From Prochlorococcus sp. AG-402-O16 (GTDB lineage Bacteria > Cyanobacteriota > Cyanobacteriia > PCC-6307 > Cyanobiaceae), in the NCBI GenBank assembly GCA_003216415.1, contig QCIY01000007.1:1-64000 (forward strand): 64,000 nt of DNA, in the 5' to 3' direction. The notes beneath the pieces are model-generated. The model saw nothing but the letters and a program-made list of their open reading frames with translations. It was not told where the DNA came from and did not search any database. This document shows, in pieces, positions 1 to 64,000 of this stretch; the stretch's first letter is position 1, and every line of letters starts with the position of its first letter. A program made the position numbers and the translations under genes.

Positions 1-83
1 TCAATTCTTTTTGTACCTAAAATTGATAGCAAAACGACTAAAATTATGAATATTTCAGGCGAATTTAAACCTAATAGTTTCAT
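1..83 (-). CDS. TatA/TatB-like small membrane protein, N-terminal part only
   Basis: The first 27 codons of a minus-strand gene run off the left edge with no stop. The start is ATG (complement of cat at 81-83), preceded by GAGAATTA as a weak ribosome site. The peptide opens MKLLGLNSPEIFIILVVLLS and then LGTKRI. This resembles the start of TatA/TatB/Hcf106 proteins: a short N-terminal membrane helix, a G-x-K turn, then presumably an amphipathic helix. TatA-family proteins form the twin-arginine export pore in the plasma and thylakoid membranes. The usual F-G-P turn is replaced by L-G-T, so it may be a divergent paralogue and not the working TatA. The rest of the protein lies outside the window. 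Confidence 0.55.
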   Translation of the reverse strand, partial: MKLLGLNSPEIFIILVVLLSILGTKRI

Positions 84-130
84 TAATTCTCATATTCTAT
101 TTATATTTTAGTACATACTAAAAATTTAAT

Positions 131-523
131 CTAATTATTCTCAAAAGTTGGTAAATAAAGTTCCCTATTTGATGCAATTAAACCCTCTTCTTTAAAAAAA
201 ATTTCTAGATCTTTTAAATCATTTATATCTACAAATTCACCACAATTATCTAATATATTATTATGAGTGAAATTCCATAAATTATCCAAATATTCGTCAT
301 CGTCTGGAAATGCTACAAATTTTAAATATGTATTATTCAAAGCATATTCACTAGCAAAATCAGAATCTAATCCTTCCCTCTTAGCATCACAAAAAACTTT
401 AGCAAATCTTTTACCTACTGAAGTTTGAGCACTCGATAAATCTAAATTAGCCTGGATAGCTTTTACATTTGTTGGAGCAATAAAAATAATTATTGGAAGA
501 AAAATAGATATTAATATAAACAA
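131..523 (-). CDS. hypothetical secreted protein, 130 aa
   Basis: The best start is TTG at 521-523, with AAGGAAA eight bases upstream. The N-terminus is a hydrophobic signal peptide (residues about 1-22, ending near NVKA), so the product is probably exported to the periplasm or lumen. The mature part is acidic and contains two cysteines near residues 45 and 93. I do not recognise the family. It is transcribed away from the dihydrouridine synthase gene, with a 174 bp AT-rich divergent spacer between them. A non-ATG start with a good Shine-Dalgarno is common in this genome type. Confidence 0.6.
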   Translation of the reverse strand: MFILISIFLPIIIFIAPTNVKAIQANLDLSSAQTSVGKRFAKVFCDAKREGLDSDFASEYALNNTYLKFVAFPDDDEYLDNLWNFTHNNILDNCGEFVDINDLKDLEIFFKEEGLIASNRELYLPTFENN

Positions 524-697
524 GAAAAAATTTCCTTTATTAATTTTAACTTAATATAAACTAACAAAAAAAGTAATAAATTAGGCCTATTTAAGTAAAA
601 GCTCTTATTATAAATTTAAAGAAATAAAATAGAAAACATAAAATCAACTCCATATAAGAATTTATAATAAAAAAAGATTAAATAAATTCAAAATTAT

Positions 698-1705
698 ATG
701 TCTTCAAATATAAAGCTTAAAGGAAGGGGAGTTAACAGGATAATTACGAGTAAGGTGATGCTATCGCCATTAGCAGGAGTTACAGATAACATTTTTAGGC
801 GACTTGTACGTAAATGGGCTCCAAACTCTTTACTTTTTACAGAAATGATAAATGCCACAAGTCTTAAAAAAGGATTTGGAACACAAAAAATCAATCAAAT
901 AGATTTAGAAGATGGTCCAGTTGGAGTACAAATATTTGATAATAGACCATATGCTGTTTCTGAAGCAGCGAAACAAGCTGAGGATTCTGGAGCATTCTTA
1001 ATTGATATAAATATGGGATGTCCAGTAAAAAAAATTGCAAAGAAAGGGGGAGGCAGTGCCTTAATTAAAGACAGAAAACTTGCTATAGAATTAGTCAAAA
1101 ATGTAGCAAAAGCTGTTAAAGTTCCAGTTACAGTAAAAACACGACTCGGATGGAATAGTAAAGAGGAAAATATAGAGGATTTCCTATTTAAGCTTCAAGA
1201 TGCGGGAGCAACAATGATCACACTTCATGGAAGAACCAGAAAAGAGGGGTTTTCAGGGAAGTCAGATTGGAAAATGATCGGGAGACTTAAAAAGTTATTG
1301 GAAATTCCAGTAATTGCTAACGGAGATATCAAAGATCCAGATGACGCTCTTAATTGTTTAAAAGAAACAAATGCTGATGGTGTAATGATTGGGAGAGGGA
1401 TTTTAGGATCCCCATGGAAAATAGGAGAAATAGATGATGCCATTAGAGAAAATAATAGTTTTAAAGAACCAAACACAGAAGAAAAACTATATTTAATTAT
1501 TGAGCATCTGGACGAATTAATAAAAGAAAAAGGAGATCACGGCTTGCTAATTGCCAGGAAACATATTTCGTGGACATGCAAAGATTTTAAAGGTGCATCA
1601 AATTTGAGAAATAACTTGGTTAGAGCTGTTGATAAAAATGAAGTTAAAAATTTAATAAATAAAATGATTAAAACTTTGAAAAATGAAAAAAATACATTAG
1701 CTTAA
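698..1705 (+). CDS. dus: tRNA-dihydrouridine synthase (DusB/NifR3 type)
   Basis: This flavoenzyme reduces specific uridines in the tRNA D-loop with NADPH. The TIM-barrel motifs are in order: LSPLAGVTDN (residues 22-31), the proton-donating cysteine in DINMGCPV (C108), TLHGRTR (H177) and the FMN-phosphate motifs NGDIKDPDDA and MIGRGILGSPW. The length of 335 aa is normal for the family. The start at 698 adds about 20 residues before the barrel. No strong Shine-Dalgarno is visible, so an internal ATG at 758 cannot be excluded. The DUF2470 gene follows after 18 bases and is probably co-transcribed. Marine picocyanobacteria have few Dus paralogues, so the exact target uridine cannot be read from sequence. 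Confidence 0.93.
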   Translation: MSSNIKLKGRGVNRIITSKVMLSPLAGVTDNIFRRLVRKWAPNSLLFTEMINATSLKKGFGTQKINQIDLEDGPVGVQIFDNRPYAVSEAAKQAEDSGAFLIDINMGCPVKKIAKKGGGSALIKDRKLAIELVKNVAKAVKVPVTVKTRLGWNSKEENIEDFLFKLQDAGATMITLHGRTRKEGFSGKSDWKMIGRLKKLLEIPVIANGDIKDPDDALNCLKETNADGVMIGRGILGSPWKIGEIDDAIRENNSFKEPNTEEKLYLIIEHLDELIKEKGDHGLLIARKHISWTCKDFKGASNLRNNLVRAVDKNEVKNLINKMIKTLKNEKNTLA

Positions 1706-1723
1706 AAAAAATCTATTCTTTAA

Positions 1724-1978
1724 ATGAAAATAATTAGTAAAGAGACTAGTAAAAGAGTTTGTGATCATATGAACAATGATCACATTGATTCAGTTCACAA
1801 ATATCTTCTTCATTATGGGAAGATATCAAGCTTTGAGAATGCTTATATGGAAGAAATTAATAACAGTTATATAAAAATCAAATACGATGGCAAGTCAGCA
1901 ATTATCAACTTTAAAAAAGAAATATCTGAAGAAGAAATTCATTCAACTTTAGTTTCAATGATTAAAGAGATTAAATAA
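1724..1978 (+). CDS. DUF2470-family protein, 84 aa
   Basis: This is a small soluble protein with the pattern of the DUF2470 / pyridoxamine-oxidase-like C-terminal domain: a helix containing CDHMNNDHIDSVHKYL and then a beta meander. In larger proteins this domain sits next to split-barrel haem- or flavin-associated domains, and in cyanobacteria and plastids free-standing forms exist. No catalytic residue can be assigned. It lies 18 bases after the dihydrouridine synthase on the same strand and is probably in its operon. The family call rests on the HMNxDHxDS motif, and the biochemical role is unknown. Confidence 0.7.
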   Translation: MKIISKETSKRVCDHMNNDHIDSVHKYLLHYGKISSFENAYMEEINNSYIKIKYDGKSAIINFKKEISEEEIHSTLVSMIKEIK

Positions 1979-2000
1979 TAATATAATTTATATAAAAAAT

Positions 2001-2165
2001 CTAAATTTCATTTTCATAGTAATCATTTATCTTTTTACATTCTTCAAATGAAAGCATGCTTAATCTAGATGAGGCTTTTATTTTTAGAATTGCACAAACA
2101 GCTAATAAATCGGAGCTATCAACATTAAGTGCATCAGAAAGCTCTAGAACTCTAAGACCTTTCAT
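2001..2165 (-). CDS. IF-2 N-terminal-domain-like mini-protein, 54 aa
   Basis: The ORF starts at ATG (complement 2163-2165) and ends at TAG (2001-2003). It reads MKGLRVLELSDALNVDSSDL, then a helix with LLAVCAILKIKASSRLSMLS and FEECKKI. This is the layout of the IF2_N domain (R-V-x-E-L-A-x-x-L ... H-x-S-x-L-S-x-E-E), which normally occurs as repeats at the N-terminus of translation initiation factor IF-2. Here it stands alone. It is 41 bp downstream of the secreted-protein gene on the same strand. It could bind ribosome or nucleic acid, but that is inference from the domain only. A plus-strand ORF across the same bases is a shadow. Confidence 0.6.
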   Translation of the reverse strand: MKGLRVLELSDALNVDSSDLLAVCAILKIKASSRLSMLSFEECKKINDYYENEI

Positions 2166-2206
2166 TAATAAAAAATTCTATTTCTACGTTATCAAAAACT
2201 TTGAAA

Positions 2207-2446
2207 TCAATGGGCTGCATTTTTACCTAAACCTGCAACAAATGGGAAAGTTTGCTCATCACCAAATATATCTTCTGCAGAAGAATTAGAAATATTATTT
2301 TTTTTATTATTATCAGGCTTAATTTCTTCAATTTCTTTAGAAATATCATCTTTAATGTTATTTCCAATTTCTTTTGCTAATAAATTATTTGTATTAGAAA
2401 ATATTGAAAAAACTAATACACATAAAAACAAAATAATTCTTTTCAT
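2207..2446 (-). CDS. hypothetical secreted protein, 79 aa
   Basis: An ATG start is followed by a clear signal peptide (MKRIILFLCVLVFSIFSNTN, cleavage likely after LLAKE or just before it). The mature chain is short, polar and low in complexity, rich in N, K, D and E, and ends FVAGLGKNAAH. No family is recognised. The IF2_N-like mini-gene follows 41 bp downstream on the same strand. The signal peptide and the length support a real gene better than the overlapping plus-strand ORF at 2056-2289. Confidence 0.55.
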   Translation of the reverse strand: MKRIILFLCVLVFSIFSNTNNLLAKEIGNNIKDDISKEIEEIKPDNNKKNNISNSSAEDIFGDEQTFPFVAGLGKNAAH

Positions 2447-2545
2447 AAAAAATATTTATCTAATACTATTTTCTTATGTCAGTTAAGTTATTTGGAAAAA
2501 CATGAATTTTTTAAAACAAATCTAAATAAATCAAAGAAAAAATAT

Positions 2546-2782
2546 TCATCTGCCCAACTTATTTCTATTTTTAAATCTAATTAAAAAATAAAGACCTAGT
2601 AATAAAAGAATTGCTAAAGAGTACTTATTAAGAAAAACATAAACTATATATACAAGAAATGGGAATAAGCACGCCCTCTTGAAATTTAATTTCTGTTCTT
2701 TTGACATTTTTTTCCAATTTAAATATTCTTCCCATTGAAAAATCTTCTTCATTTTTCTAGCTCTATTATTACGATTAAACAT
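2546..2782 (-). CDS. small basic membrane protein, 78 aa
   Basis: A strongly basic N-terminal half (MFNRNNRARKMKKIFQWEEY) is followed by two hydrophobic stretches, about residues 36-52 and 55-68, and a basic tail. The protein is likely an integral membrane protein with two helices. No family is recognised. A second start at Met11 is possible. It stands 104 bases from the divergent thioesterase gene. Confidence 0.5.
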   Translation of the reverse strand: MFNRNNRARKMKKIFQWEEYLNWKKMSKEQKLNFKRACLFPFLVYIVYVFLNKYSLAILLLLGLYFLIRFKNRNKLGR

Positions 2783-2886
2783 AAATTTATAAATATAGTT
2801 TTGGTGATTCTTATATTAATAAAGAATAATAATATACGATATCAAAATTAGCTTTTTTCATTGATTAAATATTTTTTAAATAAAAA

Positions 2887-3306
2887 ATGAACTCAAAACC
2901 AGTTTGGAAAATAGAAAAAATTGTTTTACCTCAACATGTAGACCATGCAGGAGTAATGTGGCACGGTACATATTTTAATTGGCTTGAAGAAAGCCGAATA
3001 AATGCACTTTTGGAAGTAGGCATAAGTTATTTCGAACTAACTAAAAAAGGCTTAGATTTACCTTTAATCAATACTTCAATAAAATATAAATCTCCTTTAT
3101 TTCTTGGTGAAAGAATAACAATAGAGAGTGAATTCAATATTGAGAAAAGTCCTAGGATTAATATAATTTCAAAATTTCATAACAAGAAAAATGTAATCTT
3201 AACGATTGCTGAAGTCAATTTAGTCTTAATAAATAAACTGAATTTTTCTATAATAAGAAAAAGGCCAGACTTCCTATCAGAAGCCTTTATTAAATTAAAC
3301 GGTTGA
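2887..3306 (+). CDS. hot-dog acyl-CoA thioesterase (4HBT family; DHNA-CoA thioesterase candidate)
   Basis: This is a 4-hydroxybenzoyl-CoA-thioesterase-type hot-dog protein of 139 aa, the usual length. The diagnostic N-terminal motif is LPQHVDHAGVMWHGTYF with the catalytic aspartate D19, followed by the long central helix FNWLEESRINALLEVG. Cyanobacterial members of this subfamily hydrolyse 1,4-dihydroxy-2-naphthoyl-CoA in phylloquinone synthesis. That substrate is plausible for this gene but is inference. The start is ATG at 2887. The gene is followed on the same strand by small unknown genes and has no obvious pathway partner nearby. Confidence 0.8.
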   Translation: MNSKPVWKIEKIVLPQHVDHAGVMWHGTYFNWLEESRINALLEVGISYFELTKKGLDLPLINTSIKYKSPLFLGERITIESEFNIEKSPRINIISKFHNKKNVILTIAEVNLVLINKLNFSIIRKRPDFLSEAFIKLNG

Positions 3307-3348
3307 AATTATTATCAGCTAATTAAAAGATTTATTAAATTATTAATT

Positions 3349-3546
3349 ATGAATATATTTCAAGTTATTGACTCTTACCAATATGAAATGGAATCAAGAT
3401 ATCAAGAAAAATCAATGCTTACAAATCTTTTTACAGAGCACAAATTCATAGGTTGGTTAGGGTTGTTTATAGTATTTTTCTCTATCTTTACAATTTTTGT
3501 TTTTCAATTTCTTGAGTGGGAAAGTAATGACAATAATAAAAGTTAG
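3349..3546 (+). CDS. single-pass membrane protein, 65 aa, unknown
   Basis: A polar N-terminal third (about 33 residues, E/Q/Y rich) is followed by one strong transmembrane helix (WLGLFIVFFSIFTIFVFQFL) and a short acidic/asparagine tail. This is the layout of a tail-anchored or single-pass thylakoid protein. I do not recognise the family. It lies 42 bases after the thioesterase and 40 bases before the next gene on the same strand. Confidence 0.5.
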   Translation: MNIFQVIDSYQYEMESRYQEKSMLTNLFTEHKFIGWLGLFIVFFSIFTIFVFQFLEWESNDNNKS

Positions 3547-3586
3547 GAAGATTTAATGCTTATAATTCTAATGAAAGACTTAAAAA

Positions 3587-3838
3587 ATGGCTATCTACTT
3601 AAAAATAACAAACCCTACAGAGGTTGTAAAAAAAAAGACCTCAAAATGGCTTACAGACATCACACCTGAAAGAATTGATAGGAAATTGGTAGAGGATGAA
3701 GTGATAAAAGGAATTATCGAGCAATTAACATTAGAGGGCATAAAAGGAGAAATATCAGCAATTAATGGGTTTGAAGTAAATGAATCTTCAGTAATAACAA
3801 AAAATAATTTTGTTATAAGAAAAACAAAAACTTTTTAG
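3587..3838 (+). CDS. conserved-looking hypothetical protein, 83 aa
   Basis: A soluble protein with mixed charged and hydrophobic composition and no signal peptide. The pattern suggests a small alpha/beta fold: TEVVKKKTSKWLTDITPERI, a helix with VEDEVIKGIIEQL, then two strands. No known catalytic motif is visible. It sits between a membrane protein and the Mrr-like gene on the same strand with short gaps. I have no function to offer. Confidence 0.6.
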   Translation: MAIYLKITNPTEVVKKKTSKWLTDITPERIDRKLVEDEVIKGIIEQLTLEGIKGEISAINGFEVNESSVITKNNFVIRKTKTF

Positions 3839-3858
3839 ATCGAAAATAAAAATCTTTA

Positions 3859-4728
3859 ATGAAAATTTTTGTTATTTTAATTATTTTTATCAATTTTTTA
3901 ATTTTTATAATTGCAACAGATTATCAAATTAAAAAGAAAAGGTTTAAATTAAATAATGCCTTAAATTCAAATTTATTTATTCAAACAATTAATAATTTAA
4001 TAGAAGAAAACAAATACAATTTATTAGAGGAAAGGATTAGATTAAGGGAAATAGATGCTTACGGTAACGAGGATTATAAAAAATGGATTGGGAATCCACC
4101 TCTTGATGAAAAAGCTATAGAGAAAAACATATTAAATGGCTCTAAGCGATTTAAAGAGGGCATACCATACTTTTGGGAAAAAGTTATTTTAAAAAAATTT
4201 GGAAGTATGGAATTATTTTTCGAAAAGTGGAGATCTTATTGTGCTGAGAATCCTACTATTGATGATGAGATAATTGGATCCATTAGAAATCTTGAAAATG
4301 AAGATTGGTTTGTATTCATAGCAAGCCAAATAGAGAAATCATGCATAAACCTAATAGAAAATGATTACTCAAAAAAAATTAACGAAAGCTATAAAAAAGG
4401 TATTAAATTTGAAAATCATTGCATGAAAATCCTTAAACAACATGGCTGGGAAGTAAAAGAAACCCCTAATACTGGAGATCAAGGGGTTGACTTAATTGCA
4501 TCAATAAATGATTTGAGAATATGTATTCAATGCAAAGATCATGAAAAAGCTATTGGAAATAAAGCAGTGCAGGAAATTGCAGCTGGTAAATTATTCTGGA
4601 AAGGTACGCATGCAATAATAGTCTCAAAATCTGGGTTTACAAAGTCTGCCCATCAACTAGCAAAATCAAATAAAGTGAAACTAATCAATTTATATCAATT
4701 GAAAGATTTAGAAAAGATTATTGTTTGA
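3859..4728 (+). CDS. membrane-anchored Mrr-like restriction-endonuclease-fold protein
   Basis: Residues 1-20 form a hydrophobic anchor (MKIFVILIIFINFLIFIIAT). A central helical region of about 150 residues is unassigned. The C-terminal third is a PD-(D/E)XK nuclease of the Mrr_cat type: E185 in KFENHCMKIL, D211 in GDQGVDLIA and Q224-C-K226 in IQCKDHE, followed by NKAVQEIAAG and IIVSKSGFT. Mrr enzymes cleave modified DNA, but the fold is also used in repair and in proteins that only bind DNA. The N-terminal anchor is unusual for a restriction enzyme. No methylase or specificity gene lies nearby, so it is probably not a classical restriction system. It ends 5 bases before the convergent MAPEG gene. 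Confidence 0.75.
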   Translation: MKIFVILIIFINFLIFIIATDYQIKKKRFKLNNALNSNLFIQTINNLIEENKYNLLEERIRLREIDAYGNEDYKKWIGNPPLDEKAIEKNILNGSKRFKEGIPYFWEKVILKKFGSMELFFEKWRSYCAENPTIDDEIIGSIRNLENEDWFVFIASQIEKSCINLIENDYSKKINESYKKGIKFENHCMKILKQHGWEVKETPNTGDQGVDLIASINDLRICIQCKDHEKAIGNKAVQEIAAGKLFWKGTHAIIVSKSGFTKSAHQLAKSNKVKLINLYQLKDLEKIIV

Positions 4729-4733
4729 ATAGT

Positions 4734-5138
4734 TTATATCAAATGTGTTAAGCCCTCTTTGTAAAGCAAAAGTGTTGTAAAAATTCCAGAGGCCCACATT
4801 AAACCTCTAGCTATTGGGATATTAAATACATAGGCACCAATATATAAAAAACGGAAAATAGGATGAATCAATGCCGCAATTATTGCAATATTAGACTCAG
4901 TTAAAGTAATCAAACAAAGGAGACATGCCGGAGCATGAAGTGAAATACTTTCCCAACAATTTTGATGGCACCAAACTGCTCTTTTACCAAAAGAAGGTAA
5001 TTCTTCGAATAAAGCCCTTGGAGAAGACATATTTTCAACAGAATATCCTGCTTTAACTCTCCCTATAGTTAATGGAATAATAGATAATAAAACAACACCA
5101 ACTGATAGACAAAGACTCCAGGCAAAAGCTACTTGCAT
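4734..5138 (-). CDS. MAPEG-family membrane protein, 134 aa
   Basis: Four hydrophobic segments and the motif series RVKAGYSVENMSSPR ... RAVWCHQNCWE ... HPIFRFLYIGAYVFN ... RGLMWASGIF match the MAPEG fold (microsomal glutathione-transferase-like, four-helix trimer). The family includes glutathione transferases and leukotriene-type enzymes. Cyanobacterial forms are often annotated only as MAPEG. Substrate and glutathione use cannot be read here. The 3' end converges on the Mrr-like gene with a 5 bp gap. Confidence 0.8.
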   Translation of the reverse strand: MQVAFAWSLCLSVGVVLLSIIPLTIGRVKAGYSVENMSSPRALFEELPSFGKRAVWCHQNCWESISLHAPACLLCLITLTESNIAIIAALIHPIFRFLYIGAYVFNIPIARGLMWASGIFTTLLLYKEGLTHLI

Positions 5139-5257
5139 ACGATTTAAATAATATTATTAGCTTAATAATTGAAGCTCGTTATCGTGATAAATGAAAAACC
5201 ATTACCATATATAAAACTTTGCAAAAAATGCTGTAATTTATATTAAAAAAATCATTT

Positions 5258-5383
5258 ATGGATATTTCCAAGATAGTTTTAATTTTTGGCACAAGTTTAC
5301 TCATATATTTTGCTTTTCTGTTTTTAGGATTTTTTCTTAAGAATAAAAATCTAAAGGCACAGAATCTAAAAAAAGAAGAATAG
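5258..5383 (+). CDS. single-pass membrane mini-protein, 41 aa
   Basis: ATG at 5258, TAG ending at 5383. Residues 4-26 form a hydrophobic helix and the C-terminus is basic (FFLKNKNLKAQNLKKEE). The shape is like small subunits of photosynthetic complexes, but I do not recognise a specific one. A longer minus-strand ORF covers the same bases but is lysine/phenylalanine-rich noise. Codon use here looks like the neighbours. Confidence 0.45.
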   Translation: MDISKIVLIFGTSLLIYFAFLFLGFFLKNKNLKAQNLKKEE

Positions 5384-5390
5384 ATTATTA

Positions 5391-5456
5391 ATGCCACGCA
5401 AATTTACTATATTCTCAATATTTTTATATCTTTTTGGATATATTTCATGGAAATAA
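5391..5456 (+). CDS. possible 21-residue hydrophobic peptide
   Basis: Seven bases after the previous stop there is an ATG followed by 21 codons (MPRKFTIFSIFLYLFGYISW plus K) and TAA. It has a positive N-terminus and one hydrophobic segment. The tight spacing suggests a coupled second cistron, but the ORF is short enough to be chance. Confidence 0.22.
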   Translation: MPRKFTIFSIFLYLFGYISWK

Positions 5457-5514
5457 AATTTGATCCAAACAATAATAAGAGATATTAGAAATTAAATAAG
5501 ACAGTTGCTGGTAT

Positions 5515-5808
5515 ATGAAAAAATTTTATAAATTTCTTAAAAGTTTTCTATTTATATCACTTTGGCTTATTTTATCCTCATTTTTAACCCAATATTGGAA
5601 TACCTTTCATTGGGAATATATTTACCTTAACTTCAGAATTATATTTGATAAAGAATTTTGGTTTGTTGTAGAAAAAATACTTTTAGGATTTGATATTGGT
5701 TACTGGTTAGAAGAAGCACTAAAATTCTTAAGTTATGAAATACCTAAAGAATCTTTTAAATATTTTCCAATTTATTTCGTATTAAAGTCTATTTGGATAA
5801 GAAATTAA
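5515..5808 (+). CDS. hypothetical membrane-associated protein, 97 aa
   Basis: A hydrophobic and aromatic-rich protein (many W, F, Y). Residues 6-27 could be a signal anchor (FLKSFLFISLWLILSSFLTQ), and a second hydrophobic stretch lies near residues 46-62. The chain ends IRN, 9 bases from the convergent fibrillin gene. No family is recognised. Confidence 0.5.
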   Translation: MKKFYKFLKSFLFISLWLILSSFLTQYWNTFHWEYIYLNFRIIFDKEFWFVVEKILLGFDIGYWLEEALKFLSYEIPKESFKYFPIYFVLKSIWIRN

Positions 5809-5817
5809 TTTATATTT

Positions 5818-6360
5818 TCAATAGATTTTAATAAATTCCTTAAAATTCTTGAATAAACTCGGTGAATTTATTTTTCTTAAAACAAATAAAGTTCCTTTAT
5901 CACCTCTACAGATTCTAAGCTTATTACTTAAATAAGTTATCTCTAACCACCCTAATTGTTCATTATTTATTTCTTTCATAGCCTTTATATTTTTTCTTCC
6001 AAATTTAGGACCTATAACACCAGCATGTGTAAATTTGACCCCAATTTTTTTTTCATTTATGTAATAAAGTCTAATTAAAATACCAGTACCAATAATTGAT
6101 TTTATTCCTATAGGTTTAAGTAAATTAAGACCATTTAAATTAAAGGGATCAAGAATCTGAAGGTTATCAATAAAAGGAGAATATTTTAAAAAAGGACTAT
6201 TAGAACTACTCCACCTAAGCTCCCAAACACCCTGCAAATTATTTCTATCTTTGCTGAAGGAAAAATTATGATCAATTTCAAGTTGTTCGGCAATATTCTG
6301 TATACTCTCTGAATTTGGAGATTTAAAAAGTAAATTTAATAATTGATCTTCGATTTCCAT
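5818..6360 (-). CDS. PAP/fibrillin-family (plastid-lipid-associated) protein, 180 aa
   Basis: A short fibrillin. The sequence LQGVWELRWSSSNSPFLKY followed by a lipocalin-like beta-strand succession, and the RICRGDKGTLFVLRK strand near the C-terminus, are typical of PAP/fibrillin proteins. Plant and cyanobacterial fibrillins bind lipids and associate with thylakoids or plastoglobule-like bodies, with roles in photoprotection. It starts at ATG (6358-6360), 78 bp from the divergent DUF1330 gene. A second, longer family member lies at 8788-9558. Confidence 0.75.
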   Translation of the reverse strand: MEIEDQLLNLLFKSPNSESIQNIAEQLEIDHNFSFSKDRNNLQGVWELRWSSSNSPFLKYSPFIDNLQILDPFNLNGLNLLKPIGIKSIIGTGILIRLYYINEKKIGVKFTHAGVIGPKFGRKNIKAMKEINNEQLGWLEITYLSNKLRICRGDKGTLFVLRKINSPSLFKNFKEFIKIY

Positions 6361-6438
6361 TTAGTAAACACTGAATAAAATGCTAAGGATAAATACTCAC
6401 CTCCATATGCTATATTCTACCCAGAATGTTTTGATTCA

Positions 6439-6723
6439 ATGACAAAGAGCTATTGGCTAAAGAAAATTTCAATTCCAAATGCTGATTTATTTCTGGAATA
6501 CATTAGAACAGTTTTGCCTTGGATAAAATCTGTGGGAGGTGTGATAGTAAAAAGAGATTTGATACAAGAATCCACCTCAAATGAATGGGATGGAGGGCAA
6601 CTAGGATTAGTAATAGAATTTGAATCAAAATTCGCTGCTAAAAAAGCATTTTATTCTGAAGTATTTCAAAAATATCTTCAGTCCAGAGATTTAATGAAAC
6701 TTGTAACTATAAGTACTCTTTAA
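6439..6723 (+). CDS. DUF1330-type dimeric alpha/beta-barrel protein, 94 aa
   Basis: The protein opens with a YWLKKISIPNADLFLEYI strand-helix unit and contains GGVIVKRDLIQE, WDGGQLGLVIEFES and a following helix FAAKKAFYSEVFQKYL. This is the ferredoxin-like layout of DUF1330 proteins. Members are small dimers of unknown function. ATG start with no strong ribosome site. It is divergent from the fibrillin gene. Confidence 0.65.
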   Translation: MTKSYWLKKISIPNADLFLEYIRTVLPWIKSVGGVIVKRDLIQESTSNEWDGGQLGLVIEFESKFAAKKAFYSEVFQKYLQSRDLMKLVTISTL

Positions 6724-6858
6724 TAAATTAAACAATAGTGATCGAAACAATAAACTTATAAGTATTTATTACTATTAAATTATTTATGTAATATTTATAA
6801 CTTCACTACCAATTAGATATTTTGCAAAATTAAAATGTAAAAGTAATTCATTAATCAA

Positions 6859-7038
6859 ATGAACTATTCAACAGAAAAAGATGATTATTTGATGACAACT
6901 CCTTATACAAAAAAAATTCAGCAAAAATTTGAAAAGGTTAAGTCATTTTTAGAGCAAAATGGATTTAATTCATCAACAGACAGTTTAATGCAAGATATTG
7001 TTAGTTCAGAAGAATATATTGCTAAAAATGGCCTATAA
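6859..7038 (+). CDS. small hypothetical protein, 59 aa
   Basis: ATG at 6859, TAA ending at 7038. A polar, soluble peptide: a helix from about residue 18 to 34 (KKIQQKFEKVKSFLEQNGF) and a second helix near SLMQDIVSSEEYIAKNG. No family is recognised. It ends 5 bases before the stop of the convergent LHC-like gene, so the pair may share terminator space. Confidence 0.5.
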   Translation: MNYSTEKDDYLMTTPYTKKIQQKFEKVKSFLEQNGFNSSTDSLMQDIVSSEEYIAKNGL

Positions 7039-7043
7039 AAAAA

Positions 7044-7223
7044 TCAGAATATATTAAGAGTTCTTAAATAATAAAAACCGCCTATTAAAAAAGGCAATAA
7101 TATTCCAACAAATAAAAATATAGATTTTTTTGACTCTACTTCTGATATAGGATTAATTTCTGGTTCTATTGCAAAACCATTCTGCCTACCACCGCTTTCG
7201 GTTGTATAACCTTTTTTATTCAT
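7044..7223 (-). CDS. ssl1498-type light-harvesting-like peptide, 59 aa
   Basis: ATG at 7221-7223. The N-terminus, YTTESGGRQNGFAIEPEIN, matches the T-x-E-x-G-G-R-x-N-x-F-A-x-E-P signature found at the N-termini of cyanobacterial LHC-like and ssl1498-type proteins. It is followed by one transmembrane helix (residues 34-53) instead of the chlorophyll-binding helix of true Hli proteins: the ExxNGRxAMIG motif is absent. It probably sits in the thylakoid membrane near photosystem assembly sites. That role is inferred from the family resemblance only. Confidence 0.6.
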   Translation of the reverse strand: MNKKGYTTESGGRQNGFAIEPEINPISEVESKKSIFLFVGILLPFLIGGFYYLRTLNIF

Positions 7224-7308
7224 AAGAAAAATAATCTATGGAGATTATCTCATGTAAAAAAGTTATTTAAAAAATTTTTTACATTTAGAATTATAATAAT
7301 TTCTAATT

Positions 7309-7443
7309 CTAATAATTGATTTCAATCTGAGATTTCAATTTGGCAGCTTTTTTTAAAAGCCCTACAACTTCTTTACGGCCAGTAGCAAATTCAACCTTGT
7401 TTAATAACTCACTATATTTTTTTGTTATTTCTCTATGGTTCAT
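7309..7443 (-). CDS. basic helical mini-protein, 44 aa
   Basis: ATG at 7441-7443, TAG at 7309-7311. The peptide MNHREITKKYSELLNKVEFA plus TGRKEVVGLLKKAAKLKSQI is almost entirely predicted helix and strongly basic. No membrane segment is present. Family unknown. It lies in the same strand group as the two small genes at 7.5-8.0 kb. Confidence 0.45.
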   Translation of the reverse strand: MNHREITKKYSELLNKVEFATGRKEVVGLLKKAAKLKSQIEINY

Positions 7444-7529
7444 TTTATGTAATAGATTAATTTAATTATAAAGTTTCCAAAGATATTTTTTGTATAAAAG
7501 ATATCAAAATAGAGTTCTAATAACTATGA

Positions 7530-7832
7530 CTATTTAAACCAACCTTTTTTCTTTGGTTTAATCTCTTCTTTAATAACTTCTTTTTTTCTCCTAAATAATC
7601 CCTTTTTTTGAAATGGTATATTTTCCTCAACAAGTTTAGATTTTCTACTAAAGAAAAAGTTTTTAGGTTCTTTTTTAATTGATTTTTTAGTATCGGAAAT
7701 CTTTGTTTTTTGAGGATTTATTTTTGAATTTTTGGGCTTTTTGTCTGCGAATAAAGTTTGATAAACAAAAAAACCAAAAATAGCAAAGAAACCTAAAGCC
7801 TGTACTATAGCAGTTCCAAGATTATCAAACAT
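7530..7832 (-). CDS. single-pass membrane protein with long basic tail, 100 aa
   Basis: An N-terminal helix (about residues 8-28, GTAIVQALGFFAIFGFFVYQ) is followed by a lysine-rich, low-complexity tail with repeated KKG(L/W)F-R/K blocks (KKGLFRRKKE and KKKGWFK). The ATG immediately follows the TAA stop of the upstream secreted-protein gene (TAAATG), so translational coupling is likely. The basic tail might bind acidic partners or nucleic acid. That is speculation. Confidence 0.55.
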   Translation of the reverse strand: MFDNLGTAIVQALGFFAIFGFFVYQTLFADKKPKNSKINPQKTKISDTKKSIKKEPKNFFFSRKSKLVEENIPFQKKGLFRRKKEVIKEEIKPKKKGWFK

Positions 7833-8018
7833 TTAGGCCTCAACTTCCTGGAGTAATTCTTTATCTTTCGCATATATACATTTTTTATCGTCAGACAAGC
7901 ATTCAATTTCTGCCCTCTTCTCAATATGAGAGCTGCATACACCTGCATTTGCATTAGATATTGAAAACAAAGTTAGTGCATCTAAAGTTAAGGCAGATGA
8001 AATTTTAAAAGATTTCAT
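7833..8018 (-). CDS. secreted cysteine-containing protein, 61 aa
   Basis: I place the start at ATG 8016-8018, which gives a signal peptide MKSFKISSALTLDALTLFSI and a likely cleavage after SNANA. An in-frame extension to 8054 would put twelve charged residues before the signal and is less likely. The mature part is about 36 residues with three cysteines (GVCSSHIEKRAEIECLSDDK, then KCIY), suggesting a disulfide. The stop abuts the start of the next gene (TAAATG). Function unknown. Confidence 0.55.
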   Translation of the reverse strand: MKSFKISSALTLDALTLFSISNANAGVCSSHIEKRAEIECLSDDKKCIYAKDKELLQEVEA

Positions 8019-8101
8019 AAGTTTTATTTTTATTATGGAAAAATAATTTCGCAATTGCGAAGATAATCTTTTCTTCTACAAAAAATATCTCCTTTTTATA
8101 T

Positions 8102-8281
8102 CTATTTGTAGTAATTAACTAAGTCAAAAATTAATATTGCTAGTAATGAAAAACCTAAAATTAAAGGTAAATAAGGATATTTATTTAAAATTTTGTTTAG
8201 TTGATTTTTCGATGTTTGTTTTTCATTTTTCTTTTCTCTAGGTGGTAAGCCTAACTCTTCCCTTCTCTTAGCTTCTCCCAT
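8102..8281 (-). CDS. DUF2839-like membrane mini-protein, 59 aa
   Basis: ATG at 8279-8281. It opens MGEAKRREELGLPPREKKNE, the conserved start of cyanobacterial DUF2839 proteins (MGEAKRR...LPPR), and ends with one hydrophobic helix (YPYLPLILGFSLLAILIFDL). The family is cyanobacterial and of unknown function. The conserved basic head is presumably on the cytoplasmic face. Confidence 0.65.
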   Translation of the reverse strand: MGEAKRREELGLPPREKKNEKQTSKNQLNKILNKYPYLPLILGFSLLAILIFDLVNYYK

Positions 8282-8407
8282 AATTTTTTAATCTATTTAA
8301 GACTATTTTATACAATTAGCAAAAGTAGTGAATTGTTCTAGATTAAAATAATTAACGGTTAATTTAGTTTTAATTTTAGATATAGTTAAATTATATAAAA
8401 AAATTAC

Positions 8408-8515
8408 ATGATAGAAGTAGTTTGGTCAGTAAATATAATGATTGCAATTCTGATTATTGGTGTTGCCTGGATTCTTTATTACATATTTACTTATGATCAA
8501 AAATTTAGTGCCTAG
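8408..8515 (+). CDS. single-helix membrane peptide, 35 aa
   Basis: ATG at 8408, TAG ending at 8515. About 23 of the 35 residues form one hydrophobic helix (VNIMIAILIIGVAWILYYIF), with YDQKFSA at the C-terminus. The length and layout resemble small photosystem or cytochrome b6f subunits, but no known one matches. The Nif11-like gene begins 4 bases after its stop, so the two are probably translated from one mRNA. Confidence 0.45.
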   Translation: MIEVVWSVNIMIAILIIGVAWILYYIFTYDQKFSA

Positions 8516-8519
8516 ATAA

Positions 8520-8702
8520 ATGTCAGAAAAAGATCTAAGTAATTTTCTAAAAAAAATAGAGCAACTTAATCAAATTGCTGAGCTAATAAAAAAAAATCCT
8601 ACTAAAAAGTTATCCCTTTCAAACTGCAAAAATCATGATGAAGTAATTAAATTAACCACTGAATGGGGTTTTGATATTGGTAAAAGGTGGGGAGAATATT
8701 AA
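8520..8702 (+). CDS. Nif11-like peptide, 60 aa
   Basis: The first helix MSEKDLSNFLKKIEQLNQIA and the distal block NHDEVIKLTTEWGFDIG match the Nif11 domain layout (S-x-x-x-L-x-x-F-L ... D-x-x-E-V-x-x-L-A-x-x-x-G-F-x-I). In Prochlorococcus, Nif11-type leaders precede prochlorosin lanthipeptide cores. Here no double-glycine leader end and no cysteine-rich core follow; the chain stops 8 residues after GFDIG. It is therefore a free-standing Nif11 peptide, and no LanM-type enzyme is present in the window. Confidence 0.6.
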   Translation: MSEKDLSNFLKKIEQLNQIAELIKKNPTKKLSLSNCKNHDEVIKLTTEWGFDIGKRWGEY

Positions 8703-8787
8703 TTGATTTTATTACCAGCATTATTAAAATTGCCATCAACTTCAAATTAAATTCCTAAAATTAATTAGTATTTCTTGTATTGGAGTT

Positions 8788-9558
8788 ATGAAAGAAATTG
8801 GAGAGGTAAAGTCAAATATATATAAAATAGCTGCTGTTACAGATAGAGGGCAAAGATTAAATAAATTAATTTCTCCTATGTATGAGGAAAAAGCTAATGA
8901 AATGGATGAATTGATTGAGGCCCTCAAAGACTTTAATTTTGAAATATCAGAAAAATCATTGTCTGGAGAGTGGGAATTGATTTTTTCTAATGTTGAATTA
9001 TTTCGAAGTTCTCCTTTCTTCCTTGCTATTGAAAAGGCATTAAATGATGAATTTAAAAGTAATCTTTTTTTTAAATTACATCAATTGCAAGTAGGATCCT
9101 TTGGCATATCTACTATTGGGAGAATTGCCCAAAAGATTGATTTTGACAAAAAAGAATTTATATCTACTTTTGACACTACAATATTTGGGCTCACAACAAT
9201 TCCTATTTTAGGTTGGTTCAAACTATTACCTACTTTTGGTGGAAGAGTAATAACCCTAGCAAGTGATTTAGTTTTAAGAAATAATTTACTTGATATGAAC
9301 TTACAAAAGACAAAAGTTTCCAAAGTTGATGGACTTAATAAGATTCCATTATTTAGTGAATTACTTATGGATAGATGGTATCCAGTAAAAGAGGTATGGA
9401 ATAAATTACCTTGGAATAAAGAATCGCCAAATTGCCAGGTTTCAATTATATATTTAGACGAAGAAATGAGAATTATGCAGGATATGTATGGGTCTATTTT
9501 TATTTATATAAGGCCTTCAATTTCCTTATTGAATTCAAATGTAATATCTAATAATTAA
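8788..9558 (+). CDS. PAP/fibrillin-family protein, 256 aa
   Basis: A fibrillin with an N-terminal helical region (MKEIGEVKSNIYKIAAVTDRG), LSGEWELIFSNVELFRSSPF as the first barrel strand, several lipocalin-like strands, and MRIMQDMYGSIFIYIR at the end. Family members are lipid-binding, thylakoid-associated proteins. At 256 aa it is close to the usual cyanobacterial length. Its shorter relative is at 5818-6360. ATG start; no strong ribosome site seen. Confidence 0.75.
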   Translation: MKEIGEVKSNIYKIAAVTDRGQRLNKLISPMYEEKANEMDELIEALKDFNFEISEKSLSGEWELIFSNVELFRSSPFFLAIEKALNDEFKSNLFFKLHQLQVGSFGISTIGRIAQKIDFDKKEFISTFDTTIFGLTTIPILGWFKLLPTFGGRVITLASDLVLRNNLLDMNLQKTKVSKVDGLNKIPLFSELLMDRWYPVKEVWNKLPWNKESPNCQVSIIYLDEEMRIMQDMYGSIFIYIRPSISLLNSNVISNN

Positions 9559-9692
9559 TTAAAAGAATGACTAATATTCTTAGTAATTTATAAAATAAAT
9601 CTATTAAAAAATTTATTTTAAAGATTAATTGATAAAAACATCTCACATCTCAAATACAAATTGGTTAAGTTCATAATGAACATTTTTTTATT

Positions 9693-10007
9693 ATGCTTAG
9701 AAATCAAGAAAAAAATTCAGTTGTTAGAGGAATATTCTTAATAGGAGGATGGGGCTTAGGTCTAGATAGATTCTACGAAGGAGATAAAAAAGGTGGTTTT
9801 TTATCAATCATTGGTTGGAGTATCACATTTTTTAGCTTTATTTCTCTTAAATGTTCAGGTTATGAATATGTTGAGGGTGTGAAAAATTATTCAGATTATT
9901 CTCCTAATCCATTAATAGTATTACCTTTACTTGCAGGAGCATATGGTGGCTTCCTAATAATTAAGAAGGCTTTTAGATTAGCAAAGCAATTTGAGAATGC
10001 AGAATAA
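9693..10007 (+). CDS. TM2-domain-like membrane protein, 104 aa
   Basis: Residues 10-50 read like a TM2 domain: a first helix, then GLGLDRFYEGDKKGGFLSII with the conserved D-R-F-Y turn, then a second helix. A third hydrophobic segment lies near residues 74-90. TM2 proteins are small membrane proteins of mostly unknown role. Start ATG at 9693. Confidence 0.6.
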   Translation: MLRNQEKNSVVRGIFLIGGWGLGLDRFYEGDKKGGFLSIIGWSITFFSFISLKCSGYEYVEGVKNYSDYSPNPLIVLPLLAGAYGGFLIIKKAFRLAKQFENAE

Positions 10008-10025
10008 AACTATCAGTTCGCAAAT

Positions 10026-10187
10026 TCAAGATAATAATCCAGACCCTTTCAAATAAAATTTAAGTAAAAGAATTACTAAAAGGTTTACTATTGCTAAGGC
10101 TACTAAACCATTTCTATTTTTTACATCTAATTTCTTGACTAAATTAGAAAGATAAACGACTGGATTTTCAGGCTCTTTATTATCCAA
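10026..10187 (-). CDS. single-pass membrane mini-protein, 53 aa
   Basis: The likely start is TTG at 10185-10187 and the stop is TGA at 10026-10028. The N-terminus is polar (DNKEPENPVVYLSNLVKKLD), followed by VKNRNGLVALAIVNLLVILL, a hydrophobic helix reminiscent in spacing of the single helix of Hli proteins (x-N-G-x-x-A). The signature glutamate is missing, so it is not called Hli. Start choice is uncertain because no ATG is present. Confidence 0.4.
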   Translation of the reverse strand: MDNKEPENPVVYLSNLVKKLDVKNRNGLVALAIVNLLVILLLKFYLKGSGLLS

Positions 10188-10283
10188 ATTTTATTTAAAT
10201 ATTAATTTGAAAAGAAAATATCACAGTTTCATTTGAAGAATCAAAATTGTAAAGAGGAATATTCAAAAAGAAATAAATAATTT

Positions 10284-10658
10284 CTAACCCATAATTCCTG
10301 CATTTCTTAAAAAAGCTTTACCCATATTGCCAATTACAAAAAATAGAGACAAATTAATTAAAAGGATTATCAATAATGCCAACATTTTATAGTTTGGATT
10401 AGTTGAAATGCCATCAAATCCATTATTAAGAAATCTTTTAAAAAGTGATTTGTCAATTTTTAGTTTTTGTTGCTCAGAATCAAGATTTATATTTTCTTCT
10501 GGAGAATCTTGATTACTTGCTTTCTCTAGAAATTCTGTAAATGCCTTCACATTCTCTTCTTTTTTATTCCCCTCATTAAGATCTTTATTATCTTCATTCA
10601 AATTGGGGGCCGATTCGATTGAATTATTTTCATCAGGATTAAGTTTTGAATCTTCCAA
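10284..10658 (-). CDS. acidic tail-anchored membrane protein, 124 aa
   Basis: About 70 residues of acidic, asparagine-rich low-complexity sequence are followed by a short basic stretch (KIDKSLFKRFLNNGFDG) and one C-terminal membrane helix (residues about 92-111). The start is TTG at 10656-10658. A TATACT element lies only about 7 bases upstream of that TTG, so if it is the -10 box the mRNA would be almost leaderless. No family is recognised. Confidence 0.5.
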   Translation of the reverse strand: MEDSKLNPDENNSIESAPNLNEDNKDLNEGNKKEENVKAFTEFLEKASNQDSPEENINLDSEQQKLKIDKSLFKRFLNNGFDGISTNPNYKMLALLIILLINLSLFFVIGNMGKAFLRNAGIMG

Positions 10659-10692
10659 ATTAGTAGTATATGCTAGGAGTATATTACACCAT

Positions 10693-10727
10693 AAAAAAAA
10701 CCCACTCGATCAACTGAGGAGAGGGTT
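10693..10727 (-). terminator. isolated minus-strand rho-independent terminator
   Basis: On the minus strand the sequence is AACCC-T-CTC ... GAG-T-GGGTT followed by eight T residues: a 5 bp plus 3 bp stem with one mismatch, an 11-base loop and a T run. No minus-strand coding gene lies to its right (the next gene is on the plus strand at 10812), so it does not terminate a known mRNA. It may end a short RNA starting between about 10750 and 10800. Confidence 0.55.
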
Positions 10728-10811
10728 AGCTAAGGATAAAGTTCTTATTAAGATAATAATTTATTTTAATTAAATTTGCGGTAATAGAATTATGAAGTTT
10801 TAATTTAGTTT

Positions 10812-11042
10812 ATGGTCAAAGTATTTTTTTTACATATGTTAGATGCGAATACTAAAAAAGCCTGTAAAGATGATCCCTCAATAAGAGAAATTAAAATTAG
10901 AAATATAGAACATGCTATTGAACAAGCAGAATTAATGATAAAAGAATCAAAAATGAGCCAAGAAGAATTAATCTTCTTAAAAAGAAAAATATCGGACTCA
11001 AGACAGGATTTAGAGATACTTTATTTAATGAAAATTCAATGA
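10812..11042 (+). CDS. hypothetical helical protein, 76 aa
   Basis: A soluble, mostly helical protein (two long charged helices: IREIKIRNIEHAIEQAELMI and SQEELIFLKRKISDSRQDLE). The start at 10812 gives MVKVFFLHM before MLDANTKK. The internal ATG at 10836 is an equally good start and removes a hydrophobic head that does not fit the rest. No family is recognised. Confidence 0.5.
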   Translation: MVKVFFLHMLDANTKKACKDDPSIREIKIRNIEHAIEQAELMIKESKMSQEELIFLKRKISDSRQDLEILYLMKIQ

Positions 11043-11158
11043 ATATAATATTTTTTAATCTTTAAAAAGGTTTGAATTTTGCCAATAAAATTAATTTGTA
11101 TATTTGAAGACTAATAAATTTAAAAGGGAATGTAAGAATTTATATAAAGTTTCTAGTT

Positions 11159-11260
11159 ATGTCTAAGAATAATCTATATATTCCTTTAAAGGTTGTTCCA
11201 TACATCTTTATTTCAATTACTGCTATTGCAATAACAGCAGCTACATATGTAATTACTTAG
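11159..11260 (+). CDS. single-helix membrane peptide, 33 aa
   Basis: ATG at 11159, TAG ending at 11260. The peptide is MSKNNLYIPLKVVPYIFISI plus TAIAITAATYVIT: a short polar head and one transmembrane helix reaching the C-terminus. Size and shape are those of photosystem small subunits, but the identity is unknown. Confidence 0.4.
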   Translation: MSKNNLYIPLKVVPYIFISITAIAITAATYVIT

Positions 11261-11332
11261 TTTTATATGCTATTGAAATTCTCTAAAGTTTTAGATACTA
11301 AATAAATTAAAATATTTGTAAAAACTAATTAT

Positions 11333-11575
11333 ATGAATAAAGTCAAAATAGCAATTTTTATAATATCAATAACCATATTATCCCTTATTGGAATTAAAAA
11401 ATTAATTTATATATATCAAGCTAAAGATTTTAAAAATAAAGAAGAATCGATCTTAAACGAATCTGTACGTGTATTAAATGAATGCTTCGATCTAGAAAAC
11501 AAAAAAAAACGAACGCTTAATAAATCAATTGAATTAATTGAATATTGTTTAGAGGAATATGGATATAAAAACTGA
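11333..11575 (+). CDS. signal-anchored hypothetical protein, 80 aa
   Basis: N-terminal hydrophobic anchor (residues 4-26) followed by a charged helical domain with two cysteines (NECFDLENKKKRTLNKS and IEYCLEEYG). It is probably held on the periplasmic or lumenal side by the anchor. No family is recognised. Confidence 0.5.
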   Translation: MNKVKIAIFIISITILSLIGIKKLIYIYQAKDFKNKEESILNESVRVLNECFDLENKKKRTLNKSIELIEYCLEEYGYKN

Positions 11576-11710
11576 TTTCAAAATTTTAATGATGAATTCC
11601 TTAATACTTCACTAATATGCAGATTAAGACAATTATTTTTGATCAATTAGCTTGGTATTTTCCATGATTTTTTATTATTAATAATATTTTCCTAATTTAA
11701 TGTTTTTGAA

Positions 11711-12118
11711 ATGACTAAAGTCAAGTGTTCTTATTTAGGAGATTTAAAATGCGAAGCTATTCATCTACAATCAGGAAGTCTTATTAAAACAGACGCGCCT
11801 TTAGATCACTGTGGTAAAGGTGAAAGTTTTTCACCAACTGATTTATTAGCGACATCATTAGGGTCTTGCCTACTAACCATTATGGCAATCAAAGCTAAAT
11901 CGAAAGGATTTGATTTGGATGGTATATATTTAAATATTGAAAAACTAATGACACAAAATAGCGAGAGAAAAATAAAAGAACTTATAATAGACATCTTTAT
12001 ACCTGAACGCACTTCTACTGAAACTATTGATTTTTTGAAAAAAGCTTCCAAAGAATGTCCAGTTACAAGAAATTTATCTCAAGAAATAGATATTAAAATT
12101 AGTTGGCATAATGAATAA
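11711..12118 (+). CDS. OsmC/Ohr-family protein
   Basis: 135 aa with the two catalytic cysteines of OsmC-type peroxidases: C53 in LLATSLGSCLLTIM and C116 in KECPVTRNL. The long central helix ATSLGSCLLTIMAIKAKSKG is also typical. OsmC/Ohr proteins reduce organic hydroperoxides using lipoyl- or thioredoxin-type donors, protecting membranes. Subfamily (OsmC, Ohr or YhfA) cannot be fixed by eye. ATG start; a putative coupled 36-codon membrane peptide follows after 30 bases. Confidence 0.88.
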   Translation: MTKVKCSYLGDLKCEAIHLQSGSLIKTDAPLDHCGKGESFSPTDLLATSLGSCLLTIMAIKAKSKGFDLDGIYLNIEKLMTQNSERKIKELIIDIFIPERTSTETIDFLKKASKECPVTRNLSQEIDIKISWHNE

Positions 12119-12148
12119 ATATCAAAAATAGTAATTACATAAAAAACA

Positions 12149-12259
12149 TTGAAATACTTTATTGGAATAATCATTCTGTTATTTGGAATATATGTAATGA
12201 CAGATTTGGCATTAAAGACTAGGTATAAAAGAAAAAGACTTTCCAAAGGAAAAAAGTAA
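12149..12259 (+). CDS. single-pass basic membrane peptide, 36 aa
   Basis: TTG at 12149 followed by KYFIGIIILLFGIYVMTDLA, then LKTRYKRKRLSKGKK and TAA ending at 12259. One membrane helix with a strongly positive C-terminal tail (about ten K/R in 15 residues) fits a bacterial inner-membrane peptide with the tail in the cytoplasm. It follows the OsmC gene on the same strand. No known family. Confidence 0.4.
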   Translation: MKYFIGIIILLFGIYVMTDLALKTRYKRKRLSKGKK

Positions 12260-12334
12260 ACCTTTTAAATTTCATTTTTGAATATTAAGGAAGTAGATTT
12301 ATCGTTGTACTAAGAATTAAGGCATATTTTAGTT

Positions 12335-12619
12335 TTATTTTTCCACTATTTTTTGGTCAATCAAACTAATCAAAGGGATCATGAAATTTACATTTATTCC
12401 AACAGTGCACCATGTATACGTAATAAGAAAAATTATTTTTATAAATAAATTAGGGGGTAAGGTGAAAAATATTTTGAAAAACCCTCCAATGAATAATATC
12501 AATATTCCAATTTGCAAAAGACCTTTAATTATCCATTTAAGTCCATTTTTTTTAATGTTTATATAAAACCAGAAAAAAACAGAACTAGACAACAAAAAAT
12601 ATATGAAATTTATGATCAT
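12335..12619 (-). CDS. hypothetical membrane protein, 94 aa
   Basis: Three hydrophobic segments (residues about 3-20, 33-51 and 60-85). No catalytic motif is recognisable. The start is ATG at 12617-12619. A perfect palindrome TGATAATTATCA lies 45-56 bases upstream. The plus-strand ORF inside it is a shadow. Function unknown. Confidence 0.5.
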   Translation of the reverse strand: MIINFIYFLLSSSVFFWFYINIKKNGLKWIIKGLLQIGILILFIGGFFKIFFTLPPNLFIKIIFLITYTWCTVGINVNFMIPLISLIDQKIVEK

Positions 12620-12663
12620 CTTTTTAAAGAAAATCTAATAAATTTGCCATAATCAAGGCATGA

Positions 12664-12675
12664 TGATAATTATCA
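12664..12675. promoter_or_regulatory. Fur/Zur-like palindrome TGATAATTATCA
   Basis: This perfect 12-base inverted repeat sits 45 bases upstream of the minus-strand membrane-protein gene. It resembles half-site pairs of Fur-family operators (GATAAT / ATTATC), but the two halves abut, unlike the 15- to 19-base boxes with a central base. In AT-rich DNA such palindromes also arise by chance. Confidence 0.25.
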
Positions 12676-12753
12676 CTTTTTTATCTACTAATTTTTTATA
12701 AAAATGGAAAAGTTATACAAAAAACAATAAAAATAAATTTTTAACTTTTTATT

Positions 12754-13143
12754 TTAAAACATCTTCGATTTTATTAAATCAACTCTTTTTTGATTCACTC
12801 CCAAATCACTTTCTCCAACTCTTGATTCTGATCTTATTGATAAGATGTTTGATTCAGGTAGAAAGGATACTTCTAAGTCGTCTACATACTTCATCCATTT
12901 ACTGGTTGCCTCAGCATGAAGATAATCGCCATCAATTTCAACAATCTCAGTTCTTGGAGTGTTTTCGATAACTGTTTTAATCTCTTTAAAAGGTTTCTCA
13001 ATATTGTTAACATCCCATTCCTCTCGTACACAATGTGCAATCTCTACACAAGGTTCTAGTTCTACATGTGAGGCAAATGATGAAGAAGGGAATAAAAAGC
13101 TTGAACAAATAAAAATTCCTAATAAAAGTATTTTCATTAACAT
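12754..13143 (-). CDS. DUF1499-family secreted protein, 129 aa
   Basis: A signal peptide (MKILLLGIFICSSFLFPSSS, cleavage near SFAS) precedes a DUF1499 domain: CVEIAHCVREEW, a helix with KPFKEIKTVIENTPRTEIVE, GDYLHAEATSKWMKYVDDLE and the terminal FLPESNILSIRSESRVGESD, which matches the family's conserved I-x-x-R-S-x-S-R-x-G-x-x-D-x-G-x-N-R signature. There are two in-frame ATG codons (13143 and 13137), and the second gives the cleaner signal peptide. The family is found in cyanobacteria and plastids, and its function is unknown. Confidence 0.75.
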   Translation of the reverse strand: MLMKILLLGIFICSSFLFPSSSFASHVELEPCVEIAHCVREEWDVNNIEKPFKEIKTVIENTPRTEIVEIDGDYLHAEATSKWMKYVDDLEVSFLPESNILSIRSESRVGESDLGVNQKRVDLIKSKMF

Positions 13144-13279
13144 AAGATTTCAATATTGAATAATCTAACGAATTAAATCACTAATTTGTATTGATGGTTT
13201 TAATAATTTTTCAAGAAAGAATTTATATTTTGTATCTGTACATCCAGGTATTAAATAAGTATTCTATTTCTCTAATAAA

Positions 13280-13378
13280 ACAAAAAAAAAGATCTCATAT
13301 AGAGATCTTTTTAAAATTGATTTAAAACAAGTGTTTCCTTGTTTCCACTGTAATAAATCAATTCCTCCTACACACATA
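13280..13378 (-). ncRNA. Yfr2-type small RNA with terminator
   Basis: Read on the minus strand, this region has the Yfr2-family hallmarks. Two GGAAACA copies (GGAAACAAGGAAACA, 13332-13346) are shown in a loop closed by a perfect 10 bp stem (AATTGATTTA at 13354-13363 with TAAATCAATT at 13315-13324) plus an inner AGTG/CACT stem. A rho-independent terminator follows: an 11 bp stem (13286-13296 with 13302-13312), a five-base loop and a run of T. The 5' end probably lies near 13376, with GTGTGTAGGAGG just inside. Yfr2-5 RNAs are abundant in marine picocyanobacteria. The assignment is by motif and structure, not by alignment. Confidence 0.75.
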
Positions 13379-13454
13379 TTTACTATGACACCTAAATTTA
13401 AAATATGTAATACCTATTAGACCTCTATCTTATCTGTCACATTACTAAAAATAC

Positions 13455-13557
13455 AAAAAGTACTCGAACATTGCAGTCGAGTACTTTTTAAGTTATCAGA
13501 AAAAAGTGTGTGAGGAGTTTCTGATTAATTTAACTTACTCCGCAGGTAATCCAAAAG
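13455..13557 (-). ncRNA. second Yfr1-core RNA (Yfr1-like), with terminator
   Basis: Minus-strand RNA carrying ACTCCTCACACAC (complement of 13506-13518), identical over 13-14 bases to the core of the canonical yfr1 at 41.4 kb. The core lies in a 15-base loop closed by an 8 bp stem (ATCAGAAA 13518-13525 with TTTCTGAT 13495-13502). It is followed by a perfect 13 bp terminator hairpin (13455-13467 with 13477-13489, nine-base loop) ending in T. A TATACT -10 element lies at 13563-13568, which would place the 5' end near 13556 and give about 100 nt. The canonical yfr1 has a GGGG/CCCC 5' hairpin and an unpaired core, so this is a different RNA and not a simple duplicate. Confidence 0.65.
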
Positions 13558-13639
13558 GCTACAGTATAAATTACTAATTATTTAAATATTTCAAAAAATT
13601 TTGACCGTTGATGAAAAAAATTATCAAACTCAAAAAAAC

Positions 13640-13774
13640 ATGAAAAGTATTTATAAAAAAATCATTTTTATAATTTCAGCAATTGCTCTTTTCACAGTAA
13701 TAGTAGTAGTTGTCAAATATTCGCTTAGCTACATTGAAAATAATCCTGAAAAATACTTACCTACTCAAAAATAA
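13640..13774 (+). CDS. signal-anchored membrane peptide, 44 aa
   Basis: ATG at 13640, TAA ending at 13774. Basic N-terminus (MKSIYKK), one strong helix (IIFIISAIALFTVIVVVVKY) and a polar tail SLSYIENNPEKYLPTQK. It is probably a single-pass protein with the tail outside or in the lumen. It lies just right of the two RNA genes on the opposite strand, with the putative Yfr1-like promoter facing away from it. Function unknown. Confidence 0.45.
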   Translation: MKSIYKKIIFIISAIALFTVIVVVVKYSLSYIENNPEKYLPTQK

Positions 13775-13851
13775 GACAAAAATTAAGTATAAATTCACTT
13801 TAAAAAATCCATAAAGTGTCCTAAAGATGTTCTACATAGAAAGATTGAGTC

Positions 13852-13995
13852 ATGAAAATCGAAAATACTTCAGTTTTTAATCAGAATAATATTGATTTAA
13901 ATCAATTTAAAAGTAAGCATAAATATCAAATACTTGAGAACTACTGGAAGATAAGAAAGAAAGAGTGTGAAAAAAATCTTTCAAAAGTTTGCTAA
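13852..13995 (+). CDS. polar mini-protein, 47 aa
   Basis: ATG at 13852, TAA ending at 13995. A hydrophilic, basic peptide with an asparagine-rich head (MKIENTSVFNQNNIDLNQFK) and a helical segment YQILENYWKIRKKECEKNLS. If the next gene starts at 13967 the two overlap by 29 bases. If that gene starts at 14003 they do not. No known family. Confidence 0.4.
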   Translation: MKIENTSVFNQNNIDLNQFKSKHKYQILENYWKIRKKECEKNLSKVC

Positions 13996-14251
13996 GAGGA
14001 TTATGAATTTTATTTTTTCTTTTTTAGTAGCTTCTGTGATGTGGGTACAAGTTCCTCAATGGGAAGCTGACTGGTCAAAATGTGCAGTAGATGTTCCCGA
14101 TTCATCATGTCACTGGTACGTTGCCGCTCCCGATAATACTTTTGGGGAGGGATTTAATTGGGAAAACGCTCCTTGGTTTGATGCTAATGGATTGCAGGAT
14201 GTAGCTAAGATTGAGAAAGAATCTGTAGTAGAAAAGCTACAAAATAACTAA
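13967..14251 (+). CDS. secreted hypothetical protein, up to 94 aa
   Basis: An N-terminal signal peptide (KRIMNFIFSFLVASVMWVQV) is followed by a short mature domain rich in W, D and P, with two cysteines (DWSKCAVDVPDSSCHWYVAA), suggesting a disulfide-containing lumenal or periplasmic protein. Two starts are possible: GTG at 13967, or ATG at 14003 preceded by AAGAGGAT. The second avoids the overlap with the upstream peptide and gives a normal signal length. Function unknown. Confidence 0.55.
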   Translation: MKKIFQKFAKRIMNFIFSFLVASVMWVQVPQWEADWSKCAVDVPDSSCHWYVAAPDNTFGEGFNWENAPWFDANGLQDVAKIEKESVVEKLQNN

Positions 14252-14334
14252 AGTTTCTATTTCATCAATTAACTTTTGAAAACATTTAAATCTAATTACC
14301 GAAGGGTTAAGGTTTGATTAATTAAAAAAAGTTT

Positions 14335-14481
14335 ATGCGCTTCAAGGTAAGTCTGAAAAAAAACGGAAAGGAATTTGACGAGGTTGTTATAGCCAATAAT
14401 AAAAAAGAGGCTATGCAATTAGCTTTAAAAAATAATCCTGAAGCTCAAGCATTAAACTCTGACTGGACATTTAAGATTTAA
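14335..14481 (+). CDS. small soluble protein, 48 aa
   Basis: ATG at 14335, TAA ending at 14481, directly abutting the stop of convergent znuB at 14482. The pattern is strand-turn-strand-helix-strand: MRFKVSLKKNGKEFDEVVIA, NNKKEAMQLALKNNPEAQAL, NSDWTFKI. This looks like a compact alpha/beta mini-domain. I believe similar short proteins occur in multiple copies in marine picocyanobacteria, but have not verified it. No function known. Confidence 0.55.
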   Translation: MRFKVSLKKNGKEFDEVVIANNKKEAMQLALKNNPEAQALNSDWTFKI

Positions 14482-15267
14482 TTATTTATGAAGTTTAGGA
14501 AACAAAAGAGATACAACGCAAATAACACTAATTGCAGGCCCAGGCGAGAGATTAAAGACTATAGAAAGAATAAAGCCCATAAGTGAGATGCATAATCCAA
14601 AAAATGAAGACCTCATCATTGCAATTCTTAAACTATGAGCATTATTTAGACCTAACAAAGTTGGGGTGGAAAGAAGAGCAATTACAAGAATTACTCCTAC
14701 TGCTGACATTGAACTAACAATTACTAATGCAGTTGTAAAACTCAAAGCAAGATTTAATAAAGAAACGTTTATACCACTCGCAGATGCACCTTCTGGATCT
14801 AATCCCACATAAACAACCTTTTCATATCCGAAAGTCATTAAAAGTATGAATACAAAAAATGCAATTATTGTTCTTAGTAAATCTCCAAAATTTGCTGTCA
14901 ATAAATCGCCAAATAATACTGCCTCCAAATCAATCCTTATACCGAGTAGAGGAATAATAAGTACTCCAAACCCAAGCATTCCAGCGAGAATAGTGTTCAT
15001 AATTGCTTCATAATTTTCACTTTTTCTATTAGTTAAACTTTCCGCAATTATTGAGCCTAAAAGACCACTTATAACACCACCAATTGAGGGGTGTATTCCA
15101 AGCGCTAATGCGAGAGCAAGTCCAGGCAACACACAATGAGAGATTAAATTAACTTGTAATAATCTCTTATGAGTAATTAATACAGTTCCCATAGCTGGGC
15201 ATAAGATTCCTGAAAATAAAGTTATTATTAATGGTATAAGCCACCAGTTGTTATTTATAAAAGACAT
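14482..15267 (-). CDS. znuB: zinc ABC transporter permease ZnuB
   Basis: 261 aa, about eight membrane helices, ABC-3 family. Typical segments are GILCPAMGTVLITHKRLLQV, LISHCVLPGLALALALGIHP and, later, GVILVIALLSTPTLLGLNNA. It is the membrane channel for high-affinity Zn(II) (or Mn) uptake with ZnuC and ZnuA. The starting ATG (15265-15267) is only 17 bases from the divergent start of zur, too close for an independent promoter. It must therefore be transcribed from inside or beyond zur, probably from the znuC promoter. Confidence 0.88.
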   Translation of the reverse strand: MSFINNNWWLIPLIITLFSGILCPAMGTVLITHKRLLQVNLISHCVLPGLALALALGIHPSIGGVISGLLGSIIAESLTNRKSENYEAIMNTILAGMLGFGVLIIPLLGIRIDLEAVLFGDLLTANFGDLLRTIIAFFVFILLMTFGYEKVVYVGLDPEGASASGINVSLLNLALSFTTALVIVSSMSAVGVILVIALLSTPTLLGLNNAHSLRIAMMRSSFFGLCISLMGFILSIVFNLSPGPAISVICVVSLLFPKLHK

Positions 15268-15284
15268 TATTCGAAAGATTCGTT

Positions 15285-15719
15285 ATGATCAAAAATGCGA
15301 GGTATAAAAAGATCTTGAAAACTATGGTAACTAAGAATGACATTACCAAAAAACAAGAACAACTTCTTGAGGAACTTAATAAGTGTGATGATGAATTGAG
15401 CGGACAAGAATTGCATAGGCAGTTGATCAATGAAGGCAAATCTATGGGGTTGACCACTGTTTATAGAAATCTGCAAATTTTGATAAAGCATGGATTAATT
15501 CGTTCTAGACATCTCCCTACTGGTGAAGTACTTTATACTCCTGTTGATAGAGATATTCATCATTTGACATGTGTTCAATGCGGAGAGACTTCGAAAATGG
15601 AAGGTTGTCCGGTTAAAAATATTCATGCCCCTAAAAAAAACACAAAAAAGTTTCAACTTTTGTTTCATACCCTCGAATATTTCGGCCTTTGCCAAAACTG
15701 TTATCAAGCTCAAAATTAA
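15285..15719 (+). CDS. zur: Fur-family zinc regulator Zur
   Basis: 144 aa. It contains a winged-helix DNA-binding domain with the recognition helix in GLTTVYRNLQILIKHGLIRS, a hinge, and a C-terminal metal domain with two Cys pairs (CVQCGE and CQNC) plus the HHLTC histidines: the structural zinc site and sensor site of Fur-family proteins. Its place between znuC and znuB marks it as Zur and not as Fur or PerR. Translation may begin at ATG 15285 or at ATG 15324, which is closer to the usual N-terminus. A TATAAA element lies between them. The gene is antisense within the znuC-znuB interval. Confidence 0.85.
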   Translation: MIKNARYKKILKTMVTKNDITKKQEQLLEELNKCDDELSGQELHRQLINEGKSMGLTTVYRNLQILIKHGLIRSRHLPTGEVLYTPVDRDIHHLTCVQCGETSKMEGCPVKNIHAPKKNTKKFQLLFHTLEYFGLCQNCYQAQN

Positions 15720-15732
15720 GAAGGAACATTTT

Positions 15733-16503
15733 CTAATCACAGAAATTATTTTCCTTTATTGAGCTGATGTTAATTGCCTCTAATTTATCTTTTATTTGAT
15801 CAGGACTACCAACTGCTAAAACACTTTTATCAAGAACTATTACTTGATCGTAGTTATTTAGAGACTCACCCCAATCATGGCTACTTACCATTAAAGAAAA
15901 GCCCGAATCTGCAAGTTGACGAACAATTTTTAGAAAATCATCTTTTGCTGGGGGATCCAATGCCGCACAAGGTTCATCTAAAAGAAATATTTTTGCCGGG
16001 GACATAAGAGTTTTTGCTAATAGAGCTCTTTGTTGCTGTCCCCCTGAGAGAGAATCTAGTCTTCTATTAGCCAAATTAGCAATTCCTACTCTTTGCATTG
16101 TCGCCTCTAATTCACAACATTTATTAATCCAAGAATTAGGATATGCTAGAAGAGCCTTGATTTGAAAGGGATTATTACTTCTTGATTTTGAGTACTTTAT
16201 TTGACCAAGAGATACCAATTTTTCAACTGTAATAGGAAACTTCCAATTCATAGAACTTCTTTGAGGCATAAGTGCCACAAGAGATCTAGATCTATATAAA
16301 TTTTCATCATCAATTTTTATTTTCCCTTTATCTGGAGTATTTTGTCCTTGCAGAATCCTCAAAAGAGTCGATTTACCGGCGCCGTTTGGACCTACTAGCG
16401 CTGTTAGAGTTCCAGGTTTAATCTCAACCGAAACCTTATTTAAAGCTGGCTTACTTTCTTTTGTGTATGCAAAGGTTATATTTTCAGCGACTAAAGTAGC
16501 CAT
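15733..16503 (-). CDS. znuC: zinc ABC transporter ATPase ZnuC
   Basis: 256 aa ABC ATPase: Walker A GPNGAGKST, the Q-loop at LMPQRSSMNW, signature LSGGQQQRALLAK, Walker B IFLLDEPCAALD and the switch histidine in MVSSHDWG. It powers ZnuB/ZnuA metal uptake at the plasma membrane. It starts at ATG 16501-16503, divergent from znuA with 137 bp between them and a strong palindrome in that spacer. Its 3' end converges on zur with a 13 bp gap; znuB continues on the same strand beyond zur. Confidence 0.9.
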   Translation of the reverse strand: MATLVAENITFAYTKESKPALNKVSVEIKPGTLTALVGPNGAGKSTLLRILQGQNTPDKGKIKIDDENLYRSRSLVALMPQRSSMNWKFPITVEKLVSLGQIKYSKSRSNNPFQIKALLAYPNSWINKCCELEATMQRVGIANLANRRLDSLSGGQQQRALLAKTLMSPAKIFLLDEPCAALDPPAKDDFLKIVRQLADSGFSLMVSSHDWGESLNNYDQVIVLDKSVLAVGSPDQIKDKLEAINISSIKENNFCD

Positions 16504-16603
16504 TAATTAATCTTCATAAAAAAGTCACTTTACAAGTTTACCAACAATACAAGCTGCGTATTATTTTCATAACATTTGATACCTTTTCTTGTCAGATGTA
16601 ATG

Positions 16604-16620
16604 AAAATGATTATCATTTT
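16604..16620. promoter_or_regulatory. Zur box upstream of znuA and znuC
   Basis: AAAATGATTATCATTTT is a perfect 17-base palindrome with an 8-1-8 layout, matching the core of the cyanobacterial Zur/Fur-type operator (TGATnATCA). It lies 20 bases before the znuA start and 100 bases from the znuC start, in the divergent promoter region. Repression by zinc-loaded Zur is the natural inference, given zur next door. Confidence 0.7.
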
Positions 16621-16640
16621 TAGGTATTTAATAATTATTT

Positions 16641-18158
16641 ATGTCAATTTTTAAAAGACTTTTAAAAAATAAAACAGTTTCAAGTAAGTCAGTTATTAAA
16701 AATTCCGTTATAGCGGGAACGATAATATTATCTGGTTTTGGGCAGAATGTCATGGCTAAAGGAAAGTCATATGTAGCAGTTGAACCACTAGTTTGTGATT
16801 TAGTTAAATCAATCGCATTACCTTCTGACGAAGTCACATGCTTAGTAGATAGAAAACAGGATGTTCATGACTTAAAGATCAATCCAAGACAAGCTCAATT
16901 ACTTAATAGCGCAGACAAAGTATTCACTCTTGGTAAAGAAATGACTCCAAGCATGAGAAATTGGGAAAGTAAAAAGAATACTGTTGTTGTAGGTGTTAGT
17001 GCAATAGAAGTAGATGATCACTCAGACCATGGTGGACATGATGATCATGCTGAACATTCAGCTAAAGTAGATGATCATTCTGATCATGGAGGTCACGATG
17101 ATCACTCAGACCATGGTGGACATGATGATCATGCTGAAGGTGATTTCGAATGGGCAGGTAAATTTCAGCTTTCTAAGGGTTCCTACAAATGGTCATTTGA
17201 AAAAGTTGATGGCGAATATGCTGATCCTGCAATGAAGATGGTGATTCTCAAATCTAATGATATAGAAGGTTCTGAAGATTTAGCTAAAGAATTATTAGGA
17301 TCTAAAGACTCAATAAGCAGAAAAAATAATGGTACATTAATCGCGAGTAATAAAGCTTTTATTCTTAACTTTGATCAAAGAAAAGAAAGCACTGTTTTTA
17401 ACGTGGATATTAAAGAAGATGGTCAATATATATTTTTTACTGAACACATGCCTTTTGAGTTTGAAGCAACTCAACACTTTTTTAAAGACGTTTTAAATAG
17501 TGATGTCGAACCAATAGCACAAGTACCAGACGAAGGAGAGGGGCATCATCACCATCATGACCATGGAGGCCTAGATCCACATGTATGGCATGATCCACAT
17601 AACATCATAAAAATGGGAGATGTTATAAGTAAAAACTTAAAGAAAGATATTTCAGTTTTTAATAGAGGGGATAGAAAACTAATTAATGAAAGATTCGAAA
17701 AAGCTGATTCACTCCTAGAAGGCTTAGATAGTTGGATCGTCGAACAAGTAAGCTCTATTCCTGAGGAAAACAAAGTAATTGTCTCTAAACACAAAGCAAT
17801 GGAATACTATGGTGATGCATTTGGTTTTGAAACTATTAGTTTACTTGACTTTCTTGGAGACTCCTCAAGCTTAAGGCCAGAGAACATAAGTTCTACTTTG
17901 AAGATGCTAGATGAAGAGAAAGTTCAGGCAATATTTCCTGAACAAATTCCAGCATCAAAGTTATTAAGAAACTTAAGTAGACAAAGTTCGGTTCCTTTAG
18001 CTTCTAATCAAATATTCGTTGATGGATTGATGATGGACGGGAATACGGTTTCAGTAGCGGTTCACAACACTTGTACAATTGTTAATTCATTAGGTGGAAG
18101 CTGTGATAAAGAATCTGGCTCCAAGCTTGAGTCTAAATGGTACAAACTTTCAGATTAA
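16641..18158 (+). CDS. znuA: zinc ABC transporter substrate-binding protein ZnuA with His-rich loop and inserted domain
   Basis: 505 aa, far longer than the usual 300 or so. It has an N-terminal export signal (to about residue 40), the N-lobe with the zinc ligand region VHDLKINPRQ (about 75-83), and a His/Asp-rich repeat (residues 125-165, DDHSDHGGHDDHAE units). An extra beta-rich domain follows (about 168-282), then a second His cluster (GHHHHHDHGG, 301-310), the ligand motif DPHVWHDPHN and the C-lobe with VSKHKAMEYYGDAFGF. The His-rich loop is known from zinc-specific ZnuA proteins. The 168-282 insertion resembles one in the adjacent CobW-type protein. A Zur box precedes the gene. Confidence 0.9.
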   Translation: MSIFKRLLKNKTVSSKSVIKNSVIAGTIILSGFGQNVMAKGKSYVAVEPLVCDLVKSIALPSDEVTCLVDRKQDVHDLKINPRQAQLLNSADKVFTLGKEMTPSMRNWESKKNTVVVGVSAIEVDDHSDHGGHDDHAEHSAKVDDHSDHGGHDDHSDHGGHDDHAEGDFEWAGKFQLSKGSYKWSFEKVDGEYADPAMKMVILKSNDIEGSEDLAKELLGSKDSISRKNNGTLIASNKAFILNFDQRKESTVFNVDIKEDGQYIFFTEHMPFEFEATQHFFKDVLNSDVEPIAQVPDEGEGHHHHHDHGGLDPHVWHDPHNIIKMGDVISKNLKKDISVFNRGDRKLINERFEKADSLLEGLDSWIVEQVSSIPEENKVIVSKHKAMEYYGDAFGFETISLLDFLGDSSSLRPENISSTLKMLDEEKVQAIFPEQIPASKLLRNLSRQSSVPLASNQIFVDGLMMDGNTVSVAVHNTCTIVNSLGGSCDKESGSKLESKWYKLSD

Positions 18159-18171
18159 TTTTTTCTAATAA

Positions 18172-18186
18172 AAACGGTTATCGTTT
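18172..18186. promoter_or_regulatory. probable Zur box upstream of the CobW-type GTPase
   Basis: AAACGGTTATCGTTT is a 7-1-7 inverted repeat with one mismatch and the same spacing as the znuA box. It lies 50 bases before the GTPase start and downstream of the znuA stop, so the GTPase gene likely has its own zinc-responsive promoter. Confidence 0.5.
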
Positions 18187-18235
18187 CTTACTATTACTAT
18201 TATTAGAGTAATATTTATTTAGTAAAAATCAGTAA

Positions 18236-19591
18236 ATGAGCATCAAAGATAAAGTTCCTGTAACTATCCTCACTGGATTCCTTGGCTCAGGGAAAACGAC
18301 TCTTCTTAATAGAATTCTAAGTGAAGAGCATGGTAAAAGGATTGCCGTAATTGAGAATGAATACGGTGAAGTAGGTATAGATCAAGGGCTCGTAATTAAT
18401 GCCGACGAAGAAGTATTTGAGATGTCAAATGGGTGCATTTGTTGTACTGTTCGCGGGGATTTAATAAGAGTCCTTAGCAACCTTATGAAAAGAAGAGATA
18501 AGTTTGACTATGTTTTAGTAGAAACGACAGGATTAGCAGATCCAGGTCCAGTTGCTCAGACTTTTTTCATGGATGAAGAAATTAGTTCCGAATTTACTCT
18601 CGATGGAATTGTGACTTTAGTTGATGCTGCACATATTGATCAGCAATTAGGAAGAAGTGATGAAAGTTCAGAACAAGTTGCATTTGCAGATGTTCTTGTC
18701 CTAAATAAAACTGATTTAGTCTCTGATGATGCTCTAGATACTCTTGAATCGAGATTGAGAGATATGAACCGAATGACTCGAATCATTCGAGCCGAGAATG
18801 CCCAAGTACCCGTCGAAACAGTCCTAAATCTAAGTGCATTTGATCTCGATCAGATCCTTAAACGCAGACCAACATTTCTTGAACCAGAATATCCTTTTGA
18901 ATGGACAGGTGTTTACGATCTTGCTGCAGGAAAATATGAATTAATTTTAGAAGAAGGACCCGATCCTGAAATGTCATTAGTAGCTTTTACAGATCAAGGA
19001 TCAACCGAGGAAGAACTTAAAGAAGGTGCTGAATCCTCCGTAAGACTTTATGCAGAAAAAGCTAAAAGCTTAGAATCTGGGGATATCATTCCATTTGGAG
19101 AACATATAAATCTTAAATTGGAGGATAAAGGAAATAAATCATTCATATTAGATATCGAAAAGGGATCAAAGATAGGTTTATATACACAGCACACTGCTGA
19201 AGAATTCAATATGAAAATCATAAATATCGATAAAAATAATCCAAAAGAGATTCCATTTAATATTGAAAGAATCTGGCAAGCTGAGCACGAACACGATGAT
19301 GAAGTAACGTCAATTGCAATTGAACGATTTGGAGATGTTGATCCAGAAAAACTTAATACTTGGTTGGGCAGACTTCTTTCTGAAAAAGGTGTGGATATAT
19401 TTAGAACAAAAGGGTTCATTAGCTACTCAGGAAACCCACAGAGAATAGTTTTCCAAGGGGTACATATGCTATTTACAGCGCAACCTGATAAAGAATGGGG
19501 TAATGAACCTCGTAGAAACCAACTTGTTTTTATAGGTAGGAATTTGGATGAGAAAGAGATGCGAGAAGGTTTTGAAAAATGCCTGATATAG
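18236..19591 (+). CDS. CobW/G3E-family GTPase (COG0523), putative zinc metallochaperone
   Basis: 451 aa. G domain: P-loop GFLGSGKT (14-21), the metal-binding C-x-C-C motif in NGCICCTVRG (67-70), the Walker B region VLVETTGLADP and guanine motif NKTD. After it comes an insertion starting FEWTG (residue 221) and ending near residue 330. Then comes a His/Asp/Glu cluster (HEHDDE, 351-356) and a CobW C-terminal domain (about 360-450). COG0523 proteins of zinc regulons deliver Zn to client enzymes. Position next to znuA and behind a Zur-like box supports that role over cobalamin synthesis. It overlaps the next gene by 13 bases, so coupling is expected. Confidence 0.85.
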   Translation: MSIKDKVPVTILTGFLGSGKTTLLNRILSEEHGKRIAVIENEYGEVGIDQGLVINADEEVFEMSNGCICCTVRGDLIRVLSNLMKRRDKFDYVLVETTGLADPGPVAQTFFMDEEISSEFTLDGIVTLVDAAHIDQQLGRSDESSEQVAFADVLVLNKTDLVSDDALDTLESRLRDMNRMTRIIRAENAQVPVETVLNLSAFDLDQILKRRPTFLEPEYPFEWTGVYDLAAGKYELILEEGPDPEMSLVAFTDQGSTEEELKEGAESSVRLYAEKAKSLESGDIIPFGEHINLKLEDKGNKSFILDIEKGSKIGLYTQHTAEEFNMKIINIDKNNPKEIPFNIERIWQAEHEHDDEVTSIAIERFGDVDPEKLNTWLGRLLSEKGVDIFRTKGFISYSGNPQRIVFQGVHMLFTAQPDKEWGNEPRRNQLVFIGRNLDEKEMREGFEKCLI

Positions 19592-20637
19592 AATCATTTA
19601 GCCCAAGAGGTATGTTCCACGAGGGATGGACAGCTGAAGTTAATGATTATGCAATAGTTTGTGGTTGGGCTATTAAGGGAAAGTTATTCATTGTTGGGGA
19701 TGTAGCAGGAGGTATTTTTGCCTTTGAAGGAGATAGTGGGAAAATTATTTGGAAAAAAGAAAATACACACTCTGGTGGACTACTGGCAATGTCCATTCAT
19801 CCAGAAGGAGAGATTTTTGCAACTTCCGGTCAAGATGGGAATATTCAAATATATAATTGCCACGAAGGTAAAGCAATTAAAACTCTCGATCTTGGCAAGG
19901 CTTGGGTAGAGCATCTTAAGTGGTCAAATGATGGCTTATTTCTTGCAGTAGCTTCTTCAAAAAAAGTATATGTTTTTAATGAAATTGGTGAAGAAAAATG
20001 GGTCTCAGATGATCATCCAAGCACAGTGAGTGCAATAAAATGGTCAAATAATAATGAGCTAGCTACAGCCTGCTACGGGAGAGTAACATTCTTTGACATA
20101 TTAAATAATAAAACGAATCAAAAACTCGAGTGGCAAGGATCATTAGTCTCAATGGAATTAAGTCCTGATGGTGATATAGTCGCCTGCGGGAGTCAAGACA
20201 ATTCGGTTCATTTTTGGAGAAGATCAACCGGAATGGATGCTGAAATGACAGGATACCCAGGGAAACCTAGTCATCTTTCCTTTGATGATAGTGGAAAATT
20301 ATTAGCAACCAGTGGTAGCGAGAGAATCACCGTATGGAGCTTTATAGGAGACGGTCCTGAGGGAACTATGCCTGGAGAGCTATGGCACCATACCGAACCT
20401 ATTTCTAGCCTAGCCTTTTCAAATAAAGGCATGCTTGTAGCTTCCGGATCTAGAGATGGTTCTGTTGTCGCAAGTTTTCTAAAAAAAGACGGTAATGGTG
20501 ACCCAGTTGGGGCTGCATTCGCAGGCGATTTAGTGGGTGCACTTTCGTGGAGACCTGATGATTGTGCACTAGCTGCAGTCAACGCCAAAGGTGTAGTAAA
20601 TGTATGGAAATTTAAAGTTCGTACTAATTCTTTTTGA
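19579..20637 (+). CDS. WD40-repeat protein of the zinc cluster, 352 aa
   Basis: A seven-bladed-propeller-sized protein with several recognisable WD-type blades: LAMSIHPEGEIFATSGQDGN, VSMELSPDGDIVACGSQDNS with VHFWRR, LSFDDSGKLLATSGSERITV with W, ISSLAFSNKGMLVASGSRDG and LSWRPDDCALAAVNAKGVVN with VWKF. No signal peptide or catalytic domain is present; WD40 propellers are usually protein-binding scaffolds. The start lies inside the end of the GTPase gene (13 bp overlap), so the pair is a single translational unit. A partnership with the GTPase in zinc handling is inferred from context only. Confidence 0.85.
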   Translation: MPDIESFSPRGMFHEGWTAEVNDYAIVCGWAIKGKLFIVGDVAGGIFAFEGDSGKIIWKKENTHSGGLLAMSIHPEGEIFATSGQDGNIQIYNCHEGKAIKTLDLGKAWVEHLKWSNDGLFLAVASSKKVYVFNEIGEEKWVSDDHPSTVSAIKWSNNNELATACYGRVTFFDILNNKTNQKLEWQGSLVSMELSPDGDIVACGSQDNSVHFWRRSTGMDAEMTGYPGKPSHLSFDDSGKLLATSGSERITVWSFIGDGPEGTMPGELWHHTEPISSLAFSNKGMLVASGSRDGSVVASFLKKDGNGDPVGAAFAGDLVGALSWRPDDCALAAVNAKGVVNVWKFKVRTNSF

Positions 20638-20671
20638 AGGAATTTAAGCAGGAAAATAAAAATCATTCAAA

Positions 20672-20827
20672 CTACCAATAGTTTGCTTTTAAATGTCTTT
20701 CCATACAAATGACCTCACAGTCGTTATCTATACCTTTTGGGTGAATATCGCAATATGAAAGGCATTGAAAATATTCATCTATCGGATTAGATCTTTCGGT
20801 TTTACTATCTTCTTTTAAATGTCTCAT
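20672..20827 (-). CDS. cysteine-rich small protein, 51 aa
   Basis: ATG at 20825-20827 with GAGGAAA seven bases upstream. The peptide MRHLKEDSKTERSNPIDEYF, QCLSYCDIHPKGIDNDCEVI, CMERHLKANYW has four cysteines in a C-x3-C-x10-C-x3-C pattern and two R-H-L elements. This could be a small metal-binding or disulfide fold. It is convergent with the WD40 gene (34 bp gap). No family name known to me. The Cys spacing next to the zinc cluster makes a zinc site conceivable but unproven. Confidence 0.6.
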   Translation of the reverse strand: MRHLKEDSKTERSNPIDEYFQCLSYCDIHPKGIDNDCEVICMERHLKANYW

Positions 20828-21035
20828 AAAAGATTTCCTCAATTATTTAAAATCAAGATAGACGGATTAAATATAAAAAGAAATAAGCAAAACTTACTAA
20901 AAATCTCAAAAAAAAAAGCGATTGATTACTACTTTCGGACATTTTTAATTAAAAAGCAATGCGTATAAAAACGGATTGTTTTTAGAGAAATAATTTCCTA
21001 ATTTTATATTGTTGAGTTCTAGGAGGTCTTTCAAA

Positions 21036-21068
21036 ATGATCGATAGCCTGCCTGAAATTTCGGAATAA
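21036..21068 (+). CDS. 10-residue leader-like ORF with perfect Shine-Dalgarno
   Basis: AGGAGG at about 21021-21026 is followed after 9 bases by ATG and ten codons reading MIDSLPEISE, then TAA. The stop falls in the loop of a small hairpin (TTCGG-AATAAA-CCGAA). Such a perfect ribosome site is rare in this genome. It could be a regulatory leader peptide or a remnant of a gene. Confidence 0.3.
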   Translation: MIDSLPEISE

Positions 21069-21109
21069 ACCGAACTAATTTAATTAACTGCTCCAATTAT
21101 TTTTTATTA

Positions 21110-21199
21110 ATGTCTAAGCTTCCTTCTTCTGCAACGTTTAGGTGCCCTTTAAGAAACAAGCTTAATTCTAGAGTTTTTGCCCCAGTTAAAGACAATTAG
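21110..21199 (+). CDS. possible 29-residue ORF
   Basis: ATG at 21110 and TAG ending at 21199, encoding MSKLPSSATFRCPLRNKLNS plus RVFAPVKDN. It has no ribosome site and no recognisable domain. It lies inside the putative transcript and could be chance. Confidence 0.2.
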   Translation: MSKLPSSATFRCPLRNKLNSRVFAPVKDN

Positions 21200-21294
21200 T
21201 TATTTTGGTGAGAATTAGCTTTATAGAGTTTAGCAACAAGGATCCATGATTTAGTTGTGTTATTAACTTCAGTAAAAAATGTAAGTAAGAGATG

Positions 21295-21326
21295 AAAGAG
21301 GGCTTAATAAAGCCCTCTTTTTTATT
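21295..21326 (+). terminator. strong plus-strand terminator
   Basis: AAAGAGGGCTT, a four-base loop AATA, AAGCCCTCTTT and then TTT: an 11 bp perfect stem with a T run. It ends whatever transcript comes from the 21.0-21.3 kb region, 63 bp ahead of the next gene. Confidence 0.85.
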
Positions 21327-21388
21327 TAAAGAAATAAGATGACTTTCTTTTAATTTTATAGATAATGATTAAAACAATATAATTAAAA

Positions 21389-21664
21389 ATGGTTAGATAT
21401 TATTGCCCCTATTGCAATCCTAAATATCAATTTCAAAAACAATCCTCAAAAGGTACTCTGATTTGTGGCTTGTGCGGAGAGGATCTCGTAAAAAAACCAT
21501 TTATTAGGTTAAACCAGATAATTGCTTTAGTCGCTGCGTCGTCTTTACTTCTACCGTTAATATATACTTTTATTTTTTTAATTAAAAATCAAATCAATCC
21601 TCCTAATAAGAATTATCAAGCAAATAGTACTTTTATGATAATTATCAAAGAAACAATTTCTTAA
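21389..21664 (+). CDS. zinc-ribbon membrane protein, 91 aa
   Basis: Two Cys pairs, YYCPYCNPKYQF and ICGLCGEDLV, form a zinc ribbon at the N-terminus (residues 5-32). A basic stretch, then one transmembrane helix (LVAASSLLLPLIYTFIFLIK) and a polar tail follow. It probably exposes the ribbon to the cytoplasm. The family is not recognised; a zinc-ribbon domain usually mediates protein or nucleic-acid contacts. ATG start, downstream of the strong terminator. Confidence 0.65.
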   Translation: MVRYYCPYCNPKYQFQKQSSKGTLICGLCGEDLVKKPFIRLNQIIALVAASSLLLPLIYTFIFLIKNQINPPNKNYQANSTFMIIIKETIS

Positions 21665-21688
21665 GACAATTTAAAAAACCTTGAGAGT

Positions 21689-21922
21689 TCAACCTCTACA
21701 AAGTGATTTATTTAAACATGAATTTTTACTTTCAATATCCATTTGATTTTTAACATTATTTAATCTGTTTTTATTATTTATGACTTTAACTTTCTTTCCA
21801 CAATGTTCTTTACAACCACCATTAATTAGATTATGTGCATATAAATTAGAAGTATTTATTAGAAATAAAAGAAAAATTATTTTATAAATTTGAAGTAAAT
21901 AAGATTTTATTTTTATTATCAT
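21689..21922 (-). CDS. secreted cysteine-containing hypothetical protein, 77 aa
   Basis: A basic, hydrophobic N-terminus (MIIKIKSYLLQIYKIIFLLF) forms a signal peptide, with cleavage near LYAHN. The mature chain has four cysteines (GGCKEHCGKKVKV, SCLNKSLCRG) and is lysine/asparagine rich. The paired Cys spacing suggests two disulfides or a metal site. It converges on the zinc-ribbon gene. No known family. Confidence 0.5.
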   Translation of the reverse strand: MIIKIKSYLLQIYKIIFLLFLINTSNLYAHNLINGGCKEHCGKKVKVINNKNRLNNVKNQMDIESKNSCLNKSLCRG

Positions 21923-21952
21923 TTTTACAAAATAGTATATAAATATTACCAG

Positions 21953-22189
21953 TTAATTCCAAGGAGTGTTTATAAGTCCCCAGATATCGAAGAAGAAAAA
22001 TAAAACTGCAATAACCACAAGATCCCAAGCTCTTTCCCTAAATGCCCAAGGTGCAATAAAAACTTCCCCAAGTCCATGGAGTGCTGCCCCAATAGGTAAA
22101 TGATCAAGAACTAACAAACTGTGAGAGAGAATAAAAAGAAAGCTTGCGAAATATCTAAAAAAAACAAATTGCCAATTACTAGAATTCAT
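21953..22189 (-). CDS. hypothetical membrane protein, 78 aa
   Basis: A hydrophobic, aromatic-rich protein with two or three helices (FRYFASFLFILSHSLLVLDH; VVIAVLFFFFDIWG) and a central LPIGAALHGLGEVFIAPWAF segment. The GAALHGLGEVF block looks well constrained, so it is probably a conserved cyanobacterial protein, but I cannot name it. ATG start at 22187-22189. Confidence 0.6.
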   Translation of the reverse strand: MNSSNWQFVFFRYFASFLFILSHSLLVLDHLPIGAALHGLGEVFIAPWAFRERAWDLVVIAVLFFFFDIWGLINTPWN

Positions 22190-22318
22190 ACTTTTTTAGA
22201 TTTTTAAGAAATATACTTCAATGATCAAAATAAAGAAATAGATCGAGTTAGTAGATATTTTTTTTTGTAGCCATAAATACGAATAAAGATTTGAAGCTAA
22301 AGTAAAAGTTATTAAATC

Positions 22319-23761
22319 ATGAAATATATGTTTTCAAGCTATCGTCCAAAAAATAGTTTTGATGAATACTTTAAGGATAATGTCAACTCTGCTAGAGAAA
22401 TATTAATTCCACTTCTGTCATCTTTAGATAATATGGGTCTTGAAGAGTTAAACAGGAATCATTCTGCAGCAAAAAAATTATTATTAAGACATGGGGCCAC
22501 TTTTAGATTAAACGATACGGGTTTTAAAGGTACTGAAAGAATATTACCTTTTGATCCACTTCCAAGAATAATCAGTAAAGATGATTGGGTAACATTAGAA
22601 AAAGGCTTAAAACAAAGGCTTGAAGCAATTGATTTATTCCTAGATGATATTTATAATTCTCAAAATATAATTAATGATGGAATAATTCCAAGAGAATTAA
22701 TAGAGAGTTCAGAAGGTTGGCGACCTCAAATGATAGGTTTCAAACCTCCATTAAATAAATGGTGTCAAATTTCAGGACTTGATTTAATAAGGGATAGAAA
22801 GGGAGATTGGCATGTTTTAGAAGATAATTTAAGGTGTCCTTCTGGGGTTGCTTATTTTTTAGAAAATAGATTAGTTATGAAAAATATTTTCCCTAATCTT
22901 TTTTCTGGAAGAATAGTAAAACCAATTGATGAATATCCATCATATCTTTTAAAAACTCTTCAAGAACTTGCTGTTTGGACAGATACTCCCAAAATAGTTC
23001 TACTAACTCCTGGAATTTTTAATAGTGCATATTTTGAACATAGTTATTTAGCTCAAGAAATGGGCATCCAATTAGTACAGGGTCATGACTTAATTTGTAA
23101 TGATGATTATGTATATTTAAAAACTACTTCCGGTTTAAAAAGAGTAGATGTCATTTACAGACGAATTGATGATGACTTTTTAGATCCTCTTAATTTTAGA
23201 AAAGATTCCTGCCTTGGTGTTAGCGGATTACTTGAAGTTTTCAAAGCAGGTCATGTTGCTTTAGCAAATGCCCCTGGGACTGGAATAGCAGATGACAAAA
23301 TGATTTATTCTTTTGTTCCAAAAATGATTAAATATTATCTTGATGAAGAAATTATTATTAAAAATGTAGAAACATATATATGTCATTATGAAAAGGATCG
23401 GGAATACGTTCTAGATAATTTACCAAAACTTGTTGTTAAGTCTGTTGCTGAAGCTGGGGGATATGGAATGTTAATTGGTCCTCACTCAACAAGCACTGAA
23501 ATAGAAGAATTTGCTAACAAAATTAAAAAAAATCCTAGAAATTTCGTAGCACAGCCAACTTTAGAATTATCTACTGTTCCATCGTTATGTGATGGAGAAC
23601 TATATCCATGTCATGTTGATTTAAGACCATATATATTGAGAGGAAAAGATTCATGGGTTAGTCCAGGTGGGCTTACGCGGGTAGCATTAAAAAAAGGATC
23701 ATTAGTCGTAAACTCTTCTCAAGGTGGAGGATGCAAAGATACATGGGTCGTAGGTAAATAA
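22319..23761 (+). CDS. circularly permuted ATP-grasp protein (DUF404/DUF407)
   Basis: 480 aa. It has the features of the circularly permuted ATP-grasp type 2 family: FDPLPRIISKDDWVTLEKGL, EGWRPQMIGFKPPLNKWCQI, SGLDLIRDRKGDWHVLEDNL (ATP/Mg region), RCPSGVAYFLENR and, later, PKLVVKSVAEAGGYGMLIGP with DLRPYIL and SPGGLTRVALKKGSLVVNSS. ATP-grasp enzymes make carboxylate-amine bonds through an acyl phosphate. In this family they are predicted to join peptides or amino acids. The next gene (alpha-E) begins 1 base after its stop, then a transglutaminase-like gene follows: the standard three-gene set. Confidence 0.88.
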   Translation: MKYMFSSYRPKNSFDEYFKDNVNSAREILIPLLSSLDNMGLEELNRNHSAAKKLLLRHGATFRLNDTGFKGTERILPFDPLPRIISKDDWVTLEKGLKQRLEAIDLFLDDIYNSQNIINDGIIPRELIESSEGWRPQMIGFKPPLNKWCQISGLDLIRDRKGDWHVLEDNLRCPSGVAYFLENRLVMKNIFPNLFSGRIVKPIDEYPSYLLKTLQELAVWTDTPKIVLLTPGIFNSAYFEHSYLAQEMGIQLVQGHDLICNDDYVYLKTTSGLKRVDVIYRRIDDDFLDPLNFRKDSCLGVSGLLEVFKAGHVALANAPGTGIADDKMIYSFVPKMIKYYLDEEIIIKNVETYICHYEKDREYVLDNLPKLVVKSVAEAGGYGMLIGPHSTSTEIEEFANKIKKNPRNFVAQPTLELSTVPSLCDGELYPCHVDLRPYILRGKDSWVSPGGLTRVALKKGSLVVNSSQGGGCKDTWVVGK

Positions 23762-23762
23762 A

Positions 23763-24704
23763 ATGCTTTTAAGTCGTGTAGCAGAATCTCTTTATTGGAT
23801 CAATCGTTATTTAGAACGTGCAGAAAACATATCTCGTTTCGTGGAAGTAAGTGAAGCAATGTCATTAGATTGTCCACCAGGAAGCGCAGAACCATGGCTC
23901 CCGTTAATTGATGCTTCAAGCGACAGAGAATCTTTTGATAAAAGGTTCCCAGAAAAAAAACCTGATGACGTTATTAATTTTTTAATAAGAGATCGTTTAA
24001 ATCCAAACAGCATAATTTCTTGTATTCAATTAGCTAGAGAAAACGCACGACAAATAAGAGACGTGTTGACCACAGAAATGTGGGAACAAATTAATATTTT
24101 ATATTGGAATATGCAAGAAGGAGAAGCAATATGGAATAAGCCAAGACAAGAACAATTAAGTGAAATAAGGAGAGCATGTCAGCTTTTTTATGGAATTACA
24201 GATGCGACTTTAAGCAAAGACCTTGCCTGGAGATTTAGCATTCTTGGAAGATTAATTGAGAGAGCTGACAAAACATCGAGAATTTTAGATGTTAAATATT
24301 ATTTACTTCTACCCAGCCTAGATGAACTTGGAGGAGTTCTTGATGAGTTGCAATGGATTGCTCTTTTACGCTCAGCTGGAGCTTATCAAATGTTTAGGAA
24401 AGCAGAGCAAAATTCTATAAAACCTAATTCAGTTGCAAGATTCCTTTTACTGGATCCAATTTTTCCGAGATCAATAAGATACTGTCTTGATGGGATAAGC
24501 AATACTCTTAAGATGATAGATACCTCTCCTCCTCCTGAAAATCCTTCAGCATTAGAATGTATGAGAGGCTTGCTTAAAGCAAAGTGGAGTTATATCAGAA
24601 TTGAAGATATAATTAATGATGGTTTACATGAGGCAATCGATTCATTGCAAATAGATTTGAATAAATTAAATGATCTCATTCAAGAAAAATATTTTATTAA
24701 TTAA
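23763..24704 (+). CDS. alpha-E domain protein (DUF403)
   Basis: 313 aa, all-helical. It starts MLLSRVAESLYWINRYLERA with ENISRFVEV, the invariant opening of alpha-E proteins, and later has LARENARQIRDVLTTEMWEQ and WRFSILGRLIERADKTSRIL with conserved Arg/Glu positions. Its biochemical activity is unknown; it always accompanies the permuted ATP-grasp and transglutaminase-like genes and is thought to be part of the same peptide-forming system. Start ATG 1 base after the ATP-grasp stop, 11 bases before the next gene. Confidence 0.9.
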   Translation: MLLSRVAESLYWINRYLERAENISRFVEVSEAMSLDCPPGSAEPWLPLIDASSDRESFDKRFPEKKPDDVINFLIRDRLNPNSIISCIQLARENARQIRDVLTTEMWEQINILYWNMQEGEAIWNKPRQEQLSEIRRACQLFYGITDATLSKDLAWRFSILGRLIERADKTSRILDVKYYLLLPSLDELGGVLDELQWIALLRSAGAYQMFRKAEQNSIKPNSVARFLLLDPIFPRSIRYCLDGISNTLKMIDTSPPPENPSALECMRGLLKAKWSYIRIEDIINDGLHEAIDSLQIDLNKLNDLIQEKYFIN

Positions 24705-24715
24705 AAAGTTTATTA

Positions 24716-25573
24716 ATGAGAATTAAATACATTCACAAACTTGAATATAAATATGAAGACCCTGTTCAATTAGGCGAACATAGATTGTGTATCAAGCCAA
24801 GGTCAAATGGATTCCAAAAGTTGAAGAATTTTGAATTAAAAATAACCCCAGAACCAGAAATTATTTATCCATTGCTTGCTGCAAGTGGCGAAGAGATTAA
24901 TCGAATTAGATTTAACGGATTAACAGATAATTTAATTATTGAATCAATTAGTGAAGTTGAGACCATTAAACATCCAAATATTATTGATGGGGTTAAAAAT
25001 AGAGATCTAACATTACCTTTTTGTAGAAGCATTATTAACAGAGATTTACAAGGGGCATTAGAGGGCTGGATGCCAAATGGACAACACGATCCTTCTGCCG
25101 TAGAACTTGCGCAAGAAGCATTAGCAGGAAGTTTTAATAACGCATTATCATTCACCTATCAATTAATAGAGATTATTCAAGATCGGGTTAAATATACAAA
25201 AAGACATACAGGTCCTGCATGGCCAGCGAGCAGAACACTTAAAGAACGCATAGGTTCATGCAGAGATTTAGCAATGCTGATGGTTGAAGCTTGTAGGTCT
25301 ATTGGTATCCCTAGTAGGTTTGTAAGTGGTTATCATTTTGAAGACCCGTTGCCTTCTGAGTTAGATTTACATGCTTGGGCTGAGTTATATATTCCAGGTG
25401 CAGGTTGGAGAGGTTTTGATCCAAGTGGAAAAGGATTAATAGATGAAAGATATTTAACTTTGGTATCCTCTTCTAAATCTAATTTAACTTCTGTAATTAC
25501 AGGAAACTTTACAGGAAAAAATAATCTAGAAAATACTTTATCCTGGGAAATCAAACCTCTTGTAATTAAATAA
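24716..25573 (+). CDS. transglutaminase-like cysteine peptidase
   Basis: 285 aa. An N-terminal Bact_transglu_N beta domain (MRIKYIHKLEYKYEDPVQLG, HRLCIKPRS) is followed by a transglutaminase-core with the catalytic triad visible: C182 in RIGSCRDLAMLM, H219 in LDLHAWAELY and D235 in RGFDPSGKG. Such proteins cleave or re-form amide bonds. With the two upstream genes it forms the conserved ATP-grasp/alpha-E/transglutaminase operon, proposed to build and trim a small peptide or peptide tag. The substrate is unknown. Confidence 0.9.
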   Translation: MRIKYIHKLEYKYEDPVQLGEHRLCIKPRSNGFQKLKNFELKITPEPEIIYPLLAASGEEINRIRFNGLTDNLIIESISEVETIKHPNIIDGVKNRDLTLPFCRSIINRDLQGALEGWMPNGQHDPSAVELAQEALAGSFNNALSFTYQLIEIIQDRVKYTKRHTGPAWPASRTLKERIGSCRDLAMLMVEACRSIGIPSRFVSGYHFEDPLPSELDLHAWAELYIPGAGWRGFDPSGKGLIDERYLTLVSSSKSNLTSVITGNFTGKNNLENTLSWEIKPLVIK

Positions 25574-25699
25574 AAATTAAATTTTTAATATCTTAAATTA
25601 AAAAGAAATGATAAATAAGAATATTTTTCTTTTTTAGTGTTGATTGATACGTTCTTAGAGATATATATCTGTTTTCATTTGTTTAATCTTTAAAGAAAA

Positions 25700-26221
25700 T
25701 TGAACACAAGTTTAGAAATTCCAGTTATCAAACCATACAAATCAAAAATGTTTGAATTGATAAGCTATGAAAAATTTCGCGATACAAAAGATGTTAGATT
25801 TTTTGATATTAGTATTAATGAATCAAATTATAGAGATCTAGTTATTCACAGCGGCCCTGCAGTTAGTCCGCCAAATGATGAAGAATTTAAAAATTGGCAA
25901 TTTTACATTCATCACAATCAAGAAGATAATCTATTAGCTATTTCTGGGGGAAGAACATTTTTTCTAGTTAATTTTGGGTGGGATTATCCTTTTTATAAAG
26001 TTAGATTAGAATCTTGCGGATATATTCTAAGGATACCTAGAGGAACCTTTCATAGATCAGTATCTGACGAAAACGGTTCCATAGTTTTAAATCAAGCCAT
26101 TAGAGATGAAGGTGGTACAGTTGAATCTGAATTCAAGGTTACGAATAGCAAAGATAACAAAAAACTTCTAGATTGTATTACTAATTTAGAGCCTAAATTT
26201 AAAATTTATAGTATTAAATAA
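25700..26221 (+). CDS. cupin-like hypothetical protein, 173 aa
   Basis: Start is TTG at 25700 or ATG at 25748 (MFELISYEKFRDTK), which gives 157 aa. The core has alternating beta strands and a cupin-like pattern: WQFYIHHNQEDNLLAISGGR (motif 1 with two His) and RIPRGTFHRSVSDENGSIVL (motif 2 with G-x-F-H). That suggests a metal-binding double-stranded beta helix. Substrate unknown. It lies 126 bp after the transglutaminase on the same strand, with its own AT-rich promoter region, so co-function with that operon is not established. Confidence 0.55.
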   Translation: MNTSLEIPVIKPYKSKMFELISYEKFRDTKDVRFFDISINESNYRDLVIHSGPAVSPPNDEEFKNWQFYIHHNQEDNLLAISGGRTFFLVNFGWDYPFYKVRLESCGYILRIPRGTFHRSVSDENGSIVLNQAIRDEGGTVESEFKVTNSKDNKKLLDCITNLEPKFKIYSIK

Positions 26222-26304
26222 TCTTAAAAAGGTGATCCATATTTATATATCAATTTAAAAAATTATCTAATTGTTATAAAATAAAATAATTCAATTTTTT
26301 TAAT

Positions 26305-26823
26305 ATGAAATTTTTTAGGTTTTTAAAATATTTTTTATGCATAATTTTTTCTTTCTTAGTTTTATCCTCTCCAGTTTTTGCTGGGGCTAATGTTGCTGTC
26401 AAGGGAGAAGGAGATGAAGTCCCAAGTTATGTAAGATCTAATATTACAGGATTTGATTTCCATGGAGAGGATCTTCATTTGTCTTCTATAGCTGGAGCAG
26501 TAGCGAGAGATGCAGATTTTAGTGATGTTGACTTACATGGAACTACATTAACCCTATCTGATTTAAAAGGTTCTAATTTAAATGGAATCGACCTGACCGA
26601 TACTCTTTCTGATCGAGTTAATTTCCAAAAAACAGATCTTAGGAATGCTGTTTTAATAAATATGATCGCATCAGGTAGCAGTTTTGCAGGAGCCCAAATA
26701 GAAGGAGCAGATTTTTCTTACGCCATTCTTGACAGCGAAGACCAAAGAAATCTTTGTGAAATTGCTGATGGGATCAATCCAACAACAGGCGTTTCAACAA
26801 GAGAAAGTCTTGAGTGTAGTTAG
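26305..26823 (+). CDS. exported pentapeptide-repeat protein, 172 aa
   Basis: Signal peptide [20 protein letters not shown] with cleavage after SPVFA, then pentapeptide repeats of the A(D/N)LxG type across residues 48-145 ([65 protein letters not shown]). The right-handed quadrilateral beta helix ends with a Cys pair ([12 protein letters not shown]). Cyanobacteria have many thylakoid-lumen pentapeptide proteins of unknown role. This is a typical one. Confidence 0.85.
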
Positions 26824-26832
26824 AAATTAAAT

Positions 26833-27186
26833 TTATAAGTAAACTTTCTTACCATTATTAAATTTATAAATCCTTTGTTCATTGTCTTGAAATATCATTT
26901 CGCCATTTAATTTTGATTTCTTAAATTTCGAAAGTCTTGCTCTGTGTATATTGGATTTTCTATTTATATTATCTTCGTTATCGTAACTTCCAATATAGAT
27001 ATTTATATTAGGGTTTGAAAAGGTTTTTTCTTCTTCTCTTAAAAATATTCTTTCAATATTTGTTTGAGTACTCTGCAAATTATTTTTAAATTTGTCTAAT
27101 TTAAGGTTCTTTGTTTTTTTAGAATTATTTTTTTTATAGTACAAAAATATAATTCCAAAAATTAAAATAGCTAAAAATATTTTCAT
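26833..27186 (-). CDS. membrane-anchored hypothetical protein, 117 aa
   Basis: Short N-terminal membrane helix (MKIFLAILIFGIIFLYYKKN) and a basic, asparagine/lysine-rich tail ending in KLNGEMIFQDNEQRIYKFNN, which looks like two beta strands. The preceding gene stops at TAG (27190-27192) and the junction TAGGTGATG gives either GTG or the adjacent ATG as start, with the SD-like AGGTG overlapping, so translation is probably coupled. No family known. Confidence 0.5.
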   Translation of the reverse strand: MKIFLAILIFGIIFLYYKKNNSKKTKNLKLDKFKNNLQSTQTNIERIFLREEEKTFSNPNINIYIGSYDNEDNINRKSNIHRARLSKFKKSKLNGEMIFQDNEQRIYKFNNGKKVYL

Positions 27187-27189
27187 CAC

Positions 27190-27381
27190 CTATTTAATTT
27201 TTATTGTTATATCTGCGCCTAAGTTACTTTTAGTAGTTAATATTTCTTTTTTTAAGATTCCATAAGTAAAAATTCTAGATAAAGTTTTCAAAGATTTAAA
27301 AACTAAAAAAACAGTAAATAAAAAGAAAACAATAAGGTTTTCTACAAGAATATTCTTATTTTTATTATCTAAGTTGCTCAT
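27190..27381 (-). CDS. single-pass membrane protein, 63 aa
   Basis: A polar head (MSNLDNKNKN), one hydrophobic helix (ILVENLIVFFLFTVFLVFKS) and a basic C-terminal part. It is 16 bases downstream of the PfkB kinase gene and followed immediately by another membrane-anchored protein on the same strand. Function unknown. Confidence 0.45.
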   Translation of the reverse strand: MSNLDNKNKNILVENLIVFFLFTVFLVFKSLKTLSRIFTYGILKKEILTTKSNLGADITIKIK

Positions 27382-27397
27382 TAAAGTGTTAATTCAA

Positions 27398-28267
27398 TTA
27401 TTTTTCATCATTATTTGCATATGGGCCGAAAAATTCACTAGCGTCTCTTCCCATTACTTTAGCAAGATTTAAACTTTTATCTATATCCCATTTAGATGCC
27501 ATTCCATAAAGAATGCCAGCAGCGAAAGAATCGCCGCATCCATAAGAATCAACCCTTAACTTTTTGTTTTTAAGAGCCTTATATCTTCCTCCTGGAAATA
27601 TTATGCCTCCCTTCTCCCCCTCAGTTTTGATAGTATATTTGGGTTTTAACGATAATTCAGAAAAAGAAAAAACTTCCCCAGGATCAAGATTACTTCCTAT
27701 TAATCCATCTAAAAGGACATTGGATTTATTAATTGTATTTAATCCCACCCTTGGTGTTGTACACAGTATTGAAGCTGATCTAGCCATTTGAAAAATCTCT
27801 GAATCAGATGCAGTAATAAAAATTCCGTCCATTTTTTTTAAAATATTCCATTCTAACTTGTCTTTATGAGTTGGAGCTAACCTTTCTCCAATAACTGTTA
27901 TTGCTCTTTCACCTTGAGAGTCATTTAAACTAAACCCTCTTCTAGTTGGTTTATCACGCCAAGCTACATGCAACTTAATGCCCATATTTGAAAGAGTCTT
28001 GAAACACTTATCTCCATAATCATCATTACCTAATGAAGTAAAAAAATGAATTTGGTTTAAAGTTAAATCAGAAAGTTTTTTCGCAATAATAGAGCCACCA
28101 CCAGCTGGATATTCAATGGACTTTTTAGAATGAGATATCATTCCTGGCTTCGGCAATTTATCCACTCTTAAGAAATTTATCCACTCAATATGGCCAACTA
28201 CAGCAAAATTTAAATTCCCTTTTTTAAATTTATATTCTTCAAATTTATTTTTCTTTTCAACAGCCAT
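27398..28267 (-). CDS. PfkB-family carbohydrate kinase
   Basis: 289 aa ribokinase-fold kinase. PAGGGSIIAKKLSDL is the N-terminal substrate motif, and the C-terminal PfkB signature VDSYGCGDSFAAGILYG carries the catalytic base D in GCGDSFAAG. It phosphorylates a sugar or nucleoside hydroxyl with ATP; which one is not evident. The opening AVVGHIEWINFLRVDKLPKP is typical of cyanobacterial PfkB members annotated only as carbohydrate kinase. Start ATG at 28265-28267, divergent from a DUF2834 gene 41 bp away. Confidence 0.85.
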   Translation of the reverse strand: MAVEKKNKFEEYKFKKGNLNFAVVGHIEWINFLRVDKLPKPGMISHSKKSIEYPAGGGSIIAKKLSDLTLNQIHFFTSLGNDDYGDKCFKTLSNMGIKLHVAWRDKPTRRGFSLNDSQGERAITVIGERLAPTHKDKLEWNILKKMDGIFITASDSEIFQMARSASILCTTPRVGLNTINKSNVLLDGLIGSNLDPGEVFSFSELSLKPKYTIKTEGEKGGIIFPGGRYKALKNKKLRVDSYGCGDSFAAGILYGMASKWDIDKSLNLAKVMGRDASEFFGPYANNDEK

Positions 28268-28308
28268 AAGCTTTTAAATACTATTATTAAAAGAAATATT
28301 TTTGACAA

Positions 28309-28677
28309 GTGAATTCATTAAACATTCTAAAAGATAAAAAACAGATCCTATCTTATCTTTACCTTTTTCTATCTATTTTAGGAGCCATCCTTCCAATGAT
28401 GGCAAATTTCGAATTTGCTAAAGAATATGGAAATAGTTTTGATATTAATAACTTCATTTCCTTAGCAAATGCCAACCCTGCAGCTCAGTCAATTTCTAGA
28501 GACTTATTAGTAGGAGCTAGCGCCATTTTTATATGGATAGTAAACGAATCAAAAAAATTAGATATTAAGAACATGTGGGTTGTTTATATTGGAACTTTTC
28601 TTATAGCTTTTGCATTTTCTGCACCTTTTTTCTTATTTCTAAGAGAAAGAAGAATTATTGAATTAGAGAAAAATTAA
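28309..28677 (+). CDS. DUF2834-family membrane protein, 122 aa
   Basis: Start GTG at 28309. Three membrane helices: LYLFLSILGAILPMMANFEF, LLVGASAIFIWIVNESKKLD and MWVVYIGTFLIAFAFSAPFF. The pattern Y-L-x-L-x-x-x-G-x-x-x-P and A-N-P-A-A-Q-S-I-S-R-D-L-L-V is that of DUF2834 proteins. Function unknown. It converges on the MFS gene with a 14 bp gap. Confidence 0.7.
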   Translation: MNSLNILKDKKQILSYLYLFLSILGAILPMMANFEFAKEYGNSFDINNFISLANANPAAQSISRDLLVGASAIFIWIVNESKKLDIKNMWVVYIGTFLIAFAFSAPFFLFLRERRIIELEKN

Positions 28678-28691
28678 TTTTTAAAGATTAA

Positions 28692-29921
28692 TTAAAATAA
28701 TCTCCTAAATAGAACTACAAATACAACAAAGCAGCAACATGAGATTGAAAACCAGATTATTGAAGCGTACCCAAATAGGTCTAATATTCGTCCCGATATA
28801 AATGGTCCAAAAAAATAACCCATAGCAAAACATTGTGACAATAGAGCAAGTGCAAAACCTTTCTTGTTTGAAGGAGCTATCTTGAAGACAACATCTGTTG
28901 ATGTTGGAAGAAATGAAGCAGTCCCTAAACTTACTAATATCAATGAAAAAGAAAGCAAATAAAAAGCTGAAATACTTAAATAACTAGAAATAAATAATAA
29001 AAATGAAGCTAAAGAGAAAGTAATCAAACTAAATTTCAATCCAAATAATCTTCCTTTCTTTGATATCCAAGAGCCGACAGGCCATTGTAAACACAACAAC
29101 AAAATTAACTGCATAGAAATTACAAGGCTAGTTATTTCTTTACTTAAGGCTTTTCGATATACGCCACCTTTAACAAGATCCAAAGGCAAAGTTACTTGGA
29201 TCAGAGCTAAAGACGTAGTTATCAATAAAATAGATATAATTATAATCATAGAATTTTTATTCCATTTCAATTGTCCTTTATTTATTGGATCAACATTTTT
29301 TTTTTGGAAATTTTCTAAGTTTCTTTTGATTGAAGAACTATTTCTCGATATTAAATATGTAATAACTAACATACAAAATATATCATTAATAAAAATTGAT
29401 TTGGAGTATAAGAAATTCGTCATAAAACCACCTAAGAATACCCCTAGAAATATTCCTAAAGCCTCCGAACTTCTAACAAGAGCATAAGCTTTTCGTGTGT
29501 CGATCGATTGGCAAAAATAAGGCACTCCGAATTCTGCAGCAGGCCAATATATACCTGCAGCCGCCCCAACAAATGATTGTCCTATTATGTAAAAAAGAGT
29601 ATCTCTTGAAAAAATGAGGCATAAGCTAGCAGCAATACTTAGTATTGATGAAGCTATTAATGGAAATTGTATCCCCCCTGTTTTATTTAGATAATTGCCT
29701 GTGATAAGTCTCGTTAGGGTACCTATTATTGCTGATATGGTAAACCCCAAGCCAATATCTGTTGCAGTTAATCCAATATTATTAAAAATTAGTGATGTTA
29801 AATAAATAACACCTCCTGCACCAAATGCAGCGTAAAATCTTATCTTGGTTATTAACCTCAAATGATATGGAAATTGAATCCACCAATTTTTGCTAATTTG
29901 AAAACTATTTGGACTGATCAC
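28692..29921 (-). CDS. MFS transporter, 12 helices
   Basis: 409 aa major facilitator protein with twelve predicted helices. Family marks are the loop after helix 2 (TRLITGNYLNKTGG) and an A-like motif in the second half (GSWISKKGRLFGLKFSLITF). Substrate unknown; sugar or drug efflux is possible. The start GTG at 29919-29921 is only two bases from the divergent GTG start of the hydrolase gene, so each gene's promoter must lie inside the other's coding sequence or the mRNA must be nearly leaderless. Confidence 0.8.
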   Translation of the reverse strand: MISPNSFQISKNWWIQFPYHLRLITKIRFYAAFGAGGVIYLTSLIFNNIGLTATDIGLGFTISAIIGTLTRLITGNYLNKTGGIQFPLIASSILSIAASLCLIFSRDTLFYIIGQSFVGAAAGIYWPAAEFGVPYFCQSIDTRKAYALVRSSEALGIFLGVFLGGFMTNFLYSKSIFINDIFCMLVITYLISRNSSSIKRNLENFQKKNVDPINKGQLKWNKNSMIIIISILLITTSLALIQVTLPLDLVKGGVYRKALSKEITSLVISMQLILLLCLQWPVGSWISKKGRLFGLKFSLITFSLASFLLFISSYLSISAFYLLSFSLILVSLGTASFLPTSTDVVFKIAPSNKKGFALALLSQCFAMGYFFGPFISGRILDLFGYASIIWFSISCCCFVVFVVLFRRLF

Positions 29922-29923
29922 AA

Positions 29924-31472
29924 GTGAAAAACTTTTTTTTAATTTTTTTAGGTTTTTGTGGTTTATTTTTTAATAATGGTTCAAAGGCTGCTGAAAAAAT
30001 AAATATTAAGTTTGAAGAGATGAAAATCCCTCTTACTATAGAACAATTATCAAAATTAGAAAAATTCAATGATGATTCAACAGATTTAATAGATTGGTTA
30101 AAAAAAAAATGGATTAATAAGATTTTTTGAATTATCCAAATTTTTAGAATTTCCAGTTTTCAAGGAAGAAGGATTAAATAGAGAAGTATTAAGAAGTTGG
30201 ATAGGGCGTAAAATTCTCACAGAATTAAGCGAAACAATTACAGTTCCAAATGACAATAATGGAACAGAAATTTATAACACTATAGAAAATTTATTAGATG
30301 AAAAAAAAGAAGTTTCAATTTTAGAAATCATTAAGGCATTACCTTCAGAAGAAATTTCACTAGATATTGATAATTTAATTTTAATAATTTCATCTTGGAA
30401 AAATGAATTATCAATACAACAAGATCTTATATCCAAATTAAATGATCTTGAAAAAACTAACCAAAATTCCTTTAAAAATTCTGAAAAAAAATCAACTCAA
30501 AATCTAATAAAGATTAACAAAAAAATTTATGCTCCTCACCGAGTAAAACCTTTTGAAATTGAAATATGGAAAAGCAAAAAAACAAATGATAAAGAACTGA
30601 TAGTTTTCATGCCGGGACTTGGAGGCGAAATTAATAATTTCAAATGGATAGGCAACAAATTAGCAAAAAGTGGTTGGCCAATAGCATTTATAGATCATAG
30701 AGGGAGTAATTTAGAATCCTTAATAGATGTAATCGATGGTAAGGAAGCAATTCCAGGAAGTGCAGACTTTTTCTTATACAGAATTAAAGATTTAGATGCT
30801 TTATTAAAGGCTCATGAAAATGGGGAATTTGGTTTACCTAATAATTCTTATATTTTAATGGGGCATTCACTTGGTGCTTTAATAGCACTTTTGTATGAAG
30901 GCAATAAACCTACTGATCAACTAGAAGAAAGATGTGATTCGGCATTAAAAGACTTTGCGGTAACAAATTTATCTAAATTACTTCAATGTCAATTGAGTGA
31001 AATACCATTCCCCGAGAAAAATAATACTAATAAAGCCAGTGCAATAATAGGTTTTAATTCATTTGGCAGTTTATTATGGCCAAAAGAAAAAGATTCTGGA
31101 ATTGAAATACCAACTCTTCTTATAGGAGGAACATATGATCTAATTACACCATTAATGAATGAACAATTTTTAGTTTTTTCTGCTTTAAATAATTTATCAA
31201 ATAGGTTTCTAATTATTGAAGGTGCAAGTCATTTCTCACCCATAAGAATTAATGATGGTTATAAAGAAAATAATGACGTCTTCAAGATAAGTGAATTTTT
31301 TATTGGTTCAGATCCAATATTAGTTCAAGATTTATCTGCAAAATTTATAGTTGAATTTTTGAAAAATATTAAGGACCAAAAGATACCTACTGTTATTAAA
31401 AACCAAAGAGATTTGGGACTTGATTTCCATCTTTTAGATCTTGAGACTATTAAAGAATTTTCTAAAAATTAG
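29924..31472 (+). pseudogene. DUF1400 / alpha-beta hydrolase gene split by an A10 frameshift
   Basis: Start GTG at 29924 with a signal peptide (KNFFLIFLGFCGLFFNNGSK). The frame closes at TGA 30128-30130, but a second frame continues from the same point through ELSKFLEFPVFKEEGLNREV to TAG at 31472. Removing one base from the ten-A run near 30100-30109 joins them as DWLKKNGLIRFFELSKFLE. Joined, the protein is about 515 aa: DUF1400 N-terminal part, then an alpha/beta hydrolase with FMPGLGGEIN, nucleophile elbow LMGHSLGAL and EGASHFSP (catalytic His). It may be a true frameshift, polymerase slippage on the A run, or a sequencing error. Its stop overlaps the convergent permease stop (TTAG). Confidence 0.8.
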
Positions 31473-32491
31473 TACTCTATTCTTGGATCTAAATAGGCAA
31501 TTAAAATATCCACGAACAGATTCAAAGAAACTATAAGCATGGAAGTAAAAATTACAATTCCTTGAACCAAAGTATAGTCTCTTTGAGAAATAGCTTCATG
31601 TAATCTTAAGGCCATACCTGGCCATGAAAAAGTTACTTCGAACAATAGAGCACCTCCTGCTAACGATGCCATAGTCAAGCCAGAAATAGTGACAATTGGC
31701 AATAGAGCATTAGGCAATGCATGGTTTAAAAAGATTTTTTTCCTAGATATTCCTCTACATATAGCAGCATTAACGTAATCACTTTTTAATGTCTCATCCA
31801 AATTCACTCTTAATGAGCGGCTGAATATACCACTTAATAAAAAGCCAAGGGTAATCGAAGGAAGTGCGAGATGATAAAGGCTATCTTTCAAAGCAATAAA
31901 ATTATTTGAAAGAATACTATCTAAAACTAGAAAACCTGTAATTTGAGGTTGTTGCTGAAATATTGGAAATCTACCCCCAATTGGGGAAATATTAAAAAAT
32001 ACAGAAAATAATAATTGCGCTAACATTGCACCCCAAAAAGGAGGGATCGCATATGTGGCAATTCCTAATATTCTCGCAATATAATCAGTCTTTTTACCTC
32101 TATTTCTCAAGCCAATTAATCCCAATGGGAAACCTATTAGCGTGGCACTTAATATTGAAAAGAATCCAAGCTCAAGACTTGCAGGCAATGACTTAATAAT
32201 AATATTTAGGACTGGCTCTTGGGTACTAAGAGATTGGCCAAAATCTAAGTGCAATATATTTTTAATATATGTAAAATATTGATTTATTAAAGGTTCATTT
32301 AGACCTAATTTATTTCTTAAAATTTCCCTTGAAACTTCATCGGCACCAGATCCAAGTATGGCGTCAACAGGATCGCCTGGAGCAACTCTTAGTAAAATAA
32401 ATACTAATGAAGAAATTATCCATAACATTATTGGAATTAATGAAATTTTTAATAATGAATAATTTAGAAGTTTATTAAGATTTCTACTCAT
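31469..32491 (-). CDS. ABC transporter permease, dipeptide/oligopeptide type (DppB-like)
   Basis: About 340 aa with six membrane helices and the binding-protein-dependent transport motif ICRGISRKKIFLNHALPNAL (EAA-like loop contacting the ATPase). The N-terminal RVAPGDPVDAILG is typical of DppB/OppB. I place the start at ATG 32489-32491, since the frame otherwise begins TTG-ATG; it overlaps the binding-protein gene by 8 bases (GATGAGTAG), so translation is coupled. No second permease (DppC) or ATPase is adjacent, so partners must be encoded elsewhere. Confidence 0.88.
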   Translation of the reverse strand: MSRNLNKLLNYSLLKISLIPIMLWIISSLVFILLRVAPGDPVDAILGSGADEVSREILRNKLGLNEPLINQYFTYIKNILHLDFGQSLSTQEPVLNIIIKSLPASLELGFFSILSATLIGFPLGLIGLRNRGKKTDYIARILGIATYAIPPFWGAMLAQLLFSVFFNISPIGGRFPIFQQQPQITGFLVLDSILSNNFIALKDSLYHLALPSITLGFLLSGIFSRSLRVNLDETLKSDYVNAAICRGISRKKIFLNHALPNALLPIVTISGLTMASLAGGALLFEVTFSWPGMALRLHEAISQRDYTLVQGIVIFTSMLIVSLNLFVDILIAYLDPRIEY

Positions 32492-34055
32492 CAATTAATT
32501 TAAGATCACTCAATGAAATTATTCCTGCACCATTAAAAATAGGTTTTGATATTTTATTTTGAGACCATGCTTTTTGAGACGATATCCAAATAGGAATATA
32601 GGGAATTGAATTTGCTGCTATTTTTTCAATTTCAACAAGTTTTTCTAATCTTTTAATTCCACTTATTTTTTCACTCACAAGAAATAAACTTTCCACTTTA
32701 TTTGATCCCCAAAAACTACCGCTATAAACTGATTCTCCTTTTTTACATATGCCATTAATTATTTCATTACAACTTAAAAGAGGAGTGAGATAGGCTTCTG
32801 GATCTGAATAAGCTCCAGTCCAATCGAGAATAACTGCTGTATAAATTCCTAAACTTAGATTCTTGTAAACAGTTGTAGATTCTACCCCATTGAGTTCAAT
32901 ATCAATACAATCATTCAAAGAATTTTTTATTTCTTCCTGCCATGTCAGGGCAATAAGCTTATCAGCAGGTACGTTCGATCTATAAGTAAGAGGTATTTTA
33001 AGAATGTTTCCATTACAATAATTTTCTTTTTGTAATAACCTTCTCGCTTCTAAATAATCATATTTAGGCCACGGTTCTTGATTATCTTTTTTTAATATTG
33101 GAGGAATAATTGATCTAGATGGCTTCCTTAATCCATAACTTACTTTCTCACTAATTAATTTTCTATTTAGACTTTTTGCCAACGCTAGTCTTAAATTAAG
33201 ATTACTCAAGGGGTAAGAACTAGTTTTAAGGCTTATAAAACTTAATTCAGTGAAAGGACTATTACCTTCTTTAAACTGTTTATTTTTACTAAAGTTATTT
33301 AGACTTTTTCTCTGACTATCATCAATTGAATTTGATAGGAGCACGTCAATTTGTTTGCTTTTTAAAGCCCCAAAAAGAGAAGATGAATTTGAATATCCCA
33401 CAAAATTAATGCCCTTATTTAAGGGCTTTTCACCCCAATAATTCAAATTTGGATCAATTGATTGAACTTCATTAGAAAAACGGGTCAGAACATACTTGCC
33501 GGTACCAACGAATTTTTCATTTAGAAACTTATCAGAATATTCTTTATAAAATGTAGGAGATATAGGAGTTAAATTTACTGATGTAAGTAAACCATTTAAA
33601 GAACTTGATGGTTTATTTAAATTTATTATTACTGAATATTCACTTGGCGTTTCTATTGATTTAATCTTATTTCCTAAAATATAATTCATCGTTCCAATTC
33701 TTTTAAATCTATCAAAAGTAAACTTTATTGCATTTGAGTTAAATGAAGTTCCATCATGAAAAAAAACATTTTTTCTTAAATTAATAATTATTTGAAGTCT
33801 ATCCTTTGAAATAATTGGCATTCCTGATGCCAATTCAGGTATTAATTCCCCATTAGAATTTAATTCATATAATGTGTCTCCCAGAGAACTTATCAATTGA
33901 ATTGCTTTAAGAGTATTGGCTCTAGCTGGATCTAAAGATTCAATTTTCCCAGAACTTGCTACTATTATTTTTTTAGATATTCTTTTTGAACCACAAGAAT
34001 TCTGTAAAAAAGAAATTAAAATAATAAATATTGATAAAAGAACTTTTTTTTTCAT
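32484..34055 (-). CDS. ABC transporter substrate-binding lipoprotein, peptide/nickel class
   Basis: 523 aa SBP family 5. Lipoprotein signal MKKKVLLSIFIILISFLQNS followed by the lipobox cysteine. Conserved elements are SLDPARANTLKAIQLISSLG, LRKNVFFHDGTSFNSNAIKF and, later, LRLALAKSLNRKLISEKVSY. Class 5 proteins bind di/oligopeptides, nickel or other compounds; specificity cannot be read from sequence. It is co-translated with the permease (8 bp overlap). A 90-residue-class unknown gene precedes it by 17 bases. Confidence 0.88.
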   Translation of the reverse strand: MKKKVLLSIFIILISFLQNSCGSKRISKKIIVASSGKIESLDPARANTLKAIQLISSLGDTLYELNSNGELIPELASGMPIISKDRLQIIINLRKNVFFHDGTSFNSNAIKFTFDRFKRIGTMNYILGNKIKSIETPSEYSVIINLNKPSSSLNGLLTSVNLTPISPTFYKEYSDKFLNEKFVGTGKYVLTRFSNEVQSIDPNLNYWGEKPLNKGINFVGYSNSSSLFGALKSKQIDVLLSNSIDDSQRKSLNNFSKNKQFKEGNSPFTELSFISLKTSSYPLSNLNLRLALAKSLNRKLISEKVSYGLRKPSRSIIPPILKKDNQEPWPKYDYLEARRLLQKENYCNGNILKIPLTYRSNVPADKLIALTWQEEIKNSLNDCIDIELNGVESTTVYKNLSLGIYTAVILDWTGAYSDPEAYLTPLLSCNEIINGICKKGESVYSGSFWGSNKVESLFLVSEKISGIKRLEKLVEIEKIAANSIPYIPIWISSQKAWSQNKISKPIFNGAGIISLSDLKLIDE

Positions 34056-34072
34056 AAATCTTAAATACTAAA

Positions 34073-34324
34073 TTATTCTGAAAATTGATTTGAACAAAAA
34101 ATTTGTAAGGTTATTTGACTTATTTCTAATGCAAATGTTTTTTTAGAATTCCGGGAGAAAGGCCACTCTCTCAACCAACAAATTTTTTTATCTATATTTA
34201 TACCAATTATTTGAAAAGCCTTATTGCTATTTTTAATTTTTACACAAGCACCTTTATAAAGTTTTTCAGAACAAATTAAATTATAATTTTCATTTTTATT
34301 GATTAATAATTTTGAGTGAATCAT
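34073..34324 (-). CDS. conserved-looking hypothetical protein, about 83 aa
   Basis: I take ATG 34322-34324 as start (MIHSKLLINKNENYNLICSE). A GTG 21 bases upstream would add seven residues. The sequence YKGACVKIKNSNKAFQIIGI with WLREWPFSRNSKKTFALEIS looks like a small beta-barrel (SH3-like) domain. No signal peptide. It precedes the binding-protein gene on the same strand. Function unknown. Confidence 0.55.
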   Translation of the reverse strand: MIHSKLLINKNENYNLICSEKLYKGACVKIKNSNKAFQIIGINIDKKICWLREWPFSRNSKKTFALEISQITLQIFCSNQFSE

Positions 34325-34394
34325 TAAGGTGCTAAAACTAAACACTTACTTTCTTCGGTTTAACAAGCTATAGAGAAATTTGCAAATTATTTTT

Positions 34395-35696
34395 TTAAAT
34401 GCAACTTAATTGACTTGCAATAATTTTGACTTCATCTAGCGAATTTATTTCATCTTTTGATTTCTCAAAATTTCCATTATTCACCTCATGAGTTATAACA
34501 ACAATTTCAGCTTTATCCTCACTTGTATCAAGTTGAACAATTGATTCGATTGATACATTATTATTTCCAAAAATATCCCCAATCTTTCCTATTACGCCTG
34601 GACTATCAAAACATATAATTCTAAGGTAATTTTTTTTATTTATTTGAGAAGATTCTATTATGTGACAGTTTCTCCAGAAATCAAAAGACAATAATGGATC
34701 GATTGAATTATTATTTTTTACTGAAGCGGCATGCAGATTTAATATATCTGAAACTACTGATGCAGAAGTTGGTCCACTCCCTGCACCTGGACCATACAAC
34801 ATTATTTCTCCAAGAGGATCAGCCTCTATCAATAAGGCATTGTTAACTCCCTTAACAGTTGCTAGTGGATGGGATTTTGGAATCAAAGAAGGGGCCACCC
34901 AAATATTCAAAGCAAGTGAATCATTGCTATTAATTTTTAGCCTTTCTGAGAATGCTAAAAGTTTTATTTCAAATCCTAATTTATAGGCATACTCAATATC
35001 CTTGAGATTGATTTTACTAATACCCTCAGAATGTATTTCATCTCTTTTGATTTTTCCACCAAAGGCGAGTTCACTAAGAATTGAAATCTTATCAGCAGCA
35101 TCATGTCCCTCAACATCTGCTGTTGGATCGAATTCTGCATACCCTAGGCTTTGTGCCAATTTTAACGTCTCTTTATAATCAGCTTTTTCGTTTGTCATCT
35201 TTGAAAGAATAAAATTTGTTGTACCATTTATTATCCCAACCATTTTTTTAATACTGTTGCTTTTTAATGATCTTTTTAAGGGTTCAATAATAGGAATCCC
35301 CCCACAAACTGCCGCCTCCGACAAGATATAAACTCCTTCTTTACTAGCAGTTTCATATATTTCTTCTCCATATCTTGCAATAACAGCTTTATTCGCTGTA
35401 ACAACAGATTTACCTGATTTTAATGATTGCAGAATAATATCTTTAGCCAGAGTTACCCCACCCATTACTTCAACAATTACATCTATAGAGGGGTCATTAA
35501 TTAATTTAAATGGATCATCAGTTAATAAATTAGTATCTAACTCAATACTCCTTTTTTTATTAAGATCTTGAACTGCTATTTTTACAATTTCTATTTCTTT
35601 TAAAATTGGATGTGAATCAACTTCAGAACTTAATATTTTATAAATCCCTGAACCTACAGTTCCAAAACCTACAATGCCAATTTTACATTTTCTCAT
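34395..35696 (-). CDS. hom: homoserine dehydrogenase
   Basis: 433 aa. NAD(P)-binding Rossmann motif GIVGFGTVGSGIYKIL at residues 7-22, dimer/substrate region VVTANKAVIARYGEEIYETA, catalytic loop GGIPIIEPLKRSLKSNSIKK, INGTTNFILSKM and AQSLGYAEFDPTADVEGHDA, and a C-terminal ACT domain (about 350-433, ICFDSPGVIGKIGDIFGNNN) for feedback control by threonine. It reduces aspartate semialdehyde to homoserine, the branch to threonine and methionine. First of a run of minus-strand housekeeping genes; sufE lies 44 bp upstream. Confidence 0.95.
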   Translation of the reverse strand: MRKCKIGIVGFGTVGSGIYKILSSEVDSHPILKEIEIVKIAVQDLNKKRSIELDTNLLTDDPFKLINDPSIDVIVEVMGGVTLAKDIILQSLKSGKSVVTANKAVIARYGEEIYETASKEGVYILSEAAVCGGIPIIEPLKRSLKSNSIKKMVGIINGTTNFILSKMTNEKADYKETLKLAQSLGYAEFDPTADVEGHDAADKISILSELAFGGKIKRDEIHSEGISKINLKDIEYAYKLGFEIKLLAFSERLKINSNDSLALNIWVAPSLIPKSHPLATVKGVNNALLIEADPLGEIMLYGPGAGSGPTSASVVSDILNLHAASVKNNNSIDPLLSFDFWRNCHIIESSQINKKNYLRIICFDSPGVIGKIGDIFGNNNVSIESIVQLDTSEDKAEIVVITHEVNNGNFEKSKDEINSLDEVKIIASQLSCI

Positions 35697-35740
35697 TTTT
35701 TATTTCTTTTAAACTTGAATTTAATTTTATATTATTAGAC

Positions 35741-36160
35741 CTACAAAAAATCATTTGCTTGAGACTGCATTTTCAACAGGATGTTTAAAAAACCATTTGA
35801 CCGAGAAGGAGTTAAGCTTGCTTTCAAACCAGTATCTTCTATAAATTGCTTATTTATTTTAATAACTTCTTTTGGTGTTAATTCATTTAATCCACTAATT
35901 AGAAATGCCAATAATCCCTTTGTTATTAGGGCATCGGAATAACCTTCCCAAAATAATTTACCTCCTTTAATTTCTGCCTTAACAAAAACTTCTGAAACGC
36001 ATCCTTTTACCTTATTTTCTTCAACCAGGATTTTGCTATCTGGTTCTTTCAATTTTTTGCCTAACCACAAAATGTACTCATATTTTCTTTTTGGATCTTC
36101 CGATTTCTTTAACTTTTCGACTAATTTTGATAAGTTAGTGTAATTTTCTTTATATTCCAT
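35741..36160 (-). CDS. sufE: SufE-family sulfur acceptor
   Basis: 139 aa. The sulfur-accepting cysteine is C54 in ENKVKGCVSEVFVKAEIKGG, followed by FWEGYSDALITKGLLAFLIS. This is the SufE/YgdK fold. It takes persulfide from the cysteine desulfurase SufS and stimulates iron-sulfur cluster assembly by SufBCD. In cyanobacteria, where Suf is the main pathway, SufE feeds photosystem I clusters. Upstream lies the 5-FTHF cyclo-ligase gene, 40 bp away on the same strand. Confidence 0.92.
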   Translation of the reverse strand: MEYKENYTNLSKLVEKLKKSEDPKRKYEYILWLGKKLKEPDSKILVEENKVKGCVSEVFVKAEIKGGKLFWEGYSDALITKGLLAFLISGLNELTPKEVIKINKQFIEDTGLKASLTPSRSNGFLNILLKMQSQANDFL

Positions 36161-36200
36161 TTTTCAGAAAACTTTTAGTAATTCACTTAGAGATCTTTTA

Positions 36201-36758
36201 TTATACAAATATTTCTTTTTCTGTGATAAAGCCTGATAAGGGAATATCCCAATCAGCTCTGGTTAATGGAGTCGTACTTACACAATTAGAAGTCAATACT
36301 CCAATGCATGGTACATTCCTCCAATTTTTATCTCTCCTTAATTTATCAAAATAACCTCCTCCATAACCTAATCTTATTAAATTTCTGTCCACAGAAAGAC
36401 ATGGAATAAATATCATACTTATCTGCTTATGACTTAATGAAAAAGAGTTATTTGGACTTGGTATCCCCTCAGAGTCTTTTGTAAGAGGCTTTTCATCCCA
36501 TGGATAAAATAACAACTCTTTTTTATCTTTACATCTGGGCAAAGCCAAAGAATTTTTTTCTTTCAGACTTGTTATGTCTACTTCATTTTTTAGAGGCCAA
36601 TATATTGCTATGTAGCCAATATTTTTATTTTCCTTAACAAACAAATCAATATATAGTTTTACATTGTTTTTTACATTTTTTCTTTGATTAAGAGAAATCT
36701 CATTTCTAAGTTTTCTGAAAGTATCCCTCTCCAATTTCTTTTTCTCAAAGATTGTCAT
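36201..36758 (-). CDS. 5-formyltetrahydrofolate cyclo-ligase
   Basis: 185 aa (ygfA/fau family). The signature near the C-terminus is LIRLGYGGGYFDKLRRD. IYWPLKNEVDITSL and FIPCLSVD form the ATP/Mg and substrate region. It converts 5-formyl-THF to 5,10-methenyl-THF with ATP. ATG start at 36756-36758, 9 bp after the ruvC stop. Folate-linked folD is also present in this window at 52 kb but is not in the same operon. Confidence 0.9.
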   Translation of the reverse strand: MTIFEKKKLERDTFRKLRNEISLNQRKNVKNNVKLYIDLFVKENKNIGYIAIYWPLKNEVDITSLKEKNSLALPRCKDKKELLFYPWDEKPLTKDSEGIPSPNNSFSLSHKQISMIFIPCLSVDRNLIRLGYGGGYFDKLRRDKNWRNVPCIGVLTSNCVSTTPLTRADWDIPLSGFITEKEIFV

Positions 36759-36767
36759 ATTGAATCT

Positions 36768-37241
36768 TCAGTTAAAGCCTTCTTCGTTTAGTTTTGTGAG
36801 TGCTATGGCTAAGGCATCTGCTGAATCATCTGGTTTTGGAGGTTTGTTAAGTTTTAAGTTATACATAACAGCTTCAAGAACTTCCTTTTTAGATGCTTTT
36901 CCAGACCCAGCAATGGTTAACTTTATCTGCGCAGGGGAATATTCACTAACTTGAATTTTTTTAGAAGCCAATACCATCATAATCACTCCTCTAGCCTGAA
37001 CCACACTAATAGTAGTACTTGATCTATAAAAGAAAAATTTTTCTACCGCCGCTAGATTTGGATTCCAATGATTTATTAATTCATTAAGATCTTTAAATAT
37101 CTCATAAAGCCTATCTTCTTCTTTTTTATCTTTACCAGTCTCAATAACGCCACAATCTAACAATATCTTTTTTTCATTTTCTATTTCAATAACCCCATAC
37201 CCAACTCTAGCTAATCCAGGGTCAATCCCAATTATTCGCAC
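36768..37241 (-). CDS. ruvC: Holliday-junction resolvase RuvC
   Basis: 157 aa RNase H-fold nuclease. The four acidic metal ligands are recognisable: D7 in [13 protein letters not shown]67 in [10 protein letters not shown], and D139/D142 in [22 protein letters not shown] and [20 protein letters not shown] form the DNA-binding helix region. It cuts four-way junctions during recombination repair with RuvAB. It lies 5 bp after the chlI gene stop on the same strand, so probably shares its transcript. Confidence 0.95.
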
Positions 37242-37246
37242 TGTAA

Positions 37247-38335
37247 TTAAGCTTCTGCAGACAACTGAAATTTGGAAAGATTTTCCTTTTCGTCTAAATC
37301 AAATACTTTACAAAAAGCTTGAATAACTCTTTCACCTGAATCCACTTGTTCTAAAGGATCTTTTCTAAGTCTATGCCTTAAAGAACAAGTAATAACCCTA
37401 GCTATATCATCTTCTTGTACTTCAGTTCTGCCCTCAAAGGCTGCAATTGCCCTTGCCGATCGATTTGTAACAATATCTCCACGTAAACCATCAACATCAA
37501 GGTCTCCGCATATTGCAGAAATATTCAATCTAAGGTCATCGTCCATTTGAACAGAATTTAAAATTTCTTGAGCTTTAATAACCTTTTGTTGAAGTTCATC
37601 CTGTTGTTTCTCAACACTCAAGGAAAAGTCATCAGGATTATCGTCAAAAGAAGTTCTTTGGTCTACTACTTGAACTCTTAATTCAGCATCTCTAACTGTT
37701 TTGACTTCCACACTCATTCCAAACCTGTCCAATAGCTGAGGTCTTAATTCACCTTCTTCTGGATTGCCTGAACCAATAAGGACAAACCTAGCAGGATGTC
37801 GAACTGAGACTCCCTCTCTTTCAACTGTATTCCATCCAGAAGCAGCCGAATCTAAAAGTACATCAACTAAATGATCATCAAGCAAGTTCACTTCATCAAC
37901 GTATAGTAAGCCTCTATTTGCTTTTGCCAATAATCCAGGTTCAAATGCTTTAACGCCTTCACTCAGGGCCTTCTCTATATCGATAGTTCCACAAAGCCTA
38001 TCTTCAGTAGCCCCTAAAGGTAAATCCACCATAGGAACTTGTTTTTGAATACTTTCTAGATTTTCTCCTTGAACGATTTTCTCCAAAACTTCTTTACTCT
38101 GCAAATCAGGATCAATTAAGGAACTATTATATGGATCGTCTTTAACAACGTCTATTGCAGGTAATAAATCAGCTAAAGCTCTAATTGTGGTAGATTTTCC
38201 AGTCCCTCTATCACCCATTATCATCACTCCACCAATTCTTGGATCAATGACATTTAACAAGAGAGCTAATTTCATTTCTTCCTGACCAATTACAGCTGTA
38301 AAAGGAAAAACTCTTCTTTTCTTTGTTGTAGTCAC
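37247..38335 (-). CDS. chlI: magnesium chelatase ATPase subunit ChlI
   Basis: 362 aa AAA+ ATPase. Walker [11 protein letters not shown], the long insertion with [20 protein letters not shown], Walker [21 protein letters not shown], sensor-1 [20 protein letters not shown] and sensor-2 region [14 protein letters not shown]. With ChlD and ChlH it inserts Mg into protoporphyrin IX, the committed step of chlorophyll synthesis. Start codon ATG at 38333-38335, with 120 bp free of genes upstream that probably hold its promoter. ruvC follows 5 bp downstream. Confidence 0.97.
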
Positions 38336-38456
38336 AGTTTTAATTTTCTTTAATATTCAAATAATCAATCGATGTTACTTCAGAAAATGTTTTTAGTAAA
38401 TATCCCTATCAATTTAAAATTCTAGAAGAATAAAATCTAATTTAATTTATACGTTA

Positions 38457-39206
38457 CTAATTTCTTTTTGAGTTGTCTAAAAACCAGTTTATTTGATGTA
38501 CGATTCCTCTAATAACATTTATTTCCTGCATTGATGTATTTGCTCTTAAAATGTAATTCTTAAATTTACTTATTTTTGCCTTTGAGGTATGTTTTAAAAG
38601 ATATCCAACTTCAAGAAGCAATTCCTCTATCTCCGCGAATGAATCATGTATTTGTTTTGATGATGCAAGATTAAAAACTTCTTGTTCCCTATTAAAATTT
38701 ACTTTAGATAACTTGTTTAATTCATACAAAACTATTGAAACTGCGTGAGAGAGATTTAAAGAAGGATTATTCTGAGAAGTAGTTATATTAAAAGTCTTAT
38801 TCGCCATAAGTAATTCATTATTAGTCAAACCTCTATCTTCTCTGCCAAATATAATTGCTAAATTATTTATCTTTTTAAAAGATAAAATCCAATTAAATAT
38901 ATTTTCCGAAGAATCAAAAAGTGAATCTTTGCTTACATCAATCCTTCCGCAGGATGCAAGAACCAAATCACAATCAAAAATTGCTTTTTCAAGGCTATCA
39001 AAAATCTTACAATGATCAAGAAATTTTTGACCTTTTAGAGCCATTTTTCTAGCTTCCAAAGAAAATATATCGCATTTTGGAGAAACAATTCTTAATTCTT
39101 CAACATCAAAGTTGGAGCATAATCTTGCAACACTCCCAACATTTAAAGGTCCATTTGGTTCAATTAATATAATCTTTAAATTAGAAAAATTTTTCTCCAA
39201 GATCAT
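38457..39206 (-). CDS. TrmJ/TrmH-family SPOUT RNA methyltransferase
   Basis: 249 aa. N-terminal region ILIEPNGPLNVGSVARLCSN binds the RNA backbone; the trefoil-knot SAM motifs are IIFGREDRGLTNNEL and NLSHAVSIVLYELNKL. This arrangement, with the C-terminal helical extension (after about residue 175), is that of TrmJ, which 2'-O-methylates tRNA position 32. Exact target unproven. Its ATG overlaps the cytM stop by 4 bases (ATGA), a coupled pair. Confidence 0.85.
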   Translation of the reverse strand: MILEKNFSNLKIILIEPNGPLNVGSVARLCSNFDVEELRIVSPKCDIFSLEARKMALKGQKFLDHCKIFDSLEKAIFDCDLVLASCGRIDVSKDSLFDSSENIFNWILSFKKINNLAIIFGREDRGLTNNELLMANKTFNITTSQNNPSLNLSHAVSIVLYELNKLSKVNFNREQEVFNLASSKQIHDSFAEIEELLLEVGYLLKHTSKAKISKFKNYILRANTSMQEINVIRGIVHQINWFLDNSKRN

Positions 39207-39589
39207 TCAAGGCTGTGTAAATATTTTAATAAATTGGACATATTTACAGGATCAATTTCAAAACTTGGCATAGGAGGAGTAAGTCCGCCAGTAACTTGTT
39301 TTATTATCTCTTTATCATTTAAACGTTGCGTTATTGAGTGTAAGTCTGGTCCCACTAATCCTCTTGCTGTAATTCCATGACAGCCGACACAATTAATCTT
39401 AAAAAGAGCATCTCCTTCCTTAGCAGATCCATTAAGCTCAAGAGTATCAATAATATATTTGTTATTTTCATTATGATTTAAGAAAAATATTGAAAAACAT
39501 ATCAATAAAATTACAAAAAAAATAAAAAATATTTTAAAGAATTCTCTTTTAAGGCCTCTTTCTGCTGCAGATGATGAAGATGTTGACAC
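39203..39589 (-). CDS. cytM: cytochrome cM-type membrane-anchored c-type cytochrome
   Basis: 128 aa. N-terminal membrane anchor (residues about 15-37), then a single haem c domain: C67-V-G-C70-H71 and the distal methionine M107 in LTPPMPSFE. Cytochrome cM is a cyanobacteria-specific thylakoid or plasma membrane cytochrome that modulates photosynthetic and respiratory electron flow. Uncleaved-anchor layout and size fit. It shares an ATGA overlap with the methyltransferase downstream and is divergent from petG (55 bp between starts). Confidence 0.85.
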
Positions 39590-39644
39590 AAAAAATATTC
39601 TCTATGTAACAATTGTGAATAAGAAATTCAAAAAAGGCAAAAAA

Positions 39645-39764
39645 ATGATCGAGCCTCTTCTATGTGGAATTGTTTTAGGGTTAGTTCCAATAACTCTTCT
39701 AGGATTATTCGTAAGTGCATGGAATCAATATAGAAGAGGTTCAGGAATGTTGGACATTGATTAG
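39645..39764 (+). CDS. petG: cytochrome b6f complex subunit PetG
   Basis: 39 aa, ATG at 39645, TAG ending at 39764. [38 protein letters not shown] is the classic PetG sequence: one transmembrane helix with the W-x-Q-Y-R-R-G C-terminus. It is needed for assembly and stability of the b6f dimer. Its last 24 bases overlap the 3' end of rsmD on the other strand. Confidence 0.95.
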
Positions 39765-40340
39765 GAAGGTTAATCTTGACTGGCCATAATCTCTTACATC
39801 TATAGTTTCCCATAAAGTACTTTTTTTAATAAATAAGTTTGGAGAATGTTCACAAATAACTATTGAATCTTTTTTCATAAAATTACAATTAAATATTTGA
39901 TTTAGAACTAATTCATGAAAATCAACATCGTATGGAGGGTCTAGATAAACAAAATCAAATTTTAATTTGTCTAAATCAATAATCTTTGATGATAAGTTTC
40001 TCTCGTAATTTGGTTTTGTCCAATTCAAAACGTCTTTACAAATAACATCAATATCATTTTTTCTAATGTTTATATCTTGCATCGAAAGTAGATTTTTTAA
40101 ACAAATTTTTGAGTTGTTTTTATTTTTTTCAATTGCAATAATTTTTCGTGCACCATGATTATATGCTTCACAAGATATGGCCCCTGTTCCACTAAATAAA
40201 TCCAACCAGTTACTATTTTTAACTCTATTTTTCAATATATTAAATATTGCCTCTCTAACTCTCAAAGTTGTAGGTCTTGTAAACATATTATTTGGACTTT
40301 GCAGTCTTTTACCACCTATTAATCTTAAGTTTGTCTTCAT
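39741..40340 (-). CDS. rsmD: 16S rRNA (guanine966-N2)-methyltransferase RsmD
   Basis: 199 aa Rossmann methyltransferase. [13 protein letters not shown] near the N-terminus, SAM motif [17 protein letters not shown], and the N-methylase motif DPPY at residues 134-137 in [13 protein letters not shown]. It modifies G966 (E. coli numbering) in the small subunit. Its 3' end overlaps the convergent petG by 24 bp. hisH lies 13 bp upstream on the same strand. Confidence 0.92.
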
Positions 40341-40353
40341 CCGTAATTATCAG

Positions 40354-40971
40354 TTATTGAATATTACTTAGCCATCTTTTTAAAAGTTTTTCTCCAGTCT
40401 TTCCAGATTTTTCTGGATGAAATTGACAGGCCAATAAATTATCATTCTCAATTAGTGCTGTTAATTTTTCAGAACCATAATTAACCTGAGCTGCAATAAT
40501 ATTAAAGTCATCTGGGATTGCATGATAAGAATGGACAAAATAGACCCAATAATTTAATTCTTCTAACTCTAATAAAGTATTGGATTTTGTAGGCAAAAGT
40601 TGGCACCAACCCATGTGTGGAATTCTTTGGTTAACTATATTAGGTATTTTTTGTATTTTTCCTTTTAACATTCCTAGTCCTTGAGCTTTTCCTTCATCAC
40701 TATATTCAAAAAGTAGTTGAAGACCTAAACAAATCCCTAAAAAAGACTTTCCACTATTAATCCAACTTTTCAAATCATTTATCAAATCTGTATTTATAAG
40801 ATTATTCATTGCAGGATCGAAAGAACCAACCCCCGGAAGTATTATCGCCTTACAATCATTTGATTCGTTAAAGTTTTTAATTAATAATATTTCTTCTCCA
40901 AGACTTTCTAGAGATTTAGTTACGGAATGAATGTTACCCATTCCATAATCTATAAGTCCAATTTTATGCAA
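40354..40971 (-). CDS. hisH: imidazole glycerol phosphate synthase subunit HisH
   Basis: 205 aa glutamine amidotransferase. Conserved GLIDYGMGNIHSV, PGVGSFDPAM, the nucleophile C81 in FLGICLGLQLLFEYSDEG, and LACQFHPEKSG with the catalytic His and Glu. It supplies ammonia to HisF in histidine synthesis. trxA lies 11 bp upstream on the same strand; hisF is not in the window, so the histidine genes are scattered. Confidence 0.95.
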   Translation of the reverse strand: MHKIGLIDYGMGNIHSVTKSLESLGEEILLIKNFNESNDCKAIILPGVGSFDPAMNNLINTDLINDLKSWINSGKSFLGICLGLQLLFEYSDEGKAQGLGMLKGKIQKIPNIVNQRIPHMGWCQLLPTKSNTLLELEELNYWVYFVHSYHAIPDDFNIIAAQVNYGSEKLTALIENDNLLACQFHPEKSGKTGEKLLKRWLSNIQ

Positions 40972-40982
40972 AGCTCTTTATT

Positions 40983-41306
40983 TTATAGATGCTTAGTTAA
41001 GGTGCTCGAGAGGGTTGCTTTTGGTACAGCTCCAACAACAGTATCAACCTTTTGACCTCCTTTAAAAATCATTAATGTTGGAATACTTCTAATTCCATAT
41101 TGACTAGCAACATTTGGATTCTCATCTGTATTTAATTTAAAAACTTTAATTTTCCCTTCAAAGTCTTTTGAGATTTCTTCTACAACTGGTGCAACCATCC
41201 TACATGGACCGCACCATGGCGCCCAAAAATCAACCAATACTGGTAGATCACTTTGCAGTACATCTTTGTCAAATGAAGAATCAGTTACGGCTGGAGCTGA
41301 TGACAT
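40983..41306 (-). CDS. trxA: thioredoxin (TrxA, m-type)
   Basis: 107 aa. Active site W-C32-G-P-C35 in [20 protein letters not shown], cis-proline in [14 protein letters not shown]. It is the major reductant for disulfide-controlled enzymes and for peroxiredoxins. The [13 protein letters not shown] type is the cyanobacterial/plastid m-like form. It sits immediately after the Yfr1 RNA gene on the same strand, the classical position of yfr1 between guaB and trxA. Confidence 0.96.
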
Positions 41307-41397
41307 AATTTAAGTATTCCTTTATGAAAATTTAGCAGGCAATTCTTTTAAGTGATGATTTCATTACAGATAAAACAATATAAGTAACAAAATATCT

Positions 41398-41457
41398 AAA
41401 AAAAGCCCGATTTATCGGGCGATTTAGTGTGTGAGGAGTATGGGGTTTCCCCCATTA
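41398..41457 (-). ncRNA. yfr1: Yfr1 small RNA
   Basis: The minus strand contains GGGGGAAACCCC as a 5' hairpin, then the unpaired Yfr1 core ACTCCTCACACAC (complement of 41427-41439), then the terminator stem GCCCGAT-AA-ATCGGGC and seven T residues: the canonical three-part Yfr1 layout in its canonical place between trxA and guaB. About 57-60 nt. The promoter -10 is likely TATCAT just upstream (about 41463-41468). Yfr1 is a near-universal cyanobacterial regulator whose core pairs with the ribosome sites of outer-membrane porin mRNAs. Confidence 0.95.
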
Positions 41458-41538
41458 ATTTATGATAACGCCTAATGCGAAAATTGTTCAATATTAAATT
41501 TTCGAATTACTAAGGTTTTATAATTTTGTTTAAATAAA

Positions 41539-42702
41539 CTATTTACCCATTCCAAGCTGTTGAGCTTTTTGATAAACCTTACCCTCTGTTAGCAGAGATG
41601 GTGCGATTACTATTTCAACCTCTTGCATTTCTTTGATATTTTTAGCCCCGAGAGTGCTCATTGATGTTCTAATAGCCCCTAATAAATTATGTGTACCATC
41701 ATCAAGCAGGGCAGGACCTTTAATTATCCTTTCTAAAGATCCTGTAGACCCAACTTCAATTCTTGTCCCTCTTGGCAATATTGGACTTGGAGTGGCCATA
41801 CCCCAGTGAAAACCTTTGCCTGGAGCATTTGAGGATTTAGCTATTGGTGAGCCAATCATTACAGCGTCTGCACCACATGCTAAACATTTACAAATATCTC
41901 CCCCCGTCACTATTCCTCCATCTCCAATGATAGGAATATAACGACCACTTTCTTTAAAAAAATCATCTCTAGCCAAACTACAATCAGCAATTGCAGTCGC
42001 TTGGGGAATTCCGATGCCTAATACACCTCTTGAAGTACATGCCGCTCCGGGGCCTATACCAACCATTAATCCTGCAATACCAGCCTTCATAAGAAGCTTG
42101 GCAACTTCATAAGTAACACAATTACCTGCTACAACTGGGACTGTCATAGATTGACAAAGATCTTTAATATTTAGGCTTTCCTTGCCTTCCATTCCCACAT
42201 GCTCGGTTGAAACAACTGTTCCTTGAAGGAAAAATAAGTCTATTTTAGATTTGTTGAGTGTTTCTTTAAATTTAATAGCAGATTGAGGCGTACCGCTAAA
42301 CGCAGCAATACCTCCTCTTCCTTTAACCTCGTTTATTCTCTGCAAAATTAATTCTTCCTTAACGGGTTCACTATATATTTCCTGCATTAATGGGACGAAA
42401 TCATTTTTCCCGACTGTTGCTATTTGATTTAATATTTCATCAGGATTTTCATAGCGTGTTTGTATGCCATCGATATTAATAACCCCTAGGGCACCTAATT
42501 CTGTAAGTTCTACAGCCGTATTAACATCAACAACGCTGTCCATAGCACTAGCTACAATTGGGACCTCTCTCTTTAAACCACCTATTGACCAAGAAGGATC
42601 AGTCAAATCGTAATCAAGTGTTCTTTTGCCAGGTACTAAAGCTATTTCATCAATGCCATAAGCCCTTCTAACTTTTTTATTTAAACCAAGTTCAATATTC
42701 AC
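41539..42702 (-). CDS. guaB: IMP dehydrogenase-related protein (GuaB3 type)
   Basis: 387 aa, start GTG at 42700-42702. The IMPDH/GMPR barrel is present: VPIVASAMDSVVDVNTAVEL near the N-terminus, the catalytic-cysteine loop GPGAACTSRGVLGIGIPQAT, the phosphate motif IPIIGDGGIVTGGDICKCLA and DAVMIGSPIA. The two CBS domains of normal IMPDH are absent, so it is about 100 residues short, and the flap sequence differs. Cyanobacteria carry this CBS-less GuaB3 form. Whether it acts on IMP or on GMP needs enzymology. Confidence 0.9.
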   Translation of the reverse strand: MNIELGLNKKVRRAYGIDEIALVPGKRTLDYDLTDPSWSIGGLKREVPIVASAMDSVVDVNTAVELTELGALGVINIDGIQTRYENPDEILNQIATVGKNDFVPLMQEIYSEPVKEELILQRINEVKGRGGIAAFSGTPQSAIKFKETLNKSKIDLFFLQGTVVSTEHVGMEGKESLNIKDLCQSMTVPVVAGNCVTYEVAKLLMKAGIAGLMVGIGPGAACTSRGVLGIGIPQATAIADCSLARDDFFKESGRYIPIIGDGGIVTGGDICKCLACGADAVMIGSPIAKSSNAPGKGFHWGMATPSPILPRGTRIEVGSTGSLERIIKGPALLDDGTHNLLGAIRTSMSTLGAKNIKEMQEVEIVIAPSLLTEGKVYQKAQQLGMGK

Positions 42703-42881
42703 GGGATTTTACATTTATTCTGATTAAATTAACAACTAAAGGGGTAATAAGCCAAGGTTTATTCAAAAACAACAGGTTTTTTTTTTATTTGTGTGTAAAT
42801 GTGAGTATTTGGGAATTAAAAATATATTTTTTTTTTTTAATTATGACAATCAGCCATTATTATTAAAAAAAGGTTATTTGT

Positions 42882-45479
42882 ATGTCTGATATTGAAGATT
42901 CTGGCAACTCTGGATTAAGCGAAGATAACGATCGAATTATTCAGACCGACTTAAGAAATGAGATGTCTCGCTCTTATCTTGAGTATGCAATGAGCGTTAT
43001 TGTTGGTCGTGCGCTTCCAGATGCAAGGGATGGATTAAAGCCTGTTCATAGAAGAATTCTTTATGCAATGTATGAACTTGGTTTAACTAGCGGTAGACCA
43101 TACAGAAAATGTGCAAGAGTTGTTGGAGAAGTTCTTGGTAAATATCACCCTCATGGTGATACTGCTGTCTATGATGCTTTGGTCAGGATGGCTCAGGATT
43201 TTTCTATGAGAATGCCACTTATTGATGGTCATGGAAACTTTGGTTCTGTAGATAACGACCCTCCTGCAGCGATGAGATATACAGAATCTCGTCTACAGTC
43301 TCTTACAGATGAAAGTTTACTAGAGGATATTGAATCTGAAACAGTTGATTTCGCTGATAACTTTGACGGTTCTCAACAAGAGCCAACAGTTTTACCTGCA
43401 AGAATACCTCAACTACTTTTAAATGGATCATCAGGAATAGCAGTCGGAATGGCAACTAATATTCCACCCCATAATTTGGGAGAATTGATCAATGGGCTCA
43501 AATCAATAATTAAAAACCCTACAGTTGAGGATAGAGAACTTTTTGAACTAATCAAGGGACCTGATTTCCCAACTGGTGGTCAAATCTTAGGTAGAGATGG
43601 TATCAGAGAAACTTTCAAGACAGGAAGAGGTTCAATAACTATGAGAGGTGTAGCAAATATCGAGCAAATTAAATCAGTTGGTAGGGCAGAAAAAGATGCC
43701 GTAATAATTACAGAACTTCCTTTTCAAACTAATAAAGCAGCTTTGATAGAGAGGATTGCAGACTTGGTTAATGATAAAAAGTTAGAGGGTATTTCTGATA
43801 TTAGAGATGAAAGTGATCGAGATGGTATGAGAATTGTTATCGAGCTCAAAAGAGATGCCTATCCACAAGTAGTTTTAAATAACTTGTTTAAGTTAACACC
43901 TCTACAAAATAACTTTAGTGCCAATATTCTAGCTTTAGTTAAAGGAGAACCAACAACTCTGTCACTCCGAAAAATGTTAGATGTATTTCTTGATTTTAGA
44001 GTAGAAACAATAAGGCGAAGAACAGGTTTTTTATTAAAAAAAGCGGAAGAAAGAGATCACATTGTAAAAGGTCTTTTACTAGCTTTAGGATCTATGGATG
44101 CAATTATTTATCTAATAAGAGCAGCAAAAGATACAAATACAGCTCGAGAAAAATTACAGAGTGATCATGAATTATCATCCATTCAGGCTGAAGCAATTTT
44201 ACAAATGCAGTTAAGAAGATTAACTGCATTAGAGGCAGATAAAATCAAAGCAGAACATGATGAATTAACAAAAAAAATCAACCAATATCAGCAAATCTTG
44301 AATAGTAAAGAAAGAATTTTTGAAATTATTCTTGAGGAACTTAATAAAATCGATGAAAGATTTTCTTCTCCAAGAAAAACAGAAATACTAGATTTAGGGG
44401 GAGGTCTAGATGATATTGATCTTATAGCTAATGACAGATCAGTGGTTTTATTAACTGAAGCAGGTTATTTAAAAAGGATGCCTGTTAATGAATTTGAATC
44501 TACCAGTCGTGGGTCAAGGGGTAAAGCTGGCACAAAGACCCAAGAAGATGATGAAGTAACTTTATTTATAAGCTGCAATGATCATGATACTCTTTTGCTT
44601 TTCAGTGATAGAGGTGTAGCTTATGCTCTTCCAACATATAGAGTTCCTATGAGTAGCAGAACTGCAAAAGGTACTCCTTCAGTTCAACTTCTGCCTATTC
44701 CGAGAGAAGAAAAAATAACTTCGCTAGTTGCGGTAGATTCTTTTGATAACGACTGTTATTTATTAATGCTTACCAAGGCTGGATTTATAAAAAGAACTGC
44801 ACTATCTGCCTTCTCAAAAATTCGTTCAAATGGATTAATTGCTATTAATCTTGAGGATGGAGACGCCCTAAAGTGGGTCAGACTTTCAAAAGAAGGAGAT
44901 AGTGTTTTAATTGGATCAAGAACAGGAATGGCTATTCATTTCAGATTAGATATTAACGAATTAAGGCCACTTGGCAGGACGGCAAGAGGCGTTAAATCAA
45001 TGAATCTTAAAGAAGGAGACAATCTTGTATCCATGGATGTTTTGACATCTGATTTAGTTGATCAATTGTCTAAAATTGAGGGCCATACAAAAGAATTTGA
45101 TGAAGATCTTGAAGTTAACGCTTCATATGGTCCCTGGGTGTTAATAGCCAGTGCATTTGGGCTAGGTAAAAGAGTACCCGTAACTCAGTTTAGATTACAA
45201 AAAAGGGCAGGGATGGGTTTAAGAGCTATAAAATTCAGGATTAAAGACGATGTACTAGTTTGTTTGAAGGTCCTTGGAGAAGGGGAAGAATTACTCTTTG
45301 TGACAGAAAAAGGTGTAATAGTTAGAACAAACGCTGATAAAATTTCTCAGCAATCTAGAGCAGCTACTGGAGTAAAATTACAAAGACTAGACGAGGGTGA
45401 TCATTTATCAGAAGTGGTTTTAGTTCCTCGCGAACAAATTGAGGAAATAGACCAATTAAGCTCAGTTAAAGAAAATTAA
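42882..45479 (+). CDS. gyrA: DNA gyrase/topoisomerase IV subunit A
   Basis: 865 aa. The winged-helix domain holds [20 protein letters not shown] and catalytic Y133 in [11 protein letters not shown]. The tower and coiled coil follow (residues about 370-500), then six C-terminal beta-pinwheel blades. The canonical GyrA box (QRRGGKG) is replaced near residues 541-549 by SRGSRGKAG, so wrapping may differ. This degenerate box has also been used to argue for a ParC-like protein, but cyanobacteria generally have one such subunit. ATG at 42882; an AT-rich 179 bp spacer lies upstream. crtL follows 24 bp downstream. Confidence 0.9.
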
Positions 45480-45503
45480 ATAACTAATGGTTTATTAGAT
45501 AAT

Positions 45504-46715
45504 ATGGAAGTTCTTGATATTTTAATTCTAGGTTCCGGTCCAGCAGCATTATGTTTAGCTTCTGAATTAGCAAAGCAGAATTTAAGTATAAAGGGAATAT
45601 CAACTAAATTTCCAAATGAAAAATGGGAGAACACATATGGAATTTGGGCATCTGAATTAGAAGAATTAGGATTAGAAACTTTGTTATCCCACCGATGGCA
45701 TAAAACAGTAAGTTTTTTTGGAAACGGGGAAAATAAAAAAGGTAATATTCCTACAAAACATAATTACGATTATGGTTTAATAAACCAAGAAGCATTTCAA
45801 GATGAACTATTAAAAAAATGTAAAGGAATTGAATGGTTAAATGAAACGGCCAAAGACATAACAGAGAAAAACAAACTATCTGAAGTAGTTTGTTTTTCAG
45901 GTTTAAAAATAAAGGCAAGGTTAGTTATTGATGCAAGTGGGCATAAAAGTAATTTTGTAAAAAGACCAATTCAAAATGAAATTGCTCAGCAAGCTGCTTA
46001 TGGAATTGTGGGGAAATTCTCTTCCCCGCCTGTTAGTAAGGAACAGTTTGTTTTAATGGATTTTCGTCCAGATCATTTAAACAAAGAAGAGAAACTATCC
46101 TCTCCCTCCTTTCTTTATGCAATGGATCTAGGAGATGAAACTTTTTTTGTTGAAGAAACTTCATTAGCTAGTTATCCAGCATTATCACAAGAAAATCTCA
46201 AAGAAAGACTTTTAAAAAGACTGAATAGTAAAGATATTCAGGTAAATGAAATTTTTCATGAAGAGAATTGTCTCTTCCCAATGAATTTACCCCTCCCATT
46301 TAAAAAACAATTTGTACTTGGTTTTGGAGGGTCAGCAAGTATGGTGCATCCTGCTTCAGGATATATGGTCGGATCTTTATTAAGAAGGGCTCCACTTCTT
46401 GCAGAAAAATTAGCAATCTTTTTAAAAGAACCGCATCTAAGTTCTCTAGAGCTAGCAACAAAAGGTTGGGACGTTTTATGGCCTTATGAATTAACACAAA
46501 GACATAAGCTTTACCAATATGGACTCAAAAGATTAATGAGTTTTGACGAAAGTAGATTAAGAAGCTTTTTCTCAAATTTCTTTAGGTTATCGACCAAAGA
46601 GTGGGTAGGTTTTCTAACCAATACACTTCCCCTCCCAAAACTAATTTACGTGATGAGTAAGATGTTTATAAACTCACCTCTAAAAGTAAAACTTGGAATG
46701 CTAAATTTAAATTAA
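45504..46715 (+). CDS. crtL: lycopene cyclase (CrtL family, beta or epsilon type)
   Basis: 403 aa flavoprotein. FAD motif LDILILGSGPAALCLASELA at the N-terminus, the family motif NEKWENTYGIWASELEELGL, the GHKS/RPIQNEIAQQAAYGIVGK region, FLYAMDLGDETFFVEETSLA and LGFGGSASMVHPASGYMVGS near the C-terminus. It closes the ends of lycopene to make beta- or epsilon-rings. Marine Prochlorococcus carry two such cyclases, one making alpha-carotene precursors; which this is cannot be fixed by eye. It follows gyrA by 24 bp and converges on the GH57 gene. Confidence 0.88.
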   Translation: MEVLDILILGSGPAALCLASELAKQNLSIKGISTKFPNEKWENTYGIWASELEELGLETLLSHRWHKTVSFFGNGENKKGNIPTKHNYDYGLINQEAFQDELLKKCKGIEWLNETAKDITEKNKLSEVVCFSGLKIKARLVIDASGHKSNFVKRPIQNEIAQQAAYGIVGKFSSPPVSKEQFVLMDFRPDHLNKEEKLSSPSFLYAMDLGDETFFVEETSLASYPALSQENLKERLLKRLNSKDIQVNEIFHEENCLFPMNLPLPFKKQFVLGFGGSASMVHPASGYMVGSLLRRAPLLAEKLAIFLKEPHLSSLELATKGWDVLWPYELTQRHKLYQYGLKRLMSFDESRLRSFFSNFFRLSTKEWVGFLTNTLPLPKLIYVMSKMFINSPLKVKLGMLNLN

Positions 46716-46719
46716 TATT

Positions 46720-48303
46720 TTATTTTTGCCAGTCAGTTATATCAATATCAGGGAAAACATTATCTTCTTCCTCTATATCTTCAAGAAATCTTAAATTAAT
46801 AATTGAATTATTTTTTATCATTTCAACTAATTTCCAGAATCTAAATAAGTGTCTATCTATCCTCTCTTTTGCAAGTTCAGTGGTTGTTCCAGCTCTTAGG
46901 ATAAAACTCCAATCAGATGACTCAGAGAGAAGTAGTTCTCTTGCTGCCTGCTTGAAAAGTCTGGAAGTTAACCCATTACTAATTTTTTTCGAGCACAAAT
47001 CAACAAATGTTGAGCCTGCTTTAGTTATTTCGGGAACGATCCAAGCATTAGCATCATTAATCCAATAATTGTGGTAACCACCTTGCCCCCAGCTAGATGG
47101 TGATGGATCGCAAATCTGAAGATTTGGCTTTTGAGTTAAAAATTCTTTTAGATTTGTAAGTTTAATTGAATATTTACTAGAGTTCTTTAAAATGTTTTCA
47201 ATAAAAAAAGGTCCTTCATACCACCAATGACCAAATAATTCCGCATCAAATGGAGCCACTAATAAGGGCATAAAGTAAGGAGATAAAGATAATTTTTTTA
47301 ATTGTTTGGATCTCGCTGAAAGATATTCTTTAGCATGTTCCTCAGACTTTTTTATGGCTTCGTTTTCTAAGTAAAACTCTTTTTTTCCTAATGGTACGTT
47401 TTCATTCGTTATCTTGTAATACTTTAATCCCAAAGGTCTTTTAGTGGAAATACCTTTCTTTTGAAGCTCAGAGGCAGGTAATTCCCACCCCAAATCTTTG
47501 TGAAATTCTCTATAAACTTTGTCACCTGGGTATCCATCCTTGGCGGACCAAACTGGCAAAGTTGACTCACTATCTCTTCCAAAGAAGGCAACTCCTTTTT
47601 TTGAACAGATAGGAGCATATACACCATATCTTGGCCTTGGAGTGGCGTTAAGAATCCCATGACCATCTAATATTGCATATCTGATACCAGAATTAAAAAG
47701 TATTTCATCTAAATTTTCATAATATGCACATTCAGGTAACCAAATTCCTAAGGGCCTAGTTCCAAAAATATTTTCATGGTTCCTGATTGCAGTCTTAATT
47801 TGTCCATTAACGGTTTCAGGGTTCTCTCTTAAAATTGGTAAATATCCATGTGTGGCGGCACAAGTAAGAATATCTAAGTTTCCAGATTTATTTAAAACTT
47901 TAAACTTCTCAATTAAATTTCCTGAACATTCTTGCCAGTATAAGTATTTGCTATTGAGATTCCTCATTAAAAATGCAGAGGCATTTTTTTCTTTTTGCGG
48001 TAACTCGTTTAAGATATCATTTCTTATTTTAATCCAGCATGGAAAGGTTTCTTGAATTTGCTTATTATCCAATAGTGATAATAATGTTGGAGACAAACTA
48101 ATAGTAAGTTTTGTATTTGAAGGATTTTCTTTTTTGGATGATTCTATTGCTTGAAGTAGTGGTATGTAACATTCCAAAATTGCCTCAAATAACCAATCCT
48201 CTTCCAAAGAGTTTTTTTCATTTTTTATGACATAAGGAAGATGAGCATGTAGAACTATTGCTAACTGGCCTAAATAATTTTTTTTTGGATATTGGCCATT
48301 CAT
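46720..48303 (-). CDS. glycoside hydrolase family 57 alpha-glucan branching-type enzyme
   Basis: 527 aa. N-terminal ALVLHAHLPYV-like start (AIVLHAHLPYVIKNEKN), the nucleophile Glu in GIWLPECAYYENLDEI, and the acid/base Asp in APFDAELFGHWWYEGPF; then a C-terminal helical domain (WILRAGTTTELAKERIDRHL-like). GH57 branching enzymes make alpha-1,6 branches in glycogen. Cyanobacteria often carry one besides the GH13 GlgB. Divergent from leuA with 228 bp between; its ATG lies at 48301-48303. The last 16 residues are an acidic tail. Confidence 0.85.
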   Translation of the reverse strand: MNGQYPKKNYLGQLAIVLHAHLPYVIKNEKNSLEEDWLFEAILECYIPLLQAIESSKKENPSNTKLTISLSPTLLSLLDNKQIQETFPCWIKIRNDILNELPQKEKNASAFLMRNLNSKYLYWQECSGNLIEKFKVLNKSGNLDILTCAATHGYLPILRENPETVNGQIKTAIRNHENIFGTRPLGIWLPECAYYENLDEILFNSGIRYAILDGHGILNATPRPRYGVYAPICSKKGVAFFGRDSESTLPVWSAKDGYPGDKVYREFHKDLGWELPASELQKKGISTKRPLGLKYYKITNENVPLGKKEFYLENEAIKKSEEHAKEYLSARSKQLKKLSLSPYFMPLLVAPFDAELFGHWWYEGPFFIENILKNSSKYSIKLTNLKEFLTQKPNLQICDPSPSSWGQGGYHNYWINDANAWIVPEITKAGSTFVDLCSKKISNGLTSRLFKQAARELLLSESSDWSFILRAGTTTELAKERIDRHLFRFWKLVEMIKNNSIINLRFLEDIEEEDNVFPDIDITDWQK

Positions 48304-48349
48304 ATTTTTTATAATTTATACCTGAAATACTATAAAAAATCAAAATTAA

Positions 48350-48407
48350 CCTTTTTTATAAAAAGGAAGCTTTAATCCTAAGACAATACTTTAATAAATA
48401 AAGTATT
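48350..48407. other. two AT-rich hairpins in the GH57-leuA spacer
   Basis: Within the 228 bp divergent spacer are CCTTTTT-TAT-AAAAAGG (48350-48366) and AATACTTTA-ATAAA-TAAAGTATT (48385-48407), the second followed on the plus strand by a T-rich run. They could be terminators of short leader transcripts, or incidental structure in AT-rich DNA. The leuA and GH57 promoters must lie in the same spacer. Confidence 0.25.
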
Positions 48408-48531
48408 TTATTTTTTTTTCTAAAATTTTAACCAATATTGTTAAGTAGTATCCTATAAAAAATTTTTATTGAATCAAAGTCTAGTCAATTTTTTTTAATT
48501 AGCTTAATATAAAGTTAAGAGATTCGAACTA

Positions 48532-50172
48532 ATGTCCAAAGATCCTGGAAGAATTTTGATCTTTGATACAACTCTCCGAGATGGAGAGCAATCTCCTGGT
48601 GCAAGTTTAAATCTTGAAGAAAAGCTTGCTATTGCTCATCAATTAGCAAGATTAGGAGTAGATGTAATTGAGGCTGGCTTCCCTTTCGCAAGTCCAGGAG
48701 ATTTCAAAGCTGTTAATAAAATTGCAAATTCTGTTGGCAAAGAAAATGGTCCAATAATATGCGGTTTAGCAAGAGCTTCAAAAGGAGATATAAAAGCATG
48801 TTATGAGGCAGTAAGTCCAGCTCCCAAGAAAAGAATACATACTTTTATTGCAACAAGTGATATACACCTTAAACATAAGCTTAAAAAATCCAGAAAAGAT
48901 GTTCTTCAAATAGTTCCAGAAATGGTTAATTATGCAAAATCTTTTGTAGATGACGTTGAATTTTCTTGTGAAGATGCGTCTAGGAGTGATCCTGATTTTT
49001 TATTCGAAGTAATTAAACTAGCAATTTCTGCAGGAGCGACAACAATAAATATCCCTGATACTGTTGGATTTACAACCCCTAGTGAATTCGGAACGTTGGT
49101 TGCAGAAATAAATAAAAATGTTCCAAATATTGATGAAGCAGTAATATCGGTTCATGGTCATAATGATTTAGGATTAGCAGTTGCCAATTTTCTAGAAGCC
49201 GTAAAAAATGGTGCAAGACAACTAGAGTGCACAATTAATGGAATTGGTGAAAGAGCAGGAAATGCATCTCTAGAGGAATTAGTAATGTCTCTACATGTTA
49301 GAAAAAGTTTTTTTAATAGTTTTTTTAAAAGAAATCCAGATTCACCAACTCCACTTACAGCTATAAGAACGGAAGAGATTACAAAAACTTCCAGACTCGT
49401 TTCTAACCTCACTGGGATGACTGTTCAACCCAATAAAGCAATTGTTGGAGCTAACGCTTTTGCCCATGAATCAGGTATTCATCAGGATGGGGTCTTAAAA
49501 AATAGGCTAACTTACGAAATTATTGATGCAAAAACTGTTGGTTTGAGCGACAATAAAATATCTTTAGGAAAACTTAGTGGAAGAAGTGCGGTAAGAGCTA
49601 GATTAGAAGAGATGGGATACGACTTAAGCAGAGAAGACTTGAATGATGCTTTTGCTCGTTTTAAGGATTTAGCTGATAGGAAAAGAGAAATTACTGATAG
49701 AGACTTAGAAGCAATTGTAAGTGAACAAGTACAGCTTCCAGAAGCTAAATTCCAATTAAGTCTTGTACAAGTAAGTTGCGGTAACGCATCTAAACCTACA
49801 GCCACCATTACGCTTCTAAATACAGAAGATAATACTGAAGATACTGCCGTAGCGATAGGGACTGGACCTGTTGATGCTGTATGTGAGGCTCTAAATAAAT
49901 TAGCTAAAGTTCCTAATGAATTAATTGAATTTTCTGTAAAGTCAGTTACAGAGGGTATTGATGCTTTGGGCGAAGTAACAATAAGAATAAGAAGGGATAG
50001 TAAAATATATTCAGGACATTCTGCTGATACAGATGTTGTTGTTGCTGCTGCAACTGCTTACGTTAATGCTTTAAATAGGCTTGTATTTTCACAAAAAAAG
50101 AATTCGATTCACCCACAGTTTGATAATTTAGAAAATCCTGAAAAAACATTTCTATCTAATCCTGCAAATTAA
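48532..50172 (+). CDS. leuA: 2-isopropylmalate synthase
   Basis: 546 aa. The catalytic barrel starts [20 protein letters not shown]; metal-ligand histidines lie in [16 protein letters not shown], and [16 protein letters not shown] follows. A linker and the C-terminal LeuA regulatory domain (about 390-520) with the leucine-feedback pocket complete it. It condenses 2-ketoisovalerate with acetyl-CoA, the first committed step of leucine synthesis. The 546-aa type (LeuA2-like) is normal in cyanobacteria. ATG at 48532 with AAGAGAT upstream as a weak ribosome site. Confidence 0.96.
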
Positions 50173-50253
50173 ATTATTTCTTAGGATTATTAAGTATCCT
50201 TAAAAATTGACTCTTAATACTGTAGATTTATCTAACAGTTAAAGTAGTAAATA

Positions 50254-50646
50254 ATGAGAGAAAGGATACTTGGATATTGGGCACTTTCATGGGTTGGGTT
50301 AATCAGCAATATAATCGCACTTCCCATCATTGCATTAATAATAAGTTTTGGACCTCCACTAAAAGTTGCGAATATAACTCTTGCAATAAGTCTTGGTTGG
50401 CCTGCTGCAATAGTTGGTATAGTTTCTTCAGCAGCTCTTTTAGCAGAGAGAAAATGGGGAGTCACTTTAACTTTAGTATCTCTATCAATGGTAATTTCTG
50501 GTATGGCTCCTTATTCGGTAGTAAGGCTAATAACTCTTAAAGACATTTTTGGAATTGGGGGATTTACTCTTTTAACAACACTATTCAGCACCTTAGCTCT
50601 TTTATATTGGTGTAATCCAAAACATAGAAGAAGTATTAGACTATAA
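50254..50646 (+). CDS. hypothetical membrane protein, 130 aa
   Basis: Four hydrophobic segments (residues about 10-30, 38-60, 70-88 and 96-117) separated by short loops; it opens MRERILGYWALSWVGLISNI and ends CNPKHRRSIRL. The sequence looks well constrained, so it is probably a conserved cyanobacterial membrane protein, but no family is recognised. It converges on the HD-domain gene with 6 bases between stops. Confidence 0.65.
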   Translation: MRERILGYWALSWVGLISNIIALPIIALIISFGPPLKVANITLAISLGWPAAIVGIVSSAALLAERKWGVTLTLVSLSMVISGMAPYSVVRLITLKDIFGIGGFTLLTTLFSTLALLYWCNPKHRRSIRL

Positions 50647-50652
50647 GATCAA

Positions 50653-52125
50653 TTAAGAAAAAGTATTGTTCTTGGTAGTTGGATACTGAATTCTTCTATG
50701 TCTTATTCTTTTCCAAACGCTCAAGAAAGCTCTCTTAATTAAGAAGAGCTCTCCTAATGAAAGATCACTATTGACTAATTGACCGTCTTTTTGGCGCGAA
50801 TTAATAATTTTTGATATTGTTTCTAAAGCTTCAATATCAGTTGCATTAATATTCATAGCTCTCAATGCTGCCTCACATCCATCTGCGAGCATTAAAATAG
50901 CTGTTTCTTTTGACTGCGGTATAGGGCCTTTGTATCTAAAGGCATTTTCATTAATCTTAAGATTTTTTTCTTTAGCTTTTTGAAAAAAATATCCCATTTT
51001 TAGTGTACCTTGATGCTCTGGGATAAAATTTGCTATTGGTATGGGGAGTCTATTTTTTCTTGCATACTTTAATCCTTCATCAACATGCGCCTGTAACACT
51101 TCTGCACTTTTAATAGGATCATCTATTTCATCATGTGGATTCTTTGAACCATCTTGATTTTCAATAAACCAATTAGGGGCATGTAATTTACCCACATCAT
51201 GATAAAGCGCACCAGTTTTAACAAGATCAATATCACCACCAATCATTCTTGTGGCTTCCTCTGCTAAGCCACAGATTAATAATGTATGTTCAAAAGTGCC
51301 CGGAGCCTCAAGAGACAATCTTCTTATAAGAGGTTTCTCTTTATCAGCCAATTCTAGTAATCTTGCTTTAGTTAATAGTCCAAATATAGATTCAAAAATA
51401 GGGATAAATAAAATTGTAAAAAGCATTACTATTGCCAGCAACAAAGAATCTGAAAATATTTTGCCATTATCAAAAACAAACTCTTGATTATCGATTAGAG
51501 ATATTTTATCTGTACCTATCAATATCCATTGACTGAAAAAAGCACCTATGGGAACGAAGAATGATAGTTGGAGTAACTGTGCTCTACTTCTTATCCTTCC
51601 TCCAAGTACTGATACCACTGAAGCACAAACCAAAGAAATTAAAAATAAATTGTTATTAATGGTATTTGCTTGGTCAGTCCAACTAAGGCTAGCTATTGAA
51701 ACCCAAGCCAAAGCGGTGATACTGCCCATTCCTTGAGATATTATCAAAGCCGGTGGAATAATCATTGATAATGGACTTAGACCTGAAGCTAAGGTTAGTT
51801 TTATAGCTTGTACTGTTAAAAGAAGAGTAATGATTAATATAATTTGCCTTGAAGTAATTTTAGGATTCTCTTTTTTAGAAACTAATATTAAAATCCCAGA
51901 ACTAATTAGTGCTTCAGTAAAGGTAAAAAGCCAAGAAAAAAAACCTGAGAGAGTCAAAGGCGAAATTAAAAGTAATTTGTAAGAAGAAATTATTGAAATT
52001 AATATGCATATTAAAAAAATTATAAGTTTATCAATTTTTGAAATTTTAATTGATTGTTTTATTGGAACTTGGCTCCTCTTCCATAGATAAAACAATTTTT
52101 TCAAGGCAGTTGTAATGTTTTGCAC
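50653..52125 (-). CDS. 7TM-HD family membrane phosphohydrolase (PgpH-like)
   Basis: 490 aa. About seven or eight membrane helices in the first 250 residues, then an HD-domain: FEHTLLICGLAEEATRMIGG, HDVGKLHAPNWFIENQDGSK with the HD pair, HVDEGLKYARKNRLPIPIAN, PEHQGTLKMGYFF and ILMLADGCEAALRAMN. The 7TMR-HD layout without the extracellular domain matches proteins that degrade c-di-AMP (PgpH) in other phyla. That substrate is inferred by similarity only. Start near 52125, divergent from folD. Confidence 0.85.
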   Translation of the reverse strand: MQNITTALKKLFYLWKRSQVPIKQSIKISKIDKLIIFLICILISIISSYKLLLISPLTLSGFFSWLFTFTEALISSGILILVSKKENPKITSRQIILIITLLLTVQAIKLTLASGLSPLSMIIPPALIISQGMGSITALAWVSIASLSWTDQANTINNNLFLISLVCASVVSVLGGRIRSRAQLLQLSFFVPIGAFFSQWILIGTDKISLIDNQEFVFDNGKIFSDSLLLAIVMLFTILFIPIFESIFGLLTKARLLELADKEKPLIRRLSLEAPGTFEHTLLICGLAEEATRMIGGDIDLVKTGALYHDVGKLHAPNWFIENQDGSKNPHDEIDDPIKSAEVLQAHVDEGLKYARKNRLPIPIANFIPEHQGTLKMGYFFQKAKEKNLKINENAFRYKGPIPQSKETAILMLADGCEAALRAMNINATDIEALETISKIINSRQKDGQLVNSDLSLGELFLIKRAFLSVWKRIRHRRIQYPTTKNNTFS

Positions 52126-52199
52126 AGAATATGAGTAAATCTATTTGAATAATTTAAAATTATAGGCATGCTAGGTGTAAAAAGGAGATGTTTTTCTAA

Positions 52200-53096
52200 A
52201 TGTCAATAAAATTAGACGGTAAAAAATTATCTCTTGAAATTGAAGAAAAATTAAATAATTATATTTTTAATAATAAAAAAATCGCAAAAAGAACTCCTGG
52301 TTTAGCTGTAATAAGAATAGGAGAAGATCCTGCAAGCGGTGTTTATGTTAAGAACAAAGAAAGAGCATGTTCAAGGGTTGGCATAAGAAGTATTATCTTT
52401 CATCTAAAAGATAATGTAGAGCAAAAAGAAGTTGAACAATTAATAAACAAACTTAACCTTGATAATGATATTGATGGAATGTTGCTACAACTTCCCATCC
52501 CAAAAAAATTTGATGATCAAAAGTTAATAAGTTTTATCAATCCAAGCAAAGATGTAGATGGATTAAATGAGAAAAACATCGGCAAACTAGTGAAAAATGA
52601 ACCTGCCATGAGATCTTGTACACCAGCAGGAATTGTTAATTTATTAAAATCCCAAAAGATTACAATTGAAGGAAAGAAAATTGTTGTTATTGGAAGAAGT
52701 TTACTAGTTGGGAAACCCTTATCACTTATGTTGTTGAATCTAAATGGCACAGTAACAATGACTCATTCAAAAACTTTAAATCTAAATAAAGTTTGTAAAG
52801 AAGCTGACATACTAATTGCTGCTGCAGGAAAACCTAATCTTATTGATTCTAGTTTTGTGAAAGAAGGAGCAGTAATCATTGATGTTGGGATACATAGAAT
52901 AGAAAGTTCCGATAAAAATAAAACCAGATTATGTGGCGATGTATTATTAGAAGATGTCATTCCAAAAGTATTTGCTTACACACCTGTACCAGGAGGCGTT
53001 GGACCAATGACAGTAACAATGTTACTAGTAAATACTATTTTTAGCTGGCAAAAACAATTTGGTTTATCATCAACTCTTAATGACCTTCTGCCATAA
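52200..53096 (+). CDS. folD: methylenetetrahydrofolate dehydrogenase/cyclohydrolase FolD
   Basis: 298 aa bifunctional enzyme. Y-x-x-x-K catalytic motif in [17 protein letters not shown], substrate loop [23 protein letters not shown], the NADP-binding [18 protein letters not shown] (the usual S-N-I-V has become S-L-L-V) and [15 protein letters not shown]. It interconverts one-carbon folates. AAAGGAG lies before the gene, but the ATG of folD is 12 bases further, overlapping a three-codon ORF (ATG-TTT-TTC-TAA-ATG). crtE follows 37 bp later. Confidence 0.95.
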
Positions 53097-53133
53097 TCCC
53101 TAAGATGAAAAATTTTATTATTACAGGTATGAA

Positions 53134-54036
53134 ATGACTGAAGTTATAAATAATATTTCTGATTTTGAAAAATATCTTAAAAGCACAAAAAAGATTGTAG
53201 AAGAAGCACTTGATTTTTCTCTAGGCCCTGAGAATCCTGAGATACTAAGAGAATCAATGAGATATTCCCTTTTAGCAGGAGGGAAGAGACTACGTCCAAT
53301 TTTGTGTTTAGCATCATGTTCACTTGCCGGAGGAGATCCCTCGCTTGCTGTTCCTACAGCAGTGGCTATAGAAATGATTCATACAATGTCCCTAATTCAT
53401 GATGATTTGCCAGCTATGGACAATGATGACTTGAGGAGAGGTAGGCCAACAAATCATAAAGTATATGGTGATGCAATAGCTATTCTCGCTGGCGATGCAT
53501 TATTAACTAGAGCTTTCGAAATGGTCTCTTTAAGAAGTCCAGGAGTAGATCCAACTAGATTATTAAATGTAATTGGTGAACTATCATTAGTTGCTGGTGC
53601 GCCAGGTCTGGTGGGGGGACAAGTTGTTGATTTGGAATGCGAAGGCAAAGAAGTTGACCTAGAAACCCTGGAGTATATTCATCTTCATAAAACTGGGGCT
53701 TTATTAAAAGCTTGTGTAAGAACAGGCGCGATGATAGCGGGAGCTGACGACAAATTATTGCAAGCTCTCACAATATATGCGGAGGGAATTGGTTTGGCCT
53801 TTCAAATAATAGATGATATTCTCGATTTAACCTCAAGCAGTGAAACACTCGGGAAAACTGCAGGTAAAGATCTTTTGGCTGACAAAACTACATATCCAAA
53901 ATTACTTGGAATGGAAGAATCAAAAAAAAGAGCTATTGATTTAGTAGAAAAAGCAAAGAAGTCAATCGAACCTTGGGGTTCAGATGCAAAGTATTTGATA
54001 TCCCTAGCTGACTTTATTACTAATAGAGACCGATAA
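53134..54036 (+). CDS. crtE: geranylgeranyl diphosphate synthase CrtE
   Basis: 300 aa prenyltransferase. First aspartate-rich motif [20 protein letters not shown] with six residues between Asp pairs (bacterial GGPP type), [29 protein letters not shown] and the second motif IIDDILDLT with lysine-rich loop [20 protein letters not shown]. It elongates IPP and allylic units to C20 for chlorophyll, carotenoid and quinone tails. It follows folD and precedes a PAP2-type protein by 12 bp, the usual cyanobacterial folD-crtE-PAP2 order. Confidence 0.95.
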
Positions 54037-54048
54037 TTAATTTAATTT

Positions 54049-54528
54049 ATGTCTGAGTTTTTTTCCTTTTTTAATAATTCAGTTCTTTTCTGGAGTTTGT
54101 TGTCCTGTTTACTAGCTCAATTCTTTAAGATTATATTCAATTTCTTTTCAACTGGTGAGCTAAGATTTGGAATTATGTTCGAGACAGGTGGTATGCCTTC
54201 AAGTCATTCTGCTTTAATAACTGGTGCTACATCTGGTATAGGTTATGAACTAGGATTTGATAGCTCAATATTCGCATTAGCAGTTGCTGTAGCACTTATA
54301 GTTATGTATGACGCAAGTGGCGTTCGAAAATCTGCTGGGCTTCAAGCTGCAGAGATCAACAAACTATCAAAGAAATTAGACACTCAATCTCAAGTTCTAT
54401 TAAAAGAAACCCTGGGCCATACAAAAATTGAGGTTATGGTAGGAGGTTTTTTAGGACCCTTAATTACTTTGCCTGGAATGTTTTTTTTGGGTTCTCCTCA
54501 TAAGATATTTGATTTGATAATAAATTAG
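54049..54528 (+). CDS. divergent PAP2-family membrane protein
   Basis: 159 aa with four or five helices. Family motif GGMPSSHSALITGATSGIGY (the histidine of the PAP2 core) and later YDASGVRKSAGLQAAEINKL. Plant and cyanobacterial members of this divergent PAP2/DUF212 group are often next to crtE; acid phosphatase activity on isoprenyl diphosphates has been suggested but not shown here. It overlaps the 3' end of the convergent cobB by 4 bases. Confidence 0.88.
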   Translation: MSEFFSFFNNSVLFWSLLSCLLAQFFKIIFNFFSTGELRFGIMFETGGMPSSHSALITGATSGIGYELGFDSSIFALAVAVALIVMYDASGVRKSAGLQAAEINKLSKKLDTQSQVLLKETLGHTKIEVMVGGFLGPLITLPGMFFLGSPHKIFDLIIN

Positions 54529-55916
54529 GAATCCTTTGAATAACCAATTTGGGTAGCATCTATAAAGTTTTTTGAAACTTCTGGAGAACTTGGAAAATGT
54601 AAATGAATCCAACTTGCATGTAATCTTTTATCAAAAACGCCTTCATTTTTGTATTCAGTTTCCCAAGATTTAATTTTCCATGGTGAGGAGAGTTTATTCT
54701 GATGTTCAGCTTTTTTAAAATCATATTCTGATAAATTATTTTCAATTTCCCAATAATGAAATTCATGTCCTCTAATTAATTGGTTTTGTTTAATGATCGG
54801 AGTGTCTTTTAAACCCTCAATGTATCTATAACCTACTGAAAGTTTACTTTTTTTTGATCTAAAAGGTAAGATTCCACTCATTTGATGATTATTACCATTT
54901 TCATCTTCTATGAAGTCTCCTAGAATCATCATCCCGCCACACTCTGCATATATAAATCCATTTTTGCGGAATTTCCTTAACGAATTTAAACTTTTTCTAG
55001 AGTTACTTATATGATCAGCATATTTTTCAGGAAACCCTCCAGGAATAATTAAAGAAGAAACCTCATTAGGTATTTCTTCATCATCATAAATACTCCATGG
55101 AATCAAAGGTATTCCTATTTCACTAAAAAACTCCTTAGTATCAGGGTATTGGAAATGAAAGATTTTATCTTCTGCAATTGCGATAGGTTTACTTTTAATT
55201 GTTTTAAAATCATCCAAACCAATAGAATGGAATATTTTCTTTTGAGGAGATATCAGAAATTTACTTAGAGAAAGTAAATCAAGATTTCTTTCAGCGAAAC
55301 TTGCAAAATATTCAACATCAATTTCTTTGCCACTATCCAATGGAGATATTAAACCTAAATTAGCTTTGTTTAAAGTTATTTTTGCATCAGATGGTAAAAA
55401 ACCAAGAATTTCTATTTCTTCATTCTTAAAAACTTCTCCGATTAATTTTTTATGTCTATCTGAATTAACGTTGTTAAATATAATTCCTGCTATCGACAAC
55501 TCACTATCGAAATTTCTAAAACCTCGAACAGTAGCCAAAAGAGAAGCTACTTGACCTCTTGCATTAACAATAAAAATTACTGGCGTATGTAGTATTTTAG
55601 CTACATTTGCTGTACTTGAATAAGTTGTTGCCCCTAATCCATCAAATAGGCCCATTGCTCCTTCAATTAATGAGAATTCATATTTTGAAGAATGTTTTAA
55701 AAAACTTTCTTGAACCCATTCTTCACCACTTAAAAAAATATCTAAATTCCTACAAATAGGTTGGCCAATTGAACTTAGTTGTTGTTGATCAAGATAATCT
55801 GGGCCAACCTTGAAAGTTTGTATCTTTATACCTTTCGAGAAAGCCCAACAAGATATCAAAAGCGATAGTGTAGTTTTCCCACTATCAGTTGAAGGAGAAG
55901 ATATTACGCAAGGCAT
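54525..55916 (-). CDS. cobB: cobyrinic acid a,c-diamide synthase CobB
   Basis: 463 aa. P-loop-like ISSPSTDSGKTTLSLLISCW, GPDYLDQQQLSSIGQPICRN with NLDIFL, SLIEGAMGLFDGL, and a C-terminal glutaminase domain with the nucleophile C in YAECGGMMILGDFIEDENGN. It amidates the a and c side chains of cobyrinic acid with glutamine and ATP, a step of cobalamin (pseudocobalamin in this lineage) synthesis. It sits directly after opcA with no gap. Confidence 0.93.
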   Translation of the reverse strand: MPCVISSPSTDSGKTTLSLLISCWAFSKGIKIQTFKVGPDYLDQQQLSSIGQPICRNLDIFLSGEEWVQESFLKHSSKYEFSLIEGAMGLFDGLGATTYSSTANVAKILHTPVIFIVNARGQVASLLATVRGFRNFDSELSIAGIIFNNVNSDRHKKLIGEVFKNEEIEILGFLPSDAKITLNKANLGLISPLDSGKEIDVEYFASFAERNLDLLSLSKFLISPQKKIFHSIGLDDFKTIKSKPIAIAEDKIFHFQYPDTKEFFSEIGIPLIPWSIYDDEEIPNEVSSLIIPGGFPEKYADHISNSRKSLNSLRKFRKNGFIYAECGGMMILGDFIEDENGNNHQMSGILPFRSKKSKLSVGYRYIEGLKDTPIIKQNQLIRGHEFHYWEIENNLSEYDFKKAEHQNKLSSPWKIKSWETEYKNEGVFDKRLHASWIHLHFPSSPEVSKNFIDATQIGYSKDS

Positions 55917-57221
55917 TTATAAGTTATTAAAACCACTAAATATTTGAAGAGCTATTTGAATAGCATTTTCAAAAAGAGGACTTGTATTGCCTCTACTACT
56001 TCCCAATAATTGACTAACATCAAACTCTGATGAATAAAATGAATTTGGAACAACTTGTTCTATTAATTCCATATTAGCCATTCCCCCCGCTTCAAGTCTC
56101 ATACATTCCACTGACTCACATCCAAGTATTACACAAGTATTATTTTTTTGAACATCACTAATTTTTGAGATCAACCTCAATCCAATAACTTGTCCCAAAT
56201 GAATACTAGGATTACCTAAAGGTAAAGGATTAATAGATGTAGAAATTTTTTCGCCGTTAATTCTTTCAAATTCTATTTTTGTTGATTCTTTATCTCTTTC
56301 AACTCTTAGAAAAGACCAACCAAGTTTATCGCTAATCCATGAAATTAAAAACAAAGCTTGAATCATATGATCTCCTGCGATATCAATATCAATATCAGTA
56401 ATATGATCTAATATTGGTCTCCTCGATGGCGGATCAAAAATCATCGCCAATGATTCCCTCCAATTTTTCAATCTAACCCAATTTAAATCATTAATAGCTT
56501 TATTTGATTTCTTTAATTGCTCTAAAACTTTTAAACATCTGCTAGGTGATCCAAGAGCAGTATCAATTATTAATCTCATACCATGATTAGTAAAATATTC
56601 TAAAATTTCAGGCGCTTCATCCAAGCTTCCATTCCACCACAACCAAGCAGGTAATTCATCAATGGATAATTCATCAATAATTTTTAATCCTTTATTAGTT
56701 ATTGAGGCAGAGTCCCCCCGGATAACAACTAAATCCCCACATATTGGTTGCATAGCCTGACTATCACTTAATGGACAGTAAGCGGATACAAAAGTTTTAA
56801 TATCTGAATTTTTATTTAATGTTGGCGCTAAAGTTATTAATCTCCTGGGATTTAAGGTACTAATTGAAGATTCAAAAAATTGTCCTCTAAAGTCTTCAAA
56901 GTTTTTATTAGATAGATTTTTCTTCAACAAATTCAACAATTTTTCACTATTGAGGGCAGTAGTGATAGGTAGTCCTTCATCAAGTATAAATTTTTTAGCT
57001 ACTTCAATTATCTCTGGACTTAAATTTCCAGTAATTGGTCCTTTTACTAATCCATTTTGAACTAAACATTGTTCTAGCCAGGCAGGCTGCCAGACCATTA
57101 AAGTAAAAGTATTTGCTCCAGCATTATCTTTATCTTCTGAAATCCATAACTTATTAAGGTAATTAGAAATTTCCTGATAAGGAAGCTCTAATGGGGTTTG
57201 GAGAGTTAACTGTGGTTTCAT
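55917..57221 (-). CDS. opcA: glucose-6-phosphate dehydrogenase assembly protein OpcA
   Basis: 434 aa. Recognised by its start QTPLELPYQEISNYLNKLWI, GANTFTLMVWQPAWLEQCLV, PLSDSQAMQPICGDLVVIRG with DSA, and the C-terminal QEG-rich domain DHITDIDIDIAGDHMIQALF. OpcA activates and assembles Zwf, and its cysteines respond to thioredoxin. The gene is 2 bases after the zwf stop, as in most cyanobacteria, and cobB follows directly. Confidence 0.95.
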   Translation of the reverse strand: MKPQLTLQTPLELPYQEISNYLNKLWISEDKDNAGANTFTLMVWQPAWLEQCLVQNGLVKGPITGNLSPEIIEVAKKFILDEGLPITTALNSEKLLNLLKKNLSNKNFEDFRGQFFESSISTLNPRRLITLAPTLNKNSDIKTFVSAYCPLSDSQAMQPICGDLVVIRGDSASITNKGLKIIDELSIDELPAWLWWNGSLDEAPEILEYFTNHGMRLIIDTALGSPSRCLKVLEQLKKSNKAINDLNWVRLKNWRESLAMIFDPPSRRPILDHITDIDIDIAGDHMIQALFLISWISDKLGWSFLRVERDKESTKIEFERINGEKISTSINPLPLGNPSIHLGQVIGLRLISKISDVQKNNTCVILGCESVECMRLEAGGMANMELIEQVVPNSFYSSEFDVSQLLGSSRGNTSPLFENAIQIALQIFSGFNNL

Positions 57222-57223
57222 TT

Positions 57224-58747
57224 TTAAGGTCTGCGCCAGAAAATATTATCTTTTGAAAGTAATTGATCAGACTCAGGAGGTCCCCACGTCATAGATTCAT
57301 AATTATGAATTGGCAACTTCCAAGGAGAATTTTCCATTAATTCTATTAATGGAGTATAAAGTTTCCACGCAGCCTCTACTTCATCACTTCTTGTAAATAA
57401 GGTTGGATCAGAAAGCATTGCATCAGCTAATAATCTTACATAACCTTCATCTGAGGGTTCTCCAAATGATTCATCATAAGAAAATTGCATCTCAACAGGT
57501 CTGGATTTCATCCCAGAACCAGGTGACTTAACCTCGAATTTAAAAGTTGCACCTTCATTTGGCTGAATTCTAAGAACAAGTTGATTTGGGGCAGGATTTA
57601 TTATTGTTGATTCAAATAAATGAACAGGAACATCTTTAAAAGTCAAAACTATTTCTCCAAGTCTTTTGGGTAGTCTTTTCCCTGTTCTCAGATAAAAAGG
57701 TACCCCTTGCCAACGCCAGTTATCAACGAAAACTTTTGCTGCAATATAAGTTTCTGTGGTGCTATTACAATTTACACCATCTTCATTCCTATATCCTTTG
57801 AGTCGATTTGAGATATTTCCTCCCTCTACATATTGACCTCTTATGCAACAATTCCAGGGTTCATTTTCGTCAGCAAGTTTTGAAGCTTGAAGAACCTTAG
57901 CTTTTTCATTTCTTATTGCTTCTGGTTCAAATTTTCCAGGGGGTTCCATAGCAGTAACAGCAAGCATTTGAGTCATATGATTTTGAAGCATATCTCTTAA
58001 AGCACCTGAACTTTCGTAATAACCTGCTCTATCTTCAACACCTACTGTTTCAGATGAAGTAATTTGAACACTAGATATATAATTTCTATTCCAGATTGGT
58101 TCAAAAATAGTATTAGCGAACCTCAAAACAAGAATGTTTTGAACTGTCTCTTTACCTAAATAATGATCAATCCTATAAATCTGGCTTTCTTCAGCACAAC
58201 TTTGAACAATCTTGTTCAATTTTTTAGCACTTGAAAAATCTCTTCCAAAAGGTTTTTCAATAACTAAACGACTTTTCTTAGGGTTATTTAAAAGGCCAGC
58301 TGATTTAAGGGTTTTACATCCACTTGCATAAAAATTCGGAGATACTGATAAATAAAATGTTCTATTTCCATGAGTAGCTTGTGTTTTATCAATTTTATTT
58401 AATCTTTTAGAAAGCCTTACAACATGATCACTTTGTTGTAAGTCAACTGGTTCATAGAAAAGATAATTAGAAAATTGTTCCCATTCCTTTTCTTTACCAG
58501 ATATTTGATTGGAGAGCTTTACTTTCATCTTTTCTCTAAACTCATTATCAGTCCATGGTCTTCTCGCACAGCCAATTATGCCAAATTCGCTAGGTATTCT
58601 TCTTTGCAAATAAAGTTCAAATAATGCTGGTATAAGTTTTCTATGAGTAAGGTCTCCACTCGCGCCAAAGATTACTAAGCATTGAGGAGATATGACTCTT
58701 TCCTGCCGTAAACCTAATCTAAGAGGGTTACTTAAAGTTGAAGACAT
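57224..58747 (-). CDS. zwf: glucose-6-phosphate 1-dehydrogenase Zwf
   Basis: 507 aa. NADP site CLVIFGASGDLTHRKLIPAL, the catalytic motif RIDHYLGKETVQNILVLRFA, and downstream LQNHMTQMLAVTAMEPPG and FYLRTGKRLPKRLGEIVLTF. It oxidises glucose-6-phosphate in the oxidative pentose phosphate pathway, the main source of NADPH at night. It forms an operon with opcA (2 bp gap). A PetH gene lies upstream on the same strand, 111 bp away. Confidence 0.97.
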   Translation of the reverse strand: MSSTLSNPLRLGLRQERVISPQCLVIFGASGDLTHRKLIPALFELYLQRRIPSEFGIIGCARRPWTDNEFREKMKVKLSNQISGKEKEWEQFSNYLFYEPVDLQQSDHVVRLSKRLNKIDKTQATHGNRTFYLSVSPNFYASGCKTLKSAGLLNNPKKSRLVIEKPFGRDFSSAKKLNKIVQSCAEESQIYRIDHYLGKETVQNILVLRFANTIFEPIWNRNYISSVQITSSETVGVEDRAGYYESSGALRDMLQNHMTQMLAVTAMEPPGKFEPEAIRNEKAKVLQASKLADENEPWNCCIRGQYVEGGNISNRLKGYRNEDGVNCNSTTETYIAAKVFVDNWRWQGVPFYLRTGKRLPKRLGEIVLTFKDVPVHLFESTIINPAPNQLVLRIQPNEGATFKFEVKSPGSGMKSRPVEMQFSYDESFGEPSDEGYVRLLADAMLSDPTLFTRSDEVEAAWKLYTPLIELMENSPWKLPIHNYESMTWGPPESDQLLSKDNIFWRRP

Positions 58748-58858
58748 ATTTTTAATATTCTTATTTTTAAAATCCTCTTTTTTTCTTAGATTAGCTACAT
58801 ATTGTGTCTAAATCAAAAAGTATCCTAGATGTTTAGATTAAATTTATATTTCCAATGT

Positions 58859-60010
<1,152 letters not shown>

Positions 60011-60167
60011 TTATCAATTTGTAGTTTAATTTGTAGTAAATTAACAAAAATGGTTACGTTTTGAGATCGGAATAAATATAGGGAATTATTTTTATTTTTC
60101 AGAATTTGTTGTTTTTATCAGTATAGTTACACAGAAATAATTTTTTATTTAATTAAAAAATTGATTT

Positions 60168-60701
60168 ATGATTAATCCTCAAGAATCAGTAGATCATTCT
60201 AAAAATGATTACAGGACAATTGAGCAAACCATGGAAAAGCTTTCTGGCGGAACAAGAAGACTTGCAGCTCAGCTAACTACCTCTGCCAGTTTAGATTCTT
60301 TATGGAATGTTTTAACAGATTATGATCGCCTAAATCTCTACATACCAAATCTATTGTCAAGCAAAAAAATATATCAAAAGAACAATAATGTCCACCTAAA
60401 ACAAGTTGGAGCTCAAGATTTTCTTGGCATGAAATTTTCAGCTGAAGTCATTATCGATTTATTCGAAGATAAAGAGCTTGGCCTTTTAAAATTCAATCTA
60501 ATTAAAGGAGATTTCAGAAAATTTGAAGGTAGTTGGAAAATTCAAAATATTAAGGATACTTCAAAAAATTCATTAATATACGAGCTTACTGTTCAGGGCT
60601 GTCAGTGGATGCCTTTAGGAATGATAGAAAAGAGGCTAAAAAAAGATCTTTCAGAAAATCTGATAGCTGTAGATAGACAAGCAAAATCAACGATAAGTTA
60701 A
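60168..60701 (+). CDS. SRPBCC (START/cyclase-like) family protein, 177 aa
   Basis: Start ATG at 60168. GGTRRLAAQLTTSASLDSLW with NVLTDYDRLNLYIPNLLSSK is the family pattern V-x-x-x-L-T-D-Y-x-x-x-x-x-F-x-P; beta strands follow, and EGSWKIQNIKDTSKNSLIYE near the end. Related proteins in cyanobacteria are annotated cyclase/dehydrase or SRPBCC; they bind hydrophobic ligands. No direct partner. It is 17 bp from the tRNA-Glu gene, which lies on the other strand. Confidence 0.75.
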   Translation: MINPQESVDHSKNDYRTIEQTMEKLSGGTRRLAAQLTTSASLDSLWNVLTDYDRLNLYIPNLLSSKKIYQKNNNVHLKQVGAQDFLGMKFSAEVIIDLFEDKELGLLKFNLIKGDFRKFEGSWKIQNIKDTSKNSLIYELTVQGCQWMPLGMIEKRLKKDLSENLIAVDRQAKSTIS

Positions 60702-60718
60702 TTTAAATTTTTAAAAAA

Positions 60719-60791
60719 TAGCCCCAAGGGGATTCGAACCCCTGTCGCCTCCGTGAAAGGGAGGTGTCCTAGGCCTCTAGACGATGGGGCC
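60719..60791 (-). tRNA. trnE: tRNA-Glu (UUC)
   Basis: On the minus strand the cloverleaf is complete: acceptor GGCCCCA paired with TGGGGCT (G-U at position 1-72), discriminator A, D-arm TCGTCTAGAGGCCTAGGA, anticodon arm CCTCCCTTTCACGGAGG with anticodon TTC, and T-arm AGGGGTTCGAATCCCCT. CCA is not encoded. Glu-tRNA is also the precursor of 5-aminolevulinate, so this tRNA feeds tetrapyrrole synthesis as well as translation. 73 nt. Confidence 0.97.
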
Positions 60792-60832
60792 AGGAAATTA
60801 GCATAACAGCTTATTAAAAATTAAGAGTAAAG

Positions 60833-61951
60833 CTAGCCTTTCGTCAAGTATTGTTGCTCTTTGTTTTGTCCTTGCCACACAGGAACGGTGAAATGGAAGC
60901 AAGAACCGACTCCTACATCAGACACAACCCATATTCTCCCTCCGTGTACCTGAACTATTCTCCTACATACAGATAATCCAATACCAAATCCTGAAGTTCC
61001 TTCAGAAGTCTGTGGGAGCCTCACTCTATCAAGAAAAATTCTTTTTTGTTCGCTCAAAGGAATACCAGCGCCTTTGTCACAAATTGTTATTTCTACCCAT
61101 TGATTAGTCTTGTGAATCATTGTAATTTTTATAGATCCAGAGTCTTTAGAAAATTTAACAGCATTTTCAATTAAATTTAAAAATACTTGTCTCATTCTTC
61201 TTTGATCTGCAAATACACTTGGTAAATCAGAAGGGATATCAGTATCAATTTCAATATTCCTTAATCTCCAAAATTTTTCTAATTCGAGTATTACTTCAGC
61301 ACTAATATTTCCTAAATCAATTTTCTGAGGATTAAATAACGCTTCCCATTTAGTTGTTCCGACTTCTAAAAGATCCTGTGATAAGAGTTCAATCTCTTCT
61401 AATCTTCTTTTAATAACTTCTTGCAATTTTGAAATATCTATTTGTCCAAGTTTTTGACTTTGAACAGCCAAAGTAGCTGCCGTTAGGGGGGTTCTTAATT
61501 CATGCGCGACCATTCTTAATAATCTTTCCTGAGATTCTATTCTTTTTGTTAATGTCTCATTTTCTTGTCTCAAAACAAGAAGTTCGTCTTCTAAAAGAAA
61601 TTCTTTTTGAGTTCTTATTGAATCAATTTTTGATGGTTGCAAATTAATCCCTAGATTTTTTGTTAAACCTTCCTGCGTCCACCTTGGTAACCATTTCTGC
61701 AACTGAGAGAAAATATTACTTCCAGCAAATATTTGCTTTGGAGCTGGTGATACCTTTATTAGAGCAGGAATAGCCACTAATCTATGTAATTCAAGTAATT
61801 CCGGCTGTTCTGTGGGTTCAGAAATCTGAAGAGATATCTCAAATTCACAATCATCTGATTCTAAATAAGTTATTACGGACTTAATATCATTACTAGAAAG
61901 TTGATTTCTAGCTGCTACAAGTATTAATTTTAGCTCTTTTTTATCATCCAA
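60833..61951 (-). CDS. sasA: clock output histidine kinase SasA
   Basis: 372 aa. The N-terminal KaiB-like thioredoxin-fold sensor domain spans residues about 1-98 ([20 protein letters not shown]). A coiled-coil linker leads to H-box [16 protein letters not shown] with H150 and HATPase motifs [28 protein letters not shown] and [13 protein letters not shown]. SasA binds KaiC and phosphorylates RpaA to drive circadian or hourglass gene expression. In this genus the kaiA gene is lost, so the clock is thought to run as an hourglass. The kinase starts at ATG 61949-61951. Confidence 0.95.
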
Positions 61952-62057
61952 ATGTTTACCCCTGAAGTGTTGAAAAGCTGTTAATCCTTATAAACACATT
62001 AAGATATTTTTTTTTATTCTACTGATAAGCTATGAAATAAATAGGACTAATTTATAT

Positions 62058-62600
62058 ATGGTTGTCATTAATCACAAGAAAAATCTAAATTTTGGAGAAA
62101 ATAATTCTCCAGAGATTTGTTTAAATAGTAATTTAAAAAGATGGTTTTCAAGAAATATTGGATTGTGGAAATCCAATAGGACCTATTTTCTTGATGAAAC
62201 ACAAAAAACTTATAATTTATGTATGAATATAAATATTCAAGCTCTTGAAAGTAAGTCCGAATGGGAATCGCACTATAAATTCACCTGGTACCCAGAAAAA
62301 AAATATAATTTTTTTGAGGAAAACCCCCAATACAAAGAACGAGGTGAAATGCGTGCATTTATAAAAGGACACCAACTTATGAGGGAAAATTTTTATTTAA
62401 GTAGTGATGAAGGGATTTCAAATATTAAGCAAGTAGATGAACACGAAATGATTTTTGAATCTTCTTACAAAGATTGGTATATTATTGAACATACAAGGTT
62501 AGTAGATTTAGATAACTATAGATTCAGGGTTATATATTCATGGAACAAAAATAAGCTCAAAATAGTAGAGAATCATCATGAAATTAAAATTATTAAGTAA
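62058..62600 (+). CDS. CpcS/CpeS-like bilin-lyase-fold protein, 180 aa
   Basis: A lipocalin-like protein. FSRNIGLWKSNRTYFLDETQ fits the W-x-S-x-R-T signature at the first strand of CpcS/CpeS lyases. Further strands include WESHYKFTWYPEKK and RGEMRAFIKGHQLMRENFYL. CpcS proteins attach bilins to phycobiliproteins or bind them. This organism has no phycobilisome genes in view, and high-light Prochlorococcus keeps only a trace of phycoerythrin, so the role is uncertain. No other cofactor motif is visible. ATG at 62058. Confidence 0.45.
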   Translation: MVVINHKKNLNFGENNSPEICLNSNLKRWFSRNIGLWKSNRTYFLDETQKTYNLCMNINIQALESKSEWESHYKFTWYPEKKYNFFEENPQYKERGEMRAFIKGHQLMRENFYLSSDEGISNIKQVDEHEMIFESSYKDWYIIEHTRLVDLDNYRFRVIYSWNKNKLKIVENHHEIKIIK

Positions 62601-62680
62601 GAAATTCTATTAATTTAAAAATAAATATTAAAATGCTATGTTAACTAATAATCTTGTGTATTAATGGGTACTAATTTTCA

Positions 62681-63112
62681 ATGAAAAAGTTTTTAAATGT
62701 ACTAAATATTCCTTTACTTTTTTATCTAACTATTTGTGAAATAAATATTTTAAACAAAAAATTATATGCGAATACAAAACCTCAAGCTAATCAGCAAGAT
62801 ATCTTTTTGTATAAACAAATGGGGGCTTCTTACCTATGTAAATCAATTAATGACAAAATAGATTTTGACTTCAACAAAGCTTTTGCAGTCTCAACATATA
62901 CATTTGCAGAAGTTGTTTTTTCAAAGCATGGTAATTTCATTAAAGAGGCAGGCAAAGAAAAATTAACTACCCAAAGAGTACTTTATATAGGTGAGATTGA
63001 GATTCTTAATAGCGCAATTAAAATTTGTCCTAAACAAATCCCTGCTGATGTAAAGAAAAGGTTTCAAGAAACTCTCAATAAATTAAAAAAACAAACAAAT
63101 AAAAAGAAGTAG
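62681..63112 (+). CDS. secreted hypothetical protein, 143 aa
   Basis: A hydrophobic N-terminus (KKFLNVLNIPLLFYLTICEI) may be a signal or anchor, with cleavage possible near LYANT. The mature part is mixed alpha/beta: LCKSINDKIDFDFNKAFAVS, VVFSKHGNFIKEAGKEKLTT, and a lysine-rich tail. Two cysteines (YLC, KICPKQI). No recognised domain. It ends 11 bp before the convergent prs gene. Confidence 0.55.
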   Translation: MKKFLNVLNIPLLFYLTICEINILNKKLYANTKPQANQQDIFLYKQMGASYLCKSINDKIDFDFNKAFAVSTYTFAEVVFSKHGNFIKEAGKEKLTTQRVLYIGEIEILNSAIKICPKQIPADVKKRFQETLNKLKKQTNKKK

Positions 63113-63122
63113 TATCAAATAA

Positions 63123-64000
63123 TTATCTAAACATTGAGCTAACCGAACTCTCTTCATGAATTCTCCAAATAGCTTCTCCTAACATATTTGCTACTGATAG
63201 AACTTTTAACTGAGGAAAATTATCTTTAATTACAACTGGTATACTATTAGTTACTATGACTTGCTCAAATAGATCTTGAGCACTTAATCTTTCATAAGAA
63301 GGCGGAGAAAATACTGGATGTGAAGCGCAAGCGAATATTCTCTCAGCACCTTCTTGTTTTAATAAATTAGCTCCTGAACAAATTGTGCCACCAGTATCTA
63401 TCATATCGTCTATTAAAATAGCTGTTTTACCTTTAACTTCTCCAATCACTGTTAAACTTTCGGCAACATTATGAGCTGCCCTTCTTTTGTCAATTATTGC
63501 CAAAGGAGCATCTTTCATTTGTTTTGCAAATGCTCTTGCTCTGGCAACTCCCCCTACATCAGGAGAGACAACAACAACTTCCTTTAAATTTAAAGTTTCT
63601 AAATAATCAATCAAAACCGGTGAGCCGTAAATATGATCGCATGGTATATCAAAATAACCTTGTATTTGAGCTGAATGCAAATCCATCGCAAGAACCCTAT
63701 CAACTCCTGATTTCTCTAGTAAATTAGCGGTAAGTTTTGCGGTTATAGACTCTCTACCTGAAGTCTTTCTATCTGCCCTTGCATATCCAAAATAAGGTAT
63801 AACAGCCGTTATTTGTCTGGCAGATGCCCTCTTGCAGGCATCTACCATAATCATAAGTTCCATTAAACTATCGTTTACTGGAGCGCATGTAGGTTGTATT
63901 AGGAACACATCACAACCTCTAATGGATTGCTGTATCTGAACATAAAGTTCTCCATCAGCAAATCTCTTAGATATTAAAGGTACGTTTTCAATGCCTAGGT
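63123..64000 (-). CDS. prs: ribose-phosphate pyrophosphokinase, 5'-truncated
   Basis: The C-terminal 290 or so residues; the 5' end lies beyond the right edge, and the reading frame continues upstream to the window end with VPLISKRFADGELYVQIQQS. Motifs: FLIQPTCAPVNDSLMELMIM, YFGYARADRKTSGRESITAK (ATP loop), VVSPDVGGVARARAFAK and the PRPP-binding AILIDDMIDTGGTICSGANL. It makes PRPP for purine, pyrimidine, histidine and NAD synthesis. Confidence 0.97.
   Translation of the reverse strand, partial: LGIENVPLISKRFADGELYVQIQQSIRGCDVFLIQPTCAPVNDSLMELMIMVDACKRASARQITAVIPYFGYARADRKTSGRESITAKLTANLLEKSGVDRVLAMDLHSAQIQGYFDIPCDHIYGSPVLIDYLETLNLKEVVVVSPDVGGVARARAFAKQMKDAPLAIIDKRRAAHNVAESLTVIGEVKGKTAILIDDMIDTGGTICSGANLLKQEGAERIFACASHPVFSPPSYERLSAQDLFEQVIVTNSIPVVIKDNFPQLKVLSVANMLGEAIWRIHEESSVSSMFR

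Follow-up and report, generated by a model that had tools for sequence, protein, structure and literature searches.

Does this Prochlorococcus genome encode a second Yfr1? The window (the whole 64,000-nucleotide stretch that was analysed, from Prochlorococcus sp. AG-402-O16, a very abundant photosynthetic cyanobacterium of the ocean) contains the 13-mer ACTCCTCACACAC twice, at 13506-13518 and 41427-41439, both on the minus strand; 100 dinucleotide shuffles yield not a single copy. The second site belongs to yfr1 itself, the canonical carrier of the core (41402-41455, minus strand; Rfam model RF01116, 57.1 bits against a gathering threshold of 38), and serves here as the comparison. The RNA encoded around the first site is, almost certainly, the ortholog of Yfr18, a small RNA of the Yfr10 family whose gene immediately precedes, on the same strand, that of Yfr5, a member of the Yfr2 family. 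The locus is genuine and conserved, and it has been described before: the apparent second Yfr1 is a known sRNA. The analysis adds a probable position for the start of transcription, an upstream element that is conserved, and figures on conservation, all of which could guide work on the balance between core-bearing sRNAs and their Yfr2-family antagonists.

Identity of the RNA and its neighbor

The Yfr10 model, RF02362, matches positions 13442-13525 of the minus strand over its entire length (model positions 1-78 of 78; 55.6 bits, gathering threshold 43), and the Yfr1 model RF01116 finds no match at 13.5 kb in the same scan of the window. The architecture agrees with this assignment. In Yfr1 the core is unpaired between two stem-loops; here the identical 13 nucleotides, ACUCCUCACACAC (13506-13518), occupy the 15-nucleotide loop of a hairpin (13495-13525) that is closed by an 8-bp stem, AUCAGAAA/UUUCUGAU, and is followed by a long terminator hairpin (13454-13490) and a T-rich stretch extending to approximately 13449, much as originally predicted. 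A loop-borne core (ACUCCUCACAC), then a terminator, and directly downstream, in HL Prochlorococcus, a Yfr2-family gene are the hallmarks of the Yfr10 family. The last of these had been overlooked: an RF01701 (Cyano-1) match (80.2 bits, gathering threshold 41) lies at 13310-13377 of the minus strand and carries the anti-core GUGUGUAGGAG, a near-complement of the core, so that its product is the opposite interaction partner and a different RNA. Cyano-1 is presumably the Yfr2 family. The presence of GUGUGUAGGAG in this match and its location where MED4 has Yfr5 support that equation; the paper that named Cyano-1 in 2010 lists it with no mention of Yfr2 in the relevant passages (PMC2864571).

Which member of the family is it? 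One genome of the collection, G014, has RF02362 matches at C1:346661-346738, 383217-383296 and 972241-972321, and the published MED4 coordinates are 346661..346738 for Yfr10, 383230..383312 for Yfr12 and complement(972284..972388) for Yfr18 (PMC2518516); the coincidence at Yfr10 indicates that G014 is MED4 or nearly identical to it. Blastn blocks show the window to be collinear with the Yfr18 region of this MED4-like genome from 10.4 to 17.7 kb, on both flanks, one block (13323-13763) aligning directly with the MED4-like yfr18-yfr5 pair (positions 3625-4062 of locus L126). The window locus is accordingly read as the yfr18-yfr5 pair: yfr5 at 13310-13377, and yfr18, specifying a mature RNA of probably ~76 nt, at 13449-13525. 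MED4 Yfr18 was established by Northern blotting and 5' RACE, its loop-borne motif and its Yfr5 neighbor being described in the same report, whose table also has Yfr18 for the cultured high-light strains MIT9301 and AS9601 (Steglich et al. 2008, PMC2518516). Place beside Yfr5, order on the strand, core in the hairpin loop and collinear flanks are shared; the MED4-like copy differs in lacking an upstream GGAGU and in its terminator loop. Yfr10 and Yfr12 resemble the window RNA in hairpin and core, terminator, -10 signature (see below) and a Yfr2-family neighbor, and differ from it in terminator sequence and in location, Yfr10 lying beside Yfr2 and Yfr12 beside Yfr4. The prediction of a second core-bearing RNA, distinct from yfr1 and conserved, thus stands; its novelty does not, since RF02362 and MED4 Yfr18 already exist. 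(Divergent from yfr18, at 13601-13774 of the plus strand, is an open reading frame of 57 amino acids with a transmembrane segment, recognized by eye; the table of the 2008 paper places PMED4_11681 there [PMC2518516].)

Orthologous loci were collected through a neighboring gene (14482-15267, a metal ABC-transporter permease as read by eye). Among the 80 found, 75 reach the sRNA, the other five (L025, L029, L031, L058 and L071) having too little DNA, and AAACTCCTCA is retained in all 75. These 75, the window and three further loci make up the set of 79 sequences referred to below. The exact 13-mer core is present in 72 of them and an 11-mer in 76, the exceptions being L024, L051 and L086, of which L051 also has a changed stem; the hairpin as a whole is nearly invariant.

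Folding of 13449-13525 yields -22.3 kcal/mol, compared with -8.0 ± 2.3 for 200 shuffled sequences (z -6.2). Most of this excess is due to the terminator (13449-13494 alone, z -5.7); taken by itself, the loop hairpin stands out only modestly (z -2.6; 4 of 200 shuffles fold equally well). (A technical note: RNAalifold returned no structure for the A1 alignment, in which, by our own reading, MAFFT had placed two types of terminator two columns out of register; single folds and the Rfam model were used for that reason.)

Partner and function

What might the RNA do? Experiments with MED4 provide the frame: Yfr2 pulls down Yfr1 and Yfr10 and blocks access of both to ppa, altering UCCU in the core abolishes binding, and the target sets of Yfr1 and Yfr10 overlap only in part, a difference that the authors ascribe to presentation of the motif in a linker or in a loop (PMC6778093, 2019). 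With Yfr10 (rather than Yfr18) as the bait, Yfr2 was slightly and Yfr3-5 clearly enriched, and the same paper places Yfr10 homologs upstream of Yfr2 homologs in HL strains. By homology with MED4 Yfr10, the loop-borne core of Yfr18 would pair with mRNAs, including some that Yfr1 binds as well; it would likewise pair with the 5' segment GUGUGUAGGAG carried by Yfr2-family RNAs, and these would then titrate Yfr18. Presentation in a closed loop, where Yfr1 has an open linker, may restrict the targets that can be reached, as PMC6778093 proposes. The original suggestion that a Yfr1 core displayed in a loop could act on only a part of the Yfr1 targets is in line with the published Yfr10 targets and with the structure of Yfr10 and Yfr18.

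The partner is a nearly constant companion: a Yfr2-family RNA follows in 79 of 79 Yfr18-type contexts (76 recognized by pattern, three by eye) and in 39 of 40 Yfr10/12-type contexts (38 by pattern, one by eye). One could therefore turn the relationship around and regard Yfr18 as primarily a decoy that titrates Yfr2-family RNAs and so frees Yfr1, without regulating mRNAs itself. The constant, anti-core-bearing Yfr5 neighbor suits such a role, and so does the observation that the binding of Yfr1 and Yfr10 to Yfr2 is stronger than their binding to ppa mRNA (PMC6778093). The proposal is nevertheless unlikely: peaks of 253 mRNAs were enriched with Yfr10, whose core mediates direct binding to ppa (PMC6778093), and at L124, one of the 40 Yfr10/12-type copies, the downstream partner is missing. 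Direct regulation of mRNAs by Yfr18, with Yfr2-family RNAs as its antagonists, remains the preferred reading.

The sequence GUGUGUAGGAG has been quoted for the 5' ends of Yfr2-5 (PMC2518516). Pairing of Yfr18 with Yfr5 is predicted to join core and anti-core with one bulge. Among 137 distinct tandems the anti-core is GTGTGTAGGAG in 114, GTGTGAAGGAG in 13 and something else in 10, and the perfect complement of the core, GTGTGAGGAG, occurs in none. There are, in other words, two main designs, GUGUGUAGGAG (114/137) and GUGUGAAGGAG (13/137), and each leaves a bulge against the core. No clear compensatory change emerged from 100 combinations of core and anti-core (of which the 12 weakest and the 10 with a variant core were listed): none of the 10 variant cores is rescued by a matching change in the partner, though some C-to-T changes are tolerated through G-U pairs. 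A few partners have a damaged anti-core, and the two weakest combinations are predicted to pair at -9.2 and -7.4 kcal/mol, compared with -18.9 for the best.

Because core and anti-core are known to be near-complementary, a transcript reading through from yfr18 into yfr5 might lock itself. The tandem would then be a cassette whose unprocessed transcript pairs core with anti-core and keeps both halves inactive; termination or processing would release two mutually neutralizing RNAs, and the efficiency of the terminator would set Yfr1-type activity. In folding calculations on 83 of 89 sequences (left out were the five short loci named above and one with its Yfr2 loop off pattern), the core has a mean unpaired probability of 0.94 in the RNA on its own and 0.15 in the read-through form, where it rises to 0.64 once the anti-core is blocked; the read-through value is below 0.3 for all 83 tandems. 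We know of no Yfr18-Yfr5 precursor. The idea did not turn up in the accessible portions of the literature on Yfr10, Yfr18 and the Yfr2-Yfr10 precursor in Prochlorococcus; a 270-nt Yfr10-Yfr2 precursor has been seen in MED4 (PMC2518516). As an account of how the tandem works, such self-locking is a speculation with the odds clearly against it.

Where does the RNA begin?

The most likely start, as judged from sequence, is position 13525, which would make an RNA of ~76 nt ending at the terminator, presumably near 13449. Numbering from the A of an ATCAG, one finds T at -12, A at -11 and T at -7 in 78, 78 and 79 of the 79 Yfr18-type contexts, in which most upstream DNA is conserved anyway, and in 40, 39 and 39 of the 40 Yfr10/12-type contexts, in which upstream DNA is otherwise variable. 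This signature, which ends 6 nt before ATCAG, is the standard pattern of a -10 element; the corresponding putative element of the window is TAAGTT at 13532-13537 of the minus strand (mostly TARATT in orthologs). The published 5' end of MED4 Yfr10, 346661, is that same A (PMC2518516). The near-invariance of the signature and this 5' end together are our grounds for placing +1 at 13525.

The published coordinates of MED4 Yfr18 are harder to accommodate: they place the 5' end 67 nt upstream of the hairpin and the 3' end short of the terminator (972284-972388, compared with approximately 972246-972321 for the hairpin-terminator unit of the MED4-like locus), and this 5' end fits neither 13525 nor the start that had been predicted. 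The 76-nt band seen on the Northern blot of MED4 Yfr18 fits an RNA extending from 13525 to ~13449; the coordinates published with it do not (PMC2518516).

The original prediction had instead drawn an RNA of ~100 nt, starting just downstream of a TATACT box, whose 5' GGAGU would pair with ACUCC and hide the core. The box (13568-13563, minus strand) is present and is kept in 76 of the 79 sequences. If +1 is 13525, however, it lies at -43 to -38, within a conserved upstream element, TAATTTATACTGTAG (13559-13573), and its placement just before the 5' end, as the -10 element of a longer RNA, is probably wrong. Some facts do speak for the longer RNA: besides conservation of the box, that of GGAGT (exact in 69 of 79 sequences, three more having GGGGT, which is still able to pair), that of the DNA between TATACT and hairpin in Yfr18-type loci, and the published MED4 Yfr18 5' end, likewise upstream of the hairpin (PMC2518516). 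Against it, most Yfr10/12-type contexts have AATACT (the first base is A in 35 of 40), so that the -10 signature is lost there, and the longer RNA with its hidden core is decidedly improbable.

The hiding of the core fares no better when considered separately. GGAGU (13541-13537, minus strand) overlaps the putative -10 element, and with +1 at 13525 it would not be transcribed; it probably lies upstream of Yfr18 RNA and outside it. Across the 79 sequences the core is invariant at the five bases facing GGAGU, and seven sequences, including the MED4-like L126 and L134, cannot form all five pairs. Folding of the 108-nt RNA (by a method that cannot show pseudoknots) leaves the core open, at unpaired probabilities of at least 0.98 except for the first base. 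Sequestration by GGAGU is thus unsupported. An H-type pseudoknot of GGAGU, AUCAGA, ACUCC and UCUGAU was also considered, and was rejected on the same seven of 79 sequences and on the likely 5' end at 13525.

The consensus of the upstream element, TAATTWATACTRTAG, occurs exactly at only two places in the AG-402-O16 genome, here and upstream of a further copy of the core at C6:52988. As the mark of a wider regulon the element was discarded: allowing two mismatches gives 53 matches in this genome and 64 for the reversed control. With one mismatch at most there are four places, two of them Yfr10-family loci, a count that stands without a control at that level.

Distribution of the core and of Yfr10-type loci

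The AG-402-O16 genome (1.49 Mb) has three exact copies of the 13-mer, the two in the window and that at C6:52988. A search across the genus finds one to three copies in each of 60 near-complete genomes, this one included; the reversed pattern is absent from all 60. Chance appearance of the 13-mer in AT-rich intergenic DNA, for which no argument was found, is refuted by its absence from shuffles and reversed controls, by the covariance-model match and by conservation, and merits practically no credence.

Yfr1 is indeed single-copy, as had been supposed, with exactly one RF01116 match in each of the 60 genomes. RF02362 matches occur in 59 of them (above cut-off in 57) and in 167 of 200 genomes of mixed completeness, in searches whose stricter filters may have lost weak matches. 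In 53 of the 60 (one of them, G053, with a match below cut-off) yfr1 has an RF02362 match on its own contig and strand at a distance of 24.1-34.1 kb (median 28.0), the arrangement also seen in the window. The remaining seven comprise G024, with no match, four genomes with the match on another contig (G091, G208, G054 and G113) and two with it elsewhere on the same contig (G203 and G139).

The copy at C6:52988 shares 721 aligned bases with the MED4-like Yfr12 locus and 317 with the Yfr10 locus, and is therefore assigned to the Yfr12/Yfr4 locus. Its core is intact (L129), and that of the MED4-like counterpart (L128), as in MED4 Yfr12, has degenerated to CATATAC: decay of the core in MED4 is not general.

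A phage-borne copy was sought as well. An 18-mer of the hairpin including the core has no exact match in viral contigs, and a blastn search of phages with the tandem gave 16 records, all with E of at least 1 and covering at most 15% of the query. An 18-mer of the Yfr2 loop does match two viral contigs exactly; in both contigs the match falls within a protein-coding frame, the same one in each, and Rfam models find nothing in either stretch. The two matches are accordingly taken as chance.

A few loci are unusual. Two genomes, G030 and G123 (51% and 65% complete), have six RF02362 matches each, compared with one to three in most others (L135-L140 are some of these loci), an expansion of Yfr10-type loci and most likely of the tandem. 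In L124 (G020:C35:5511-5587, minus strand) the 330 nt that follow the Yfr10-type hairpin contain no Yfr2-type RNA, which makes it the sole orphan among 119 contexts. In L141, two near-identical Yfr10-type hairpins, each with its Yfr2-type RNA, lie on opposite strands (at 516, minus, and 2889, plus) with some 2.4 kb between them, an arrangement suggestive of a recent duplication with inversion.
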